60,256 nt of DNA from Flavobacteriales bacterium (GTDB taxonomy: Bacteria; Bacteroidota; Bacteroidia; Flavobacteriales_D; Sanyastnellaceae): assembly GCA_015665315.1 (NCBI GenBank), contig JADFAK010000027.1:1-60256 (forward strand), read 5' to 3'. The translations under genes were made by a program, and so were the position numbers. Numbering within the stretch: position 1 is the stretch's first letter; each line of letters starts with the position of its first letter. This document shows positions 1 to 60,256 of this stretch, one piece after another. Under the pieces are notes generated by a model. That model was not told the origin of the DNA. It worked only from the letters and a program-made list of their open reading frames with translations, and searched no databases.

Positions 1-2980
1 TTTGTCCGTTGGCCAAAGTCACTTCACCTGAGTGAGAAACCAGACAGTAAGGAGACCATGTTCCACCGAGGATACCTTCGTACTTCTCGTCAATATCCCA
101 GAAGTTACCGGCTTCCTCATCGTCGAAAATGATTTCTTCTTCAAGTTCTTCCGAAGCTTGATTTCCAGCACGAATCCAGTTGAGTTCGTTGAACCCTTCA
201 CCATCTTCGATACCTGAGAACCATGGTCGGCTTTCGTCTTCGAATTCAATTTCACCGCTCAAGAGATCGGTAAAGTGGTTGACTGGTTCACCGTCATCGT
301 TGATGTACTCATATTGATCCCAAGTGATCGATAATCCTAAGTCCAAGAGCATGAACTCATTGTGAACATAGAAGCTCTTCGAATTGGTTCTCACTTCACC
401 TGTTGTAAGATCGGTAAGTTGCCAATAAACAGAGTCATCTTCTAGATCAACTCTATCAGGAGCCAATCGAAGCTCGTAGTCGGCAGCTGGTAGACGAGTT
501 GGATCGATAACCTTTACATTAACTGGTCCACGTCCACGCTGGTAAGTTGCTGCATCAGTGAAGGTATTTTCAAGAATATACGCTTCAGTCTCTGGAGATA
601 GATCAACTATGTTGTCACCACATCCTCGACCTTCAATACGAGTGATAGTCACACCATCACCATAACTGGCGTTGATGGTTGTACCCCCTGCTTCAGGACT
701 TACGTCATGAGGAATTCCTGAATACACACGGATAGCTCCTGAAGAACCTTTACGTGAAGACTTGAATTGCTCAATCTGTCCTTGTTGATTGGTGTAGTCG
801 TAGTTTTTGTAATTGTTGTAACCATAAGCCAAGGCCATGAAGTAATACGTACGGTGATTAATCAACTTCGTGTCTCCTGTAGCAAAGGCATCGTTTACGA
901 TTTGGAATGAATGCTGAATTCCTTCATCTGCTCCATCAACCATCAGTGTTGGAATCGCTTGTTCAATTGTTTGGTCAAACACATAATTAATCGCCTGTCC
1001 AACACCATCTTGCTTATCACATTGGAAGATCAATCGAGCTTTGTCGATATCACCGAGCTCAGATGGAGAAACTTCGCCGTCTGATAACTGGTAAATAAGA
1101 TATCCTTGGAATTGATACGAACGTTCTGCTTCTGTCAATGCAACTCCATCAACAACTTCAGGAATAATCGGGTCAAATCCGAATAAGTCAACATCATACT
1201 TCGTCTCATCGAAGTTGTTACTTGTTGCTGTCTCATTTGTAAGCATAAGAACCAGCTCATTACTGAATTCTTGGATCGTTACGTCTGGCGCATCAGGACC
1301 CTCTACAATTTCGAAACAGTTGTCAAACAAAGCCTGAGCCTTATCATCCGCAACTTGCACAAGAGTAACTGATTCAAATGGATCACCACCTGTAGCTCGT
1401 GCGTATACAACTCCTACCGTAATGTTGTTGTAATCTCCCGGCTCCAATGTAAAAGGACCTGCAGATTGCATGAATCGTCTGTCACCTGATGGGTTTCCAG
1501 CAGAAACCTCAGTCCAGTCGTCAACGGCAATACCTTGAGTACCCCAGTTAAACGGATCCGTGTCGCCAGGGAACATGTAGTCGGCAGGAATATTCAAATC
1601 TGCTCCTGGAGGAGTCAAAGCGTTTCCACCATAGGCCATTCTCTGACCATTTCTCCAGTAACCTTGCATATAGCGATAGTAGTCCAAAGCCGTACTTGGC
1701 TCACCATTTATACCTGAACTGTTGTTATAGTATAAGAATTTACGCATTCCGAAACGCTCATTGTCAATGATATCATCACCGTATCCGATACCAATTCCTT
1801 TGTAAGGAATTCCATGCTCAGCAATTGCTTCAGCGAAGTTTGTTGTCAATGGGTTGTCTTTATCATCTTCATCTTGGTAAGGTCCCTCAAAGAAGTCAAC
1901 ACCTACAGCTGGAGGGTTTTCACCGTATCCGTCTGAAGAAGTAGAAGACTCATCAAAAGCATCACCATTGTAACAGTAACCCAAACCACGTTGTACATCG
2001 CAACCGACGTAATCGTCAATTGAAGTACCCACATCGGCATCAACCCAAGTTCCAAAATATGTATTTCCCAAGGTTTGAGTTCCTTGGTTAATCATGACAT
2101 AGTTATAGAAGGTCATGTTGTTGATCTCGTCGGCCGTTGCAAAAGAAAATGCTTGCGCTCGAATCTCCATACCGATAGGCTCTCCTTGTGATTCCGAGTG
2201 AACGTTACCTTTGTCATTGAAGATCCAATAGTAAGTCTCATCACCAAACAATGGAACTGGATCGGTTCTTCTTCTTTCTTCACATGGAAGCTCTTTCAAG
2301 AAATCATACCACGGATAATCGCCAGCACTGGCGTTGTAGAAACCATCACCATCATAATCCAAGAATGGAGCGAGGTAATAATCTTGTCCGAGTGCGGTCT
2401 GTCCGTGTGCTGGGTAATCGAAGAAATAGCTAGGAATCGCATAACCATCTGGGAATTCGCCTTCAAGGTTACATGTTGGATCATTCAAACAGTCATAGTA
2501 GCGTCGGTGCTCTTGAGCATCTTGCTTGTATGAAAGGAAGAATCGGTCGTATTGAGAACAAACTGATTCATCTACTTCCGCCGATCCATCTACTGTAAGT
2601 GGTCCAGGCCAAAAGTCGTTTCCTTCTGTTCTAAATCGAATCGCAGCTAATTTCAATTGCTGATCCGGAGATGTTCCTCCCAACCAGAGTGAACCTGCGT
2701 ACAATACAGAGACATTTCCCTCTGCAGGAACAATGTAACTCGCACGACTATTCGCACGATCTTGCCAAAGGCTACCCCCCGTTTCAATCAAGGCGCGCAC
2801 GTTGTTGTATTCCATTTGCCTAAGTCCGGTGGCTGGAGCACAAGCGGCAGCACGCGTTCCGTCGTCTTCTGTGTTTCCACCACCAACGATTCCAGAACCT
2901 ACATACTTGTAGGCCATCGCATCACTTGAAGAGATGAGAACAGCAACTAACAGAGCAATTAACTTTCCGACAGTTTTCAT
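1..2980 (-). CDS. Large secreted protein downstream of TonB-dependent receptor (3' end outside window)
   Basis: An open frame runs leftward from an ATG at 2980 without a stop to the window edge, giving over 990 residues. It opens with a signal peptide (MKTVGKLIALLVAVLISSS, cleavage near DAMA/YKY). The mature part begins with a glycine-rich stretch (YVGSGIVGGG) and a conserved-looking segment around residues 50-85 with SLWQDRANSRASYIVPAEG and YAGSLWLGG. It is rich in Asp, Gly and Tyr, with many DxDGD-like stretches (e.g. DYDGDGFYN) that could bind calcium. It starts 33 bases after the receptor gene, so the two are surely cotranscribed. The context suggests an outer-surface partner of the receptor, in the place SusD holds in sugar-uptake loci, but there is no SusD similarity and no lipobox. 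A C-terminal T9SS sorting domain is expected but lies outside the window. Function not recognised. Confidence 0.85.
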   Translation of the reverse strand, partial: MKTVGKLIALLVAVLISSSDAMAYKYVGSGIVGGGNTEDDGTRAAACAPATGLRQMEYNNVRALIETGGSLWQDRANSRASYIVPAEGNVSVLYAGSLWLGGTSPDQQLKLAAIRFRTEGNDFWPGPLTVDGSAEVDESVCSQYDRFFLSYKQDAQEHRRYYDCLNDPTCNLEGEFPDGYAIPSYFFDYPAHGQTALGQDYYLAPFLDYDGDGFYNASAGDYPWYDFLKELPCEERRRTDPVPLFGDETYYWIFNDKGNVHSESQGEPIGMEIRAQAFSFATADEINNMTFYNYVMINQGTQTLGNTYFGTWVDADVGTSIDDYVGCDVQRGLGYCYNGDAFDESSTSSDGYGENPPAVGVDFFEGPYQDEDDKDNPLTTNFAEAIAEHGIPYKGIGIGYGDDIIDNERFGMRKFLYYNNSSGINGEPSTALDYYRYMQGYWRNGQRMAYGGNALTPPGADLNIPADYMFPGDTDPFNWGTQGIAVDDWTEVSAGNPSGDRRFMQSAGPFTLEPGDYNNITVGVVYARATGGDPFESVTLVQVADDKAQALFDNCFEIVEGPDAPDVTIQEFSNELVLMLTNETATSNNFDETKYDVDLFGFDPIIPEVVDGVALTEAERSYQFQGYLIYQLSDGEVSPSELGDIDKARLIFQCDKQDGVGQAINYVFDQTIEQAIPTLMVDGADEGIQHSFQIVNDAFATGDTKLINHRTYYFMALAYGYNNYKNYDYTNQQGQIEQFKSSRKGSSGAIRVYSGIPHDVSPEAGGTTINASYGDGVTITRIEGRGCGDNIVDLSPETEAYILENTFTDAATYQRGRGPVNVKVIDPTRLPAADYELRLAPDRVDLEDDSVYWQLTDLTTGEVRTNSKSFYVHNEFMLLDLGLSITWDQYEYINDDGEPVNHFTDLLSGEIEFEDESRPWFSGIEDGEGFNELNWIRAGNQASEELEEEIIFDDEEAGNFWDIDEKYEGILGGTWSPYCLVSHSGEVTLANGQ

Positions 2981-3013
2981 AAGCTATTGTTTGTCTTTCT
3001 TATTCGAGTTCAA

Positions 3014-6000
3014 TTAAAAATCCAGACGAATTCCTAGACGAATAGTACGTGGTGGGTTCAAATTGAACGGATTGTCCACATACATTGAATAGTAGTTTCT
3101 AAATGAGTCTGGAGAATTCTGTGTTTCGATGTTGGCCTGGTACTGAGCTGCTGCTAAGTAACCATCATCATCAGAAACACCAGTGTATCGGTAAACCGAG
3201 TTAATATTCTTTGAATTCAAGAGATTTGAAATCCAGAGGTAAACATTCAAATTTGTTGTTCTTGCTGTCTCTCCCTCTCCAAATTTCAATGTGAAGTTAC
3301 GGTCGATGTTCATGTCCATGTTAAATGTCCATGGAAGTCTCGATCCGTTCAAGTCACCATCAGTACTAGGCGAAATCTCTCCAGTAATTGGATACGCATT
3401 TCTTGCCGCAGTATATGGAGTTCCTGATCCTAAGTTAGCAATGAAGTTCACACCAGTGTTCTTCAAAATCTGCTTGTCAAACAAGATTGGTCCATTGTAA
3501 TCACTTCCCTCACCGTAACGATAGTCCATTGTGATGTTGAAACGATGACGTTGGTCGTAGTTGAATGGCGCAATAGAACGTAGGTTGGGCAGACCAGCAT
3601 TGATCAAAGCCAATGCAGTTGTCGTAGTAGATCCTGTTCCCTCTGCGAATTGCAAAGTATAGGCAGCTTTAATCCAAATGTTTCCTGTTCTACGTAAGTC
3701 ATAAGTCAAACTTAGACCTTTAACTGTACCAAAGTCGAGGTTGCCAAATGCGCTGTACGGACGAGGATATGCTCCTGTAAAGTTTCTAACCTGGATCATG
3801 TCACGAAGCTCACGGTAGAATAGTGAGATCTTCAATGATGATGACTTTGAAAGTACTTGCTGGAATCCAAGCTCGTAATCAATAGTCTTTGTTGGCTTCA
3901 GATTTGGATTTGAAATCAATGAACTTGATCGGCTTTCCAAGTACAGGTAATCAACTGGATTGAATCGGTTGTTCGACTGTGGTCGCTGAGTCAATACATC
4001 ATAGTGAGCAAAGAATACAGCCTCTTCCGAAATCGGGAACGAGAAGTTAATTCTAGGCATCACGTTAACCTGTGGATCATAATCTTTAAAGGCGTCTGAT
4101 GTCAACGGCGCATCCGGTCCTCCAACTAGAAGTGGAGTAGGGAATCCATTGTTAGAAGCAATTAGAGCTGGATTCTCAATCTCGGCTCCAGTAGCATTGT
4201 ACCAAGTCTCACCATTTCGATATCCAGTGATGTTCGCTGGATTCGATGGGTCATCCACATATACAACGTAGTCGTCTCCGATGTTCGATGGGTGTGGAAT
4301 ATCATTTCCACCAATCTCACTAACCTCCCCAGCCGATAAAGCTTGTCCTACTACGTAAGGGTCTTTAAGGACCTTTTGATTGGCATCAAAACGGTCAACA
4401 CGTACACCTACGTTGAAGATGATATCATCGAATGAGAATTTATCCATGATGAAACCAGACATGTAGATAGGCTCAAATGCTCCCACTGGTCGAGTGTAAT
4501 TTCCTCTTTCATTGGTCTCATTAAAGAAATCCTCCAGAGTAGGTCGGCCATTCACTTTGTTTCCGTGGTGATCGAAACCATAATAGCTCACAAGGTTGTT
4601 ACCTTGGTTCAATAAGTCATCGGCACCAAACATGTCCAAGCTGAATGCTTCCGGATCAAGTGCGTCAGTATTGATGAAGTCAGAACCATTTGGATCTAGT
4701 CCCAATGACTCTCTAAGGTTGTAGTCGAATTCAAATTGATTACCACCTACCAAACGATCGTATGTTAGGTAAGGAATAGTTCCTTCAGGGTAGGTGAGTT
4801 CTCCCGATGAAAGATCAAGCTCCTTAATATGTGAATTGGCATAAAGTCGAGCCAATGTCCACAATCCAGTCGGTGCAAGAGAGAATCCTCTGTCTTTTCG
4901 TTGCTCGTACTCAAATCCCAACTGAACAGCGTGGTCCCCAATGTCGGCAGAACCCGAAGCACTTACTCTGAACTGACTGTTGTCAAAAACAGCGTAAGCA
5001 TTTCCTTGGTTTCCTTGGTAGTTCCATAGGTTGTAGGTTCCAGCAATGGTTTGACCGTTCAACAGACCGTTTCCAGTTTGTACGTTAGATAACGAGTTGT
5101 AATAATCGTCATTCTCTCCTTGTAGATCGAAAGGCGTCAATGGGAACAGACCGAAGTACTGGTTGTTGATCGCAGCCAATTCAGGATTGAATTCCGATGG
5201 GGTAAATGTTACCAAGGTATCCTCAAATCCATCATGCTCGTATAGGTTGCCAGCATCATTCAAGGTGTATGAATTCTGACGGTGAATGTCAAATTTACCT
5301 ACGTGACCATACTTAAAGAAGTCATCCTTGTGCGTGTCGTCCTGTGTTCGCGCAGTGTTTTTAGAATAATCCACCAATACGCTATAGAATACATTTTTCA
5401 GTGTTGAAGCCTGACTTGTCTCCTCGTCTTCTTCAGAGCTGAATCGTTGTGAGAACTTTCCATATACTCTCCAGTCAAAACTGGTGTTCTCCAAGTTGTT
5501 CTCCCAGTTCATCAACATGTTGCCATAACTAAAGCCATTGGCCTTGTTGTATGCTCCTGTTGCACCAAAAGTTAAACTCATGTTTTTCGTAGTGTTCACG
5601 TCAATCTTGGCTACAAGATTCGCGCTCTTTGCTCCTACGTTCAGGCGAGTTGGAACTTTTTCAAAATCGTTCTCGTTCAGGAAGTCGGCATTAAACAATG
5701 CTCCGTTTATCTCTCCGTTGTCTGAAATGTTCTGACGAAGTGGATCGTCCAACAAGGCCTGGCGAGAGTCTTCCTTCATTCTGTAAACACCGCCGTGCGT
5801 TGGACGCGGATCAACAATGTCTGTATAGTTTCCTGAAACAAAGAAACCAAGCAAAGGTCGCTCCTTCTCTCCATTTTCATCTTTCTTGAAAACCAAAGGT
5901 CCTGAAAGCGATCCCTCTATAAGGTTGTAGCCGTAACGGTCCAAGCCTCGTGCAGTTTCTCCCGTTCTGAATCCAGATGTGATCAACTCGATTCCTCCAG

Positions 6001-6694
6001 AATACTTAGAAGAAGAACTTCTGAGTGAGATATTGATGACACCACCTGTCGCATCTCCAATGTTCGCTGGGATACCTCCGGTAATTACCGAAATCTCTTC
6101 AACGGCCGACTTAGGTAACGCAGATGATCCACGAACCTTGATACCGTCTATATAGACCCAAGTACTATTACTACGTGCTCCACGAATAGAGATACCACCA
6201 TCATTTCCAGCATCCGACACACCAGCTACTGTTGTGGCAATCGAAGTCGCCGAACGACCAGGCATCTTATTAATGTCTTCACGAGAGACTGTTCCTCCTG
6301 AGGCACCACCGTCTTTATCAATCAATGGCGTGCTATAAGCAACGACCGTAACCTCATCCAGCTGGATACCAGCTTCGAGGCCTTGATCTAGAAACGTGAT
6401 TTTGTTTGAATTCACCTTTACACCCGAAATTTGCTTTGAAGCATATCCCACATACGAAAAGAGAACATCGTACGTTCCTGGGTCAATAGGTTTAACAGTG
6501 TACTTACCATCGAAGTCGGTAGTACCACCAGTGACCTGGTTTCCATTGAGGAAGACAACAACATTTACAAATGGCAGTAATTCTCCGGTGTTACTATCGG
6601 TTACAGTTCCCTTTAAGGTTCCTGAACCTACCTGAGCAAAGACTGGGGCAGAAAGTACGGCAAGAATAAGCGCACAGTAGAACTTTCTAAACAT
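3014..6694 (-). CDS. TonB-dependent outer-membrane receptor with carboxypeptidase-like N-terminal domain
   Basis: The protein has 1,226 residues. It has a signal peptide ending VFAQ (about residue 21), a carboxypeptidase D regulatory-like beta-sandwich (about 25-110, with FDGKYTVKPIDPGTYDV and VGYASKQ), a TonB plug (about 130-230, with ISIRGARSNSTWVYIDG and SAVEEISVITGGIPANIGDATGG) and a large 22-strand-type barrel whose last strand ends RLGIRLDF with the C-terminal Phe needed for outer-membrane insertion. The barrel holds the usual C-terminal receptor signature regions (LKPTKTIDYELGFQ). It should import or bind a bulky ligand at the outer membrane with TonB-ExbBD energy. No SusD follows; the neighbour is the large secreted protein 33 bases downstream. 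The substrate cannot be told from sequence. A weak promoter lies about 45 bases upstream. Confidence 0.95.
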   Translation of the reverse strand: MFRKFYCALILAVLSAPVFAQVGSGTLKGTVTDSNTGELLPFVNVVVFLNGNQVTGGTTDFDGKYTVKPIDPGTYDVLFSYVGYASKQISGVKVNSNKITFLDQGLEAGIQLDEVTVVAYSTPLIDKDGGASGGTVSREDINKMPGRSATSIATTVAGVSDAGNDGGISIRGARSNSTWVYIDGIKVRGSSALPKSAVEEISVITGGIPANIGDATGGVINISLRSSSSKYSGGIELITSGFRTGETARGLDRYGYNLIEGSLSGPLVFKKDENGEKERPLLGFFVSGNYTDIVDPRPTHGGVYRMKEDSRQALLDDPLRQNISDNGEINGALFNADFLNENDFEKVPTRLNVGAKSANLVAKIDVNTTKNMSLTFGATGAYNKANGFSYGNMLMNWENNLENTSFDWRVYGKFSQRFSSEEDEETSQASTLKNVFYSVLVDYSKNTARTQDDTHKDDFFKYGHVGKFDIHRQNSYTLNDAGNLYEHDGFEDTLVTFTPSEFNPELAAINNQYFGLFPLTPFDLQGENDDYYNSLSNVQTGNGLLNGQTIAGTYNLWNYQGNQGNAYAVFDNSQFRVSASGSADIGDHAVQLGFEYEQRKDRGFSLAPTGLWTLARLYANSHIKELDLSSGELTYPEGTIPYLTYDRLVGGNQFEFDYNLRESLGLDPNGSDFINTDALDPEAFSLDMFGADDLLNQGNNLVSYYGFDHHGNKVNGRPTLEDFFNETNERGNYTRPVGAFEPIYMSGFIMDKFSFDDIIFNVGVRVDRFDANQKVLKDPYVVGQALSAGEVSEIGGNDIPHPSNIGDDYVVYVDDPSNPANITGYRNGETWYNATGAEIENPALIASNNGFPTPLLVGGPDAPLTSDAFKDYDPQVNVMPRINFSFPISEEAVFFAHYDVLTQRPQSNNRFNPVDYLYLESRSSSLISNPNLKPTKTIDYELGFQQVLSKSSSLKISLFYRELRDMIQVRNFTGAYPRPYSAFGNLDFGTVKGLSLTYDLRRTGNIWIKAAYTLQFAEGTGSTTTTALALINAGLPNLRSIAPFNYDQRHRFNITMDYRYGEGSDYNGPILFDKQILKNTGVNFIANLGSGTPYTAARNAYPITGEISPSTDGDLNGSRLPWTFNMDMNIDRNFTLKFGEGETARTTNLNVYLWISNLLNSKNINSVYRYTGVSDDDGYLAAAQYQANIETQNSPDSFRNYYSMYVDNPFNLNPPRTIRLGIRLDF

Positions 6695-6740
6695 ACAGTT
6701 CGGTTTACGTTTTCAATAACTATTTCAAAACAAGCGGGCG

Positions 6741-6748
6741 TAAATATA
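6741..6748 (-). promoter_or_regulatory. Weak -7 box for the TonB receptor gene
   Basis: On the minus strand this reads TATATTTA, one mismatch from TAnnTTTG, about 46 bases before the receptor ATG. No TTG is found 19-21 bases further upstream, so the call is tentative. The rest of the gene-free stretch 6695-6976 holds only a 5-bp inverted repeat at 6944-6959 (AATTC/GAATT), too weak to call a terminator, and nothing else that I recognise. Confidence 0.3.
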
Positions 6749-6976
6749 GAAATTAATTCCACGATTGCCCTATGGTTCCCCAACCATTGTGTGTTTCAAT
6801 GAGTTGGAGTTTTGGCTAAAGGTTTATTCCTAATTTCTCAATCCTCAAAACTACGCTATAAGAGCGCTTTTCGAAAATTCTCGAAGGAAATTCCCGTGCA
6901 ATATTATACACGTCTAGGTTTTAAAAAGAGTAATTGAAGGCAAAATTCAGAATCGAATTCACCTGAAATTTGAATG

Positions 6977-7273
6977 CTAACGAAAATGTTTCTTTCTAAA
7001 GACTCGCTGAAAAAAGGTGCCACTCTTCCCCGTCTCTAAGCGTTTTGTCTTTTTCGCATTTTGCTTAAACCGCTTTTTTGTGCTTTTACCTTGGACTGTT
7101 CGATGGCGCTTTGTGCCGTTTTTATAGTTGTTGGCAATTTCTGCGCGATTGTCCCCTTTTTGTTCAATTTGATCCCTCCTCTGCTTCCGCGCACTTTTTT
7201 GCCCTTTTTGTGCATGTGCCGCGAAGGGAAGTGTAAAAACAACCAGTAACAGTATTTGTAAAAAACGCTTCAT
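6977..7273 (-). CDS. Small, strongly basic exported protein
   Basis: The protein has 98 residues and an evident signal peptide (MKRFLQILLLVVFTLPFAAHA, cleavage before QKG). The mature part of about 77 residues is roughly one third Lys plus Arg, with few acidic residues and no Cys, so its isoelectric point must be very high. It follows the YD-like gene by 42 bases on the same strand and is probably the last gene of that unit. A coding call is supported by the signal peptide and a typical ATG start. Such a polycation could sit on lipopolysaccharide or nucleic acid at the cell surface, but that is a guess; no family is recognised. Confidence 0.75.
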   Translation of the reverse strand: MKRFLQILLLVVFTLPFAAHAQKGQKSARKQRRDQIEQKGDNRAEIANNYKNGTKRHRTVQGKSTKKRFKQNAKKTKRLETGKSGTFFQRVFRKKHFR

Positions 7274-7315
7274 GAATGTCCTATATGTGTTTTTTCAACG
7301 CCATTCGGCAAATGT

Positions 7316-8176
7316 TTATTCGCAGTAGCTATAAAAAAGTTTCGAAATCACAATCTCATCCGATTTCTCCAGCCGTGTTAATATAGCCTCTGGTAAACCG
7401 TTGGCACTCAACAGTAATTCCTGTGAATGTACGAGGATTTCTCCTTCATAACGACGCAGCTTCTCAAGATTTCCCCAAGTGTCATATGAAAAAGTCTCTT
7501 TTGTGATCTTCCCGTTTTCATGCGTCATCCGTTCAGATATCCGCGCGTATTTGTCGTAGGCGTATCGGATTTGTTTTTTCTCAGCCGATATGATGAATTC
7601 AGATTCCATACCCACCAAAAATCCTTGACTATCCCATGTCCAAGTTTCCTTGAAATAAGGTAGCCCAATGTCGTTTCGAGATAGAACTATTTTGGTTGTG
7701 TCGTTTGGCCAACTCGTGTTTTTGGTTTCTGAGCGGACTTGCGTTTTTCGTAACTGTCCGTTTATGTCGGCCTTGAATCTTGTTGCCGTAGTCGCTGAGT
7801 CTGAATAGATTAAGGTGTCTGTGATAACCGAACGTGCATTGGTTTGAGTAGTACTCATCAATTTTTCATCCATATATCGATACCGAATATTAGTTGTGTC
7901 CGATCTGCCGAATAGCGAACTTATTTTCACATGTTCTCGCTTCTTTCCTGTGCTTTGATCGAATTGAAAAATTGAAACGTCACCCGTTTTGGAAATGCCC
8001 ATTCCATCAGGCTTAATCGAGTGTTCAACACGGATTTCGCAAATGCTATTCTTTTTGATGAAGGTGTTGTTGAAACGCCAATGATCCTCCAATGCATTGC
8101 CAACTGAGTTGTCCAAAAGCTGGGCAAAACAGGAGTTAACTAACATGAAAAATATGATTCCTATGGAATACCTCAC
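7316..8176 (-). CDS. Secreted protein with YD-like repeats
   Basis: The protein has 286 residues with a signal peptide ending NSCFAQ (cleavage about residue 19; a lipobox reading is possible but poor because position -2 is Asn). The start is GTG, sharing a GTGA overlap with the stop of the upstream DUF255 gene, so translation is likely coupled. The C-terminal half has two YD/RHS-like units ([15 protein letters not shown] and [18 protein letters not shown]), the short beta-hairpin repeat often seen in exported Bacteroidota proteins of unknown role. It is far too short to be an RHS toxin. It is probably periplasmic or surface exposed. Function unknown. Confidence 0.8.
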
Positions 8177-10269
8177 TTATGCATTTGTTTGAGTGCCGAC
8201 TCAAGGTCTGAAACGGGAAGCTGGCACGTTTTATTCTCACAAACGAATATGGTCGGGATACCTAAAAATTTTCCCTCGAGTAGGGGAAGAGAAGATTTTG
8301 ACTCACCACCCATCAACAGCATATTAGGCAGATAGCGCTCTCGTAGTTGGTTTGCTAATTGGCTCGCACCTTCATCAGTAACGGCAACTTCGTACATCGT
8401 TTGGGTATGCCACATGTGCAGGATAGCCCAATTGCTAACGTTCTGTCCATAGTTGAATTCAGGTAGCATATTGCTTAGCATCTGTTTTGAAATCTCTTTG
8501 TAAGCCTTGTTGTCAAAGAGAACTCCCAAGGCAAACAGTCCTTTTGCCATGCTACTGTTCGACGCGGGAACGACGTTGTCCATGAGCTCTTGCTTTTTGG
8601 CTATCAAGGGCGGATCCATGTCAGAGGTAAACCAAAACATAGATGTTTGCTCATCGTAAAAATGGTCAAGTGTGTAATTCGCGAGTTGCTTCGCTTCGTT
8701 CAGCCAACGTTCATTGAATGTGGATTCATACAATGCAATGAATGCTTCAATCGTAAAACTGTAATCCTCGAGATAGCCGTTGATCGTACTCCTGCCTTCT
8801 TTGTAACTATGATTCAGCGAGCCCTCAGCAGTGAGTTGTTTGTCCAAAATGAAATTGGCACACTTTTCAGCACGTTTCAAATACTCTTCCTCTCCAAAGG
8901 CCATGTACGCATCGCACAACCCTTTTACCATCAGCGCGTTCCAACTCGTTAATGTCTTGTCATCCAAGCCTGGTCTTACGCGTGAAGCTCGAAGTCCCAT
9001 TAATATTTTCGCAATTTCCGCTTTGTTGTGATCGATCTCTGCTTGGGTCATCTTCAGATCGTTGACCACTTCCTCGTCCAACTTATCGCGCAGTAGAATA
9101 TAATTGCCCTCCCATAATCCCTTGCGGTTTATGTTGTAATAGCTTTCAGCAAATGAATAGTAGTCGCCCAAGGCCGATTTTAACTCTTCCTGCGACCAGA
9201 CGTAAAATTTACCTTCTTCACCCTCACTATCTGCATCCAAAGCACTGAAAAATTGGCCCTCATCACCACTCAATTCCCGATCTACAAATTCCAGTGTCTC
9301 CTCCACAACTTGTCTATAAAGGTCTTTTTCAGTCAGCTGATATGCCTGCGAATACAGACTCACCAATTGAGCATTGTCGTACAGCATTTTCTCGAAATGA
9401 GGAACTTTCCAATTGGCATCTGTGCTGTATCTGGCGAAGCCACCCCCTACCTGGTCGTAGATTCCACCGAATGCCATTTGCGTAAGCGTATTCTCAATAA
9501 AATCTAGGACTTCCTTTTCCTCAAAGTGCCAGGCATATTGTAAAAGAAACTCGTAATTATTGGGCAACGGGAATTTAGGTGCACGATTCGGACCACCTTT
9601 TTGACGATCCCAGCTAGCCGACCATTCTTTGACCAGTGCATGAATGTCGTCTTCGTCGAATGCCGCATCCGATTCGTTTTTGTTGATCAACTCACTTTGC
9701 TTGACCCCCTCCGTTAGATTGGAAGCATATTCCTCCATTTTATCGGGGTCGTTTTGCTTCAGGTCTAAAAGCGATTGCATTGTCTCCATCCAGTTTTGTT
9801 TGGGGAAATAAGTCCCTCCATAAATCGGACGGCCATCGGCAAGCGTAAAACAGTTCAGGGGCCACCCACCACGTTGAGTCATGAGTTGCACGGCGTTCAT
9901 GTACACCTGATCAACGTCTGGCCTCTCTTCACGATCTACCTTGATACACACAAAGTGCTCATTCATAAAAGCCGCCGCCGTCGAATCCTCAAAGGTTTCA
10001 TGCTCCATCACGTGGCACCAATGGCAAGCGCTGTATCCAATGCTGACCAGTACCAACTTCTGTTCTTCCTGTGCTTTTTTAAACGCGGCCTCTCCCCATG
10101 GCATCCAATCAACAGGGTTGTGAGCGTGTTGTAGTAAGTACGGACTCGTCTCGTTAATCAGTGCATTGGTGTGATTGTGCATGGAGTCTGAATTAGCGGA
10201 GTTTTGAGACACGTTGCAATTAGCTCCCAGAAAAATGAAAGCTATGCAGACGAAAAAGCAATTTTTCAT
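8173..10269 (-). CDS. Thioredoxin-fold DUF255 / YyaL (SSP411) family lipoprotein
   Basis: The protein has 698 residues from the ATG at 10269. The N-terminus [18 protein letters not shown] is a signal sequence with a cysteine that could be lipidated, though the lipobox is irregular. Then follows the hallmark N-terminal region of the family ([17 protein letters not shown]), a thioredoxin-like domain with active-site motif CHWC (residues 82-85) and [12 protein letters not shown]-type sequence, and a long alpha/alpha-barrel part resembling N-acylglucosamine epimerases ([29 protein letters not shown]). Members are full length near 670-700 residues; their reaction is not established. A further in-frame ATG at 10290 exists, but a perfect -7 box lies between the two ATGs, so the downstream ATG is preferred; it also gives the better signal sequence. 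Confidence 0.9.
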
Positions 10270-10273
10270 GGAG

Positions 10274-10281
10274 CAAATATA
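10274..10281 (-). promoter_or_regulatory. -7 promoter box of the DUF255 gene
   Basis: The minus strand reads TATATTTG, an exact match to TAnnTTTG, only four bases before the ATG at 10269. A TTG upstream exists but at 14 bases, shorter than usual. If used, transcription begins at or within a base or two of the start codon, giving an essentially leaderless message. Confidence 0.5.
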
Positions 10282-10488
10282 GAAAGGCATCCTCTCAATT
10301 GCATTCCATTTGTGTCAGATCGTAGGAATGATTGCCATTTCACTATTTATAAACAGGATGTAAGTCTAATAAATGTGTACACCCGTATATAAGCGGTCCG
10401 TAAATTATTGATTCACATATCGTTTGTGAAAAACATTAAGCTGCGTTATCGATTGAATTCTCTATTTTTCTGAACTCATAAGCCACTC

Positions 10489-11841
10489 ATGAAACCAAGG
10501 TTTGTTCAAAGAATCTTAGGCCCCGTAGACAAGTTTTCCTTTGATGCTCGGGTTTTGCACATGGGAATAGTCATCTTCATTGGCATTCTCGGAGTGTCTA
10601 TCATCGGAAATCACCTGATTGATTACAATACATCCTTCACTCTCTGGTTTGGTGGAATCATACTTCTTGCCACTGCGAGTTATTTGGCAAGCCGTTTTTT
10701 CTCCTTGTCAGTATTAGCGAAAGTTGTTTTCGTGTCATGTGTTCTTTGTACGCTGCTCATTTGCTGGTTTATCTTCGCCGGTCACGATGGGGCTACCCCT
10801 TACTACATCATTACGGGAACACTTTTGGTATGGTTCCTTGCTAGAAAATGGGCAATTGCCCTAACGATTGGATTGGTAGGGTCTTACGTCTTTTTGGTCT
10901 TCTTCGAAACCCAACGTCCAGATTTGGTGATTCCCTACCCTAATGAGGAGATTAAGTTTTGGGACACAGCCATGGCGCAAATGTTGGTCTTCATGACTTT
11001 TATCTTTAGCAATTGGCTTATTCGCAGTCAATTTGAACAAACAACCAAAAGGAATGATGAACATTACAAGGAAATAAAAGCGCAGCGAGACCAGCTTGAA
11101 AAAATGAAAAGGGAATTGGAAAAGAATCAATTGGCTCTTGAGAAAAGAAACAATGAGTTAATGGTCTCGAATGATCAAAAGTCTCGTCTCTTTTCCATCA
11201 TTAGTCATGATTTGAGATCTCCGCTTTCTGGAATTCAAAATTCAATGAGGCTGTTGAAAATGAATGCCCTGGATAAAGCCGAGTCGGATAAGATTTTTTC
11301 TTTGCTTGATCAAGACCTTACCCTCACTATGGGAATGTTGGAGAATTTACTTTCTTGGTCCATCATGCAAATCCAAGGATGCTCGATCAAACCTGAGATG
11401 TTGAATGTGCGCAACACCTTGCAAGAAACATTGCAACTAGTCGAGTCCTACGCGAGCAACAAGAACATTCAAGTAGAATGCAATATCGACCATGAGATGC
11501 ATGTCAACGCCGATAGTGAATCACTCAAATTAATCGTGCGTAACCTCACCATGAATGCCGTGAAATTCAGCCATCCAGATTCGATTATTAGTCTGCTCGG
11601 CTCCCATGAAGTTGAATACACAGAAATAAGAATAGCCGATAAAGGGAAAGGAATGTCTGCCGATCAAGTTGATAATTTGTTTGAAGGCGATGCCGTGCCG
11701 AGTCTTGGAACTAACAACGAATATGGAACCGGATTAGGGCTTAAATTGTGCAAAGCCTATATCGAAAAACACGATGGTCACATCCTTTGCGAAAGCTCAG
11801 AGGGCGAGGGAACCGTTTTTAGAGTTCGCTTTCCAAACTAG
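10489..11841 (+). CDS. Six-helix membrane sensor histidine kinase
   Basis: The protein has 450 residues. Six hydrophobic segments fill residues 22-180, with almost no periplasmic domain, which suggests sensing within the membrane. A charged coiled coil (about 182-225) leads to the dimerisation domain with H-box SHDLRSPLSG (phospho-acceptor His240). The ATPase domain has the N-box NLTMNAVKFSHPD (352-364), G1 DKGKG (384-388) and G2 GTGLGL (413-418). All catalytic motifs are intact. No response regulator is next to it, so it is an orphan kinase here. The 198-base gap upstream shows only an imperfect -7 box (TATTTTTC, about 10462-10469) and no fitting TTG. It lies 63 bases before glyA, which has its own promoter. 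Confidence 0.93.
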   Translation: MKPRFVQRILGPVDKFSFDARVLHMGIVIFIGILGVSIIGNHLIDYNTSFTLWFGGIILLATASYLASRFFSLSVLAKVVFVSCVLCTLLICWFIFAGHDGATPYYIITGTLLVWFLARKWAIALTIGLVGSYVFLVFFETQRPDLVIPYPNEEIKFWDTAMAQMLVFMTFIFSNWLIRSQFEQTTKRNDEHYKEIKAQRDQLEKMKRELEKNQLALEKRNNELMVSNDQKSRLFSIISHDLRSPLSGIQNSMRLLKMNALDKAESDKIFSLLDQDLTLTMGMLENLLSWSIMQIQGCSIKPEMLNVRNTLQETLQLVESYASNKNIQVECNIDHEMHVNADSESLKLIVRNLTMNAVKFSHPDSIISLLGSHEVEYTEIRIADKGKGMSADQVDNLFEGDAVPSLGTNNEYGTGLGLKLCKAYIEKHDGHILCESSEGEGTVFRVRFPN

Positions 11842-11854
11842 AAATTTACTTCAA

Positions 11855-11886
11855 TTGCAATTGGCTCGCTTTGTTTTTTACCTTAG
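11855..11886 (+). promoter_or_regulatory. Candidate promoter of glyA
   Basis: TTG at 11855-11857 and TACCTTAG at 11879-11886 (7 of 8 positions of TAnnTTTG) are 21 bases apart. The start codon follows 18 bases later. The whole kinase-glyA gap is 63 bases and has no glycine riboswitch. Confidence 0.45.
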
Positions 11887-11904
11887 CGTTCTAAATAATT
11901 CTGC

Positions 11905-13173
11905 ATGTCCAAAGATGTGATTTTCGAACTAATCGAAAAGGAAAGACGCCGTCAAACGAATGGCGCAGAACTGATCGCCTCAGAGAACTTTGTGAGCGAC
12001 GACGTTCTAACTGCAATGGGATCTATTCTCACCAACAAATACGCCGAAGGACTTCCTGGCAAGCGTTACTACGGCGGGTGTCATTTTGTTGACGAAATCG
12101 AAGACCTCGCTCGTGAAAGGGCCAAAGAATTGTTCGGCGCTTCATGGGTAAACGTTCAGCCACATTCTGGCGCCAACGCCAACTCTGCCGTAATGCTGGC
12201 ATTTCTGAATCCCGGAGATAAAATTCTCGGATTTGACTTGTCCCACGGCGGACACTTAACCCATGGTTCACCGGTAAATTTTTCAGGCAAACTCTACAAT
12301 CCAGTTTTCTACGGTGTTCACAAGGATACAGGTAGGGTAGATATGGACATGGTTCGCGACGTGGCGCGAAAAGAGAAGCCCAAGCTTATCATTTGCGGAG
12401 CCTCGGCGTACAGTCGTGATTGGGAGTACAAAGAGTTTCGTGAAATAGCCGATGAAGTGGGAGCCGTCCTCATGGCCGATATGGCACATCCTGCTGGTTT
12501 GATTGCCAAAGGTCTCTTGAAAAATCCATTGGACTTTTGCCACGTAGTTACTACTACTACTCACAAGACTCTTCGCGGACCAAGAGGCGGAATGATTCTC
12601 GTCGGTGAAGATATCCCAAACCCTTGGGGCATTGCCACAAAAAAGGGAGTCGTTCGAAAGATGTCGAGCCTATTGGACTCTGCCGTATTCCCGGGAATGC
12701 AGGGCGGACCGCTTGAGCATATAATTGCTGGTAAAGCTGTTTCATTTGGCGAAGCCTTGAGCGATGACTTTAAAACGTACGGACTTCAAGTGATGGCCAA
12801 TGCTCAAACAATGGCCCAGGAACTTATAGCACGAGGATACAACGTGATCTCTGGCGGAACGGATAACCATTCGATGCTGGTCGACCTTCGGTCTAAGAAC
12901 ATTACCGGTAAAGCTGCGGAAGAGGCACTAGTGGCCGCCGAAATAACTGTGAACAAGAACATGGTTCCCTTCGATACACAATCCCCTTTCGTGACATCCG
13001 GTATCCGTGTAGGTACTGCTGCTGTGACTACGCGCGGACTGGGCGAAAAGGAAATCATTTCTATCGTGAACCTTATGGATGAGGTGATGATGAATCCCGA
13101 GAATGAAACGGTGATTACGGATGTTCGTCACCAGATAGAATCGATGATGTCTGCCTTCCCTCTCTTCAAATAA
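11905..13173 (+). CDS. glyA: Serine hydroxymethyltransferase
   Basis: The protein has 422 residues, the normal length. It converts serine and tetrahydrofolate to glycine and 5,10-methylene-tetrahydrofolate in the cytoplasm using pyridoxal phosphate. Visible motifs are the N-terminal LIASENFVS, the substrate-binding LPGKRYYGG (about 50-58), the Asp-His pair [13 protein letters not shown] (191-203) and the cofactor lysine in [14 protein letters not shown] (Lys221). The C-terminal [15 protein letters not shown] carries the carboxylate-binding Arg. Nothing is missing. It stands alone after the histidine kinase and ends just before a strong terminator. Confidence 0.98.
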
Positions 13174-13190
13174 CGATTTTCCCAAAATGC

Positions 13191-13225
13191 AAAAGGCCCC
13201 TTACTTCAATAGTAAGGGGCCTTTT
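13191..13225. terminator. Two-way rho-independent terminator
   Basis: A perfect 15-bp stem (AAAAGGCCCCTTACT with its complement) closes a 5-base loop, with a T run on the plus side and an A run before the stem that serves as the T run for the minus strand. It sits between the convergent glyA and the 1,889-residue protein gene and can stop both. Confidence 0.93.
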
Positions 13226-13243
13226 TTGATATCGATCTTTTTC

Positions 13244-16200
13244 TTAGTTCAAGAATATTTTCTGAGTCATAGTGCGCGAACCGTTCTCGATAATGGTCAC
13301 ATGGTAAAGACCTTGCGATAATTGTCCGATCGAAATACTAGCACGTTCTCCAGAATTGCCGTTCAATGAAGTTGACTGAATTAGTTTTCCTTGCATCGTA
13401 CTGATTTCAACTTGAACGTTTTCACCAAATTCACTTCCGCTCTGGATAATCAATTCATTTCCAGATGTGTAAATAAGGAAGCTGTCTGCGTCCACACTTA
13501 ATTCGTCCAGATTTACGACCTCTCCGACTACGTGAATATCTAAAGTGGCTGTGTCAAAGCAACGACCATTGTCGGCATACAAAATAACTTCATAATCGCC
13601 CTCTTCCGTATACGTGAAATTGGGATTCTCCATGCCAAATAGAATGATTTCCGAAGTCAAGTACCAAACAAAGTCAGTAGCATTTTCAGATGTATTCGTG
13701 AATTGGGTAGGGCCGCCGACACTTAGATCTACAATAGCTGGTCCAGTAAAACTAGCCTCCACGATCGCCGCGTCATATAGGTCAAAGAACAGGTGTTCGT
13801 TACCGCAGTCATTGCTCACTATCACTTCATATTCGCCAGCTTCAAGATTGGTGATTTCTAATAAGCCTCCGGCAAATGCATAGCTGTCGATCTCAGTACC
13901 ATTCTGGAGAATCTGAACTTGGCAGTTATTTGCTACAACGTTCATTTGAATGAATCCGTCATTTTCAACATTGCACGATGCAACTTTACTAATGGCGTTT
14001 TCAAGCATGAGCTGAGCCGGTTGTTCAATGTTGAATGATTTGGCAATGCTAGTGCACTCACCCTCCATTCCTTCGATAACCACCGTGTAACTTCCTGCAA
14101 CCAATCCTTCGATGGTTGAAGGACCTGAATTGTTCAAGTCACTTGATATTAAAAGATCTCCTGAATCATACCAGTAGTAGTCAAATGGACCTGAACCTGA
14201 TGCGGTTGCAACAGCACTACCATCTGCAAATCCACTACAATTTGTATCGTTCTCCTCAACACTTACTGAAGCCGATGATTTAATGTTAAACCTGTGCGAG
14301 TCATCAGATGACGTAGCCGTGAATGAATAGTTCATTCCAGATTCTAAAACAACTGAAGTCCCTAGCAATAGGTCTTCAAGTGTCAAACAAGCACCGATTG
14401 CCGCAAGATCAAAATCCGAAGCGGAAATCATATACTCTCCATCAATAGCAACATCTAGGTGCAGCGCGATGTTCGTATTTGAGTTGAATTCACCTATTGA
14501 GTGGATCGATAATTCAGCTTCTTCGCCATCGTTCATTACTTTCGAATAGAGCGACGGTGCTTCATCATTGTATGAGCGGAATTTGTACCCGTCGTAAGCG
14601 TGATCAAACCCATCGGTAGCCTCTGGTCTCAATGCAAGAGCAAATTGATCATTAATTCCACTTCCGGATACAGTCAATGTGATTGTTTGGTCATAGAATT
14701 CTTCGGTCTCTCTGATATAAGCTACATACTCATCAGCTTTGACAGCTTCATCCATTCCGAAAACGGCGCCAGTTGCATTGGTCTTAATCCAATATCCTTG
14801 GTGAGGTGCTATATATCGCGAACCTCCATTAACTCCAACTCCGCCGCCGGTGTATGATGCCCATTGCTGCAGGTCATTGTCCCAAGCGTAAATGGTTCCA
14901 TCAATATTAGTTCGGCTCCAGCCTGAAGCTGCATCCCAATCGATTGTCGATTGATACGAGTTTGCCACTAAAGCCCAACCGTCATTAAATGCAACAGTAC
15001 TAGAGTTTGTATGTGAAACTGGAATAGAAACGGCTCCCTTAACTGGAGCTCCTTCGTTGTCGATGGTAAGAGGTGTTCCGGCCATATAAATGAAACAGCC
15101 TTCAAGGGCATTCACTACTCCCGAAATATCGGCGGGGGCATAGAATCCTGAATCGTAGTGTGCTTGCGTTCCAATAAGAGTCTCGTCATAATAGCGCACA
15201 TTTACGAAGTCGTAAGCAGGGTAGTCAGATCCCGTAAAACCTGTTGTCGGTAAATCGTCGTTCCACTGGTTGTCAATTGTAGAGCCTGTCATTACGGTTC
15301 CCATCATTCTCCATCCGCTATTCACCGAACCGAGATAGTTCTGAGCGACGGCATTTCCGACAAAATCAGCGCCGGCCTGAATTTCTAGCAGACGACCGGT
15401 TGAAGTTGAATTCGAAGCAAAAGTCCAGACATTTCCATTGACGTCAAAGTCACCATTTTGTAGGTCGAGTCCGCCATTGATCGACTGGTCACTGGCCAAT
15501 TGCAATCCGGCAGCATTGTCCAAACGAACGTCGAAGAACATCGTGTTTGCAGTACCTCCCAAGGACTGAGGTGCACTTCCTTCGAAGCTAACTTTTGAAT
15601 CTCCCGGATTAAAAGTTCCATCGGTCATCAAGTCACCGCATAAACTCATAGTTGCTCCCGTTCCGAGATTGAAAGTTCCACCTGTTTGAACGTCAAAGTC
15701 TAAGACATTGAAGTTACCTACATCGTTTGTTACGACATGTGTGTTTTGTACAATGAGATTGATCGTGCAATCAGGCGTCAAAGTTCCACCGGTTCCAACA
15801 GGATTTACATCCCAAATTGCTCCAGACATATTTCCAGAAGCGACTGAGTAGTAGGTGTTTGGAGACGCGACGGGAATGCAAAAGGCATGAGATTCACTAA
15901 ATCCGAAATTAGCAACGGTCATTTGAGCAAGAACATTGCTACTGGCGTCGGTCAATACGAAATCTCCGTTTTGACCACAGCCACCTAAGTCAAATCCACT
16001 GAGGCCATCACCATAACTATCGTAAACATTAAGTGTATAACAACCATCCTCCAAGCATACATCAATCAAGTTGGTTGATTGATCGGCATAGCCTGATCCG
16101 GAAGCAACGACATTCGATGAGCCATCTACAATATCCCAAGACGTTTCGTTCTCCCAGCAATCAGTCGTCAAGGATAATGTGATAGTGTTTGGCGAAGTTA

Positions 16201-18913
16201 AAGTAGTGAACCCTTGTGACCCACTGTCATTAGCCGCGTTTTCATCTGTTCCACCATTCGGATTTGATACCGAAACGTTCAATGTATGTGCTCCTCCAGC
16301 TGTTGTATTGGTAGCCAGTACTTCTGTTGTCGAATTGCCCGGTGCAAGTGAGCCAGTCCAGTTGTAGGTTGTGGCCGCACCACCGTCAACATCCCAGTCA
16401 ATATCAAGTGAGGTCAAGGCCACTGAGCCGTTGTTTCGAATCTCTACTTCAATTGAATAGGGATCGACGCATTGTATCCCGACCGGACTAATGGTTTGAA
16501 CATAGGCCGCATCAAGCGTGTAGGTAGGAGTGAAGAAATATCCTGTATATAACCCACGACCATGCGTCGCAGCTGCTACTTGATTGTCAGAAGTCCTCAT
16601 TTGAAGCATGTCCACACGCACATTGGCCAGTCCTGTGTTCGAAGGAACCCAGTTTGGTGAACCAACACTGATATCGGCACACGACCATACGCCTACCTCG
16701 GTAGCCAAAATAACTTCATTGTTGTCATCTGGATTGAATAGCGCCCATCTAACCGGCATGTCGGGAAGGTTTCCTTCGATGCTTGTCCAAGTCGTGCCAC
16801 CGTTTGATGTGTGATAAACTGAATTCAATCCATAGTTACTGAAAGTAACGATCAAATCATTCTCAGAATCACCAATTTCGATGCATGAAATCGTTCCACC
16901 AGGCAGCGTCCCTGAAGGATCGGCATCAGTAGAAGCTGCTGTTCCATCTGCATTGGTGACTTTTAAAATTTGCCCACCTCCAGATGCTACGAATAAAGTA
17001 GTTGATCCCAAGGTGTGAGGTGATACGGCTATAGCTGTCGCTGTGCCGCTTAAAGAGGGAATAGTTACGTTGTCGGTTACGAGCGTGCCGCTAATTCCTG
17101 CAATTCTTCGAAGTGTTGTTCCATTGCGTGCTCCAAAGAGGATATCTTCGTTGTTGTCGTAATCAGTTGGATTTACAAAGAATCCTGAATTATCGCCGCC
17201 AATGTTGCCAAAGGAGGCTCCACCATTGGTAGACCTATAGTAATTATTGTACACATAGGATGACAATTGGTATGTCGGATCAGTTTGGTCAATGTGAGTG
17301 AAACATCCATCACCACCACTTACTTCAGATGTAGAATTGATTCCTGCCGCGTTATAGCGCTGAGTTCCATTGTCTTGTGCCCCAGCGAGGTACCAGTTGG
17401 TTGCAGCGGTTGGATGTATGGCACAAGCATAATACTGAGTTACGTTATAATCATCGTTGTGTATGGTGAAACTAGGTGTAGCTGCTGTTCCGTTGGCAGT
17501 GTATGCTATCCCTCCATCGTTTCCGAAAACTACCTCTGTACTCGATCCAGGTTTAAAAGCGATCGCATGTTGATCGGCATGCACTTCTGTGAAGCCAAAA
17601 CCTCCATACCAATGCGAAACCTGTTGCCACGTTCCTCCTCCATCAAATGAATGGAATAAATCGACTCCACCTACATAGAGATGGTCGGCATCATTTGGAT
17701 CAACTTGGGCGATTAGGTCATACCAGGCTTGTCCTCTAGAGAAATCTGATGCGGGTATACCTGTGTCGGCATCATTTGGCAAAGCCTCCGATGACCAGTT
17801 TGATCCTTGATCTACAGACGAATAGATTCCTTCAACTACAGTGCCAGATGTCGATATGGCGTATAAAACATTGGCGTTGGACGGAGCTGTTGCTAATTCG
17901 ATTCGATTGATCCCCGACGTCGGAAATCCATTTCCTCCGCCTGTTAGATGAGTCCAAGATCCAGAGTTTCCAGTAGTAGATCTAAAAATATCTCCTTCGC
18001 TAAATATACCTAGTGAGGCGTAGATGGTATTATCAGCGCCAATTTCGAGATCGGCGGCTCGACTGGTGTTCGCATTGGGATCACTTCCATTAAGTACCGC
18101 CGTCCATGATGTTCCTCCATCTTGCGACCTTTGTACGCCATTTCCTCTTGTCGCGGCGTAGACATCACCTGTAGTCGGGTGGACAACAATGTCCATGACC
18201 TGAAAGAATGTACTATTTATAGTATTTGGTAGTTGAGTCCAAGTTGTACCTCCGTTCGATGTCTTCCAAATTCCATTGCCTTGGATAGCGTCAGCATTGT
18301 ACCAACCTTCTCCTGTACCAACATAAAAAACTTGGGTGTTCGTTGGATCGTATGCCATACAAGTAACGGCCAGGTTGGCCCACAGATCATCTACACTTAT
18401 CCAAGAAGTTCCAGTCGTCGTGATATCATTGTTGTACCACAATCCACCGCCAACTCCACCGGCCCAGAGTTTGTTCGTCGTGTTTGGATCCCACATCATG
18501 GCGCGAGTTCTTCCACCTACATTGTCGGGGCCGCGCTCTTCCCATGGCAATGTTAAATCGCCAGGAGCGTAACGAGAAGGATCAGTTTTGAATTCCTGAA
18601 CAATGCGCAAGGCATCCTCTAAACGTTCTGTCGGGGGATAACCTAACTGTGGATCTACGGTCCAAAGAAAATTCTGTTGATGCGCCAAATCAGGACGATC
18701 GTACTTCGGCATTTCTTCAACTTCATCGGCTGTTACACCATTTCCTGGTGCATAAGGGTGGTTGTTGAACCATTCTGCATAGGAAGCTTTGTCTTGAATT
18801 CGTTGCCATTTGGCTACTTGGTCGTAAACAGTTGAGCGAAATGGGAGGGCTGCGATGCAGAGAACTATTAATCCCAACGTCAAGCTGGATCCCGCGTACA
18901 GATTCTTTCTCAT
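13244..18913 (-). CDS. Giant secreted beta-propeller protein with T9SS type A sorting domain
   Basis: The protein has 1,889 residues. After a signal-anchor-like N-terminus (LTLGLIVLCIAALPF) it has a BNR/VPS10-like beta-propeller region (about 120-780) with repeats such as WKTSNGGTTWTQLP, QRSQDGGTSWTAV and HTSNGGTTWTSIEGN. A CARDB-like beta-sandwich follows (about 800-900), then a YDSYGDG region near 960-990, beta-helix-like sheets (about 1020-1150), a SprB-like repeat (about 1560-1620) and a PKD-like domain (about 1730-1790, NFTYTEEGDYEVILYADNG). The C-terminus (SIGQLSQGLYHVTI then TMTQKIFLN) is a T9SS type A sorting domain, so it should be displayed on or released from the cell surface. It resembles adhesins and large hydrolases; no catalytic motif is evident. 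Weak promoter-like TATCTTTA lies at 18967-18974 in the 69-base gap. Confidence 0.93.
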   Translation of the reverse strand: MRKNLYAGSSLTLGLIVLCIAALPFRSTVYDQVAKWQRIQDKASYAEWFNNHPYAPGNGVTADEVEEMPKYDRPDLAHQQNFLWTVDPQLGYPPTERLEDALRIVQEFKTDPSRYAPGDLTLPWEERGPDNVGGRTRAMMWDPNTTNKLWAGGVGGGLWYNNDITTTGTSWISVDDLWANLAVTCMAYDPTNTQVFYVGTGEGWYNADAIQGNGIWKTSNGGTTWTQLPNTINSTFFQVMDIVVHPTTGDVYAATRGNGVQRSQDGGTSWTAVLNGSDPNANTSRAADLEIGADNTIYASLGIFSEGDIFRSTTGNSGSWTHLTGGGNGFPTSGINRIELATAPSNANVLYAISTSGTVVEGIYSSVDQGSNWSSEALPNDADTGIPASDFSRGQAWYDLIAQVDPNDADHLYVGGVDLFHSFDGGGTWQQVSHWYGGFGFTEVHADQHAIAFKPGSSTEVVFGNDGGIAYTANGTAATPSFTIHNDDYNVTQYYACAIHPTAATNWYLAGAQDNGTQRYNAAGINSTSEVSGGDGCFTHIDQTDPTYQLSSYVYNNYYRSTNGGASFGNIGGDNSGFFVNPTDYDNNEDILFGARNGTTLRRIAGISGTLVTDNVTIPSLSGTATAIAVSPHTLGSTTLFVASGGGQILKVTNADGTAASTDADPSGTLPGGTISCIEIGDSENDLIVTFSNYGLNSVYHTSNGGTTWTSIEGNLPDMPVRWALFNPDDNNEVILATEVGVWSCADISVGSPNWVPSNTGLANVRVDMLQMRTSDNQVAAATHGRGLYTGYFFTPTYTLDAAYVQTISPVGIQCVDPYSIEVEIRNNGSVALTSLDIDWDVDGGAATTYNWTGSLAPGNSTTEVLATNTTAGGAHTLNVSVSNPNGGTDENAANDSGSQGFTTLTSPNTITLSLTTDCWENETSWDIVDGSSNVVASGSGYADQSTNLIDVCLEDGCYTLNVYDSYGDGLSGFDLGGCGQNGDFVLTDASSNVLAQMTVANFGFSESHAFCIPVASPNTYYSVASGNMSGAIWDVNPVGTGGTLTPDCTINLIVQNTHVVTNDVGNFNVLDFDVQTGGTFNLGTGATMSLCGDLMTDGTFNPGDSKVSFEGSAPQSLGGTANTMFFDVRLDNAAGLQLASDQSINGGLDLQNGDFDVNGNVWTFASNSTSTGRLLEIQAGADFVGNAVAQNYLGSVNSGWRMMGTVMTGSTIDNQWNDDLPTTGFTGSDYPAYDFVNVRYYDETLIGTQAHYDSGFYAPADISGVVNALEGCFIYMAGTPLTIDNEGAPVKGAVSIPVSHTNSSTVAFNDGWALVANSYQSTIDWDAASGWSRTNIDGTIYAWDNDLQQWASYTGGGVGVNGGSRYIAPHQGYWIKTNATGAVFGMDEAVKADEYVAYIRETEEFYDQTITLTVSGSGINDQFALALRPEATDGFDHAYDGYKFRSYNDEAPSLYSKVMNDGEEAELSIHSIGEFNSNTNIALHLDVAIDGEYMISASDFDLAAIGACLTLEDLLLGTSVVLESGMNYSFTATSSDDSHRFNIKSSASVSVEENDTNCSGFADGSAVATASGSGPFDYYWYDSGDLLISSDLNNSGPSTIEGLVAGSYTVVIEGMEGECTSIAKSFNIEQPAQLMLENAISKVASCNVENDGFIQMNVVANNCQVQILQNGTEIDSYAFAGGLLEITNLEAGEYEVIVSNDCGNEHLFFDLYDAAIVEASFTGPAIVDLSVGGPTQFTNTSENATDFVWYLTSEIILFGMENPNFTYTEEGDYEVILYADNGRCFDTATLDIHVVGEVVNLDELSVDADSFLIYTSGNELIIQSGSEFGENVQVEISTMQGKLIQSTSLNGNSGERASISIGQLSQGLYHVTIIENGSRTMTQKIFLN

Positions 18914-18982
18914 GGTATTTGGTTAAGGTTTACTATTCGCGCCGATCTTTTTGAAATCAGCGTTTTTAAAGATACTAAATTA

Positions 18983-20500
18983 TTAGTGATTCTTAAAAAG
19001 GTCACCAATAGAACGAGGCCGCAACTGGGAATTCCAGCTAAACCCCTGAAGCTCTTTATCTTCCTTATTGGCAAGAGAATTTGGATGCAAAGCACCTGAT
19101 GGCGCATTGATCATCGACACACGCTGTATTTTATTGTCTTCAACGTAGATCGACAAGTTGCTGCAAGCCGCATTATTCACGCCAATGGTCTTGGGATCGG
19201 CCGACTTCCCATCCAATGGGAAATAAACGACTTGCCCATTTCCGTTAACGTCGATGCGTTGGAGTCGGTTATCAACAAAACTACCAACAAGGGTCAAACC
19301 TTTTATTTGGTTGTATTTTCCCGGAGCGGCTTCTGAGGCGACGAAGGAATTTTTATGGACGAATAGCTTTTGTATTTTTCCATCATAGGTAAGCAATTGT
19401 ATGGTGTCGCCCGTTATTTGATTTTCATCCGACCAAACAATTGGATTTCGGTACAAAGTGAGCAAGGAGTCTTTTTCTGAATAGGTCAAAGAGTCTGCTA
19501 TACCCTGCAGATCTGGCTTGAAAAACCGAACTCCGTGGTAAGCATGAATAGTTTGCATACCCAAGGTGTCGGTTAAAGCCATCAGTGTGTCAGCGTGTAA
19601 CGTGAGGGAGTCTGTGTCAAATACTTGGGTCATCAGAGCCCGCTTGGTGACAAATGACTTTCCTTCAGTTTCGCTATGCCAACCGTAATCGCCACTTATG
19701 ACGTAGTTGCTTGTGGTGTCTTGAATCACAACATTGCAAAAGACTTCACCTGAGCCCGTTTGGCCATTGTAGGAAATACTATCTCCGGCCATGGTTGTCG
19801 CGCCGGACGAGATATGCGCATTTTCGTTGAACTGACACATTTGCGTAAGCGTATCAAACCAACCATTTTCACAGTAGATCTTGGCATCTTTAGAGTCGAT
19901 TGTTGTAGGGCCTTTGAACCAAGCGCGCTCAACCTTGTCACCGTAGATTAATGTGTCTGCATGAACCGTATATTCCGGATTTTTAAGTACGACATTCTTT
20001 CTAAAATGGAAGCGTGCTGAATTCACGTCGTACGTGCCAGATTCACTAGTAAGCGTGTTCTTGTTCTCGGTGCTTACGATCTTCCCTCCATTCCAAAAAG
20101 ACGCAAGATTTTGATCCATGTTGTAGTCCAGGAAATCGGTGGTCAGCGTCATCTCGTCATTCTTCAATCGAATGTTATCCCGCATATTCGCAATGGAAGT
20201 AGCCTTGTTGAAATGAAGCAAGTCACCGGATAAATGAAGGGTGTCACCTTGATTGATCCGCACTTTGCCAAAAGCATCAAAATCCTGAGAAGCAAATAAG
20301 TGGGCGCTGTCACAGCGAAGAAAAACATCGCCATACTTCAACACCACACTACCCAATAATCGCTGAGCGTCGATTACATTCTTTTCAAAGAGCAATTGAT
20401 CGGCGTCGACAACGGTGACAACGGGTTTGACTTGAGCCGATAGGGCTGTCGTCCCAATGAAGAAAATAAGTCCTAAAATGTGTTTTATCAGTCGACTCAT
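18983..20500 (-). CDS. LptA/OstA-like periplasmic LPS-transport protein
   Basis: The protein has 505 residues from the ATG at 20500; a GTG 21 bases upstream is in frame but would spoil the signal peptide MSRLIKHILGLIFFIGTTALSAQ. The mature part is a long series of short beta repeats of the OstA_2 type (DTLHLSGDLLHFNKATSIANM, TLTSESGTYDVNSARFHFRKN, MAGDSISYNGQTGSGEVFCNV). That beta-jellyroll fold carries lipopolysaccharide across the periplasm in LptA, LptC and the N-terminus of LptD. It is about three times longer than E. coli LptA, as is usual for the Bacteroidota OstA-like proteins. It begins 22 bases after purA's stop, so it is cotranscribed with it. Role in LPS export is inferred from the family. 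Confidence 0.85.
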   Translation of the reverse strand: MSRLIKHILGLIFFIGTTALSAQVKPVVTVVDADQLLFEKNVIDAQRLLGSVVLKYGDVFLRCDSAHLFASQDFDAFGKVRINQGDTLHLSGDLLHFNKATSIANMRDNIRLKNDEMTLTTDFLDYNMDQNLASFWNGGKIVSTENKNTLTSESGTYDVNSARFHFRKNVVLKNPEYTVHADTLIYGDKVERAWFKGPTTIDSKDAKIYCENGWFDTLTQMCQFNENAHISSGATTMAGDSISYNGQTGSGEVFCNVVIQDTTSNYVISGDYGWHSETEGKSFVTKRALMTQVFDTDSLTLHADTLMALTDTLGMQTIHAYHGVRFFKPDLQGIADSLTYSEKDSLLTLYRNPIVWSDENQITGDTIQLLTYDGKIQKLFVHKNSFVASEAAPGKYNQIKGLTLVGSFVDNRLQRIDVNGNGQVVYFPLDGKSADPKTIGVNNAACSNLSIYVEDNKIQRVSMINAPSGALHPNSLANKEDKELQGFSWNSQLRPRSIGDLFKNH

Positions 20501-20522
20501 TGGCGAAATGGCCGCGTTCACA

Positions 20523-21803
20523 TTACGCGGTCACCTTGTTTCGGAGAATTGTTTGTGTACGATCAGGTCCTACCGACACAACCGTGATAGGTACACGCAA
20601 TTCACGTTCCAAAAATTGCACGTAGTCTTCCAATTCTTGTGGGAATTCTTCAGTTGAACGAATTCCTGTCAAATCGGTATTCCAACCCTTAATCTCAGTG
20701 TAGATTGGCTCGACCAATCCTTCGTCTATTGAGTAGGGTAAGTAGTCTATTCGTTCGCCCATGTAATTGTAATGTGTACATGCTTTGATCGAATCAAAAT
20801 CTCCAAGAACATCAGCCTTGGTCATATTCAATTGGGTAACCCCATTGATCATTATCGCATAACGTAATGCTGGAAGATCTATCCATCCGCAGCGACGTGG
20901 CCGACCGGTGGTGGCACCGAACTCATGCCCCGCTTTGCGAATTTCTTCGCCAACTTCATCGTGAAGCTCAGTCGGAAATGGTCCGCTTCCAACTCGGGTG
21001 CAATACGCTTTGAAGATGCCCACTACCTCGCCAATGCGATTTGGAGCAACGCCCAAACCTGTGCATGCACCTGCCGTAATCGTATTCGACGAAGTCACGA
21101 AAGGGTAGGAGCCAAAGTCAATATCGAGCAAAGAACCCTGAGCCCCTTCGGCTAAGATTTTTTTGCCAGACTTCATCTGTTCATTGATGAAGTGTTCACT
21201 ATCAATTACATTCAATGTGCGAAGCAACTCGATGCTTTCAAACCATTCTGGCTCTAGTTCACTTAAGTTGTATTCGTAGTTATGAAAACCTAATAGACGT
21301 TGGTGCTTCTCGACCAATTTCGTATACATGTCCTTGAAGTCGTCCCGGAATATATCTCCGATGCGCAGACCGTTTCGACCGGTTTTATCCATGTAGGTCG
21401 GCCCAATTCCTTTGAGCGTCGAACCAATTTTATTCCGACCTTTTTCAGCTTCCGATGCTGCATCCAATAATCGATGTGTAGGCAAGATTAGGTGAGCTCT
21501 GCGAGATAGGAATAAATTCTTTCGAACGTCAACGCCCATTTTCGCCAAGGCATCTATTTCCTTTTTGAAAGTTATAGGATCGATGACCACACCATTTCCT
21601 ACGACGTTCATTGTGTCACTGTGAAATATTCCACTTGGAATAGTGTGCAAGACATGTTTTATGCCGTCAAATTCCAAGGTGTGTCCGGCATTCGGACCGC
21701 CTTGAAAACGAGCAATAATATCATATTTTGGGGTGAGAACGTCAACGAGTTTTCCTTTTCCTTCGTCTCCCCATTGAAGACCTAGCAATACATCTACTTT
21801 CAT
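20523..21803 (-). CDS. purA: Adenylosuccinate synthetase
   Basis: The protein has 426 residues, full length. It joins IMP and aspartate using GTP, the first committed step to AMP. Motifs are the P-loop variant GLQWGDEGKGK (8-18), the IMP-binding QGGPNAGHT near 35-43 and the GTP-binding loop region TKADVL. The C-terminal ITVVSVGPDRTQTI is typical. The start lies four bases from the STAS gene's stop and the LptA-like gene follows, so it belongs to a fur-STAS-purA-lptA unit. guaB, the enzyme for the other IMP branch, is at 33175-34647 but in another unit. Confidence 0.98.
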   Translation of the reverse strand: MKVDVLLGLQWGDEGKGKLVDVLTPKYDIIARFQGGPNAGHTLEFDGIKHVLHTIPSGIFHSDTMNVVGNGVVIDPITFKKEIDALAKMGVDVRKNLFLSRRAHLILPTHRLLDAASEAEKGRNKIGSTLKGIGPTYMDKTGRNGLRIGDIFRDDFKDMYTKLVEKHQRLLGFHNYEYNLSELEPEWFESIELLRTLNVIDSEHFINEQMKSGKKILAEGAQGSLLDIDFGSYPFVTSSNTITAGACTGLGVAPNRIGEVVGIFKAYCTRVGSGPFPTELHDEVGEEIRKAGHEFGATTGRPRRCGWIDLPALRYAIMINGVTQLNMTKADVLGDFDSIKACTHYNYMGERIDYLPYSIDEGLVEPIYTEIKGWNTDLTGIRSTEEFPQELEDYVQFLERELRVPITVVSVGPDRTQTILRNKVTA

Positions 21804-21807
21804 TTGG

Positions 21808-22155
21808 CTATGCTTTCAGAAATTCCAGACCTTCTTTGAGATCTGCTTTGATTATGAATACTGAATTGAGTTTAATTACCGACAACAATTCACCGATTTG
21901 ATCGGGAACATTCGTGAAAACGACTTGGCCTTTGTTATCGTTGACCATATTTACAATGCGCACGAGCAAGTTGATCCCTTCCGAATTCAACAAGGTCATG
22001 CCTTCTAAATCAAGTAAAAACTTTGTGTGGTTTTCTGCCAGATTCACGGCAACTTTATCGAGCAAGACTTTGTTGTTCCCAGCTTCTACAAATCGACCAG
22101 AAATGCTCACTATGCAACAGGCAGCCTGTTCCTCTATGTCAAATTTGAAAGACAT
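21808..22155 (-). CDS. STAS-domain protein (anti-sigma factor antagonist type)
   Basis: The protein has 115 residues, one STAS domain. The strand-helix turn reads MTLLNSEGINLLVRIV, matching the DSSG region of SpoIIAA/RsbV with Ser kept as a possible phosphorylation site although Asn replaces the preceding Asp. Such proteins bind anti-sigma kinases. No kinase or sigma factor lies in the window. Its start overlaps the stop of the Fur-family gene, and purA follows four bases later, a close-packed arrangement that implies cotranscription. Partner and process unknown. Confidence 0.88.
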   Translation of the reverse strand: MSFKFDIEEQAACCIVSISGRFVEAGNNKVLLDKVAVNLAENHTKFLLDLEGMTLLNSEGINLLVRIVNMVNDNKGQVVFTNVPDQIGELLSVIKLNSVFIIKADLKEGLEFLKA

Positions 22156-22595
22156 TATTCAGATTTCTTTTTGCCGTAAAAATTCAACGAGTGATGAAGA
22201 ATCTCAATATCGAAGATCTCTTCCAAGGTCTTTTTTATCGTCTCAATACGCGGATCACAGAATTCCAAAACTTCACCAGAATCGGTCAATATAATGTGGT
22301 CGTGTTGCTGGTTTTCATGTGAACGCTCGAATTGAGCAAGATTCTTTCCAAACTGGAGTCTGCGAACCAAACTACATGCCAATAACAACTCAATAGTATT
22401 GTATAAAGTGGCCCTTGAAACGCGATAATTCTTTTCCTTCATTATAACGTACAGCGACTCGATATCGAAGTGGTCATCGATTGAGTAAATCTCCTGCAGA
22501 ATGGCAAAACGCTCCGGTGTTTTCCTATGGCCGTTTTTCTCCAGATATGCTGAGAATATATCCCTTACTTTTTCTTGGGTTTCAAGACTTGTCAT
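22155..22595 (-). CDS. Fur-family transcriptional regulator lacking the structural zinc cysteines
   Basis: The protein has 146 residues from the ATG at 22595 (a TTG further up would overlap the promoter). The N-terminal winged helix has [15 protein letters not shown] and [19 protein letters not shown], the family's DNA-recognition region. The dimerisation half keeps the metal-site QHDHIIL but the usual CxxC after it reads LTDSG, so the structural zinc site of classic Fur is missing. It therefore may respond to another signal, or use only the regulatory metal site. It is first in an operon with a STAS protein, purA and an LptA-like gene. Target genes are not deducible here. Confidence 0.9.
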
Positions 22596-22613
22596 GGACA
22601 CAAATGCAAGAGT

Positions 22614-22621
22614 CAAAAATA
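22614..22621 (-). promoter_or_regulatory. -7 box for the fur-STAS-purA-lptA unit
   Basis: The minus strand reads TATTTTTG, an exact TAnnTTTG, 18 bases before the ATG at 22595. The nearest upstream TTG is 24 bases away, a long spacing. A 7-bp inverted repeat (AAAGACG/CGTCTTT) just upstream near 22650-22670 may be the weak terminator of the SpoT gene. Confidence 0.5.
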
Positions 22622-22710
22622 GTAAATACTGGTTGTTTTATATGCCAAGAAAGACGGAATTCGTCTTTAGTTGTCAACCACGCTTCAATTGTTCCTCCAA
22701 AAAGAAACGT

Positions 22711-24921
22711 TTATGGGAATATTTCACTGTCCACTCTATCCACCGTGAGCACTCCTTCAACGTTCTTTAATTTTTCTATCAATGTCCGCAAGTGTTCAGT
22801 ATCCGTGACTAAAACACGCACCTCACCATCAAATATTCCATCGACGCTCTCAAAGCTTATCCCCTTCATATTCACGTTCATATCCGAAGAAATGATATTC
22901 GTAATATTGTGGACAAGACCAACATCATCGATCCCTGTAAACTTAAGTTTTACCTCAAATTCGACGGTTTCCTTGCTCGCCCATCTTGCTTTCATGACTC
23001 GATAAGCGTAGTTGCTCATCATTTCAGTTGCGTTCGGACAATTATTTCGATGAACTTTGATGCCATCATGTATCGTCACAAAGCCAAAAACATCATCTCC
23101 CGCAATCGGATTGCAGCATTTGGCTAGGGTATATTCTATCTCCTGACGTTCATCGCCAATCAATAGCATATCCTTCTTCCCAGGGGGTGGACTTGGTTTT
23201 GGTTTTGACTTCGTTTTCGGTGGGGGAGCTTTTTCTTCTGGAATGGACAGACGACCATTGGTATTCTCAAAGGCCTTCAAATGCTTGAGATCTATCTTTC
23301 CTTTGGCGATCTGATAATACAATTCCGTAGCCGAGTCCAAGTTGAAATACCTTTCGAGTTCAGTAATGTTAATCGATAGAAAATCGACCTTCATGTTTCT
23401 AAACTTTCTCCGTAAAATCTCCTTGCCCTCACGCGCGATCATGCGCTTTTCTTCTTTGAGGGAGTTTTTAATCTTTTGTCTGGCCCGCGCGGTTATAACG
23501 AAATTGAGCCAATCTTCCTTGGGTGTTTGTTTCTTCGACGTAAGTACTTCTACCTGATCTCCACTCTTTAACTCATGACTAAGCGGAACCAGCTTATGGT
23601 TCACCTTCGCGCCAATGCATTGCGAGCCCACTTGTGTATGGATGTGAAAGGCAAAATCCAAGGCTTTCGATCCTTTGGGCAAGGTCTTCAGATCACCATT
23701 GGGGGTGAATATGTAGATCTCTTCTGAAAACAGATTGAGTTTGAAATTGTCAATAAAGTCCAGTGCATTGTCGCTGTCACTCTCCAGGATTTCCCGAATC
23801 TGATTCAACCATGAATCCAAATTATTGTCCTGGGCTGCACCATCTTTGTACTTCCAGTGCGCCGCATAGCCTTTTTCGGCCAGTTCGTCCATCCGTTTCG
23901 AACGAATCTGCACTTCAACCCATTTGCCCTTAGGGCTCATGACCGTCGTGTGCAGAGATTCATAGCCATTGGTCTTCGGAATACTGATCCAATCCCTCAA
24001 TCGATCTGGATTCGGCTGGTAGAAATCTGTCACTACAGAATACACCTGCCAAGCATCTGCTTTTTCTTTTTCAACTTTCGTGTCTACGATGATCCGAATC
24101 GCAAATACATCGTACACATCTTCAAAGGCCACTTTTTTAACCTGCATCTTGTTCCAAATGGAAAAGATGCTCTTTGTGCGCCCCTTGATCTCAAAGCTAA
24201 ACCCTTCCTTTTCCAATTCACGTCGTATGGGAAGCATGAATTGATTGATGAAGCGAGAACGAACAGCAGCTGTTTTTTGAAGCTTACTTACAATCTCTTC
24301 GTATTGCTCGGGCTCCTTATATTTTAGAGATAGGTCTTCTAATTCTGTTTTTACATTGTACAAACCCAATCTATGCGCCAATGGTGCGTACATAAAAAGA
24401 GTCTCTGAAGCGATCTTTAGCTGTTTTTCACGCGTCATGGACCCTAGGGTGCGCATATTATGGAGCCGATCGGCGAGCTTGATTAGAATTACGCGAATGT
24501 CATCCGAAAGAGTCAGCAACATTTTACGGAAATTCTCAGCTTGGGCAGAGGTGCTATGGTCAAAGACACCCGAAATCTTGGTCAAGCCATCGATGATCTG
24601 CCTTTCCTTTTTACCGAAAAGATTTTCGACATCTTCGAGCGTAATGTAGGTGTCCTCAACGGTGTCATGCAAGAGCGCACAAACGATTGAAGTGGTATCC
24701 AGACCTAATTCCTGGGCAGCGATTTTTGCAACCGCAATAGGGTGGTAAATGTAAGGTTCGCCCGTTTTACGGCGCATGTCTTTGTGGGCCTCTAGAGCCA
24801 CATCGAATGCCTTGCGGATCAGCTTCTTCTCCGCAGTGCTAATTGATCTCGTACTCGACCGTAAAAGTCCCCGATATCTGCTCAGTATCTCTTTCTTCTC
24901 AGCCTCTAAGTCTACCTGCAT
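22711..24921 (-). CDS. Bifunctional (p)ppGpp synthetase/hydrolase, RelA/SpoT type
   Basis: The protein has 736 residues, the length of long RSH enzymes. The N-terminal HD hydrolase domain has the metal site HPIAVA (60-65) and HDTVED (85-90), intact, so hydrolysis is expected. The synthetase domain has GRTKSIFSIWNKM (about 242-254) and TNGYESLHTTV. A TGS domain (about 405-465) and a C-terminal ACT domain (about 660-736, GLVHNITNIISSDMNVN) follow, with the ZFD/RIS region containing the CCNPIAGDDVFG motif. It sets the stringent-response alarmone level in the cytoplasm and is often the only long RSH in Bacteroidota. It is a single-gene unit with its own strong promoter. Confidence 0.96.
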   Translation of the reverse strand: MQVDLEAEKKEILSRYRGLLRSSTRSISTAEKKLIRKAFDVALEAHKDMRRKTGEPYIYHPIAVAKIAAQELGLDTTSIVCALLHDTVEDTYITLEDVENLFGKKERQIIDGLTKISGVFDHSTSAQAENFRKMLLTLSDDIRVILIKLADRLHNMRTLGSMTREKQLKIASETLFMYAPLAHRLGLYNVKTELEDLSLKYKEPEQYEEIVSKLQKTAAVRSRFINQFMLPIRRELEKEGFSFEIKGRTKSIFSIWNKMQVKKVAFEDVYDVFAIRIIVDTKVEKEKADAWQVYSVVTDFYQPNPDRLRDWISIPKTNGYESLHTTVMSPKGKWVEVQIRSKRMDELAEKGYAAHWKYKDGAAQDNNLDSWLNQIREILESDSDNALDFIDNFKLNLFSEEIYIFTPNGDLKTLPKGSKALDFAFHIHTQVGSQCIGAKVNHKLVPLSHELKSGDQVEVLTSKKQTPKEDWLNFVITARARQKIKNSLKEEKRMIAREGKEILRRKFRNMKVDFLSINITELERYFNLDSATELYYQIAKGKIDLKHLKAFENTNGRLSIPEEKAPPPKTKSKPKPSPPPGKKDMLLIGDERQEIEYTLAKCCNPIAGDDVFGFVTIHDGIKVHRNNCPNATEMMSNYAYRVMKARWASKETVEFEVKLKFTGIDDVGLVHNITNIISSDMNVNMKGISFESVDGIFDGEVRVLVTDTEHLRTLIEKLKNVEGVLTVDRVDSEIFP

Positions 24922-24943
24922 ACTTTATTCATATTGCTTAAAC

Positions 24944-24973
24944 CAAATGTAAAATTTCAATTGAAATTAGCAA
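24944..24973 (-). promoter_or_regulatory. Promoter of the RelA/SpoT gene
   Basis: Minus strand TTG (24971-24973), 19 bases, then TACATTTG (24944-24951), an exact Bacteroidota promoter. The predicted start of transcription is about 17 bases before the ATG. Confidence 0.75.
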
Positions 24974-25019
24974 CATGATTCCTCGAACACAACACAACTT
25001 GAATTGTTAATACCGCTCC

Positions 25020-26297
25020 TTAGTCAAGATCGGCGGGTAATACCTTTGCTGTCACTGATCCAAAACCTATGCGCACTCCATCTTTTTCAGACCAGCCACG
25101 CATGATGACTGTGTCGTTGTCCTGAATGAATTTCCTTTCGGTGCCATCGGCCATTTTTACCGATTTCTGACCTTTCCACGAAATTTCAAGCATGGATCCG
25201 AATGAATCGTCTGTAGGTCCGGAAATAGTTCCTGATGCCATCATGTCACCGGCATTTATGTTGCAGCCATTCACAGTGTGGTGAGCCAGTTGCTGGTTCA
25301 TATTCCAATACATGTATTTGTAGTTGGAGTGACACACTTGTGTTTCGGCTACATTCTCAGGCTGGATGCTCATTGTGAGATTGATGTCGATGCATTTGTC
25401 TCCCTTGAACTGCAAGTAGGGCAGTACCTCAGGGTCTTGGACTTCACCTGGGCAGCGGAAGGGCTCAAGAGCATCGAGTGTAACGATCCAAGGTGAAATT
25501 GTCGATGCAAAATTCTTGGCGAGGAATGGCCCCAATGGAACGTATTCCCATTTTTGAATGTCTCGGGCCGACCAATCATTGAACATTACCATGCCGAAGA
25601 TATAATCGTCTGCATCATCTGTGCTAATACGCTCTCCCAAGGGCTTGCCGTTGTAAGTGATAAATGCCATTTCAAGCTCAAAATCCAACAAGCGAGTAGG
25701 TCCAAATACAGGCGGCTCAGTGTCTGACGGGCGTGTTTGTCCGCACGGACGCTTCACTGGTGTGCCCGAAACAACTATCGAAGAGGCCCTTCCATGATAG
25801 GCTACGGGTAAATGCAACCAGTTGGGCAACAACGCATTTGCGGGATCGCGAAAAAGGGTTCCAACATTGGTGGCATGGCCGCGACTAGAATAGAAATCGG
25901 TGTAATCGCCAACTTTTACGGGCATCAACATCTCACAATCGCTTTGATTATGAATGACTTGATCCACGTGATGCTGCTTGTTTTTCAAGTCAGGAACATC
26001 GCTGCGCAACAATTTGCTTATTCGCTTTCGAAGTTCACGTGTGCCTTGCTTTCCATATTCCATCAAAGGATTCAAGGTCGCACACGAAAAATCATTCTCT
26101 TTGAAAGGAAGGTTTTCCAAGTAGCCGAGTACATGGAGCGTCTTCAGATCCAGCACCTTGTCCCCAATAGCTACACCAACACGAGGATCACCGCCTTGAA
26201 GTTTAAAAATTCCAAAAGGCAGGTTTTGAATGGGAAAGTCCGAGTTAGCCGGTACTTCTATCCACGATTTCAATGTTGGGTCGTTCGCTTCGATCAT
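25020..26297 (-). CDS. fahA: Fumarylacetoacetase
   Basis: The protein has 425 residues from the ATG at 26297. It splits fumarylacetoacetate to fumarate and acetoacetate, the last step of tyrosine and phenylalanine breakdown. The N-terminal SH3-like part (LPFGIFKLQGGDPRVGVAIGDKVLDL) precedes the catalytic domain with DFYSSRGHATNVGTLFRDP, PVAYHGRASSIV, the metal-binding LDFELEMAF and FNDWSARDIQKWEYVPLGPF. ATGs at 26357 and 26327 are in frame, but they lie in or upstream of the promoter, so they are not the start. The rest of the homogentisate pathway is not in the window. Confidence 0.96.
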   Translation of the reverse strand: MIEANDPTLKSWIEVPANSDFPIQNLPFGIFKLQGGDPRVGVAIGDKVLDLKTLHVLGYLENLPFKENDFSCATLNPLMEYGKQGTRELRKRISKLLRSDVPDLKNKQHHVDQVIHNQSDCEMLMPVKVGDYTDFYSSRGHATNVGTLFRDPANALLPNWLHLPVAYHGRASSIVVSGTPVKRPCGQTRPSDTEPPVFGPTRLLDFELEMAFITYNGKPLGERISTDDADDYIFGMVMFNDWSARDIQKWEYVPLGPFLAKNFASTISPWIVTLDALEPFRCPGEVQDPEVLPYLQFKGDKCIDINLTMSIQPENVAETQVCHSNYKYMYWNMNQQLAHHTVNGCNINAGDMMASGTISGPTDDSFGSMLEISWKGQKSVKMADGTERKFIQDNDTVIMRGWSEKDGVRIGFGSVTAKVLPADLD

Positions 26298-26314
26298 TGG
26301 TCTTGATTTTGGAA

Positions 26315-26346
26315 CAAAAATAGGCATCCATTTTAGCCTTCGGCAA
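26315..26346 (-). promoter_or_regulatory. Promoter of fahA
   Basis: Minus strand TTG (26344-26346), 21 bases, then TATTTTTG (26315-26322), an exact -7 box, 17 bases before the ATG at 26297. It fixes the start of fahA. Confidence 0.65.
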
Positions 26347-26429
26347 ATGATTAGCATGATTTATTTCCATTTGATTTCTATCGTGGCGATGATGCTTATC
26401 AGTCTTTCGCTTTTCTAGCAATGATGAAC

Positions 26430-26459
26430 TTGGGTTTTAGCTAAAAAATAGTTCCTTTG
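26430..26459 (+). promoter_or_regulatory. Promoter of the DUF5819-HTTM pair
   Basis: TTG (26430-26432), 19 bases, then TTCCTTTG (26452-26459; 7 of 8 matches). The ATG follows only five bases later, so the message should be leaderless or nearly so. Confidence 0.6.
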
Positions 26460-26464
26460 AGGCA

Positions 26465-27073
26465 ATGCATTCGAAGAAAGAAGAACACCCTAGGTCCAAA
26501 GCAAAATCACTTCTAGTAGTGGCTCTGTTGGTACTTCTGGTACACTTCACCTTTACAGTCCTTCATACCATGCCCGGATTTCCGGCTCCTGCTTGGCTCA
26601 AAGTGCAAGCGCGATACTACATGGAGCCTATGTTTCATCAAGGCTGGATGCTTTTTGCACCGGATGTAAAAAACTACAACGCTCAGATTTCGTATCGCGT
26701 TCCTGAAAATGGGGCTTGGTCAGACTGGAAAAATACCGATTCACTTGAGCCTGTTGCAGATCATAGTCGCATTAAGTATGTAGGCCGAAAGGTAGCGTTG
26801 AAGTTGGTCAATACCATGAATAGCGATCATATGGGGGTATACTATGTCGACGATATTCCTCAATATGATAAAGTCGTGACCACAGGTGATTACCAGCGAG
26901 CCCTATATATGGTGTACAAGCAGAATGAAATAATCACCGGGGAGCTGGTCGATTCTATTCAATTGAAATTGGATGTTTGGTTTGTGCCAGATTTTAAGAC
27001 AGGCAAGTTGCCTTATGAGGATTTGAATTTCACATTTCCAGTAAAGGAGATCCATGATTATCGCAAAAATTAA
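26465..27073 (+). CDS. DUF5819-family membrane protein (SdpA-like)
   Basis: The protein has 202 residues. It has a short charged N-terminus, one transmembrane helix (about 15-36) and an outside-facing domain starting with the family signature HQGWMLFAPD (58-67) and ISYRVPENGAWSDWKNTD. DUF5819 proteins are similar in size and plan to SdpA, the partner of SdpB in maturation of the Bacillus SDP toxin; the likeness is from recalled family features and needs a profile search. The HTTM gene overlaps its last 20 bases and follows a clear AAGGAG ribosome site, so the two products are coupled. Function in this organism unknown. Confidence 0.85.
   Translation: MHSKKEEHPRSKAKSLLVVALLVLLVHFTFTVLHTMPGFPAPAWLKVQARYYMEPMFHQGWMLFAPDVKNYNAQISYRVPENGAWSDWKNTDSLEPVADHSRIKYVGRKVALKLVNTMNSDHMGVYYVDDIPQYDKVVTTGDYQRALYMVYKQNEIITGELVDSIQLKLDVWFVPDFKTGKLPYEDLNFTFPVKEIHDYRKN
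27043..27048 (+). promoter_or_regulatory. Strong Shine-Dalgarno site inside the DUF5819 gene
   Basis: AAGGAG lies five bases before the ATG at 27054. Such sites are rare in this window; it supports coupled translation of the HTTM protein. Confidence 0.6.
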
Positions 27074-27953
27074 GTCATACCTAGACATGCTCTCCCAAGA
27101 GCATCTGAAACCTCGCGGATTGTGGGTTTTCGAGCGACTGGTGTTTGCCTGGTTTGTGGTACATGCTCTGTGCTATTTCAGTGTGCGAGATATTTTTTGG
27201 GGAAGCGAGTCCATCTTTATGATTCCCAATTACACGCAGGGGTTGATCAATAATTTCTTTTACGTTTTGATCTACAGCCGACAGTATGCTGAGTTGATTT
27301 ACTTTACGCACATTGCAGCGGCCTTGTTGGCCTTCTTTGGTATTGGCCGATTTGTAACCAAGTTTCTGGTATGGTGCACGGGGTTGATGCTCTACTACGC
27401 TGCTTGGTCGCTCTTCAATAGTGGCTTTCTGCTGTGTGTTCTCTTTTCGTTCTATCTAGCATTTGCGCATGTGCGCTCTAAAAATTATAATTGGATAAGC
27501 CTTTCCAATGTGGCCTTGATCGCGTGCATGCTTCAATTAACCTTGGTCTATGCCGAGGCTGCAGCTTTTAAAATGTCGGGCTCGATGTGGTGGGAGGGGA
27601 CAGCTTTCTACTATGCCATGAATCTGGAGCAGTTCACTTCCTTGGGCACACGTGAATTTTTCAATTCGCAAAAATGGCTGGTTGCAATCTTGACCTATGC
27701 GGGCCTAGCTTATCAGGCTCTTTTTCCCATTGCCATCTGGATTAAAAAGATCAAATGGGTCTTCCTGGGCATGGGCTTGCTCTTTCATTTGTTCATTGCA
27801 CTCTTCATGGGCTTGCCAGATTTTGGCACGGCGATGATTATTGGGTATGTGTTGTTCATCCCAGAGAGTAAATGGAAAGTGGTTTTCAGTAAAGTCGGAC
27901 TGGAAAGTCGTTTTTCCGAAAGGGAAGAGCTAGCAACTAAAAAAGCTGCTTAG
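27054..27953 (+). CDS. HTTM-domain (SdpB / vitamin K carboxylase-like) membrane protein
   Basis: The protein has 299 residues with six or seven membrane helices. The arrangement ERLVFAWFVVHALCYFS at the front, then ALLAFFGIGRFVTKF, LYYAAWSLFNSGFLLCVLFSFYLAFAH and LVYAEAAAFKMSGSMWWEGTAFYYAM matches the HTTM fold shared by SdpB and the membrane half of gamma-glutamyl carboxylase. The charged or polar cluster YAEAAAFKMSGSMWWEGTA near residues 165-185 is the best candidate active region. No soluble carboxylase domain follows. The C-terminus is cytoplasmic and basic. The gene ends in a 4-base tail-to-tail overlap with the MoxR gene. Confidence 0.85.
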   Translation: MIIAKIKSYLDMLSQEHLKPRGLWVFERLVFAWFVVHALCYFSVRDIFWGSESIFMIPNYTQGLINNFFYVLIYSRQYAELIYFTHIAAALLAFFGIGRFVTKFLVWCTGLMLYYAAWSLFNSGFLLCVLFSFYLAFAHVRSKNYNWISLSNVALIACMLQLTLVYAEAAAFKMSGSMWWEGTAFYYAMNLEQFTSLGTREFFNSQKWLVAILTYAGLAYQALFPIAIWIKKIKWVFLGMGLLFHLFIALFMGLPDFGTAMIIGYVLFIPESKWKVVFSKVGLESRFSEREELATKKAA

Positions 27954-28921
27954 AGCAATTCTTCAACAATACGCTCAATCGAGTATCCTTCAGCTTCAGC
28001 CTTGTAATTACGCACGATACGGTGGCGTAAAATCGGAAGGGCTACTGCTTTAACGTCTTCAATGTCAGGGCTATATTTTCCTCGGAGTGCAGCGTTCACC
28101 TTGGCTCCAATAATGAAATATTGAGAAGCTCTAGGGCCAGCTCCCCATGACAAGAAGTCATTGACCATTTGTGGGGCAAGCTCGGTGTTCGGACGAGTCT
28201 TCGAAGCCAATCTCACCGCGTATTCAATGACGTTGTCAGATACAGGGATACGTCGTAGCAATTGCTGAAAAAAAGCAATTTCTTCTCCCGAGACTACTGA
28301 GTTTACAGTTGCTTTATGATCACTCGTGGTTTGTTTTACAACGGCAAGCTCTTCTTCAAGAGTAGGGTAGTCTACCCAGACATTGAACATAAATCTGTCC
28401 AACTGCGCTTCAGGAAGTGGGTAAGTTCCCTCTTGTTCAATGGGGTTTTGAGTTGCCAGCACGAAGAAAGGTTGTGGGAGCTTGTAGTTTTGACCTGCTG
28501 CTGTAACTGCTCTTTCTTGCATGGCTTCAAGTAGTGCCGATTGTGTTTTTGGAGGAGTTCTGTTGATCTCATCGGCCAAGATAATATTGGCAAATAAGGG
28601 GCCTTTTAAAAATTTGAATTGGCGATTTTCATCCAGGATCTCCGAACCAATAATATCAGAAGGCATCAAATCCGGTGTAAACTGGATACGGGCGAAAGTA
28701 AGACCCAATGCTTCTGAGATGGTGTTTACGAGAAGTGTTTTTGCCAGACCGGGAACACCGACAAGCAGACAGTGGCCATTGCCAAAAATGCTAATGAGAA
28801 CATCTCGAATTACATCTTCTTGGCCGACGATGACTTTTCCTATTTCCTTATGCAGTTGCTGGTATTTCTCGCGAAAAGCATCAATTGCCTGTGCATCGTT
28901 TCCAAATTTTGTATCTGACAT
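27950..28921 (-). CDS. MoxR-family AAA+ ATPase
   Basis: The protein has 323 residues. Walker A is GVPGLAKT (55-62), Walker B IILADE (113-118) followed by INRTPPKTQSALLEAMQE, and sensor 1 is VLATQNPIEQEGTYPLPEAQLDRF. It is the chaperone-like ATPase that usually works with DUF58 and von Willebrand A proteins, but none is beside it; it ends its unit here. It follows a SurA-like gene by 41 bases, so it may be read from that promoter. An imperfect -7 box (TATTTTCG, 28943-28950) is also present. Confidence 0.95.
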   Translation of the reverse strand: MSDTKFGNDAQAIDAFREKYQQLHKEIGKVIVGQEDVIRDVLISIFGNGHCLLVGVPGLAKTLLVNTISEALGLTFARIQFTPDLMPSDIIGSEILDENRQFKFLKGPLFANIILADEINRTPPKTQSALLEAMQERAVTAAGQNYKLPQPFFVLATQNPIEQEGTYPLPEAQLDRFMFNVWVDYPTLEEELAVVKQTTSDHKATVNSVVSGEEIAFFQQLLRRIPVSDNVIEYAVRLASKTRPNTELAPQMVNDFLSWGAGPRASQYFIIGAKVNAALRGKYSPDIEDVKAVALPILRHRIVRNYKAEAEGYSIERIVEELL

Positions 28922-28962
28922 GTTCTAATTTTTAAGCGTGGACGAAAATAGACATATTAAGC

Positions 28963-30321
28963 CTAATTGTTGTCGCTGGTTTTTTGTCCTATCCAATTGG
29001 CATCAAAAGTACACGTGTGGTACTCCGAGTCCAATCTAACGTAGGTTCGTTCAAGTTGTTTCACTACCCATTTGTCAAGTTCGGCCTGTCTATTCATGGC
29101 TTCGACTTGATTTTGGAAAATGAGGTAGTCTTCTTTGAGGTTTGCCTTGTGGGCGGGAATTCGACGATTCAGTTTCACGATTACCCAGGCTTTTGTACCT
29201 GATGGTGTGTCGGTCAAGGTTGGCGTCGAAATATCTCCTTTCTCCATCTTGTCCAATACGAAGAAGATAGCAGGGTTCAAATCTCCGGATTCAAATTGCA
29301 TATCCCCCGTAGCCGGGTTTATCACGCGACCTTCTTGGTTCTTTGTTTCTTCATCGGTTGAATAGCGCAAAGTTGCTTTCTCAAATGTAAGTGAGTCGTT
29401 GCGAATCAATAAGGCAATTGAGTCGATTTTACTTTGTGCCAAGTCGAAATCACCTGTCGTAATCTCAGCACTTTTCAAAATGTGGCAGGCCTCGTAGTTA
29501 TCACCTCGCTTTTCTTTCACGTAAACAAAGTGATAGCCATAGACTGTCTCAAATATTTCTGAATAGTCACCCTCGTCTGTTGCAAAAACTGCCGCTTCGT
29601 ACTCAGGTACAAATGAGCCACGACGTTGCATGGGGTAACATCCTCCTTTGTTCTTACTGCCTGGATCTTCTGAATGCTTAGCCGCCTCGATGGTCATGAA
29701 AGACTTTCCGGTGGCCAGACTAATACGAATAGAGTCCAGTTCGTTTCTAGCTTTTATCTTCGCTTTAGGGCGCACTGTCGGGGCAAGAACCAATTGGCTG
29801 TATGCCAGTCGCTCGTTGATCAATGGTAAACTGTCAGTCGGCAAGGAGTTGAAATACTCCTGCACTTCGTAGGGTGTGACTTTTACATTGCCAAACATTT
29901 GCTGTTGGGCTTTCTGAGCGAGAATTTGTTCTTCGATGGGGTCGTGAAACTCTTCCTTCCACTCAGCTTCCGTACGGCCATAGAATTTCTCAAAGGCCTC
30001 TTGTCCGCCCATCATATTCTTGTAGTAATCCAATCGGCGCTGAATTTCACCTTGGATTTCGTGCTCCATAACTTCAATCGAGTCAATACGTGCTTGATCG
30101 ATTAAAAGCTTTTGGAACATAAGCTCCTCAAGTACTTCACATTTGAAGGCCTCTGAAGGGGTCTTGTTGTCATTGTATTGTAGTGCTTGAAACTCCAATT
30201 CCGAGAGCAGAATGATTTCGTCACCAACTACGGCGACAACCTTATCGATGAGTTCTCCCTGCTGACTCCAGATTTGCGAGAAACTTGCAATTAAAACGAT
30301 GGAAGCTAAGATTCTTTTCAT
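28963..30321 (-). CDS. SurA-like periplasmic peptidyl-prolyl isomerase
   Basis: The protein has 452 residues with signal peptide ending IWSQ (about residue 19). It has a SurA-type N-terminal chaperone part (IDKVVAVVGDEIILLSELE, a family hallmark) and two parvulin-type domains (about 170-275, with YSQLVLAPTV, KNKGGCYPMQRRGSFVPEYE, VYGYHFVYVKEKRG; and about 276-390). It helps outer-membrane proteins fold. It is the third of three related genes; its ATG overlaps the stop of the lipoprotein before it by four bases. Related genes are normally found side by side in Bacteroidota. Confidence 0.93.
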   Translation of the reverse strand: MKRILASIVLIASFSQIWSQQGELIDKVVAVVGDEIILLSELEFQALQYNDNKTPSEAFKCEVLEELMFQKLLIDQARIDSIEVMEHEIQGEIQRRLDYYKNMMGGQEAFEKFYGRTEAEWKEEFHDPIEEQILAQKAQQQMFGNVKVTPYEVQEYFNSLPTDSLPLINERLAYSQLVLAPTVRPKAKIKARNELDSIRISLATGKSFMTIEAAKHSEDPGSKNKGGCYPMQRRGSFVPEYEAAVFATDEGDYSEIFETVYGYHFVYVKEKRGDNYEACHILKSAEITTGDFDLAQSKIDSIALLIRNDSLTFEKATLRYSTDEETKNQEGRVINPATGDMQFESGDLNPAIFFVLDKMEKGDISTPTLTDTPSGTKAWVIVKLNRRIPAHKANLKEDYLIFQNQVEAMNRQAELDKWVVKQLERTYVRLDSEYHTCTFDANWIGQKTSDNN

Positions 30322-31166
30322 TCTAAATAAATGTGGATTTGTTTTTTATCGAGTGCTTCCTGGTAAAGATCCTCCCGCATTTGTTGCAGAAGAGCCAACT
30401 TTCGTTGGTTGAGTATAATGTTTTTAATGTTACCCACTTGCAAAGCTAATGGTGAAACGTTGTCTTTCAGCTCGTAATTTAAAATTTTGAGGAAAAATAG
30501 CTTGTTATCCCGTTCAAACGATACTGTTTTGTTTTTTTTAAGAAAACTTACGGGATTGTAAACCTCGACAGGCACCTTCTCAAGCAATTCTTCTAAAAAC
30601 CACCATTTATCTTCGTTGATGAATAAATGAGCAGCCGATTCTACACACCAACTTTCTAAAGCTACAACGTCCTCCGGATCATCGGAGAATACCAACTCAA
30701 TAAACTCAGGAGTTGCCGGTGTCATGGAGTCCAAGATACAATAGCGTACCTGCAAGACGTAATCCTTCAATTCAAAATTTTTCTGGTGGCTCTCGTAATA
30801 CGCCAAAATCTCGCTTTCTGAAATCGTCGTGTCGAGCTTCTGCAAAATGAGTTTGTTTTCAAATGCATAAGTAAGTAGCGACTTGCGATAGTTGTCCAGC
30901 TGGTCTTGAAAGTTTTTCTGGTCATCGCTCAAGTTGCCTTCCGCATAGTTGAGAACGACTTGCTCACGAAGCCACAGCTTGGTGTAACGTTCGGCCAAAA
31001 GCACACTGTCTTCAGGACTCGAACTATCTGGTACTACATCCCTGATTTCATCCAGCGTTAGCACATTTTCATAAGCAGAAGCCACGATCGGGACAGTGGG
31101 CACAGATTCCGTGCATCCTGCAGCCAAAACAATGAAAAATAGGAATAGTGGGATTTTTTCAGACAT
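30318..31166 (-). CDS. SurA-like chaperone lipoprotein without isomerase domain
   Basis: The protein has 282 residues. The start MSEKIPLFLFFIVLAAGC has a clear lipobox (LAAGC), so it is a lipoprotein. The region after it resembles the helical N- and C-terminal chaperone parts of SurA/PrsA (LAERYTKLWLREQVVLNYAEGNLS, SESEILAYYESHQKNFE), but the parvulin signature seen in its two neighbours (GGDLG...GYH) is missing. It sits between two isomerase genes with a 3-base gap on one side and a 4-base overlap on the other, which suggests one working set. Confidence 0.85.
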   Translation of the reverse strand: MSEKIPLFLFFIVLAAGCTESVPTVPIVASAYENVLTLDEIRDVVPDSSSPEDSVLLAERYTKLWLREQVVLNYAEGNLSDDQKNFQDQLDNYRKSLLTYAFENKLILQKLDTTISESEILAYYESHQKNFELKDYVLQVRYCILDSMTPATPEFIELVFSDDPEDVVALESWCVESAAHLFINEDKWWFLEELLEKVPVEVYNPVSFLKKNKTVSFERDNKLFFLKILNYELKDNVSPLALQVGNIKNIILNQRKLALLQQMREDLYQEALDKKQIHIYLE

Positions 31167-31169
31167 GGA

Positions 31170-33119
31170 CTATTTCACCAACGAATAAAGCACGTCATTA
31201 TTTACTTTATACGTGTATTTATTTCTCAATTCCTTGATCCATTCGTCCTCAAGATAGTTCTGATATTCCGCTGTGATCAGTCCGCGTGCCTCATCCAATT
31301 TCTTAGGAGCGCGTGGCATCACTTTTCGAACATCAACAACTACAACTTGTTGGTCCATTTCAATTGGCTTGCTCACACCTTCTTGCCATGTAATCCGCGA
31401 CAAAACAGGATGATCTCCTTTTGCGAATATACCTTCCTCAAGGTCTAAGTTCAACTGAGAATCCTTGTTGATTTTCTCCATGATCGACTTCGCCTCCGTG
31501 CCTTTCTTGAGCAATTTGGCCAAATTGGTGGCGACTTTTTGATCCTTGCACGTATAAATGGCGGCATCAAGTCGCTCGTCCCACATGAACATGTTTTTAT
31601 TCGACTCGTAGAAAGCTTCCAAACCTGTGCTATCCTTCACGGCCTTTGTCCACACCTTGGAATCGGTCAATTCAAAAAGCAAGATTCCATCGCGGTATTC
31701 ATTCATGAGGAGTCTGAAATCACGATACTTTCCTTCCAAGCGAGAGTCTTCGTAATCCATAATTTTCTTGTTTACGAACTCGATGAGCAACATGTCATAA
31801 ATCTCTGAAGGCGACTTGTCTTTCTTCCGCGGACCGAACTTTACCAAGTAATCGTAAAACTCTTTTGCCGGGTACGTCTTGCCGTCCAAGATCATCATTG
31901 GAGCCTCAAGCTTTTTCATTTTCTTCACCTTGATTTGACCCGCGAATATGGAAGTGTCAATAGCCGATTGGATGGGCTTCAACGCTTTGGTGTATAGCTC
32001 GAAACTGTATTCCTTCTTCAATTTGGCGATGAAGGAAGCTTCTGTTTGCGCCGAGCGAGAATCTCTTCTTACTCGATTTTTAATTTCCTTTTCTACGTCC
32101 TTAAATTCAGGAACTGGGCGGTATTCAATGCGTTTTACGATGTGCCAGCCGTACTCCGTTTGAAAGGGAGCACTATAATCTCCATCAGCGACAAGCGCAA
32201 ATGCTTCAGTCTCGAAAGCTTCTACCATTTTCCCTGTACCGAACCATGGTAATTCACCACCACCTCGTGCACTAGAAGCATCCTCAGAATATTTGAGGGC
32301 TAGGTCTTCAAATTTGTTTCCACTCTGAAGTTGGGCATAGATATCTCGAATCTTCTGCTCTGCATTCTCAACCGATTTGGGATCTTTTGCATCTTTCACG
32401 CGAACCATGATATGTGCTGCGCGAATTTCTCCGTGTGCATCTCGTCTGTCGGTTACTTTTACCAAATGGTAGCCATATCGAGAACGACATGGGCGAGAAA
32501 TCTGTCCTACAGATGTATTAAAGGCAGCCTCCTCAAAAGGGTAAACCATTTGGAATACCGTAAAATATCCTAGGTCACCCCCATTGTCCTTAACAGAAGG
32601 GTCCTGAGAATTCTTTCTGGCCACAGCACCAAAGTCGGCACCACCAATCACCTCATCTCGCAAGGCATTGATTTGATTGAATGCTTTCAGCGTGTCTTCA
32701 GGAGTGGCATTTGGCGGACAATTAATTAGAATATGGCTTGCTCGTACTTCTTGTTTTTTTCTGTCGTACGCTTCCTTTACCAAGTGATCGAGCATGGCGT
32801 CATCGGTCAGGTAAGGGCGTGCAAGCTGACGACGATATCCGTCTAACTCGGTTTTAAAAGCGGGAACTGTATCCATTCCAAGCGATTTTGCCTCGGCTAC
32901 TTTCAGCTTGAAATTGATGAATAATTCGATGTATTCGTCCAGAGACTCTTTGGTAACGATAGAATCTCGGTTGTTTTTACGATAAATGCTTTCGAAATCC
33001 TCGAGTGTAACATTCTCATTTCCAACCGTTAGGATAACGTCTTGTGGGTTTTGAGCAAAGCTCATGATTGAAATCAGGCAAAAAGACACAAGGCTGATAG
33101 CTCTAACAATTCTCTTCAT
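31170..33119 (-). CDS. Periplasmic PpiC-type peptidyl-prolyl isomerase with two parvulin domains
   Basis: The protein has 649 residues with a signal peptide (LVSFCLISIMSFAQ). Two parvulin domains are evident: about 125-225 (RASHILINCP, DNGGDLGYFTVFQMVYPFEEAAF, SRYGYHLVKV) and about 230-330 (RAAHIMVRVKD, RGGGELPWFGTGKMVEAFE, TEYGWHIVK). The rest, about 330-649, is helical with charged stretches and a SurA-like tail. It should be a periplasmic foldase for outer-membrane proteins, perhaps receptors and T9SS cargo. It is first in the chaperone trio and has its own promoter upstream. Confidence 0.93.
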   Translation of the reverse strand: MKRIVRAISLVSFCLISIMSFAQNPQDVILTVGNENVTLEDFESIYRKNNRDSIVTKESLDEYIELFINFKLKVAEAKSLGMDTVPAFKTELDGYRRQLARPYLTDDAMLDHLVKEAYDRKKQEVRASHILINCPPNATPEDTLKAFNQINALRDEVIGGADFGAVARKNSQDPSVKDNGGDLGYFTVFQMVYPFEEAAFNTSVGQISRPCRSRYGYHLVKVTDRRDAHGEIRAAHIMVRVKDAKDPKSVENAEQKIRDIYAQLQSGNKFEDLALKYSEDASSARGGGELPWFGTGKMVEAFETEAFALVADGDYSAPFQTEYGWHIVKRIEYRPVPEFKDVEKEIKNRVRRDSRSAQTEASFIAKLKKEYSFELYTKALKPIQSAIDTSIFAGQIKVKKMKKLEAPMMILDGKTYPAKEFYDYLVKFGPRKKDKSPSEIYDMLLIEFVNKKIMDYEDSRLEGKYRDFRLLMNEYRDGILLFELTDSKVWTKAVKDSTGLEAFYESNKNMFMWDERLDAAIYTCKDQKVATNLAKLLKKGTEAKSIMEKINKDSQLNLDLEEGIFAKGDHPVLSRITWQEGVSKPIEMDQQVVVVDVRKVMPRAPKKLDEARGLITAEYQNYLEDEWIKELRNKYTYKVNNDVLYSLVK

Positions 33120-33148
33120 TGTGATGCGTTTTAATAAGTTTCGGAGTG

Positions 33149-33182
33149 CAAAAATAACAATTCACACCTATGTATTATGCAA
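33149..33182 (-). promoter_or_regulatory. Promoter of the chaperone trio
   Basis: Minus strand TATTTTTG (33149-33156) is an exact -7 box, 30 bases before the ATG at 33119. The best TTG (33180-33182) is 23 bases upstream and lies inside the end of guaB. Confidence 0.5.
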
Positions 33183-34647
33183 GACTGTAATTTGGTGCTT
33201 CACGCGTGATTGTAACGTCATGCGGATGACTTTCTCTGTAGCCGGCGGAGGTGATACGCACAAACCGTGCCGACTGAAGTGCGTCGATCGTAGGCGCGCC
33301 ACAATATCCCATTCCGGCTCTTAGTCCGCCGATAATCTGATGGATTACTTCCTGTACAGTTCCTTTATAAGGTACCCTACCAGAAATTCCTTCGGGTACT
33401 AGTTTTTTCAAATCATCTTCGGCGTCCTGGAAGTAACGGTCTTTCGAACCTTTTTGCATCGCTTCGACAGAACCCATACCGCGGTAAGACTTGAACTTTC
33501 GACCTTCGTAGATGATGGTCTCTCCTGGTGATTCTTCAACTCCTGCGAGCATAGAACCAATCATTACCGTATGACCACCTCCGGCAAGCGCCTTGACAAT
33601 GTCTCCGGTATATCGAACTCCACCATCGGCAATGATTGGTACGCCTGTACCGGCCAATGCTTCGGCTACGTTCATGACAGCCGTTAGCTGAGGAACGCCA
33701 ACTCCGGCGATAACCCTTGTCGTACAAATTGAACCCGGTCCAATACCAACTTTCACGGCGTCTGCGCCATTTTCTACAAGCATTAACGCTGCTTCGGCTG
33801 TGGCAATGTTACCTACAATTACGTCGATGTTGGGTAGATTTTTCTTGATGGTCTTCAAGGTATTTGTCACACCTATATGATGGCCATGTGCTGTGTCGAT
33901 CACCAGCGCATCTGCCCCGGCGTTGGCCAAGGCTTCCGCGCGCTCCAAAGCATCACCTGTCACCCCAATGGCGGCGGCAACACGGAGACGACCATATTGG
34001 TCTTTGCACGAATTTGGATATTCTCTAATCTTAATAATATCTCGATAGGTGATAAGGCCGACGAGCTTGTTGTTGTCATCCACAACAGGCAGCTTTTCAA
34101 TCTTGTAATTCTTGAGGATCTCTTCCGCTTGAATTAAGTCGGTTCCAATTTTAGTCGAAATAATATTCTCGCAGGTCATCACTTCTGCGATTGGTCTTTT
34201 TCGCTTTTTCTCGAATCGAAGATCACGGTTTGTTACGATTCCTACCAACAGGTTGTCGGCATCCACAACCGGTATTCCACCAATTTTGTGTTCCGTCATC
34301 AATTTGAGGGCATCACCTACGTTGGCTTCACGATGAAGCGTGACAGGATCCTGAATCATCCCACTTTCTGATCGCTTTACTTTACGCACTTGTGCAGCTT
34401 GGACGGCGATAGGCATGTTCTTGTGAATAACACCAATTCCTCCTTGCCTGGCCATAGCAATAGCCATATTGACGTCAGTCACCGTATCCATAGCGGCTGA
34501 AACAATGGGTGTGTTCAGTCGGATATTCCTAGTAAACTGCGTTTGAATAGATACCTCCCTTGGAAGTGTTTCTGAATAAGCCGGGATAAGGAGTACGTCA
34601 TCGTACGTTAGACCTTCACCGACAACTTTGGATGAGAAAGATGTCAT
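33175..34647 (-). CDS. guaB: IMP dehydrogenase
   Basis: The protein has 490 residues, normal length. It oxidises IMP to XMP with NAD, the rate-limiting step to GMP. The catalytic loop [20 protein letters not shown] carries Cys308. Two CBS domains are inserted at about 95-205 ([23 protein letters not shown] and [22 protein letters not shown]). The flap with its Arg-Tyr pair (about residues 395-430) and the C-terminal [14 protein letters not shown] are present. It is a single-gene unit with its own -7 box. Confidence 0.98.
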
Positions 34648-34681
34648 GTCTGGATGAATTTATCAGAGAAATAAATTCGCG

Positions 34682-34689
34682 CAAAGGTA
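34682..34689 (-). promoter_or_regulatory. -7 box for guaB
   Basis: The minus strand reads TACCTTTG, an exact TAnnTTTG, 34 bases before the ATG at 34647. No TTG is seen at the usual distance. Confidence 0.45.
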
Positions 34690-34764
34690 GTGAATTAATG
34701 ATCGCATTTTTGATGCTATCCCAAATAGAAAAATCATTTGCCGAATGGCAGAGAAAAAAGGGCC

Positions 34765-36870
34765 TTAATCTTCAGAGCCGATAAGCAATGTAATCGTTCC
34801 TTTTCGGTTGTGTGTTATGCCTTCACCGTCCTTAATTGTGACCAAATAGGCGTAGAGGCCTTCAGGAGCATATCCGTTCCTCAAGCGACCATCCCAACCT
34901 ACTGTAATGTCATTTGTCGAGAAAACTAAGTCACCCCAACGACTGTAGATATTCATGGTGTACGAATCAAAATCGGCGTACCCAATCACGGGCGTGAACA
35001 TATTGTTGATACCGTTCACGATAAAGGCGTTGGGAATCCAGATTTTAGGGTCCATTTGCAGACAAACCTGATTGGACCATGAGAATGCTTGTCCGCCAAA
35101 ATCAGAAGGATCATTGAGTGCTTCAACGGTGTAGCAGAATTCCCCTGGAGTGAGCAGTAAATCGGTAACGTCATCCTCATAATAGGTGACAGAACTAGAT
35201 CCGAAACTAGCTACCTGAGTGCCTAAATCACCTGGCGTTTCGCTTCTGTAAATATTATAGGTGTCAACTCCGCCTGTCCAATCCAAGTACTGCGTCCAGG
35301 TAAGCGTGTTTGTCAGTCTCGTATTGTTTTCAATTCCGTCCAACAATATGGTCTTTCCTAAATTAGAAGTAAGCACGGTGTCACCACAATCGTTGATCAT
35401 GAGCACCCGATACTGATAAGATTCGTAACGTGTGTCGACTGCATCATCATAAAATAACACGGTTGTAGCATTGTCGGTAATTGCATCAATCGCATAGAAC
35501 TGATTATCGAAATCGTCCAATTTCTCCAGTACGTAGGTGTGTGGGATAGTCACCATTTCAGTGAGCACACCAATGGCCACCTCATGTCGGTCGGTCACAG
35601 TTGCGGATAGCAAGTAGCAATAACTTGGAGATGAAAACTGGAAAGGAACGAATATGCGCACGTTGGATTCTGAAGTGGTGCCGTCTGTGGCGTAAGCTTG
35701 AATATAATAGTGGTATTGTGAACTAAAATTCAGCCCTGTGTGCGTAAAGGTGAGGGTTGATCCATCGACAGTGCCTACCAATTGGTCTGGCCCCCCATCA
35801 ACGGAAACATGGATTTCATAGTAATCAACTCCATCGGTCCACCCAACATAGTCGGTCCAAGAGAGCGTAGCAAAATCTTCGCAAGGTGCAGGAGCATCGT
35901 TGGCTAGAAATATGGTGGTGTGACAATCGCCTGACGTAGGACTGAGGTTGTCAAAGGCATTGCCAGTCATGCACGAGTCGAAGGCTGCGATAACAAAAGT
36001 TTCCTCATCTTGAAAACTAGCTTGCGATTGCGGCCATTCCCAGGTGTCAATATCGGCACCGTAAATCGTGTCTAGTGGTGTGTTAAAACTTGAAGCGCAA
36101 TCGAACACTTGGTAAATGATATAGCCCCACGTGTCAATGGCGGTGGAAGGAGTCCAGTTGACGATTGCCTTTCCGGTTACTGGATTAACGGTTACGTATG
36201 ATATTTCAGGTGCATCGGGACTCGTGGAGTCGACAAAAGCATCGGACTCGCTGTTGGATATCGTCTGACAGCCATATGGGGTGTTCACACGAATTTGAAA
36301 CTCCAGAACCGCTGAACAGGCTGTAACTTCATAAGAATAGGTTTCCTGTCCCCAGGGAAGAACATCGAGTAGCTGCCAATTCCCAGCTGGGTAATTGAGC
36401 CATACTTCGTATTCAGTTCCATTGGGAGGGGAGCTTAGGATGTAGGGATTTCCCCATGTTAGTTGTGCGTAGCCAAGGGGTACAGTGGCTAAATTCAGGT
36501 GAGGTACACATATAATATCTGAATCTACCGAAACTTGAGGAGCGCCATCGTTGGATGTGGTGGTCATATAATAACACGCCTGATTTACATTTGCGTTTAC
36601 GCCGACATGTAAATACGTGGTAAGTGCGTAGTTGGGGATAGTGGCTATTTCAACGAAGGCGGAGAAGTCTGACGAGTAGTAGAGTTTGTAGCTAACAAAT
36701 TCACCCAAAGGGTCGTTGGGAGCTTCCCATAGTACGACTACATCACCTGTCGCGCTGACTTGTACGCAGGTGAGTACAGGTGCGTCAAGAGCTTGCGCTT
36801 GTAGGCGGGCCGACGAAAATCCAATGCATAGCATTAGAAGTATAGGTATGATTAGCTGAATTTTTCTCAA
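34765..36870 (-). CDS. Secreted fibronectin type III protein with T9SS type B sorting domain
   Basis: The protein has 701 residues from a TTG at 36870, giving MRKIQLIIPILLMLCIGFSS and a signal peptide ending LQAQ. The frame extends to a GTG at 36927, but an exact promoter spans 36894-36923, so the message starts downstream of it. The mature part is a chain of fibronectin type III-like modules (VVVLWEAPNDPLGEFVSYKLYYS, KAIVNWTPSTAIDTWGYIIYQ, ATLSWTDYVGWTDGVDYYEI, NTLTWTQYLDWTGGVDTYNIYR). The C-terminus (IWIPNAFIVNGINNMFTP, YSRWGDLVF, WDGRLRNGYAPEGLYAYLVTIKD, RKGTITLL) is the gliding-motility-associated type B sorting domain, so the protein is exported by T9SS and stays on the surface. Ligand unknown. 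Confidence 0.93.
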   Translation of the reverse strand: MRKIQLIIPILLMLCIGFSSARLQAQALDAPVLTCVQVSATGDVVVLWEAPNDPLGEFVSYKLYYSSDFSAFVEIATIPNYALTTYLHVGVNANVNQACYYMTTTSNDGAPQVSVDSDIICVPHLNLATVPLGYAQLTWGNPYILSSPPNGTEYEVWLNYPAGNWQLLDVLPWGQETYSYEVTACSAVLEFQIRVNTPYGCQTISNSESDAFVDSTSPDAPEISYVTVNPVTGKAIVNWTPSTAIDTWGYIIYQVFDCASSFNTPLDTIYGADIDTWEWPQSQASFQDEETFVIAAFDSCMTGNAFDNLSPTSGDCHTTIFLANDAPAPCEDFATLSWTDYVGWTDGVDYYEIHVSVDGGPDQLVGTVDGSTLTFTHTGLNFSSQYHYYIQAYATDGTTSESNVRIFVPFQFSSPSYCYLLSATVTDRHEVAIGVLTEMVTIPHTYVLEKLDDFDNQFYAIDAITDNATTVLFYDDAVDTRYESYQYRVLMINDCGDTVLTSNLGKTILLDGIENNTRLTNTLTWTQYLDWTGGVDTYNIYRSETPGDLGTQVASFGSSSVTYYEDDVTDLLLTPGEFCYTVEALNDPSDFGGQAFSWSNQVCLQMDPKIWIPNAFIVNGINNMFTPVIGYADFDSYTMNIYSRWGDLVFSTNDITVGWDGRLRNGYAPEGLYAYLVTIKDGEGITHNRKGTITLLIGSED

Positions 36871-36893
36871 GGTGTCCGACTCAATTTTCTTTG

Positions 36894-36923
36894 CAAAAGT
36901 ACGCTTATGCCACTTATTGGCAA
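36894..36923 (-). promoter_or_regulatory. Promoter of the T9SS type B protein
   Basis: Minus strand TTG (36921-36923), 19 bases, then TACTTTTG (36894-36901), an exact Bacteroidota promoter. Transcription would begin near 36888, about 18 bases before the TTG start codon. Confidence 0.75.
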
Positions 36924-36999
36924 TCACTTCTGTCTATTTTATAAACTAGGAACAGACCAACAAGGTTGCATATTGTACGAAAGTGTCTGAAAGCTTGAC

Positions 37000-37968
37000 T
37001 TATTCAAGAAGCGAATCCAAGCGCCTTTTTTCTTGTACCAGTTCTTGCAGTATGTCTTCAATGATTTTGGCCGCGGGTTTGATGTCGTGGATATTCCCTG
37101 AGATTTGTCCGATTTCCAGCTCACCGTCGTCCAAATCTCCTTCCAACATGCCTTTTTTGGCGCGACCCCTTCCCAGATGTGCGGCAAGCTCTTCTGCTGA
37201 AGCATTTTTACCATACAGGCCTTGGATTTCATCAAAAAACTTGTTTTTAAGTAGGCGGACAGGAGTGACTTCTTTTAAGGTGAGCTCCGTTGCTCCTTCT
37301 CCTGCTTGTACAACGTAATTTTTGAAATTATCGTGAGCAGAGGACTCGGTCGAAGCGACAAATCGGCTACCTATTTGTACGGCATCGGCACCCATTGAGA
37401 GAGCTGCCAGCAATGACTTTCCGCAACCAATACCACCCGCAGCGATCAAGGGAATTTGAATAGCTCGAGAGACTTCCGGGATTAGTACGAGGGTGGTAGT
37501 TTCTTCTCTTCCGTTGTGACCGCCGGCTTCAAAGCCTTCAGCGACTATCGCATGGACGCCAGCATCTTGGGCTTTGAGCGCAAATTTCACACTTGAGACC
37601 ACATGAACGACTTTGATTCCACGTTCCTTTAACCAAGCAGTCCAGCTTTTCGGGTTTCCGGCAGAAGTGAAAACGATAGGAACCTTGAGATCGGCGATGG
37701 TTTGCATGTGCTCTTCCACATTGGGATAAAGCAAGGGGACATTGACGGCAAATGGCTTGTCGGTAGCTTTTTGACACTTCTCGATTTGGCTCCGCAGAAC
37801 ATCTGGGTACATCGATCCTGCACCGAGAATTCCTAGTCCGCCAGCATTGCTCACAGCCGACGCAAGTTCCCATCCGGAACACCATACCATTCCAGCTTGA
37901 ATGATGGGTAAATCAATGCCAAAAAGGCTCGTAATTTTATTTCTATCGGGATTGGGTCTGAATTTCAT
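37000..37968 (-). CDS. Nitronate monooxygenase / FabK-like flavoprotein
   Basis: The protein has 322 residues in a TIM-barrel fold binding FMN. It starts IDLPIIQAGMVWCSGWELASAVSNAGGLGILG and has HAIVAEGFEAGGHNGRE, LIAAGGIGCGKSLLAALSMGADAVQIGSRFVAS, the phosphate-binding half. These match the 2-nitropropane dioxygenase family, which covers nitronate monooxygenases and the enoyl-ACP reductase FabK; the two cannot be told apart safely here. The gene runs away from the DUF6089 gene, sharing a 126-base upstream region. Confidence 0.9.
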   Translation of the reverse strand: MKFRPNPDRNKITSLFGIDLPIIQAGMVWCSGWELASAVSNAGGLGILGAGSMYPDVLRSQIEKCQKATDKPFAVNVPLLYPNVEEHMQTIADLKVPIVFTSAGNPKSWTAWLKERGIKVVHVVSSVKFALKAQDAGVHAIVAEGFEAGGHNGREETTTLVLIPEVSRAIQIPLIAAGGIGCGKSLLAALSMGADAVQIGSRFVASTESSAHDNFKNYVVQAGEGATELTLKEVTPVRLLKNKFFDEIQGLYGKNASAEELAAHLGRGRAKKGMLEGDLDDGELEIGQISGNIHDIKPAAKIIEDILQELVQEKRRLDSLLE

Positions 37969-38031
37969 AATGAGCTAATTGGAACAAAGAAGGCAAATTT
38001 GCGTATTCTATTGCAATATATCGGTGGTTTC

Positions 38032-38062
38032 TTGAAAATCCCGTATGGTTGATGTACTTTAG
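38032..38062 (+). promoter_or_regulatory. Promoter of the DUF6089 barrel gene
   Basis: TTG (38032-38034), 20 bases, then TACTTTAG (38055-38062; 7 of 8 matches), 32 bases before the ATG. Confidence 0.6.
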
Positions 38063-38094
38063 CCTATTGTAATGAATCTTAATCAATTCGGGCG

Positions 38095-39063
38095 ATGAAA
38101 AAAATACTTTTTCTAGCTGTAATAGTAACTCTCTCTTTAGGTGCAACTGCGCAGTACAAGTGGGATTATGGCGCATCCATAGGGGTGTCCAACTATCTCG
38201 GCGATATAGGCGGACAAGAAAAGACGCGACGAGATTTCGTGGTGGATATGCACTTGAACCGTACGCATATTGCAGCTGGACTATATGGTCGGTATAAATT
38301 TGGTAAGCGACTTTCGGTGGCTGCAAATTTCTCCTACCTACATATTCGTGATGCGGACAACAAGTCTACCAATCCAGCGAGAAGAGCTCGTAACCTAAAT
38401 TTCAGAAATAACATTTTTGAGTTGGGAATACGCGGTGAGTTAACCATTTTCTACGACAATGATGTCGGGGGAAGAGGCTACTACAATCCAGACTTTAAGT
38501 TCTACCTATTTGGTGGTGTGGCTGGATTCCATCACAATCCTCAAGGACAGATCTTCAAAGAAGGCGAGCTCCAATATGGTGGTGAGTGGTTTAAGTTGCG
38601 TCCTTGGGAGACTGAAGGTGTTGCCTACAGCAGGTTTAGTGTAGCGATTCCTGCGGGAATTGGTTTGTACTTTACCTTCGACAAGATTTGGAGAATTGGT
38701 TGGGAGTTAAGTTGGAGAACAACATTTACTGATTATCTCGACGACATCTCGACAGTATACATTGATCCTGCGTTGCTTCCGAGCGATCAGGCGCGTGAGT
38801 ACTACTCACAAACCTATGATGGCTTGGTTCAAGAAATCAACAACGACCCAACATTGGATGCGGAGTTGAGTGTGAATCAATTCGTATACCTTGGCGACGG
38901 CGCTGCCCCGAACAAGCGCGGACAAGCTGAAAACAACGATAGCTACTTGAGTACTCAATTTACTATTGGAAGAGTTATTCGAGGTAGAAGTCAGTTCTAC
39001 AGAAAGAAATACAGTTGGTTAAGAAGCCGCACAGGATCTCGACGATCTAGAGCGAAGTTCTAA
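38095..39063 (+). CDS. DUF6089-family outer-membrane beta-barrel protein
   Basis: The protein has 322 residues with signal peptide ending ATAQ (about 20). The mature N-terminus WDYGASIGVSNYLGDIGG and the alternating pattern (FGKRLSVAANFSYLHIRD, FELGIRGELTIFY, FKFYLFGGVAGFHHNP, FSVAIPAGIGLYFTFDKIWRIGWELSWRTTFTDYLDDISTVY) show an 8-strand-like barrel of the DUF6089 family, common in Bacteroidota. The C-terminus is strongly basic (RRKKYSWLRSRTGSRRSRAKF-like). Role unknown; it is a single-gene unit closed by a terminator. Confidence 0.9.
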   Translation: MKKILFLAVIVTLSLGATAQYKWDYGASIGVSNYLGDIGGQEKTRRDFVVDMHLNRTHIAAGLYGRYKFGKRLSVAANFSYLHIRDADNKSTNPARRARNLNFRNNIFELGIRGELTIFYDNDVGGRGYYNPDFKFYLFGGVAGFHHNPQGQIFKEGELQYGGEWFKLRPWETEGVAYSRFSVAIPAGIGLYFTFDKIWRIGWELSWRTTFTDYLDDISTVYIDPALLPSDQAREYYSQTYDGLVQEINNDPTLDAELSVNQFVYLGDGAAPNKRGQAENNDSYLSTQFTIGRVIRGRSQFYRKKYSWLRSRTGSRRSRAKF

Positions 39064-39082
39064 TCCAGACAAAATAGCATTG

Positions 39083-39110
39083 AAAAGGCTACTTGAAAGA
39101 GTAGCCTTTT
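39083..39110. terminator. Two-way rho-independent terminator
   Basis: A perfect 11-bp stem (AAAAGGCTACT with AGTAGCCTTTT) around a 6-base loop, followed by T's; the leading A's serve the other strand. It lies between the DUF6089 gene and the convergent end of the glycan operon. Confidence 0.88.
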
Positions 39111-39172
39111 TTTGTGTCCACAAGTTAAGTGAACTATGAGTCGTGAATGGTTGCTTGCTGAGATATGGTTGA

Positions 39173-39925
39173 TTAACCCTTTTTGATGAATTGGGTGAGT
39201 TTGGAAAGAGGCTTTCTGATCATGGTGAGCGCACCCGGTTTTAACCCGTTTATTTCCCAAGCTCGTCTATCTTCCTTATTTGCGCGAATGCGGTTCTTTA
39301 AAGTCACATTGCTTTGACCACCAACTCGCATCTTTGTAATGACCCGGTTGAGGTAGCCAGTCTTCACTTCATACTTGTGCATGAAGCGCAGCATAAGCTC
39401 GTAATCGGCGGCAGATTTTAATTCGGTGTTGTAAATCCCCAGTTCCTCGTATTTCTCTTTGCGAACAAAGAAGGTCGGGTGAGGGGGCATCCATCCTTTG
39501 ACAAAGGCTCCTTTCTTGTAAGCACCAGCTTCCCAGTAGCGAATGATCTTATCTGTATGGTCACGGTCGACATAAACCAAGTCGGCGTAAAGGGCATCAC
39601 ATTCTTGTTCTTGAAATGATTTGACAACATCGGCAATTACCTGCGTGTCGGCATAAAAGTCGTCGCTATTGAGAATACCAATGATATCTCCCGTAGCTCG
39701 TTGTACACCCTTGTTCATGGCGTCATAGATTCCCTTGTCGGGCTCAGATACGGAGATGGCCACCGCATCTGCATATTTCCCCACAATGGCCATGGTGTCA
39801 TCTTTGCTTCCGCCATCGATAACGATATATTCAATGTTGTCGTAGGTCTGCCCAGCCACAGATTGGATCGTGGCTTCAATAGTTTCGGCGCTATTCCACG
39901 CGATAGTTATAATGGAGACTTTCAT
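39173..39925 (-). CDS. Glycosyltransferase family 2
   Basis: The protein has 250 residues with the GT-A fold: MKVSIITIAWNSAETIEATIQS, then IEYIVIDGGSKDDT and the metal-binding region GIYDAMNKGVQRATGDIIGILNSDDFY. It transfers one sugar from a nucleotide donor on the cytoplasmic face of the membrane. The C-terminus is basic. It is the last gene of the glycan operon, overlapping the acyltransferase before it by four bases. Donor and acceptor cannot be told. Confidence 0.93.
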   Translation of the reverse strand: MKVSIITIAWNSAETIEATIQSVAGQTYDNIEYIVIDGGSKDDTMAIVGKYADAVAISVSEPDKGIYDAMNKGVQRATGDIIGILNSDDFYADTQVIADVVKSFQEQECDALYADLVYVDRDHTDKIIRYWEAGAYKKGAFVKGWMPPHPTFFVRKEKYEELGIYNTELKSAADYELMLRFMHKYEVKTGYLNRVITKMRVGGQSNVTLKNRIRANKEDRRAWEINGLKPGALTMIRKPLSKLTQFIKKG

Positions 39926-40479
39926 GATTTGAATACGCGTTCCTTGATTTTGATTGCTGGATTACCTTGGTAGATCATATAAGGTTCAAGGTTGGAGGTG
40001 GCAACACTATTTACGGTGAGAATACTGTGGGATTTGCATTTTACACCCGGACACACCACTGCATGCGCGCCCACCCAGGCTCCTTCTTCGAGTTCGATCC
40101 CGCGAACAACTAGGTCGAAGGCGACTTTTTTATAGTTGTGATTTCCACACAAAAGCATGGCTCCTTGCGAAATGCAGCAATTGTCACCTAGCTTGATCAT
40201 GGCCAAGTTATCGATCCATACTTCCTCGCCAATCCATACATTGTCGCCTATCTCCAAGTTCCAAGGATATTTAATATTGACGTTGGGCTTGATGACCACA
40301 CCTTTTCCAACTTTGGCACCAAACATTCGAAGAATAGAGATTTTTACCCCACCAAAAATGAACATCGCATTCTTGAAGAGTATCGAATTGATGGAATACC
40401 AAACGATTCGTTTGATCCTCCCGCCAGGTTGATACCAGTCGTTGTTGTATTGGCTTAGATCAGTTTTTAGTTGTTGCAT
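39922..40479 (-). CDS. WcaF-like hexapeptide acyltransferase
   Basis: The protein has 185 residues from the ATG at 40479; an upstream TTG would extend it into the neighbouring gene. It has a short amphipathic start (YNNDWYQPGGRIKR) and left-handed beta-helix repeats (VGKGVVIKPNVNIKYPWNLEIGDNVWIGEE, LGDNCCISQGAMLLCGNHN, GAWVGAHAVVCPGVKC), ending YQGNPAIKIKERVF. The plan matches the WcaF/colanic acid acetyltransferases that put acetyl groups on polysaccharide sugars. It overlaps the preceding glycosyltransferase by 20 bases. Confidence 0.9.
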   Translation of the reverse strand: MQQLKTDLSQYNNDWYQPGGRIKRIVWYSINSILFKNAMFIFGGVKISILRMFGAKVGKGVVIKPNVNIKYPWNLEIGDNVWIGEEVWIDNLAMIKLGDNCCISQGAMLLCGNHNYKKVAFDLVVRGIELEEGAWVGAHAVVCPGVKCKSHSILTVNSVATSNLEPYMIYQGNPAIKIKERVFKS

Positions 40480-41629
40480 TGTTGGGTAAAAATAAATTAT
40501 TGTTCGCAGACCGTGCTTTAGGGTCCTCTGCAATTTGTTGACCAAGTTTAAAAGCTCCCTCTGCCCAGATGAGGTACTCTTCCTGGTTCATTGAAATGCA
40601 GCTTGTGATACGGTCGACAAAATTGGCCTCTTCCAAAGCGACGTCCCAACCAGCATGTTTATCGCTTAGTTGGCGCCATGGAGTTTTATCACTAATAAGT
40701 ACTGGCGTTCCTGAAAGAAAGGACTCGACGATGGAGTGGCCATAATTTTCTCCGAGTGTAGGCAAATAAAACAAATGGTTTTCGGCCAGCTTTTGGGCAA
40801 TTTGATCGTGTTGAATTTCTCCTTTCAAGATGATATCGGCACACGAGATATTCTGTGCGGCGTCTTGGCATAAAGCCAAATAGTCTTGGTCGTTTTGGGT
40901 GCCAAAGATTTCCCAATGAATGCACACCTCTTCGCACTTCACGCCACGTAAAAATTCAATGGCATTGAGAATGTTTTTTTCTGGGGAAATTCGTGCAACG
41001 GTGGTGATTTTGAGCAGACCTACTTCCTTCTTTGTCGGTGAGAATGAGCCAGACTTAGCAGAGATCAAATTTGGAGCAACACGAATATTGCAGCTTCCGA
41101 AGAAGTGGGCTATTTCTTTTGCTTCCTGTTCGTTCGTGGCGTGCCACCTGATGTTTTTGTACCAGCCCAAGGTCTTTGCAACCCATAGAAAAGCCTGCTT
41201 TTTCCAACCTTTTTGGGACATAGCTCCTGACTTCAGCATTCCTCTTGGGGCGAGGACAACTCGATCGCTTAACTTCAATTTTCGAATGGCCTGCATTGGC
41301 TTGATCGAGAAAGCGGCCGAAAACATGCTGTTCAGGTAGATGGCGTCGTAGTTGTGCAAGGAAAGTAGATCTTCAAATCTTTCTTGCGTTTGTTGATCGG
41401 GACTTAAGTAGATGATTTGCTCACCTACCTTTCCCTCGTTCCATTCATTGGGCGTGATAGTTGGATAAGCTTCAGACTCTCCAAGGTCGCGGTCGGATGT
41501 GATGACATGAAATTCATGGTCTAGGCGATCGACCAAGTTAGCTACCGATTGGATGGGGCCACCTGCTTTGTATCCAGGAAGGTACCAATCGCAAAGAACT
41601 GCTATTTTCAATCGCTTATTCGATTCCAT
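40460..41629 (-). CDS. GT-B glycosyltransferase (GT4 type)
   Basis: The protein has 389 residues. The acceptor half starts LKIAVLCDWYLPGYKAGGPIQSV; the donor half has ITTVARISPEKNILNAIEF and the EX7E-like motif in YLPTLGENYGHSIVESFLSGTPVLIS. That is the GT4/GT1 signature. Likely adds a sugar to the repeat unit of the surface glycan. It overlaps asnB by 14 bases. Confidence 0.93.
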   Translation of the reverse strand: MESNKRLKIAVLCDWYLPGYKAGGPIQSVANLVDRLDHEFHVITSDRDLGESEAYPTITPNEWNEGKVGEQIIYLSPDQQTQERFEDLLSLHNYDAIYLNSMFSAAFSIKPMQAIRKLKLSDRVVLAPRGMLKSGAMSQKGWKKQAFLWVAKTLGWYKNIRWHATNEQEAKEIAHFFGSCNIRVAPNLISAKSGSFSPTKKEVGLLKITTVARISPEKNILNAIEFLRGVKCEEVCIHWEIFGTQNDQDYLALCQDAAQNISCADIILKGEIQHDQIAQKLAENHLFYLPTLGENYGHSIVESFLSGTPVLISDKTPWRQLSDKHAGWDVALEEANFVDRITSCISMNQEEYLIWAEGAFKLGQQIAEDPKARSANNNLFLPNNATTKN

Positions 41630-43487
41630 TGCGATCCATCCAGTGGTTTAGCACTACCAAATGCCAGACTCTTGACCAGCTAACTTGGGATTTTAGGAAT
41701 TGATTCCACAAGGCCATGATTCCAGACTTATTGAACTGTTTGCGCGATGCGAGTTTGGTAATTTGTTCTTCGCACAACTCCCGAAGTTCATTTTTCATCC
41801 AATCTTCCCAAGGGAAAGTGAATCCCATTTTTGGTCGGTTTACTACTTCATCAGGCAGCAAGTCGCCCAAAGCCTCAACCAAAAGCTGCTTTTGTGTGTG
41901 CGGGTATTTGATTGTATCTCCAATGCCCGTGACGTACTCGACCAGTTTGTGATCGAGAAATGGTACGCGAACTTCAAGTGCGTGCGCCATGCTCATCTGG
42001 TCTGAATCTCGGAGCAAGACATTTTGCATGTAAGTGCTTATTTCTGCCTGGCTAACTTTGCTCAATAACGGAAGGTTAAATCCTAAGTTGCCGTGTGCTA
42101 TGGAATCGCTGAGCAGACGAAACACACTGTTTTCCGGAAGTTTTTTACTTGCGACTAGTTTTGAAACCTGCTTGTCGAGGAGAATTTGTCGGCTCAAAGG
42201 ATAGACATATTCAAAGTCTAAGTAATCCAAACCAAGCACCTCAACGAGTTTTTCGCTTGGAACTCCTGGGCGAATAGCTTTGACCAGCTTGCCAGCCAAT
42301 ACACGAAGTCCTTTCGGAAAGCTCGTAAGCCACTTTTTACCTTGCAAGTTGTGCATGCGCTTGAAGATATCGTAGCCGGCAAACAGTTCGTCTCCTCCTA
42401 GTCCCGATAAGGCCATTGTGACTCCTGCAGCTTTGGTGACTTTTGAAACGACATAGGTATTGGGCCCATCTGCACTAGGGTGGTCCATGGCATTCAAAGC
42501 TGCAGGGACTTGATCCAGAAAATCCTCAATCTTGAGTCGGATATCGGTATGATCCGTTTTAAACTTATCGGCAATCATTTGCGCCCAAGGTCCTTCGTTG
42601 AATTCTTCTTCATCGAAAGTCACGGAAAAGGTTTTGACTTGGTGAGGAGAGACTTCGCTCATCAATCCTACAATTGCACTGGAGTCTATACCTCCTGAAA
42701 GAAACGCACCAAAAGGCACGTCGGCCCTCATTCTCAGTGAGATACTGTTTTTGAGCAGTTCCTTGATCCGAGCTTTGGCCATATCTCGATCGGCGTATTG
42801 TGCACTACTATCGAGGTGCGTGGGGATGGACCAATAATTATGCACATCGACCTGATTATCCGCAATATGCACATAGTGCCCAGGTAAGATCATTTCCACG
42901 TCGGCCACCAAAGTACGCGGAGCATGGACAGTTCCATATCGCAGGTAGTCAATGAGCCCTTTGTCGTCCAGTTTTCGTGGAACCAAGTTAGATGCTAACA
43001 GGGACCGAATTTCCGAAGAGAAAAGGATTTGTTGTTTTTGCCGACTGATATACAAGGGCTTAATGCCCATCCTATCTCGGGCGAGAAAGAGTTCGTTTGA
43101 ACGGCGGTCCCAAATAGCCAGGGCAAACATACCATTCAACTTTTGCAGCATCGAAATTCCCCACTTGAGGTAGGCAGCCATTAAGACTTCTGTATCCGAT
43201 TCAGTTTTGAACGGGTAATCAGCAAGTTCTTTTTTAAGCTCTATGTAGTTGTAGATTTCACCGTTTAGAACTAGAACAGCCTCTTCATTTGTGCTATGAA
43301 AAGGTTGGTTTCCGGCGTCGCTAAGGTCGATGATTGATAATCTTCTATGGCCTAGAGCGACGTGCTCATCTGAAAAAACTCCGTCGGCATCAGGCCCTCG
43401 ATGCGCCATAGCATCGTTCATCTTTTGAATGATCGTGGAGACCTCCGTTAGTGACTCCAGACCGAAAATCCCACTAATACCGCACAT
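41616..43487 (-). CDS. asnB: Glutamine-dependent asparagine synthetase-like amidotransferase
   Basis: The protein has 623 residues. The glutaminase domain begins MCGISGIFG with catalytic Cys2 and has VLNGEIYNY and AIWDRR. The synthetase domain has the PP-loop SGGIDSS (264-270) and YDIFKRM/ALSGLGGDELFAGYD. All active-site elements are intact. In surface-sugar loci this family often amidates a uronic acid or similar group of the glycan rather than making free asparagine; the location between glycosyltransferase and epimerase genes favours that here, but plain asparagine synthesis is possible. Confidence 0.93.
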   Translation of the reverse strand: MCGISGIFGLESLTEVSTIIQKMNDAMAHRGPDADGVFSDEHVALGHRRLSIIDLSDAGNQPFHSTNEEAVLVLNGEIYNYIELKKELADYPFKTESDTEVLMAAYLKWGISMLQKLNGMFALAIWDRRSNELFLARDRMGIKPLYISRQKQQILFSSEIRSLLASNLVPRKLDDKGLIDYLRYGTVHAPRTLVADVEMILPGHYVHIADNQVDVHNYWSIPTHLDSSAQYADRDMAKARIKELLKNSISLRMRADVPFGAFLSGGIDSSAIVGLMSEVSPHQVKTFSVTFDEEEFNEGPWAQMIADKFKTDHTDIRLKIEDFLDQVPAALNAMDHPSADGPNTYVVSKVTKAAGVTMALSGLGGDELFAGYDIFKRMHNLQGKKWLTSFPKGLRVLAGKLVKAIRPGVPSEKLVEVLGLDYLDFEYVYPLSRQILLDKQVSKLVASKKLPENSVFRLLSDSIAHGNLGFNLPLLSKVSQAEISTYMQNVLLRDSDQMSMAHALEVRVPFLDHKLVEYVTGIGDTIKYPHTQKQLLVEALGDLLPDEVVNRPKMGFTFPWEDWMKNELRELCEEQITKLASRKQFNKSGIMALWNQFLKSQVSWSRVWHLVVLNHWMDRNGIE

Positions 43488-44421
43488 TTTCCGCTGGTTT
43501 TAGCGAATCAATTATTGTTTGCAGGCCGCTATTCAAAGGAATGAGTTCACGGTCCAAGATCTCCATCATTTTGGAATTATCTGGCTTCCTTCGGGTCATA
43601 TCTCCCTCTTTCAATGGAGGCAGATGTTCAATGGTCGATGTTGATCCAGTCAAATCAATTATGCGCTGGGCCAAATCGATAATAGGCGTTTCAACATCAC
43701 TTCCTATATTGACGACATCATTCACACACAAGGAATTTCGAAAGATCTTCTCGCAAGCGTCGATGTTGTCATTGATATAACAGAATGTTCTCGTCTGCTC
43801 TCCGTTGCCATAAATCGTGAGTTGCTTGCCTTTTAAAGCAGCATCCAAGAATTTATTGATCACAAAGTCCTTGCTTTGATTTGGACCGTAGGTATTGAAG
43901 AACCTGAAAATTGTGTAGTCGAGACCAAATTCTGTTTGATACGATCTCAGGAATGCTTCACCCACGTTTTTCACGATGGCGTATGGCAGTCTTGAGTTCA
44001 GTGGTGTTGTATTTTCATTTTGAGGAATCTCAAAAGGCTCTCCATACACCTCAGAAGAAGACGAGAAGAATACACGTTTTACCTGGGTGTTCTTGCTGAG
44101 ATTCAGAATGTTCTTTATCCCGTCGATATCATTGAGAACTTTTACCGGATTGAGCAGAGTTCTATTCACCCCTACCATGGCCGCGTAATGAAACACGTAG
44201 TCAAAGTTGTTGGCAAAGAACAAAGCCGATACATCGTTGTAATTGTTGACATCGCATTTGATGAAGCGGATATTCTTGAAAGGTGAGACAGGAATATTGG
44301 AAATAAGTCCGGTCAAGAGGTTGTCGGCGATTACAATTTCGTCACCGGGAAATTCGGCGAGTTTTCGAGCCATCGCGCTTCCGACAAATCCGGCTCCTCC
44401 AGTGATAAGAATCTTAGACAT
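43474..44421 (-). CDS. NAD-dependent nucleotide-sugar epimerase/dehydratase
   Basis: The protein has 315 residues, an extended short-chain dehydrogenase. It has TGGAGFVGSAMARKL (NAD loop), a Ser-rich catalytic strand FFSSSSEVYGEP and the YxxxK pair in LPYAIVKNVGEAF, then RFFNTYGPNQ and GNGEQTRTFCYINDN, the pattern of GalE, UDP-glucuronate decarboxylase and dTDP-glucose dehydratase relatives. The exact reaction cannot be set. It overlaps asnB by 14 bases. Confidence 0.92.
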   Translation of the reverse strand: MSKILITGGAGFVGSAMARKLAEFPGDEIVIADNLLTGLISNIPVSPFKNIRFIKCDVNNYNDVSALFFANNFDYVFHYAAMVGVNRTLLNPVKVLNDIDGIKNILNLSKNTQVKRVFFSSSSEVYGEPFEIPQNENTTPLNSRLPYAIVKNVGEAFLRSYQTEFGLDYTIFRFFNTYGPNQSKDFVINKFLDAALKGKQLTIYGNGEQTRTFCYINDNIDACEKIFRNSLCVNDVVNIGSDVETPIIDLAQRIIDLTGSTSTIEHLPPLKEGDMTRRKPDNSKMMEILDRELIPLNSGLQTIIDSLKPAENVRY

Positions 44422-44430
44422 GGTACAAAA

Positions 44431-45483
44431 TTACAACAATTCCAGCAGGGTCTTGGTCCATAACTGTGGACTGATCGATTTTGACAGCTCGAAACTCCTA
44501 TTTCCCATCGACTTTAGCTCGCCTGAGGAGCAGGACATCATTTTTTTCAAGGCCGACTTCAGATCATCTTGATCGCCTGCTTTATGCACGAATCCATTTT
44601 CTCCTTCTACGAGGAATTTAGAAGCTGCTCCTATTGTTGAGCTGCATATCATAGGTAATCCGGCTGCTGCCATTTCATGAACAACAACTCCCCAAGGTTC
44701 GCGATGACTGGGCAGTACAAAAACTCCAGTTTCTTCTACCAAGTCCAATAGTTTTGCCGGTTGCACAAAACCTACATGTTTAATCGCAGGATGTTCAATT
44801 CGCTGGTCCCAAAGGTCACCAGTTCCCGCGCAGATCAACTCCCAGTCATTCAGTCCTTCATCATACAATTCGATAAAAGCTTTCCATAGATCGAAAATTC
44901 CTTTGAATTCGAGATATCTGCCCACGAATAGGAACTTTTTTGGAAATTTTTCTTCGATTGTTCGTTTGCGCGCAGCGCCAGCCTTTTCAAACAAATGCGT
45001 GTCGGCACAATAGAATCCCGTTCGAATTTCTTTGAATCCTAAGTGTTGTGCAAATTCCTTTTGAGGTGCTCCTGGAACCCAAGCTTTGGAAAATTTGTTT
45101 TTGAGGAAGAGGGCACTCGTTAAAGATGCTATTCGTTGTTTGGCACTACCCACCCATTGATTATCAAGCAGCAATACGGTGGGAATATTTTGTGATTTAG
45201 CCATTCGGCAAATGCTTAAATACCCCTTGTCGATCCACCCGGAGCACAGAATAATATCTGGACCGATTTTATCCGTCAAATCCTTAAGTTGCTCGTCGCT
45301 ATAGTCCGACCGATCATAGATCTTAGTCTTTTCTAACTTACGAAATTCAAAAGGAGCCTCGCTATTCAATGGAAATCGAACTACGTGAACTTCGACATCT
45401 TCTTTCTCAAGTTGCTCGATGCATGCCAAGACGTATTCAGCAAGCTCGGTGTATAGGAACAATATTCGTTTCGTAGCACTCAT
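44431..45483 (-). CDS. GT-B glycosyltransferase (GT4 type)
   Basis: The protein has 350 residues with KFLFVGRYLEFKGIFDLWKAFIEL (start of donor half) and FVLPSHREPWGVVVHEMAAAGLPMICSSTIGA, the EX7E region. A hydrophobic N-terminal segment (KRILFLYTELAEYVLACIEQL) may lie on the membrane. It overlaps the polymerase gene by four bases. Confidence 0.92.
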   Translation of the reverse strand: MSATKRILFLYTELAEYVLACIEQLEKEDVEVHVVRFPLNSEAPFEFRKLEKTKIYDRSDYSDEQLKDLTDKIGPDIILCSGWIDKGYLSICRMAKSQNIPTVLLLDNQWVGSAKQRIASLTSALFLKNKFSKAWVPGAPQKEFAQHLGFKEIRTGFYCADTHLFEKAGAARKRTIEEKFPKKFLFVGRYLEFKGIFDLWKAFIELYDEGLNDWELICAGTGDLWDQRIEHPAIKHVGFVQPAKLLDLVEETGVFVLPSHREPWGVVVHEMAAAGLPMICSSTIGAASKFLVEGENGFVHKAGDQDDLKSALKKMMSCSSGELKSMGNRSFELSKSISPQLWTKTLLELL

Positions 45484-46763
45484 GTGACAGGTAGTAGTTT
45501 CTCAGATTCAACTGTCTCTTTTTCACCCTTCTCTCGCAATTCTTTGTTACTCTTCCAGTTGAAGTAGTACATCCACAGAAACAAAGGAAATCCATTCAAA
45601 AAATAGTGCCCTTGTCTGGCCAAATAGAGCAGGATAATCAAGGCTAGAGCGTTGGAGATAATCCAGTGTTCTTGATCGACGGAGCGTTGTTTAAAGACCC
45701 AACATTTCACGAAAAAGACAATGATGAAGATCAATCCATACAGCCCCGTTTCAGACATGATACGCAGGAACATCGAGTTGGCGTCGGCCTTGTTGAAAGT
45801 AATCTGTACTACGTTCGAGTCCAAGTTGGTAAGTGTATACTTTTCAAAAGCCACGGCATGCGAACCTAAGCCGGTGCCGAATAGGGGATGTCTGATGAAG
45901 TTTTCTGTGGCAATGTGGTAGTTGTTGTACAAAACGAAGCTAGAACCATGGACGTCATAGTCTCGGATGTTTTGCTTAGAGAAAACCTCGATCGTACCGT
46001 CGTAACGCTCTTGGAACTCAGGAATTTCTTCGTAGGCATACTTGAATCCAAAGAAGAAAATAGGCACGAAGACAATGGCATATTTGAAAAAGCCAAAATT
46101 CAGCAGTAAGAATAAAACGGTAAGGAAAATCCCCAGAATTCCTAAGCTTGAGAAGGTGAGAAGGTAAGCGATGATAATTACAATTTCTCTCCATTGGGCA
46201 CGAAATCTAAATGGGCTAGCAAGCATTTTTTGGATGCTGGCAAAAAATGCCGGGGCGATAACAGCCGCGAAATATGATGGTTCACTGAAGATGGAATTCA
46301 TCCGAATGCCAATTCCACCAGCTGTATATCCCCATTTATTGAGAAACCACGAGTAATCGTAGCCAAATTTAAAGCCGATTTGATAAGAAATGATCTGAAT
46401 GATTCCAATGATGGAGACTATCACACATCCTTTCAAATACAGATTGAAAATGCGCTTTATATCGAAGTCGTATAGCTGGACTACATAATAGTAGAAAACG
46501 ACTGAAGAAAAGAATCCGATAAATATCTTGGTGAAAAGTGCCGCTTCATTGTCGCCGGTCTGCACATAAATTAACCCACTGATGATCAAAGGTGCAAAAA
46601 TCATGAGCGGTAATTTCGGGATGCCGTATTTTGAAATAAAAACGGGCAAGAAAAGCGCAAGTACCAAGTAGGTGATATACCCTTCAAACGGTTGCTTGAA
46701 GAAAACGTACGAACTGATAAAGACCGTACTGAATATCAGTAAATTGATTAATTTTTGCTTCAT
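45480..46763 (-). CDS. Wzy-like O-antigen/capsule polymerase (O-antigen ligase family)
   Basis: The protein has 427 residues with about ten to twelve membrane helices. The large outside loop (about 255-325) has GSSFVLYNNYHIATENFIRHPLFGTGLGSHAVAF, the NxxL-x-x-HP-x-x-G-x-G-x-G pattern of the O-antigen ligase/Wzy superfamily. It should join lipid-linked repeat units in the periplasm. A Wzx flippase is not seen in the window. Four-base overlaps on both sides place it in the operon. Confidence 0.88.
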   Translation of the reverse strand: MKQKLINLLIFSTVFISSYVFFKQPFEGYITYLVLALFLPVFISKYGIPKLPLMIFAPLIISGLIYVQTGDNEAALFTKIFIGFFSSVVFYYYVVQLYDFDIKRIFNLYLKGCVIVSIIGIIQIISYQIGFKFGYDYSWFLNKWGYTAGGIGIRMNSIFSEPSYFAAVIAPAFFASIQKMLASPFRFRAQWREIVIIIAYLLTFSSLGILGIFLTVLFLLLNFGFFKYAIVFVPIFFFGFKYAYEEIPEFQERYDGTIEVFSKQNIRDYDVHGSSFVLYNNYHIATENFIRHPLFGTGLGSHAVAFEKYTLTNLDSNVVQITFNKADANSMFLRIMSETGLYGLIFIIVFFVKCWVFKQRSVDQEHWIISNALALIILLYLARQGHYFLNGFPLFLWMYYFNWKSNKELREKGEKETVESEKLLPVT

Positions 46764-47980
46764 TTCTTGGCTTCGTCACCGCTGAGGACTCGGGAGAATT
46801 TACTTTTCATGCGAATGAATCGATGTTCGAAGTAAGTGTACGAAAGCCACGAAACTCCAATCGTCAAGACAGTTGCTATCACGTAAACCAACAATCCATC
46901 AGTAAAGGTAAAGACATTCTCTTTGCCCATAGCCCATTTGTAAAAATGGATGGTGAATACAACCACCATTAAATGGTACATATAGATGCCGTACGAGATT
47001 TTTCCGAGCGTATCGAAGAGTTTGTATTCCAGTTTGAGCAGACTCTTAGGATTGGTCGAAACGTTGAGTATAATAATGAGGAAACACACTCCGAATACCA
47101 AATGCGCACCATCTTGAACCATTGCTGGAGTTAAATATAACAAGGCAATGATCCCCACGAAGGACATTATTTGGGCGGTTGTTGATCTCATCAATGCCAG
47201 GATCCTTTCTTTCTTGTAGTACAGTAACCATGCTCCCAATGCGCCAATGGCCATGCATTCGATTTTACTCATGGCCAAGAATTTCTTCAATACCAACATC
47301 CATTCAGGCGAATAAAAGCGCGTAGTAATCACGACTCCTGCTTTTACCGCGAGCAAAACTCCTGTCACCCAAAGAATCGCATGAAGTGGTTTTTTGAAGA
47401 ATCGGATGAGCAAAGGCCAAATTAAGTAGAACTGTTCCTCCACACCGATAGACCAACTTTGACCGATGTTGGGCACTGCTTGAAACATGGAGTAGCCCAA
47501 ATTCGGGAAGATGGCCAAGTAAGTCCAGAAATTCCCCCAGAAGTTTACTTGGAGCTCTTCAGTCTGACCAGGAACGTAGAAAAAATCAAAGTTGGGGAGC
47601 ACAAAAAAGCCTAGAATGAACAAGAAGTAGTAAAGCGGCCAAATGCGAAAAATTCGTCTCAAATAGAAATTTTTCACGGAGATGTGACCTACGTTTTCTC
47701 TTTCAACGTAAAGCAAGTAAGTGATTAGGAAGCCACTTAAGACGAAGAAGAAAATCACGCCAAGCGGACCGGCTTCAGCGACCAATGGATTGAGCCAGTT
47801 GATATCGCCATCCAGAATATGCCGCAAGGGATAACTCGTGATCGTTCGCCCTGGATCGTACCAGTTATTGTTGAAGCCAAGGTACTTCTTCATGAGCTCG
47901 ACATGTGTCACTATAACCGCGAAGGCCGCGAAAAATCGCAGTCCGTTCAAACCCGGGAAGTATACACGTGTTGCACTCAT
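46760..47980 (-). CDS. Membrane acyltransferase 3 (OafA/YrhL family)
   Basis: The protein has 406 residues and about ten helices. The start YFPGLNGLRFFAAFAVIVTHVELM holds the family's catalytic His and the GLRFFAA motif; FFFVLSGFLITYLL and VGEEQFYLIWPLLI follow. It moves an acyl group, usually acetyl, to a sugar on the outer face of the inner membrane. It overlaps the polymerase by four bases. Confidence 0.93.
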   Translation of the reverse strand: MSATRVYFPGLNGLRFFAAFAVIVTHVELMKKYLGFNNNWYDPGRTITSYPLRHILDGDINWLNPLVAEAGPLGVIFFFVLSGFLITYLLYVERENVGHISVKNFYLRRIFRIWPLYYFLFILGFFVLPNFDFFYVPGQTEELQVNFWGNFWTYLAIFPNLGYSMFQAVPNIGQSWSIGVEEQFYLIWPLLIRFFKKPLHAILWVTGVLLAVKAGVVITTRFYSPEWMLVLKKFLAMSKIECMAIGALGAWLLYYKKERILALMRSTTAQIMSFVGIIALLYLTPAMVQDGAHLVFGVCFLIIILNVSTNPKSLLKLEYKLFDTLGKISYGIYMYHLMVVVFTIHFYKWAMGKENVFTFTDGLLVYVIATVLTIGVSWLSYTYFEHRFIRMKSKFSRVLSGDEAKK

Positions 47981-47991
47981 TCAAGCGTGTG

Positions 47992-49149
47992 CTAGAGGTT
48001 AATAATTCGATTCAATTCATGCTTGGTTTGTCTCGCAACGGCCTCCCAAGTAAATTGGCTTTTGATTTTATCTATAGAGCCTTTTCGTTTTACCAAAAGC
48101 TTCTCGTTGTCAAGTTCAATGGCCGCAATCATGGCCTTTTTAAGTTGAGGAATGTCGGCCGGTGAAATCAACCATCCGTTCTGCTCATCCACTTGCAGAC
48201 CAACCGCACCCACATCGGTTGCAATCACCGCCATACCACGAGCCATTCCCTCCATAATCACATTGGGCATTCCTTCGCTATGAGATGGCGTAACGAGTAC
48301 GTCACATGCTTTCATGATCTCTTGAATGGCCTCTTTTTCCATGACCTTGCCATGGTAAATTACTTTTTCGGACTGAATTTTTTTAGATGGTGGGATTGGG
48401 CCTATAAAGTGCATATCGAAATCGTGCGTGGCCAGTAATTCTTGAAGAACGTTGTTTAGTTCTTCCACTCCTTTTCTACGCTCGTACCTCCCAATGAACA
48501 AAATGGATCTTTTTCCTTCATTTTTGATGGGCTGGTCAAGACACCAGCTGGATTCAATACCCGTGGGAATCTCTATTATTTTCTTCCCATCAACACCTAA
48601 GCTTTTAATAATTGGAGAAATCCTTCCGCCATAAGAGAATACCCAGTCGGCACTCAGGTTGTTGAATTTTACCGGTCCGCGCAACATGAAATGCTCCAGT
48701 TTTACCTTGAAACTCGGAGCAGGTTGAAACATCTCGTAGCCGTGAAATTTTACCGAAATTGGCGGACAAGCCAATCCCTTTTTCTTGGCGTCCAAAAGTT
48801 TCCAGGCCGCAAAGCCCTTGGCATAGATGAAGTCAAACTCTTCCAGTCGGTCTTTGATTTTGTTAAAGACATGGGTTGAAAAGATGAAAGACTCCTTTAA
48901 GTAATGTCCTGGCATCCAGTCGGCCTTTGGGAATCGCAGGCAAATGCTCTCAAATGGAAGTCCTGCAGGTAGCTCCATAGCTACGCGCACATCTTCCTCC
49001 GATGGGATGTCCTCCTTGAAGGCAACACAGTGAACCAAGGTGACGTCCACTCCCTCTTGAGCTAGGAATTTGCTCAGATAGAAAGAGTGCTTTTGCATGC
49101 CTCCAATGACGTACGGATAAATTCCATCCGTGAGAATTGCGATTTTCAA
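47992..49149 (-). CDS. GT-B glycosyltransferase (GT4 type), TTG start
   Basis: The protein has 385 residues if it starts at the TTG at 49149, two bases after the methyltransferase's stop, giving MKIAILTDGIYPYVIGGMQKH, a normal GT4 start. An ATG at 49200 would add 17 odd residues and overlap the upstream gene by 49 bases; I prefer TTG but it is not proved. The donor half has SILFIGRYERRKGVEELNNVL and VTPSHSEGMPNVIMEGMARGMAVIAT. Sugar unknown. Confidence 0.9.
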   Translation of the reverse strand: MKIAILTDGIYPYVIGGMQKHSFYLSKFLAQEGVDVTLVHCVAFKEDIPSEEDVRVAMELPAGLPFESICLRFPKADWMPGHYLKESFIFSTHVFNKIKDRLEEFDFIYAKGFAAWKLLDAKKKGLACPPISVKFHGYEMFQPAPSFKVKLEHFMLRGPVKFNNLSADWVFSYGGRISPIIKSLGVDGKKIIEIPTGIESSWCLDQPIKNEGKRSILFIGRYERRKGVEELNNVLQELLATHDFDMHFIGPIPPSKKIQSEKVIYHGKVMEKEAIQEIMKACDVLVTPSHSEGMPNVIMEGMARGMAVIATDVGAVGLQVDEQNGWLISPADIPQLKKAMIAAIELDNEKLLVKRKGSIDKIKSQFTWEAVARQTKHELNRIINL

Positions 49150-49151
49150 GA

Positions 49152-49907
49152 TTAGAGTTTTCTGATGATGTATGTGAAACCGTTGGATATGCGCAAACAT
49201 TCCATTTTATACCAGAGTAGGGCAAATTCACTTGCTTCCTTTCCGCTTTTTCCGCGGGAGAACTTCATCTTGGCCCAAACCAATTTGCTTTTAAGCTTGA
49301 TCCAGCCGCGAATCATACTCGCTACAAGACCTCTGAAATATTTAAATGGCAACGGATGAAAGAGGATATTCAAATGGTAGTCTATCCCAAAACGATGTCC
49401 GCCTTGCACCTTTTCGAGCTTCATCCCATTGATTTTGCTATAGTGTTCCAATGCGGCAAAGGACAAGTGCGAATACGAGATCTCGTGAAAGCACTCCATA
49501 AAGGCAACATAGCCGATAAAAACGCCTCCAGGCCGCAGCACCCGACTAACTTCTTCAAAGGACTTGTGTACTGAAGGAACGTGCTCGAGGACAGCATCCA
49601 TGATTGCTACATCGAAGGTGTTTGCTTCAAAAGGAAGGTTTTCCGCATCGCCTTTAACCATGTGTGCACCACCCTCAAATGGCTCAACTCCCATCCATCG
49701 ACCACCTTTTGATTCGACTATATGGCGATTACGTCCAAAGCCACAGCCAATATCGACCACGTCTTTGTCTGCACAAATCGTCGCCAAATCATAAAGTTGG
49801 GTGTTGACGTATATTTCACAATCGGGGACTATGTCGGCCAATTGGATTTGCCTAACTCCTTTTCCAACAGGTTGGTCAAGTTCAGGTTTGTTGATTGATT
49901 CGCTCAA
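49152..49907 (-). CDS. Class I SAM-dependent methyltransferase, TTG start
   Basis: The protein has 251 residues. Its only plausible start is TTG at 49907, since the frame has a stop 14 codons upstream and no ATG before residue 75. Motif I is DVVDIGCGFGRNRH and later AIMDAVLEHVPSVHKSFEEVSRVLRPGGVFIGYV, the methyltransferase core. A basic C-terminus (KLKSKLVWAKMKFSRGKSGK) could bind membrane. It likely O-methylates a sugar of the surface glycan. An internal promoter lies upstream. Confidence 0.9.
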   Translation of the reverse strand: MSESINKPELDQPVGKGVRQIQLADIVPDCEIYVNTQLYDLATICADKDVVDIGCGFGRNRHIVESKGGRWMGVEPFEGGAHMVKGDAENLPFEANTFDVAIMDAVLEHVPSVHKSFEEVSRVLRPGGVFIGYVAFMECFHEISYSHLSFAALEHYSKINGMKLEKVQGGHRFGIDYHLNILFHPLPFKYFRGLVASMIRGWIKLKSKLVWAKMKFSRGKSGKEASEFALLWYKMECLRISNGFTYIIRKL

Positions 49908-49942
49908 GATTGTTAAGGTTTGGGGTGTCCCCCGTTGCGATG

Positions 49943-49973
49943 CAAATTAACGATAGTTCAGTCGAAGCTACAA
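49943..49973 (-). promoter_or_regulatory. Internal promoter within the glycan operon
   Basis: Minus strand TTG (49971-49973), 20 bases, then TTAATTTG (49943-49950; 7 of 8 matches). It sits at one of the few gaps in the operon (50 bases) and overlaps the end of the upstream glycosyltransferase gene. A GGGG-aca-CCCC inverted repeat (49922-49932) lies in the leader. Confidence 0.5.
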
Positions 49974-51145
49974 CGCGAAAGGATAGAATCACTAACACTT
50001 TGCCATGTATGGCGCTCGAGCGTTTGCTGGTGAAAGGCCATTGCCAGTCGTGTACGCAACGCACTGTCGGCTGATAGCAGGGCGATGGCGCTCGTGAGAT
50101 CGTCGATTTCTTCACCTATAAGCAGACCGTTTTCTTTGTCGACCAATACATCGCGGCAAGGGATATTATCGGGAGCAATTACGGCGAGCTTCATCATGGC
50201 GTATTCGAATATTTTTACCGGTGACCCGTACCAGTTGGACTTTGGCATAATTCCCATGTCCATGGCCGACATATATTCTCGCACTTGGTCATAGTTCACG
50301 TTCCCGGTGAACGTAATATCTGAAGCGTAGGCACTTTCCCCTGCTGTTTGCCGAATGGCTGGCAGTGTTTCTCCATCACCGACGATGAGGAGTCGCAGCG
50401 AAGGGTCATTTGCGCGAAGCGCTAAGAATGCTTCCAGTAAATGATCAACTCCATGGTAAGGAAAAATACTGCCCACAAAGCCAATAACGGTATCAGTAGA
50501 GCGATATCCCAATTGCGATCGACTTGAAGCACGATCTATATCTTGAAATTTTTCAGGATCAACGGCGTTTGGCGTGACTAGGACTTTGGAGGGATCAATA
50601 CCTGTACCCTTCACTAAATAGTCTTTGAGGGCCGACGAGACGACGACCACCAAACTTGCATGCTGGGCTTGTACTTTTTCGGCCTTTTTACCAGCGGTGA
50701 GATACAGACTTTTGCCCTCCATATACACCTTCTCCTCGGGATAGGGCGCATTGATCTCAATTACGTGCTTGAGCTTCGCTTGTTGTGCAACTTTCACACC
50801 TGAAGTCATGAGGTAATACCCACGCTCATAAATCATATCGGGCTTTTCCTGGTCCACAAGCTCTTGCAGCTGACTTTGCGCGTATTTATCGAATCGAAGG
50901 AGGTTAAAATCTTTTAAGGTTTGCCAAATCATCGATGGGATCAAGCCTTTTAACCTTTGCTTCCATGATTTTTTCGAGGCAACTTGAGTGACGTTTTCAT
51001 CCAAGGTATGCCCGCCCAGAATAAGTGGAATGACTGTGTGTCCTGCTCGTTCGAACCCAGCAATTACCTCTCGCATATGCGTGCCAGGGCCAGAGGGAGC
51101 CGAGAGATTGAGGTTGGGGTGTGAGGAGTAATAAATGATCTTCAC
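49958..51145 (-). CDS. GT-B glycosyltransferase (GT4 type), GTG start
   Basis: The protein has 395 residues from a GTG at 51145. It starts MKIIYYSSHPNLNLSAPSG, has VDPEKFQDIDRASSRSQLGY linking the halves, and TVIGFVGSIFPYHGVDHLLEAF with MPKSNWYGSPVKIFEYAMMKLAVIAPD, the EX7E region. The donor sugar is unknown. A 21-base gap separates it from the 439-residue gene, and a 50-base gap follows. Confidence 0.92.
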   Translation of the reverse strand: MKIIYYSSHPNLNLSAPSGPGTHMREVIAGFERAGHTVIPLILGGHTLDENVTQVASKKSWKQRLKGLIPSMIWQTLKDFNLLRFDKYAQSQLQELVDQEKPDMIYERGYYLMTSGVKVAQQAKLKHVIEINAPYPEEKVYMEGKSLYLTAGKKAEKVQAQHASLVVVVSSALKDYLVKGTGIDPSKVLVTPNAVDPEKFQDIDRASSRSQLGYRSTDTVIGFVGSIFPYHGVDHLLEAFLALRANDPSLRLLIVGDGETLPAIRQTAGESAYASDITFTGNVNYDQVREYMSAMDMGIMPKSNWYGSPVKIFEYAMMKLAVIAPDNIPCRDVLVDKENGLLIGEEIDDLTSAIALLSADSALRTRLAMAFHQQTLERHTWQSVSDSILSRCSFD

Positions 51146-51166
51146 GGTGCGTGAGTTCTTGGGGTA

Positions 51167-52486
51167 TTATTCGGTGAAACTTAGGTGTGAAGGTAGGCCA
51201 AATCCACGATAGGCTTCTAATCCATATCGGTCGAAAAAGGACTTGCTATCGAGTGAGAATCCAGCATCCAATAATTCCACGAGTTTGTCTGGGGTCATGG
51301 CCGACACAGCGTCGAGCGAAGTATTTGCGTAAATGTTCTCTTTGAAACAAGCTGGGAAATAGAGCGTCTTCAGACCTAAAAATAGACGTTCAATATTGGC
51401 CGAAGAATAGACTGAAACAGCAATCTCACTTTTGACGAAGACTTGCAAACTTGGGATATCTTGAGGAACAATGTCGAATCGATCGGCTGGAAAATAGTTG
51501 CTGTATTCCCGATGAGCATTTTGGAATATTTCGGCCGACTCTTTTTCGCAAGGATGGAGATAGATGAGCAGTTTTTTACTAGAATTATCGGTAAGATAGT
51601 TGGCCAGCGTTTGCAAAAGGAGTTCCTCGCTTTCAAATTCACCCATCCCTGAAGCGAGTTCGCCACGTTCTTTTCTCCGCCAAACTCCGCTCGATATAAA
51701 TCCGATGGTGTCGACCGCTTCGGGAAGTGTTTTTCGGGGAGCTTTGAGCAGACGAGGGAAATTAAATGGGGGCAAGTTTCTCGTGCTTTCAACATACCAG
51801 TTTTCCTTCAGATTTTCCATTTCACCAGGCTGAAAAGGTGCCGTAAAAATGAATTCTGTTGAAACAAGGTGGTGATAGTAGGGCGTAATAATATTTGCCG
51901 AAGGCACACGAATTACCTTGCAGCCCTTTTTCATCAATGCCAAGCTCATCAAGTTACTATCGCGCTCGTACGAGTCGAACATCCACATGGAATGAATCCC
52001 CCTTTTTTTCGCAGCTCCTACCAAATGCATGATCTCCACACAGTCGGTTATTATCCCGGCATAAGTCCCACGTTTTCTTGAAGTCAAAGTCATGTAAAGT
52101 AGCCAAGGGGCCAATAACGCCAGCCCAATCAGCATGTTCAAGCGATTCAGGAAGCCCAAGCTAAATTCGAAATCCTCTCGACTCAAACAAAAATCAGGGG
52201 CCGCTTCATCGAGTGATTTTAAGTAGGTAATAGCCGAATCAAAATCCCTTCCTCCGCGGAATAATCCTATGCGATTGGTGGTTTCAGGAAGAGTTTGGTG
52301 GCTCGAGAAGATCATTTTTAGCGCTGCGCGCAAATAGCGAAAGCCGACCAACTTATCACTGTGGCTCGTAGCAGAAAGTCTGTAGCTATGGGCCGATCGC
52401 AAGGTTTCCCAACAAGCGGCGTATTCTGAACGCGCGCCCATAAGATGCGCCAACCGACAGCGAAGGAGTAAAAATGCGATGCTCAT
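51167..52486 (-). CDS. Unrecognised 439-residue protein; candidate pseudaminic acid transferase
   Basis: I do not recognise a named family. The N-terminal 110 residues are helical and basic; a membrane-associated helix (LNMLIGLALLAPWLLYMTL, about 116-134) follows. A Rossmann-like stretch (KKRGIHSMWMFDSYERDSN, about 160-178) precedes LLIYLHPCEKE (307-315) and IAVSVYSSANIERLFLGLKTLYF (about 356-378). The pair HP (311-312) and SS (361-362), about 50 residues apart, resembles the CMP-binding HP and SS/ST motifs of GT-B bacterial sialyltransferases and polysialyltransferases; the D/E-D/E-G motif is not evident. The gene starts five bases after pseI, the end of the nonulosonate pathway. A transferase using CMP-pseudaminic acid is my inference. 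It may instead be another capsule-type transferase. Confidence 0.75.
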   Translation of the reverse strand: MSIAFLLLRCRLAHLMGARSEYAACWETLRSAHSYRLSATSHSDKLVGFRYLRAALKMIFSSHQTLPETTNRIGLFRGGRDFDSAITYLKSLDEAAPDFCLSREDFEFSLGFLNRLNMLIGLALLAPWLLYMTLTSRKRGTYAGIITDCVEIMHLVGAAKKRGIHSMWMFDSYERDSNLMSLALMKKGCKVIRVPSANIITPYYHHLVSTEFIFTAPFQPGEMENLKENWYVESTRNLPPFNFPRLLKAPRKTLPEAVDTIGFISSGVWRRKERGELASGMGEFESEELLLQTLANYLTDNSSKKLLIYLHPCEKESAEIFQNAHREYSNYFPADRFDIVPQDIPSLQVFVKSEIAVSVYSSANIERLFLGLKTLYFPACFKENIYANTSLDAVSAMTPDKLVELLDAGFSLDSKSFFDRYGLEAYRGFGLPSHLSFTE

Positions 52487-52491
52487 TGTGC

Positions 52492-53550
52492 TTATTCTGC
52501 GATTAACGGCCAGTCCATGCGTGTTCCTTTTTCGCAGTCTTGTGAAAACGTCTTGCCCACGATTTCCTCCAAATGTTTGGGGTGCATGCCAAAGCCGGGG
52601 CGTACCGATCGCACGTTGGTTTTGGTGATTTTGTCACCAGCTTTCACCTCTTCGGCCACATAAAGGGACCGACTGAATTCACGTGAACGGGTCGCCTTTT
52701 CGGTGAGGTCGTAGTTCACTACGCCCAAACTGCTTTCGGCAGCTCGCACCTGATCTACCATGTCGGCAAATTCAGCGGGGTCCAAACTAAAACCAGCATC
52801 TGGGCCTCCCAAGGACTTGTCGAGGATAAAATGCTTTTCTATGATCGAACCTCCCAGTGCAACAGATACCGTAGGCACAACGGTTCCCGTCGTGTGATCC
52901 GAAAGTCCGGTTACAACATTGTAGCGCTCGGCCAATTCCCGGATCATGTTGAGGTTGGCCTCATGCACTGGCGCCGGATAGGACGACGTGCATTTCAATA
53001 ATGCGATGTCATGATTTCCTGCTTCCAAGCAGGTTGCAACTGCCAAGTCGATGTCATCTTTATTGGCAATCCCTGTCGAAATAATAATGGGCTTTCCTTT
53101 CGAAGCTGTCAAGCGGATCAAGGGAATATCGGTTATCTCGAAAGATGCAATTTTATAAGCAGGAGCGTCAAGTGATTCCAACAGGTCAACGGCGGTTGGA
53201 TCAAAAGGAGAGGAGAAACAAATCAGGCCCTCTTTCTCAGCCAATTCAAAGATATCTTTGTGCCATTCCCAAGGAAGAAATGCTTCTTCGTACAGGTCGA
53301 ATAGCTTGCGACCATCCCACACAGTGCCTTGTTTGATTACAAAATCCTTGCTATCCGTATCAAGTGTAATTGTGTCGGCACGGTAAGTTTGAAGTTTGAT
53401 GGCATCGGCACCGGCACGTTTGGCTGCACGCACGGTTTCCAGCGCTACGTCTTTCTGACCAGCGTGATTTGCCGACAACTCGGCGATAATGAAACATGGA
53501 GCTCCTCCGCCTATTTGTCGGCCTGCGATATTGAATTGTCTGTTGCTCAT
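52492..53550 (-). CDS. pseI: Pseudaminic acid synthase
   Basis: The protein has 352 residues. It condenses 2,4-diacetamido-2,4,6-trideoxy-L-altrose with phosphoenolpyruvate. It has the NeuB TIM barrel start FIIAELSANHAGQKDVALETVRAAKRAGADAIKLQTY, the metal and PEP sites around ISTGIANKDDIDLAV, LLKCTSSYPAPVHEANLN, LSDHTTGTVVP and IIEKHFILDKSLGGPDAGFSLDP, and a C-terminal SAF/antifreeze-like domain (about 285-350). The EITDIPLIR and LGGPDAGFSL forms fit PseI better than NeuB or LegI, and the neighbours support that. Confidence 0.94.
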   Translation of the reverse strand: MSNRQFNIAGRQIGGGAPCFIIAELSANHAGQKDVALETVRAAKRAGADAIKLQTYRADTITLDTDSKDFVIKQGTVWDGRKLFDLYEEAFLPWEWHKDIFELAEKEGLICFSSPFDPTAVDLLESLDAPAYKIASFEITDIPLIRLTASKGKPIIISTGIANKDDIDLAVATCLEAGNHDIALLKCTSSYPAPVHEANLNMIRELAERYNVVTGLSDHTTGTVVPTVSVALGGSIIEKHFILDKSLGGPDAGFSLDPAEFADMVDQVRAAESSLGVVNYDLTEKATRSREFSRSLYVAEEVKAGDKITKTNVRSVRPGFGMHPKHLEEIVGKTFSQDCEKGTRMDWPLIAE

Positions 53551-53978
53551 TTTTCTCCGTAAATCAAGGTGTCACCCTCCGTTTTTAGCAGTACCAGTCC
53601 GCAAAACTCGGCAATTTTTATACTAGGGACATTTTGTGCTTTTATTTCAGCCCTTACGGGCAAATGTTGAGCTTCTTTGATGAGTTGAACCATGCGCTTT
53701 CCCAATCCTTTTCCCCGCATATTCGGAGCGACATTCCAGCTGAGGGTAACACTGCCATCCTGTTCATCGGCCCGTACCATTCCCGCATCCACTTGGTCTA
53801 CTTGCAGGATGTAAATGCGTCGTGTATCCATGGACATACTCCGCTCAAACCACGACCTATGCGACGCCTCGTCCACTTCTCCAGTCTCGAAGCTGTTTTG
53901 TCGGGTGACGGGGTCATTTCTCCAATCAAGGAGGATTTTCCAATCACGTGCTTCGGCCCGACGGTAGGTCAATCCCAT
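53547..53978 (-). CDS. pseH: GNAT acetyltransferase of pseudaminic acid synthesis
   Basis: The protein has 143 residues, one GNAT domain. It begins LTYRRAEARDWKILLDWRNDPVTRQNS and has the acetyl-CoA loop NMRGKGLGKRMVQLI. Its place between pseG and pseI, overlapping both by a few bases, supports acetylation of the 4-amino group of the altrosamine intermediate. Assigned by position and motif. Confidence 0.85.
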   Translation of the reverse strand: MGLTYRRAEARDWKILLDWRNDPVTRQNSFETGEVDEASHRSWFERSMSMDTRRIYILQVDQVDAGMVRADEQDGSVTLSWNVAPNMRGKGLGKRMVQLIKEAQHLPVRAEIKAQNVPSIKIAEFCGLVLLKTEGDTLIYGEK

Positions 53979-54955
53979 GGCGTTAAAGTTTTATGAACGA
54001 TGTCCCTGATTCTTTCGGCACTGCGACCATCGACCAATTTCTGCTGATTGTGCAAATGTACTTCGATTGTTTGGGAGTCGGCAAGTGCATCGAGCGCACT
54101 GCGCAGGATCGTCTCGTCTAAGTCACGCAGGTCATTCAGGGGCTGCATGACATTTGCCTTGTGCAAACCCTTGAAAATCCCTCTCTGGTTCTCTACAAAA
54201 TAACCGCACGCAAATGGTGTTCGTCGCGCGCAAAGTTCCATGGAAATTGTACTAGCTGGAGCGATGGCCACTTGTGCTGCGTCGATCAAGGCGATCATTT
54301 GTGCGCTGGAAAGATTGTGGTGACACTGTACATTCGGCATGCGCGTGTGCAATAATTGTCCTTGGTAAGACCCGCCAAGAATCACGTTTAGTTGTGCGCT
54401 TGGTCGGATGGATCGCAGCAATGAAACGATTTTGAAACTCAGGTCTTCGGGATCGGCGCCGCCAATGCATAGGAGGATTTGGTCTTTTTCGCGCACCGGT
54501 CTATCCCTTTCCTTTTCGAAGAATTCTTTTCGGATAAGCGCGTAGTCGCTACCCACAAATACGGTTTTAGGGTCTTGTGAATAGGACGTTTTTTCCGCGC
54601 CAGGAGCGTGATTTATGATGGCATTGGCCTTGAAATTGGCGTGGAGATCATCAATGTAAATCGACTTAATTCCGGACGCATTCAGCAGGTCAAACCAGTG
54701 CGTTGTCGCTTCATAGCTATCAATTACAACCATGGAGTTTTTCGGGTCCGTGATGCTTTTGATAAGGCTCTCTATGTTGGGCGCTTCAAGGGTTTTTAGC
54801 CATGAAGGCAAATGTTTTTGAACGGACTCCGCATTTGGAATGGCCAGGAAATACTGAAAATCTGCGCCGCACAATTCGGCAAAAGCTAGAAGGCGATAGA
54901 AATGCCCCATTCCAACTTTCGGACCTAAGTTGCCGCACAGATAGATAGATTTCAC
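53969..54955 (-). CDS. pseG: UDP-2,4-diacetamido-2,4,6-trideoxy-beta-L-altropyranose hydrolase
   Basis: The protein has 328 residues from a GTG at 54955. It removes UDP from the altropyranose intermediate by a GT-B-like fold. The N-terminal GPKVGMGHFYRLLAFAELC holds the catalytic His, and the C-terminal half has LLCIGGADPEDLSFKIV and AIAPASTISMELCARRTPFACGYFVENQ, typical of PseG. The overlap with pseH and pseF is 4-10 bases. Confidence 0.92.
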   Translation of the reverse strand: MKSIYLCGNLGPKVGMGHFYRLLAFAELCGADFQYFLAIPNAESVQKHLPSWLKTLEAPNIESLIKSITDPKNSMVVIDSYEATTHWFDLLNASGIKSIYIDDLHANFKANAIINHAPGAEKTSYSQDPKTVFVGSDYALIRKEFFEKERDRPVREKDQILLCIGGADPEDLSFKIVSLLRSIRPSAQLNVILGGSYQGQLLHTRMPNVQCHHNLSSAQMIALIDAAQVAIAPASTISMELCARRTPFACGYFVENQRGIFKGLHKANVMQPLNDLRDLDETILRSALDALADSQTIEVHLHNQQKLVDGRSAERIRDIVHKTLTPWD

Positions 54956-55716
54956 TTTTGCTCTTCTTTCAAGGATTTCAGGTAGCCTTCGTTGCGTGTT
55001 ATGTCCTGATTTAGGTTGCGAATTTCTTCGTTTTCAAGATAGGCTTTTGTGTAGGTCATCCAATCGGAGTCCAAACCATGCTGTTCGATTAACTTGGTCA
55101 TAACCTGCATATCAATTGGTTCGTCGACACACAATCTCACGCGGTTGTAATCACCAGGAGAAGCATAATTCCCAGCCTTGAAAAGGTCGCCGCCATTGAA
55201 GTCTGAGTTGCGCTTGATAAACGGAGTCACGTGTTCTTTGTCCGAATCGAGTTGTGCCTCCTTCCATGCTTTCTCCAAAGCTGCAAACTTAAAAACCTCG
55301 ATGTCTTGTCCGTCGGGATAGGCCTCTACAAGCGTATTGGCGCAATAGTCGACATTCTGATCGAAAGCATACTGAATCACCTCGTCAATCAAAACCGGGT
55401 CGAGGAGAGGGCAATCAGATGTCACGCGTACTACCCATTCCGGATTATAGCTCTTCGCCGCTTGGTAGTATCGGTCTAGCACATTCGATTCACTACCTCG
55501 ACTTGAAGGAACTCCAAGTTTATCGCAGAGAGTTACGATTTCAGCATCTGCTTCAGAAGTGGTCGTGGCCACGTGAAAAACGTCGATTAACTTGGCCTGA
55601 CTTGCGCGATCGATGTGAATAGCGAGCAGGGATTTTCCCATGATTTCTTTAAAAACCTTGGCAGGTAATCTGGTTGAACCAGAGCGGGCTTGAGTAATAG
55701 CAAGAACTTTAGTCAT
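54952..55716 (-). CDS. pseF: CMP-pseudaminic acid cytidylyltransferase-type enzyme
   Basis: The protein has 254 residues from the ATG at 55716, which overlaps the aldo/keto reductase stop by four bases (a TTG six bases up is unneeded). Nucleotide-binding start AITQARSGSTRLPAKVFKEIMGKSLLAIHIDRA, then TSDCPLLDPVLIDEVI and RLCVDEPIDMQVM. That is the SpsF/PseF type of cytidylyltransferase. It activates pseudaminic acid with CTP. In this family assignment as PseF rather than a general SpsF rests on the neighbours. Confidence 0.88.
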   Translation of the reverse strand: MTKVLAITQARSGSTRLPAKVFKEIMGKSLLAIHIDRASQAKLIDVFHVATTTSEADAEIVTLCDKLGVPSSRGSESNVLDRYYQAAKSYNPEWVVRVTSDCPLLDPVLIDEVIQYAFDQNVDYCANTLVEAYPDGQDIEVFKFAALEKAWKEAQLDSDKEHVTPFIKRNSDFNGGDLFKAGNYASPGDYNRVRLCVDEPIDMQVMTKLIEQHGLDSDWMTYTKAYLENEEIRNLNQDITRNEGYLKSLKEEQK

Positions 55717-56582
55717 GACCAATTGGCTGGATTAAGTAGTGAAATATTTGAGATGCGAATAGCGTCGATTTGATCGATAGCTGCTTGCGGGACTTGGCTT
55801 GTATTTTCAGACCAAGTTATAATTTCTTCGAGTTGTTTGGACGAGTCGACGCCGAAAACTACACCGTCGGATTTACTTTGAAGTGCGTATGTGAGGACCA
55901 GTTGACCTATGGAGAGATCCAATGCATTCGCTATCGATTTTATTTCCTGAATTGCGGGCACCAAAGAATGGAGCTTGGCAGGAATCGTTGCTTCATCCTT
56001 AAAAAAGAGCCCCTGAAGAAAGGCCGATCGCGTTTGAATCTCCAGTCCGCTTGCCTGCGCGCGTAAGATCGCCTTTTCTCTGAGAGACGCGTTGTCAAAA
56101 GCATTGTAGGGCAATTGAGCGAGGGAGATTTCTTCCCTTGTGCTACAAAATTCAAGTTCTTCGTTGGAGTGCATGGAGACACCTAGCCTTTTTACCGACG
56201 GACTGTTCACGATGGTCAAGAGTTCATCTCTTCGATGGGCATGGCAGCTTTTGTAATCGGCGAGTCGGTGAAATGAAAGGCCGGCAAGGAAGTCGATGTG
56301 AAGTTCTGCTAGGAACTGACTTACTGCATCTTTTTGCAGGTCAACATTGGGGGCAAGTTTGGTGTAAACCTGCATGTCTTTTTTACCTCCTTGGGCAAAC
56401 CATGAACCAAGGACTTCGTGTGAAGTTCCGTAGGCCGCAGCTGTGTCCAGCGAACGAATGCCTGCGTCATAGGCACAATCGAGAATACGATGCGCTTCTT
56501 TTGCGGTAGGTTTTCCTTGGGTGTTGTTGATGCCATAATCAAGGCCCAGTTGGACGGTTCCGAGAATCAGCTTTGAGATCAT
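55713..56582 (-). CDS. Aldo/keto reductase within the pseudaminic acid operon
   Basis: The protein has 289 residues with an AKR TIM barrel: ILGTVQLGLDYGINNTQGKP at the start, IRSLDTAAAYGTSHEVLGSW (catalytic Asp and Tyr), VYTKLAPN (Lys region), GLSFHRLADY, and LAQLPYNAFDN. It is not part of the six-step Pse pathway and may modify a pathway intermediate, for example at C-8 or a side chain, or be a helper. The four-base overlaps with pseF and pseC show tight cotranscription. Confidence 0.9.
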   Translation of the reverse strand: MISKLILGTVQLGLDYGINNTQGKPTAKEAHRILDCAYDAGIRSLDTAAAYGTSHEVLGSWFAQGGKKDMQVYTKLAPNVDLQKDAVSQFLAELHIDFLAGLSFHRLADYKSCHAHRRDELLTIVNSPSVKRLGVSMHSNEELEFCSTREEISLAQLPYNAFDNASLREKAILRAQASGLEIQTRSAFLQGLFFKDEATIPAKLHSLVPAIQEIKSIANALDLSIGQLVLTYALQSKSDGVVFGVDSSKQLEEIITWSENTSQVPQAAIDQIDAIRISNISLLNPANWS

Positions 56583-57727
56583 TGGGCTACCTCCAATACT
56601 TTAGCAATAACAAAGTCTTGCTCTTCATTGGTGAGCGAAGGGAACATGGGCAAACTCAGGCATTGGGAGTAGTACAGCTCAGCGTTAGGGAAATCGCCTT
56701 TTGCGAAGCCTAAAGTTTGAAAGTAGGGGAGTAAGTTGAGCGGAATATAGTGTACTTGGGCAAATATGTTGTTGGCCCGCAAATGATCATATACCTCCTT
56801 GCGATTCTTGAGAAGCACCACGAATAAATGGTAGGCGTTATCGAAATTCTTGGGCTGACGTAATGGACTCACCGCCGTTTCGGCAAATGCTTGTGTATAG
56901 CGTTGAGCAATTTCTCGTCGGCGAAGAATACCTGCATCCGCTCTTTTTAGCTGTGAATTGCCGAGTGCACATTGGATATCCGTGATTCTGTAATTGTAGC
57001 CCAATTCCTGCATTTCGTAGTACCAGCTGCCATGATCTTCTTGCATGTTGTCTTTGGTAATGCCGTGCGATCGAAGTAGTCGCAAGCGCTTGGCCATGGC
57101 ATCATCGTTGGTCGTCACCATACCTCCTTCACCGCAGGCGATATGCTTGACAGGATGAAAAGAGAAAATAGTCATGTCGGCCAAGCTACTGTCTCCACAT
57201 TTGCGCGTAGCGCCCATAGAATCAATAAAACTACCCCCAGGAGCGTGGCAAGCATCTTCGATCAAGCCAAGGTTGTACTCATCGGCTAGTTGTCGGCAGC
57301 GCTCCATATCCACAGGCAAACCAGCCAAATCAACTGGGCTGAGGACTTTGTACTTTCCTCGGGGAGTTATTTTAAGCATGGATTCCACTTGATCGAGGTC
57401 GATCAATCCAGTGGTCGGATCGATATCGGCCATTTCCACTTGAGCACCGCAATAAAGCGCGGCATTGGCCGTAGCAGCAAAAGTTATCGGAGTCGTTATA
57501 ATCGTGTCTCCCGGTCCGCAATCAAGCGTGAGGTAAGCCAAGTGCAAAGCCGTCGTGCCGTTATTGACAGCAACCGCATGTTTGGCTCCTACGTATTGGG
57601 CAAAATTCTTTTCGAATTCGGCAATTTGTGGACCTTGAGTGAGGAAGTCGTGTTGTAAAGCTGTGGCCACAGCGTCCAGGTCGTCTTGCGTGATTTCCTG
57701 TCGGCCATACGGAATCGCTTTAGGCAT
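56579..57727 (-). CDS. pseC: UDP-4-amino-4,6-dideoxy-N-acetyl-beta-L-altrosamine transaminase
   Basis: The protein has 382 residues from the ATG at 57727 (overlaps pseB by eight bases). Fold type I sugar aminotransferase: AVNNGTTALHLAYL near 54-67, LIEDACHAPGGSF (Asp for the PLP nitrogen) and the cofactor lysine in IFSFHPVKHIACGEGGMV (Lys194). Uses glutamate to aminate the 4-keto sugar made by PseB. The neighbouring genes support PseC among DegT/DnrJ relatives. Confidence 0.93.
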   Translation of the reverse strand: MPKAIPYGRQEITQDDLDAVATALQHDFLTQGPQIAEFEKNFAQYVGAKHAVAVNNGTTALHLAYLTLDCGPGDTIITTPITFAATANAALYCGAQVEMADIDPTTGLIDLDQVESMLKITPRGKYKVLSPVDLAGLPVDMERCRQLADEYNLGLIEDACHAPGGSFIDSMGATRKCGDSSLADMTIFSFHPVKHIACGEGGMVTTNDDAMAKRLRLLRSHGITKDNMQEDHGSWYYEMQELGYNYRITDIQCALGNSQLKRADAGILRRREIAQRYTQAFAETAVSPLRQPKNFDNAYHLFVVLLKNRKEVYDHLRANNIFAQVHYIPLNLLPYFQTLGFAKGDFPNAELYYSQCLSLPMFPSLTNEEQDFVIAKVLEVAQ

Positions 57728-58751
57728 GCGCTTCAACTTTGAAGTTGGGGTCTACATGCTCACGAATGAGGCTTCTAATTTCTTCAACTCCCACCCACTG
57801 ATCGTTGGTAGCACTGTTGTAGTTGAATCCTTCTTTTACCTTCGTTGCTCCCATTTTCTCAATGAAGTCATCGAGGTTCCAAACTGGAGATTGCGGCAGA
57901 ATGGCGTAGTACTTTCCGAGATCGTAGGTCGTGTACGAATCGGGTGAAGTGATCATTTCTTCGTGCACTTTCTCACCTGGGCGGATGCCAATCACCTTTT
58001 GCTCGCAATTAGGACCTACGGCCTCTGCGACGTCGGTAATGAGGTATGAAGGGATTTTCGGAACGAATATTTCACCACCCCAAGCATTGGCCATCGCATG
58101 GAAAACCATGTCAACACCCCCTTGAAGTGATATATTGAATCGCGTCATTTTCGGATCAGTGATAGGCAATACACCTTCGTCTCTTTTATTCAAGAAGAAA
58201 GGAATAACCGAGCCATTGGATCCCATAACGTTGCCATACCGAACAACTGAAAGTTTGATTTCGTTCCAACCTTTGATGTTGTTGGCAGCAATGAATAGCT
58301 TATCAGAACACAATTTTGTCGCTCCGTATAAGTTGATAGGGGCCGCAGCTTTATCTGTAGATAGTGCTACAACATTCTTAACTCCCGTTTCGAAACAAGC
58401 ATTCACCACGTTTTCGGCACCGAGTACATTGGTTTTTACACATTCCATTGGGTTGTATTCGGCAATGTGAACGTGTTTCATAGCTGCTGCGTGGATGACA
58501 AATTCGATTCCCTGCATGGCGCGCACGAGTCGGTCATAGTCTCTTACATCACCGACGAAATAACGTATGGCTTTGTATTCTTTATCAGACCACTTGAGAT
58601 TCATCTGATATTGCTTCTGCTCGTCACGACTAAAAATCACGAGACGTTTGACCTTGGGCCAGCGAGTTAGAATTTCTTCTGTGAGTTTCTGTCCAAGGGA
58701 TCCAGTGCCGCCGGTAATAAGTACCGACTTACCATTGAGGTCAAGGTTCAT
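57720..58751 (-). CDS. pseB: UDP-N-acetylglucosamine 4,6-dehydratase (inverting)
   Basis: The protein has 343 residues. It turns UDP-GlcNAc into UDP-2-acetamido-2,6-dideoxy-beta-L-arabino-hexos-4-ulose, the first step of pseudaminic acid synthesis. The NAD(P) loop is TGGTGSLG (13-20), and the catalytic region STDKAAAPINLYGATK (131-146) has the PseB/FlaA1 form rather than the epimerase form. The C-terminal part (GIRPGEKVHEEMI) is typical. First gene after its own -7 box, so it starts the Pse unit. Confidence 0.95.
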   Translation of the reverse strand: MNLDLNGKSVLITGGTGSLGQKLTEEILTRWPKVKRLVIFSRDEQKQYQMNLKWSDKEYKAIRYFVGDVRDYDRLVRAMQGIEFVIHAAAMKHVHIAEYNPMECVKTNVLGAENVVNACFETGVKNVVALSTDKAAAPINLYGATKLCSDKLFIAANNIKGWNEIKLSVVRYGNVMGSNGSVIPFFLNKRDEGVLPITDPKMTRFNISLQGGVDMVFHAMANAWGGEIFVPKIPSYLITDVAEAVGPNCEQKVIGIRPGEKVHEEMITSPDSYTTYDLGKYYAILPQSPVWNLDDFIEKMGATKVKEGFNYNSATNDQWVGVEEIRSLIREHVDPNFKVEAHA

Positions 58752-58787
58752 AAGCTATTCTTTAGACGGATTGGTCCGTTCGAGGTG

Positions 58788-58795
58788 CAAAAATA
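58788..58795 (-). promoter_or_regulatory. -7 box for the pseudaminic acid / glycan unit
   Basis: The minus strand reads TATTTTTG, an exact TAnnTTTG, 37 bases before the pseB ATG. No TTG is seen 19-21 bases upstream. The 65-base gap after cysN also carries a small ACGGA/TCCGT hairpin (58766-58779) in the leader. Confidence 0.5.
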
Positions 58796-58816
58796 CTATA
58801 TCTTGAAGAAAGGGCA

Positions 58817-60061
58817 CTATAGATTGATGACTCCGGCCGCAACACAGTTCAAAGTATGTGGGTCGATAAGGATAAATGCCCCCGTAGTCCGGTTGCGGGA
58901 ATAGGGATCTACGAATAAGGGTGATGCCGTTTTAATGGACACGCGCGCAATGTCATTGGTGCTTATAGCTAGATCTTCTTGATCCCTATGAAGGGTGTTG
59001 ATATCAATTTTATAGCGCACATCTTGGATCAATGCTTTGACTTCTCTTGAAGTATGCTTGAGAATATACTTGGTCCGCGCGACATTTGGTGAGTTGCCAA
59101 GCCAACAGATAAGGGCCTCAAATTGTTGTAATTCTTGCGGCTGGTTGTTAATACGCGCGAGCATATCACCTCGTCCTACGTCGATGTCGTCTTGAAGTTC
59201 AATTGCGACAGACATGGGAGGAAAGGCAACTTCGACTTCTTTTCCAGCAATTGAAATACGTGAAATAGTAGACTCCAATCCAGATGGAAGAGCCACAATG
59301 CGGTCGCCTTTCTTAAAAATGCCACCAGCCACGCTACCAGCTACTGCCCGGAAATCATGGAATTGATCGCTAGTTGGCCGAATAACCGTCTGCACTGGAA
59401 AGCGACAGTCCACCAAGTTATTATCCGAACTGATATAGCAGTTTTCGAGGGTATATAGCAAGGTAGCGCCATCGTACCAAGGCATGTTTTGACTTTTGTC
59501 GACGACATTGTCACCGTGCAAAGCACTCACGGGGACGAATTGAATATCGATGCTTTCAAGCTTGGCGGCAAAATTTCTGTAATTGGCAACTATTTGGTCG
59601 TACACCGATTGATCATGATTCACGAGGTCCATCTTATTGACGCACACGACCACATGTTGGATTTGCAACATGGAAGCAATAAAACTATGTCGTTGGGTCT
59701 GCTCCGTGAGACCGTTTCGTGCGTCCACAATAATCAATGCTATGTCGGCCGTTGAGGCCCCAGTGACCATGTTTCGGGTATACTGGATATGTCCTGGACA
59801 ATCGGCCACGATAAACTTACGCTTGGGCGTAGCAAAGTATCTGTAAGCCACGTCGATGGTAATCCCTTGTTCGCGCTCGTCCTTCAGACCATCAGTCAAA
59901 TAGGCAAGGTGAAGTGTATCGAGGCCTTTTCGTTCGGATTCCAAGGTGACCCGATCAACTTGATCTTGAAAGAGTGACTTTGAGTCGTAAAGGAGTCGGC
60001 CAATAAGCGTGCTTTTTCCGTCATCAACACTACCTGCGGTTATAAATCGAACTAAGTCCAT
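58817..60061 (-). CDS. cysN: Sulfate adenylyltransferase, GTPase subunit
   Basis: The protein has 414 residues. It is an EF-Tu-like GTPase that drives CysD to make adenosine phosphosulfate. Motifs: P-loop GSVDDGKST (10-18), DCPGH (87-91), NKMD (142-145), followed by beta-barrel domains. No APS kinase domain is fused to the C-terminus (unlike CysNC). Its start overlaps the cysD stop by one base (TGATG). The APS formed may feed cysteine synthesis or sulfation. Confidence 0.97.
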   Translation of the reverse strand: MDLVRFITAGSVDDGKSTLIGRLLYDSKSLFQDQVDRVTLESERKGLDTLHLAYLTDGLKDEREQGITIDVAYRYFATPKRKFIVADCPGHIQYTRNMVTGASTADIALIIVDARNGLTEQTQRHSFIASMLQIQHVVVCVNKMDLVNHDQSVYDQIVANYRNFAAKLESIDIQFVPVSALHGDNVVDKSQNMPWYDGATLLYTLENCYISSDNNLVDCRFPVQTVIRPTSDQFHDFRAVAGSVAGGIFKKGDRIVALPSGLESTISRISIAGKEVEVAFPPMSVAIELQDDIDVGRGDMLARINNQPQELQQFEALICWLGNSPNVARTKYILKHTSREVKALIQDVRYKIDINTLHRDQEDLAISTNDIARVSIKTASPLFVDPYSRNRTTGAFILIDPHTLNCVAAGVINL

Positions 60062-60256
60062 CAGAAATACCCCTCCCTTTTTCGATCCTCCATGGCCGTT
60101 TCTGAACGCTGGTCATCCACACGATTTCCGCGTTCAGTTTCTCGGGTAGCGGCGACTTCAATGATTATTTTTTCTAGGTTGTCGGCATCCGACTCTATTG
60201 CTCCAGTGATGGTCATGTCTCCCAGCGTTCTGAAGCGTACGAGCTTCTCTTCGACA
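60061..60256 (-). CDS. cysD: Sulfate adenylyltransferase, small subunit (C-terminus; rest outside window)
   Basis: Only the last 64 codons are in the window, read on the minus strand to a TGA at 60061-60063. The sequence FRTLGDMTITGAIESDADN followed by RETERGNRVDDQ and the ending MEDRKREGYF match the C-terminus of CysD (PAPS-reductase-like family). It lies just upstream of cysN with a one-base overlap, as in the standard cysDN pair. Confidence 0.93.
   Translation of the reverse strand, partial: VEEKLVRFRTLGDMTITGAIESDADNLEKIIIEVAATRETERGNRVDDQRSETAMEDRKREGYF

Follow-up and report, generated by a model that had tools for sequence, protein, structure and literature searches.

A candidate family of GT-B CMP-nonulosonic acid transferases linked to several types of nonulosonic acid locus in Flavobacteriales

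Introduction

We describe a family of proteins that we interpret, with a probability of about 0.78, as new GT-B CMP-nonulosonic acid (CMP-NulO) transferases, for which the known pseudaminic acid (Pse) transferase GtfS is a precedent. The member considered in detail is encoded at the end of a pse operon in the window analysed, the whole of a 60,256-nucleotide stretch of DNA from a Flavobacteriales bacterium (GenBank assembly GCA_015665315.1, contig JADFAK010000027.1), and its predicted activity is, very probably, to attach Pse to a surface glycan. The strongest evidence for a NulO transferase is genomic linkage. A first-pass annotation had suggested that the protein may be a new kind of Pse transferase, distantly related to the bacterial GT-B transferases that use CMP-sialic acid. 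The distant relationship is supported by a predicted GT-B fold, conserved HP and S[ST] motifs spaced much as in the Mannheimia polysialyltransferase (MhPST), and repeated linkage to NulO genes. The term "new kind" holds for the family and not for the activity, because GtfS, encoded at the equivalent place, is already known to transfer Pse.

Little is known of the transferases for Pse and related acids, although they complete a pathway that is widespread; those named in the portions of the literature covered are GtfS, the corresponding Leg transferase, KpsS1 (GT118) and the Maf proteins. Searches of the open-licence PMC literature returned neither a named description of the present family, which itself has no name to search for, nor an assayed member.

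Results

An ORF following pseI in a pse operon

The 439-codon ORF is read on the minus strand from an ATG at 52486 to 51167, and five bases separate the pseI stop codon from this ATG, as the first-pass annotation had placed it; the gene occurs once in its own 4.6-Mb assembly (Table 1). That the product fits no recognised family was borne out by profile searches. No Pfam family was matched at E <= 10, including PF07388 (GT38), PF07922 (GT52), PF05159, Epimerase_2 and Maf-type models, and the top NCBIfam model, TIGR04441 (LA_1612 family, putative O-antigen biosynthesis), scored 13.4 bits, far under its cut-off of 150. A phmmer search of PDB sequences gave a single chance-level match (E 0.39). 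The genome as a whole contains no match to PF05159, PF07388 or PF01973; the last, listed as MptE-like, we take to be the model for Maf flagellin NulO transferases, and its control matches fell only in archaea. A GT52 search of the genome was likewise negative but uninformative, its control having matched nowhere.

The operon had been proposed to encode a full CMP-Pse pathway. Of its products, PseB, PseC and PseI indeed exceed the cut-offs of their NCBIfam models, which the candidates for PseG, PseH and PseF do not reach; the PseH candidate passes Pfam GNAT models and the PseF candidate passes CTP_transf_3 (PF02348; 100.8 bits, cut-off 22.6). An aldo/keto-reductase-like gene lies between pseC and the pseF candidate, and the sister genome (L031) likewise has one ahead of its pseF homologue. 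Adjoining pseB is a 414-residue GTPase (58817-60061) that presumably resembles the sulfate adenylyltransferase subunit CysN, and glycan sulfation is possible given this neighbour. The remaining glycosyltransferase genes had been regarded as ordinary, and the four that were checked, all located from 40 kb onwards (at 40460, 44431, 47992 and 49958), fit Pfam group-1 (GT4-type) models.

Table 1. Features of the candidate gene and of the adjoining pse operon (window coordinates; residue numbers refer to the 439-residue protein)
Feature	Position	Strand	Basis
Candidate GT-B CMP-nonulosonic (pseudaminic) acid transferase, 439 aa	51167..52486	-	ORF, predicted fold, motifs, linkage
C-terminal Rossmann-like domain, residues 252-432, presumed to bind CMP-sugar	51191..51733	-	pLDDT 90.8, pTM 0.88
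SS motif, residues 361-362	51401..51406	-	between strand 355-358 and helix 362-369
HP motif, residues 311-312	51551..51556	-	54/54 members; directly after beta strand 305-309
SSGVWRR, residues 265-271	51674..51694	-	S265 and R271 54/54; W269 53/54
Hydrophobic helix in N-terminal half, residues 112-135	52082..52153	-	model and hydropathy
pseI, pseudaminic acid synthase	52492..53550	-	TIGR03586, 498.3 bits (cut-off 340.25)
pseH candidate (GNAT)	53547..53978	-	TIGR03585, 33.5 bits (under cut-off 93.1); Pfam Acetyltransf_3
pseG candidate	53969..54955	-	TIGR03590, 135.3 bits (under cut-off 153.55)
pseF candidate (cytidylyltransferase)	54952..55722	-	TIGR03584, 30 bits (under cut-off 205.7)
Aldo/keto-reductase-like gene within the operon	55713..56582	-	NCBIfam KidO model, 60.6 bits (under cut-off 244)
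pseC	56579..57736	-	TIGR03588, 484.7 bits (cut-off 423.5)
pseB	57720..58751	-	TIGR03589, 491.3 bits (cut-off 407.75)

Distribution and conserved residues of the family

Members of the family were present in 46 of 200 genomes, the source genome included. Within the order, 50 of 399 genomes matched a family profile, some few partially or weakly; within the phylum, four of 395 did so, namely the source genome, one of its family and two with weak matches; the plasmids searched gave no match. Thirteen named metagenome-assembled contigs also bear the family, eight of them labelled Flavobacteriales, one each Crocinitomicaceae, Cryomorphaceae, Bacteroidetes and Bacteroidia, and the remaining one Chryseobacterium gleum. 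The nearest relative of the window protein is 54% identical to it, and the other 28 sequences of a 30-row alignment are 18-26% identical. A profile of 30 members retrieved no convincing sequence relative among solved structures (best E 0.079, a sigma factor).

Conservation was assessed in a 54-member alignment comprising the window protein, sequences from 51 regions described below and two later finds, with identities down to 18%. Across this divergence S265, R271, E222, E287, H311, P312, E314, Y328 and F350 are invariant (54/54), and E366, R367, G371 and K373 nearly so. The HP and SS motifs lie where the first-pass annotation had located them, in LLIYLHP (residues 311-312) and SVYSS (361-362); the serine/threonine pair is retained in 52 of the 53 members with letters at that place, the exception (L041) reading SA. 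HP occurs once in the protein and S[ST] six times, and HP followed by S[ST] at 35-65 residues arose in 12.8% of 20,000 shuffles of the sequence. We therefore discarded the pair as evidence by itself: motifs alone prove little, and weight is placed on their conservation. The annotation had rightly doubted that the third motif known from sialyltransferases, D/E-D/E-G, was present. The pattern [DE][DE]G is missing from the window protein and is found in at most seven of the 54 members at any one alignment place. Acidic positions conserved in the N-terminal half, besides E222, are D176 (48/54, with E in three more) and E151 (47/54).

The hydrophobic helix at residues 112-135, whose best 19-residue hydropathy is 1.78 in the window protein and up to 2.95 in relatives, hints at membrane contact of the window protein. 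As a family-wide trait a membrane helix was rejected, a mean hydropathy of 1.6 being reached in only 21 of the 54 members. Where Pfam and NCBIfam name nothing, the family can be annotated by the combination of SxGxWxR, HPxE and S[ST]xxxERLxxGxK.

Predicted fold

An AlphaFold2 model computed from the window protein and 13 relatives from the named contigs (pLDDT 86.4, pTM 0.85; first 60 residues helical) confidently predicts a GT-B fold. The fold counts among the evidence for the distant GT-B relative suggested in the first-pass annotation. A polysialyltransferase ranks third for the C-terminal domain, but the whole model is led by UDP-GlcNAc 2-epimerases and by SPY and OGT. In VIA-align, the top match of the whole model is the epimerase MnaA (5enz; Z 15.6, rmsd 4.4, 285 residues aligned across residues 70-426), followed by GT-B transferases such as BshA (Z 14.8) and TarM (Z 14.5), with NeuC at Z 13.7; Foldseek returned SPY, OGT, TarL, TagF and epimerases. 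With the C-terminal domain as query, Foldseek placed the bacterial polysialyltransferase with CDP (5wcn) third (E 9.8e-5, 17% identity), outranked by two SPY chains and followed by TagF and TarL. The VIA-align top match of this domain was HMW1C (3q3i; Z 13.0, rmsd 3.6, 156 residues aligned), and its 50 best rows comprised UDP- and GDP-sugar transferases, epimerases, TagF (Z 11.4) and the Kdo transferase WaaA (Z 10.9). Whether queried with the whole model or with the domain, VIA-align names no sialyltransferase in its top 50 rows, which excludes nothing. In the model, H311 and S361 are placed where the nucleotide site of a Rossmann-like domain is expected, the serine pair standing at the N-terminal end of the helix.

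Linkage to NulO synthesis genes

Besides the window, 54 places matched the family, and the neighbourhoods of 51 were read, leaving out a short fragment (G062:C79) and the two pieces of G021:C34, one with an internal stop. Neighbouring ORFs were called mechanically from the earliest start, so that overlaps are approximate. A NulO synthase of the NeuB family, a KDN-9-phosphatase-like gene, or both, lie within 3 kb in 30 of the 51 regions: 15 have a short NeuB, 11 NeuB with a HAD phosphatase, three the phosphatase alone and one, from the sister genome, PseI; the other 21 have neither NeuB nor the phosphatase. As the regions were selected for containing a family member, it is the contrast between genes alone that is informative. 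NeuB or the phosphatase stands directly upstream on the same strand of 29 of 50 family genes, as against, within these regions, six of 491 other ORFs of at least 200 residues and none of 33 GT4 homologues, counts that overstate significance because the relatives are phylogenetically dependent. Gaps to the upstream gene are within 15 bases in 25 of the 29 cases, many being short overlaps. The direct order of pseI followed by the family gene occurs in the source genome and in the one other genome found of its genus, which carries the 54% identical relative.

On a tree of the family, NulO linkage appears on many deep branches: the clade of the window, those of L032, L051, L074 and L041, and several short-NeuB clades. 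Regions lacking NulO neighbours include whole clades, one of which adjoins genes resembling Gfo/Idh oxidoreductases, hexapeptide acyltransferases and DegT aminotransferases (assigned by eye and from weak PseC matches), as well as a second paralogue in one genus. Such members may use another donor, or their pathway may be encoded elsewhere.

The linkage was repeated in further full-length members outside these 51 regions, a test that left aside G067 and matches under 35 bits: NeuB or the phosphatase lies directly upstream in four of four. In two of them (G632 and G710, family f9; G632 shares its genus with G143, which is already in the set) the order is cytidylyltransferase, NeuB, one further ORF, phosphatase and family gene, and in the other two (L131 and L133) a short NeuB directly precedes the family gene. 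Matches at the rim of the family or outside it vary in setting. One of 426 residues (G421) has a cytidylyltransferase-like gene and no recognised NeuB in 20 kb; one of 470 residues (G300) lies closer to NF046086 (35.1 bits), and PseI is encoded some 2.5 kb upstream of it. A third match, G789, was rejected as a member, being another kind of protein without NeuB.

The identity of the linked genes was examined by scanning single representatives. The L033 phosphatase scores above the thresholds of the KDN-9-phosphatase model NF058599 (234.9 bits, cut-off 180) and of the YrbI/KdsC (Kdo-8-phosphatase) subfamily model TIGR01670 (132.1 bits, cut-off 106.95); with the KdsC equivalog it scores 119.9 bits, under the cut-off of 208. 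The short NeuB of L039 and its 194-residue cytidylyltransferase pass their Pfam cut-offs.

At the level of whole genomes, NeuB (E < 1e-15) was found in 41 of 42 family-bearing and three of 73 other genomes, among the rows listed and assuming that G000-G114 all belong to family f1. This association is weakened by second NeuB copies in five regions (L140-L144), read in genomes of regions without NulO neighbours or in the source genome. They lie among genes of various kinds, including peptidase-, IspD- and aminotransferase-like ones, and the profile used recognised no cytidylyltransferase near them, so the presence of NeuB alone is no proof of a NulO pathway. One of these copies belongs to the source genome (contig C76, L141:7214-8266), where it stands beside aminotransferase, dehydrogenase and DUF4910 genes, no cytidylyltransferase being recognised nearby.

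A short NeuB of 235-270 residues accompanies a cytidylyltransferase of 182-196 residues in L039 (4989-8142), L040, L043-L046, L048, L050, L055, L059, L060 and L062, perhaps an undescribed NulO pathway; the L039 NeuB covers positions 52-233 of the 241-position profile, and its locus also holds asparagine-synthase-like, HisH-like and HisF-like genes, as judged by eye. A 554-residue protein (L041:12256-13917) matched by both the NeuB and the cytidylyltransferase profiles is perhaps a fusion of two NulO steps. Adjoining the family gene of L051 is a 463-residue protein (6513-7901) that itself carries HP and an SVYST stretch and matches nothing in NCBIfam at E <= 0.01, and weak profile matches to ORFs of 453-489 residues elsewhere suggest a second HP/ST family.

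Discussion

Relation to known transferases

The Mannheimia polysialyltransferase of GT38 (5wcn) resembles the window protein in its GT-B fold, its HP motif and a following S-S/T pair, 48-49 residues on in MhPST (H291 to S339/T340, in the available sections of PMC5517516) and 50-51 in the window protein (H311 to S361/S362). The two are 17% identical over 171 alignment columns. The window protein differs in having neither a PF07388 match nor D/E-D/E-G, and the synthases linked to its family are PseI and other NeuB types.

A counterpart by gene position is GtfS of Tannerella forsythia (Tanf_01245; 445 aa), a Pse5Am7Gra transferase whose deletion removes Pse5Am7Gra (PMC6120980 and PMC6388019, as far as these were accessible). 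By the same accounts GtfS follows pseI as the next locus tag of a pse cluster, is of GT-B type, has an HP motif and comes from Bacteroidota, all as for the window protein; unlike it, GtfS reportedly has D/E-D/E-G as well as DXD, a comparison made by description only. The pse gene order in G385 differs from that of the GtfS cluster.

WbbB and KpsC are GT-B enzymes, and GT118 presumably belongs to PF05159. KpsS1, described in the accessible part of PMC12887879 as a retaining Pse transferase that defines GT118, uses CMP-Pse and is related to WbbB and KpsC, whereas the window protein has no match to Capsule_synth (PF05159). The CDP-polyol transferases TagF and TarL share the GT-B fold, a cytidine-nucleotide donor and the Foldseek matches to the C-terminal domain, and differ in that the window protein has no Pfam match.

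The surface carbohydrate proteins of NF046086 (BFO_1060 family) and TIGR04396 have HPxE and TTxLE in places comparable to those of the window family. NF046086 was rejected as the direct family of the window protein, which is not listed by this model at E <= 1 (family cut-off 200 bits), and the model has no match in the source genome. A weak profile link exists, with six of 30 family members at E <= 0.1 (best E 3.7e-4) and an hhalign probability of 66.9 (E 5.2e-5, 275 columns, 7% identity), so that on sequence profiles the two perhaps share one superfamily. In five of 10 regions read, the NF046086 gene lies directly beside pseB (L103-L106, genomes of the same phylum) or directly after pseI (L109, of the same class as the window), and these proteins are likely NulO transferases of another branch; in L107 the gene is beside a PseC-like ORF, and in the other four regions, over the stretch covered, it is farther from pse-like genes or without them.

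Alternative readings

A GT-B fold alone cannot separate a CMP donor from other donors, and the protein could be a transferase that acts at this locus with a UDP-, GDP- or CDP-linked sugar or polyol as donor, the linkage then reflecting the clustering of polysaccharide genes. Such a donor would suit the 21 of 51 regions not near a NulO synthase, the clade with Gfo/Idh-, hexapeptide- and DegT-like genes, and the fold matches to SPY (GDP-fucose), OGT, TagF and TarL. We nevertheless consider it unlikely, given that 29 of 50 family genes but none of 33 GT4 homologues stand immediately after NeuB or the phosphatase, that the linkage persists across the tree as the neighbouring pathway changes, and that all four further full-length members repeat it.

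That the L033 phosphatase scores far higher as a KDN-9-phosphatase than as KdsC, that the synthase is of the NeuB type and that PF05159 is not matched make a beta-Kdo-type transferase (GT99-, GT107- or GT140-like) very improbable, even though that phosphatase passes TIGR01670, WaaA is among the matches to the C-terminal domain, and HP is conserved in beta-Kdo transferases as it is in sialyltransferases (available sections of PMC5517516). Still less can be said for a NeuC- or PseG-like enzyme of NulO synthesis, an epimerase or hydrolase of sugar nucleotides with a GT-B fold, in place of a transferase. The operon already has a PseG candidate, Epimerase_2 is not matched at E <= 10, and to our knowledge KDN synthesis needs no such epimerase. 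The leading fold matches are UDP-GlcNAc 2-epimerases, with NeuC among the matches, but MhPST itself also finds such epimerases in DALI (PMC5517516, in the same sections).

Proposed mechanism and implications

The reading that we prefer, a CMP-NulO transferase, draws on the fact that the linked pathway changes (Pse, KDN-like, short-NeuB) while the candidate stays, which leaves a CMP-NulO product as the simplest common factor. Because the family follows several NulO types, "CMP-NulO transferase" is a better name for it than "Pse transferase", except in the genus of the window, where Pse is the likely donor because the gene ends a Pse operon in both genomes seen. The family would comprise CMP-NulO transferases of Crocinitomicaceae and neighbouring Flavobacteriales, and the window protein would be a GT-B transferase taking CMP-Pse from the operon in front of it and adding Pse to a growing glycan, probably lipid-linked and at the inner face of the membrane.

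In the Mannheimia polysialyltransferase, according to the accessible part of its description, the CDP phosphates are held by H291 together with S339/T340, P292 forms part of the pocket for cytosine, a contact between R259 and the donor sugar is possible, and E153, within D/E-D/E-G, acts as the base (PMC5517516); HP mutants show a higher Km for CMP-Neu5Ac (PMC2169525, likewise in part). By analogy, H311 and S361/S362 would hold the CMP phosphate, P312 would pack on the cytosine and R271 may contact the donor sugar. The catalytic base must be another residue, D/E-D/E-G being absent, and would be an acidic residue of the N-terminal domain, for which E151, D176 and E222 are candidates.

More broadly, though with less assurance than we attach to the activity itself, we lean towards an unnumbered GT-B family of Flavobacteriales that dispenses with D/E-D/E-G and serves at least three NulO chemistries (Pse, KDN-like and shortened-NeuB), its fold having been retuned for each sugar. 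A family that stands beside Pse, KDN-like and short-NeuB pathways would offer a panel of enzymes for testing donor specificity and for glycan synthesis.
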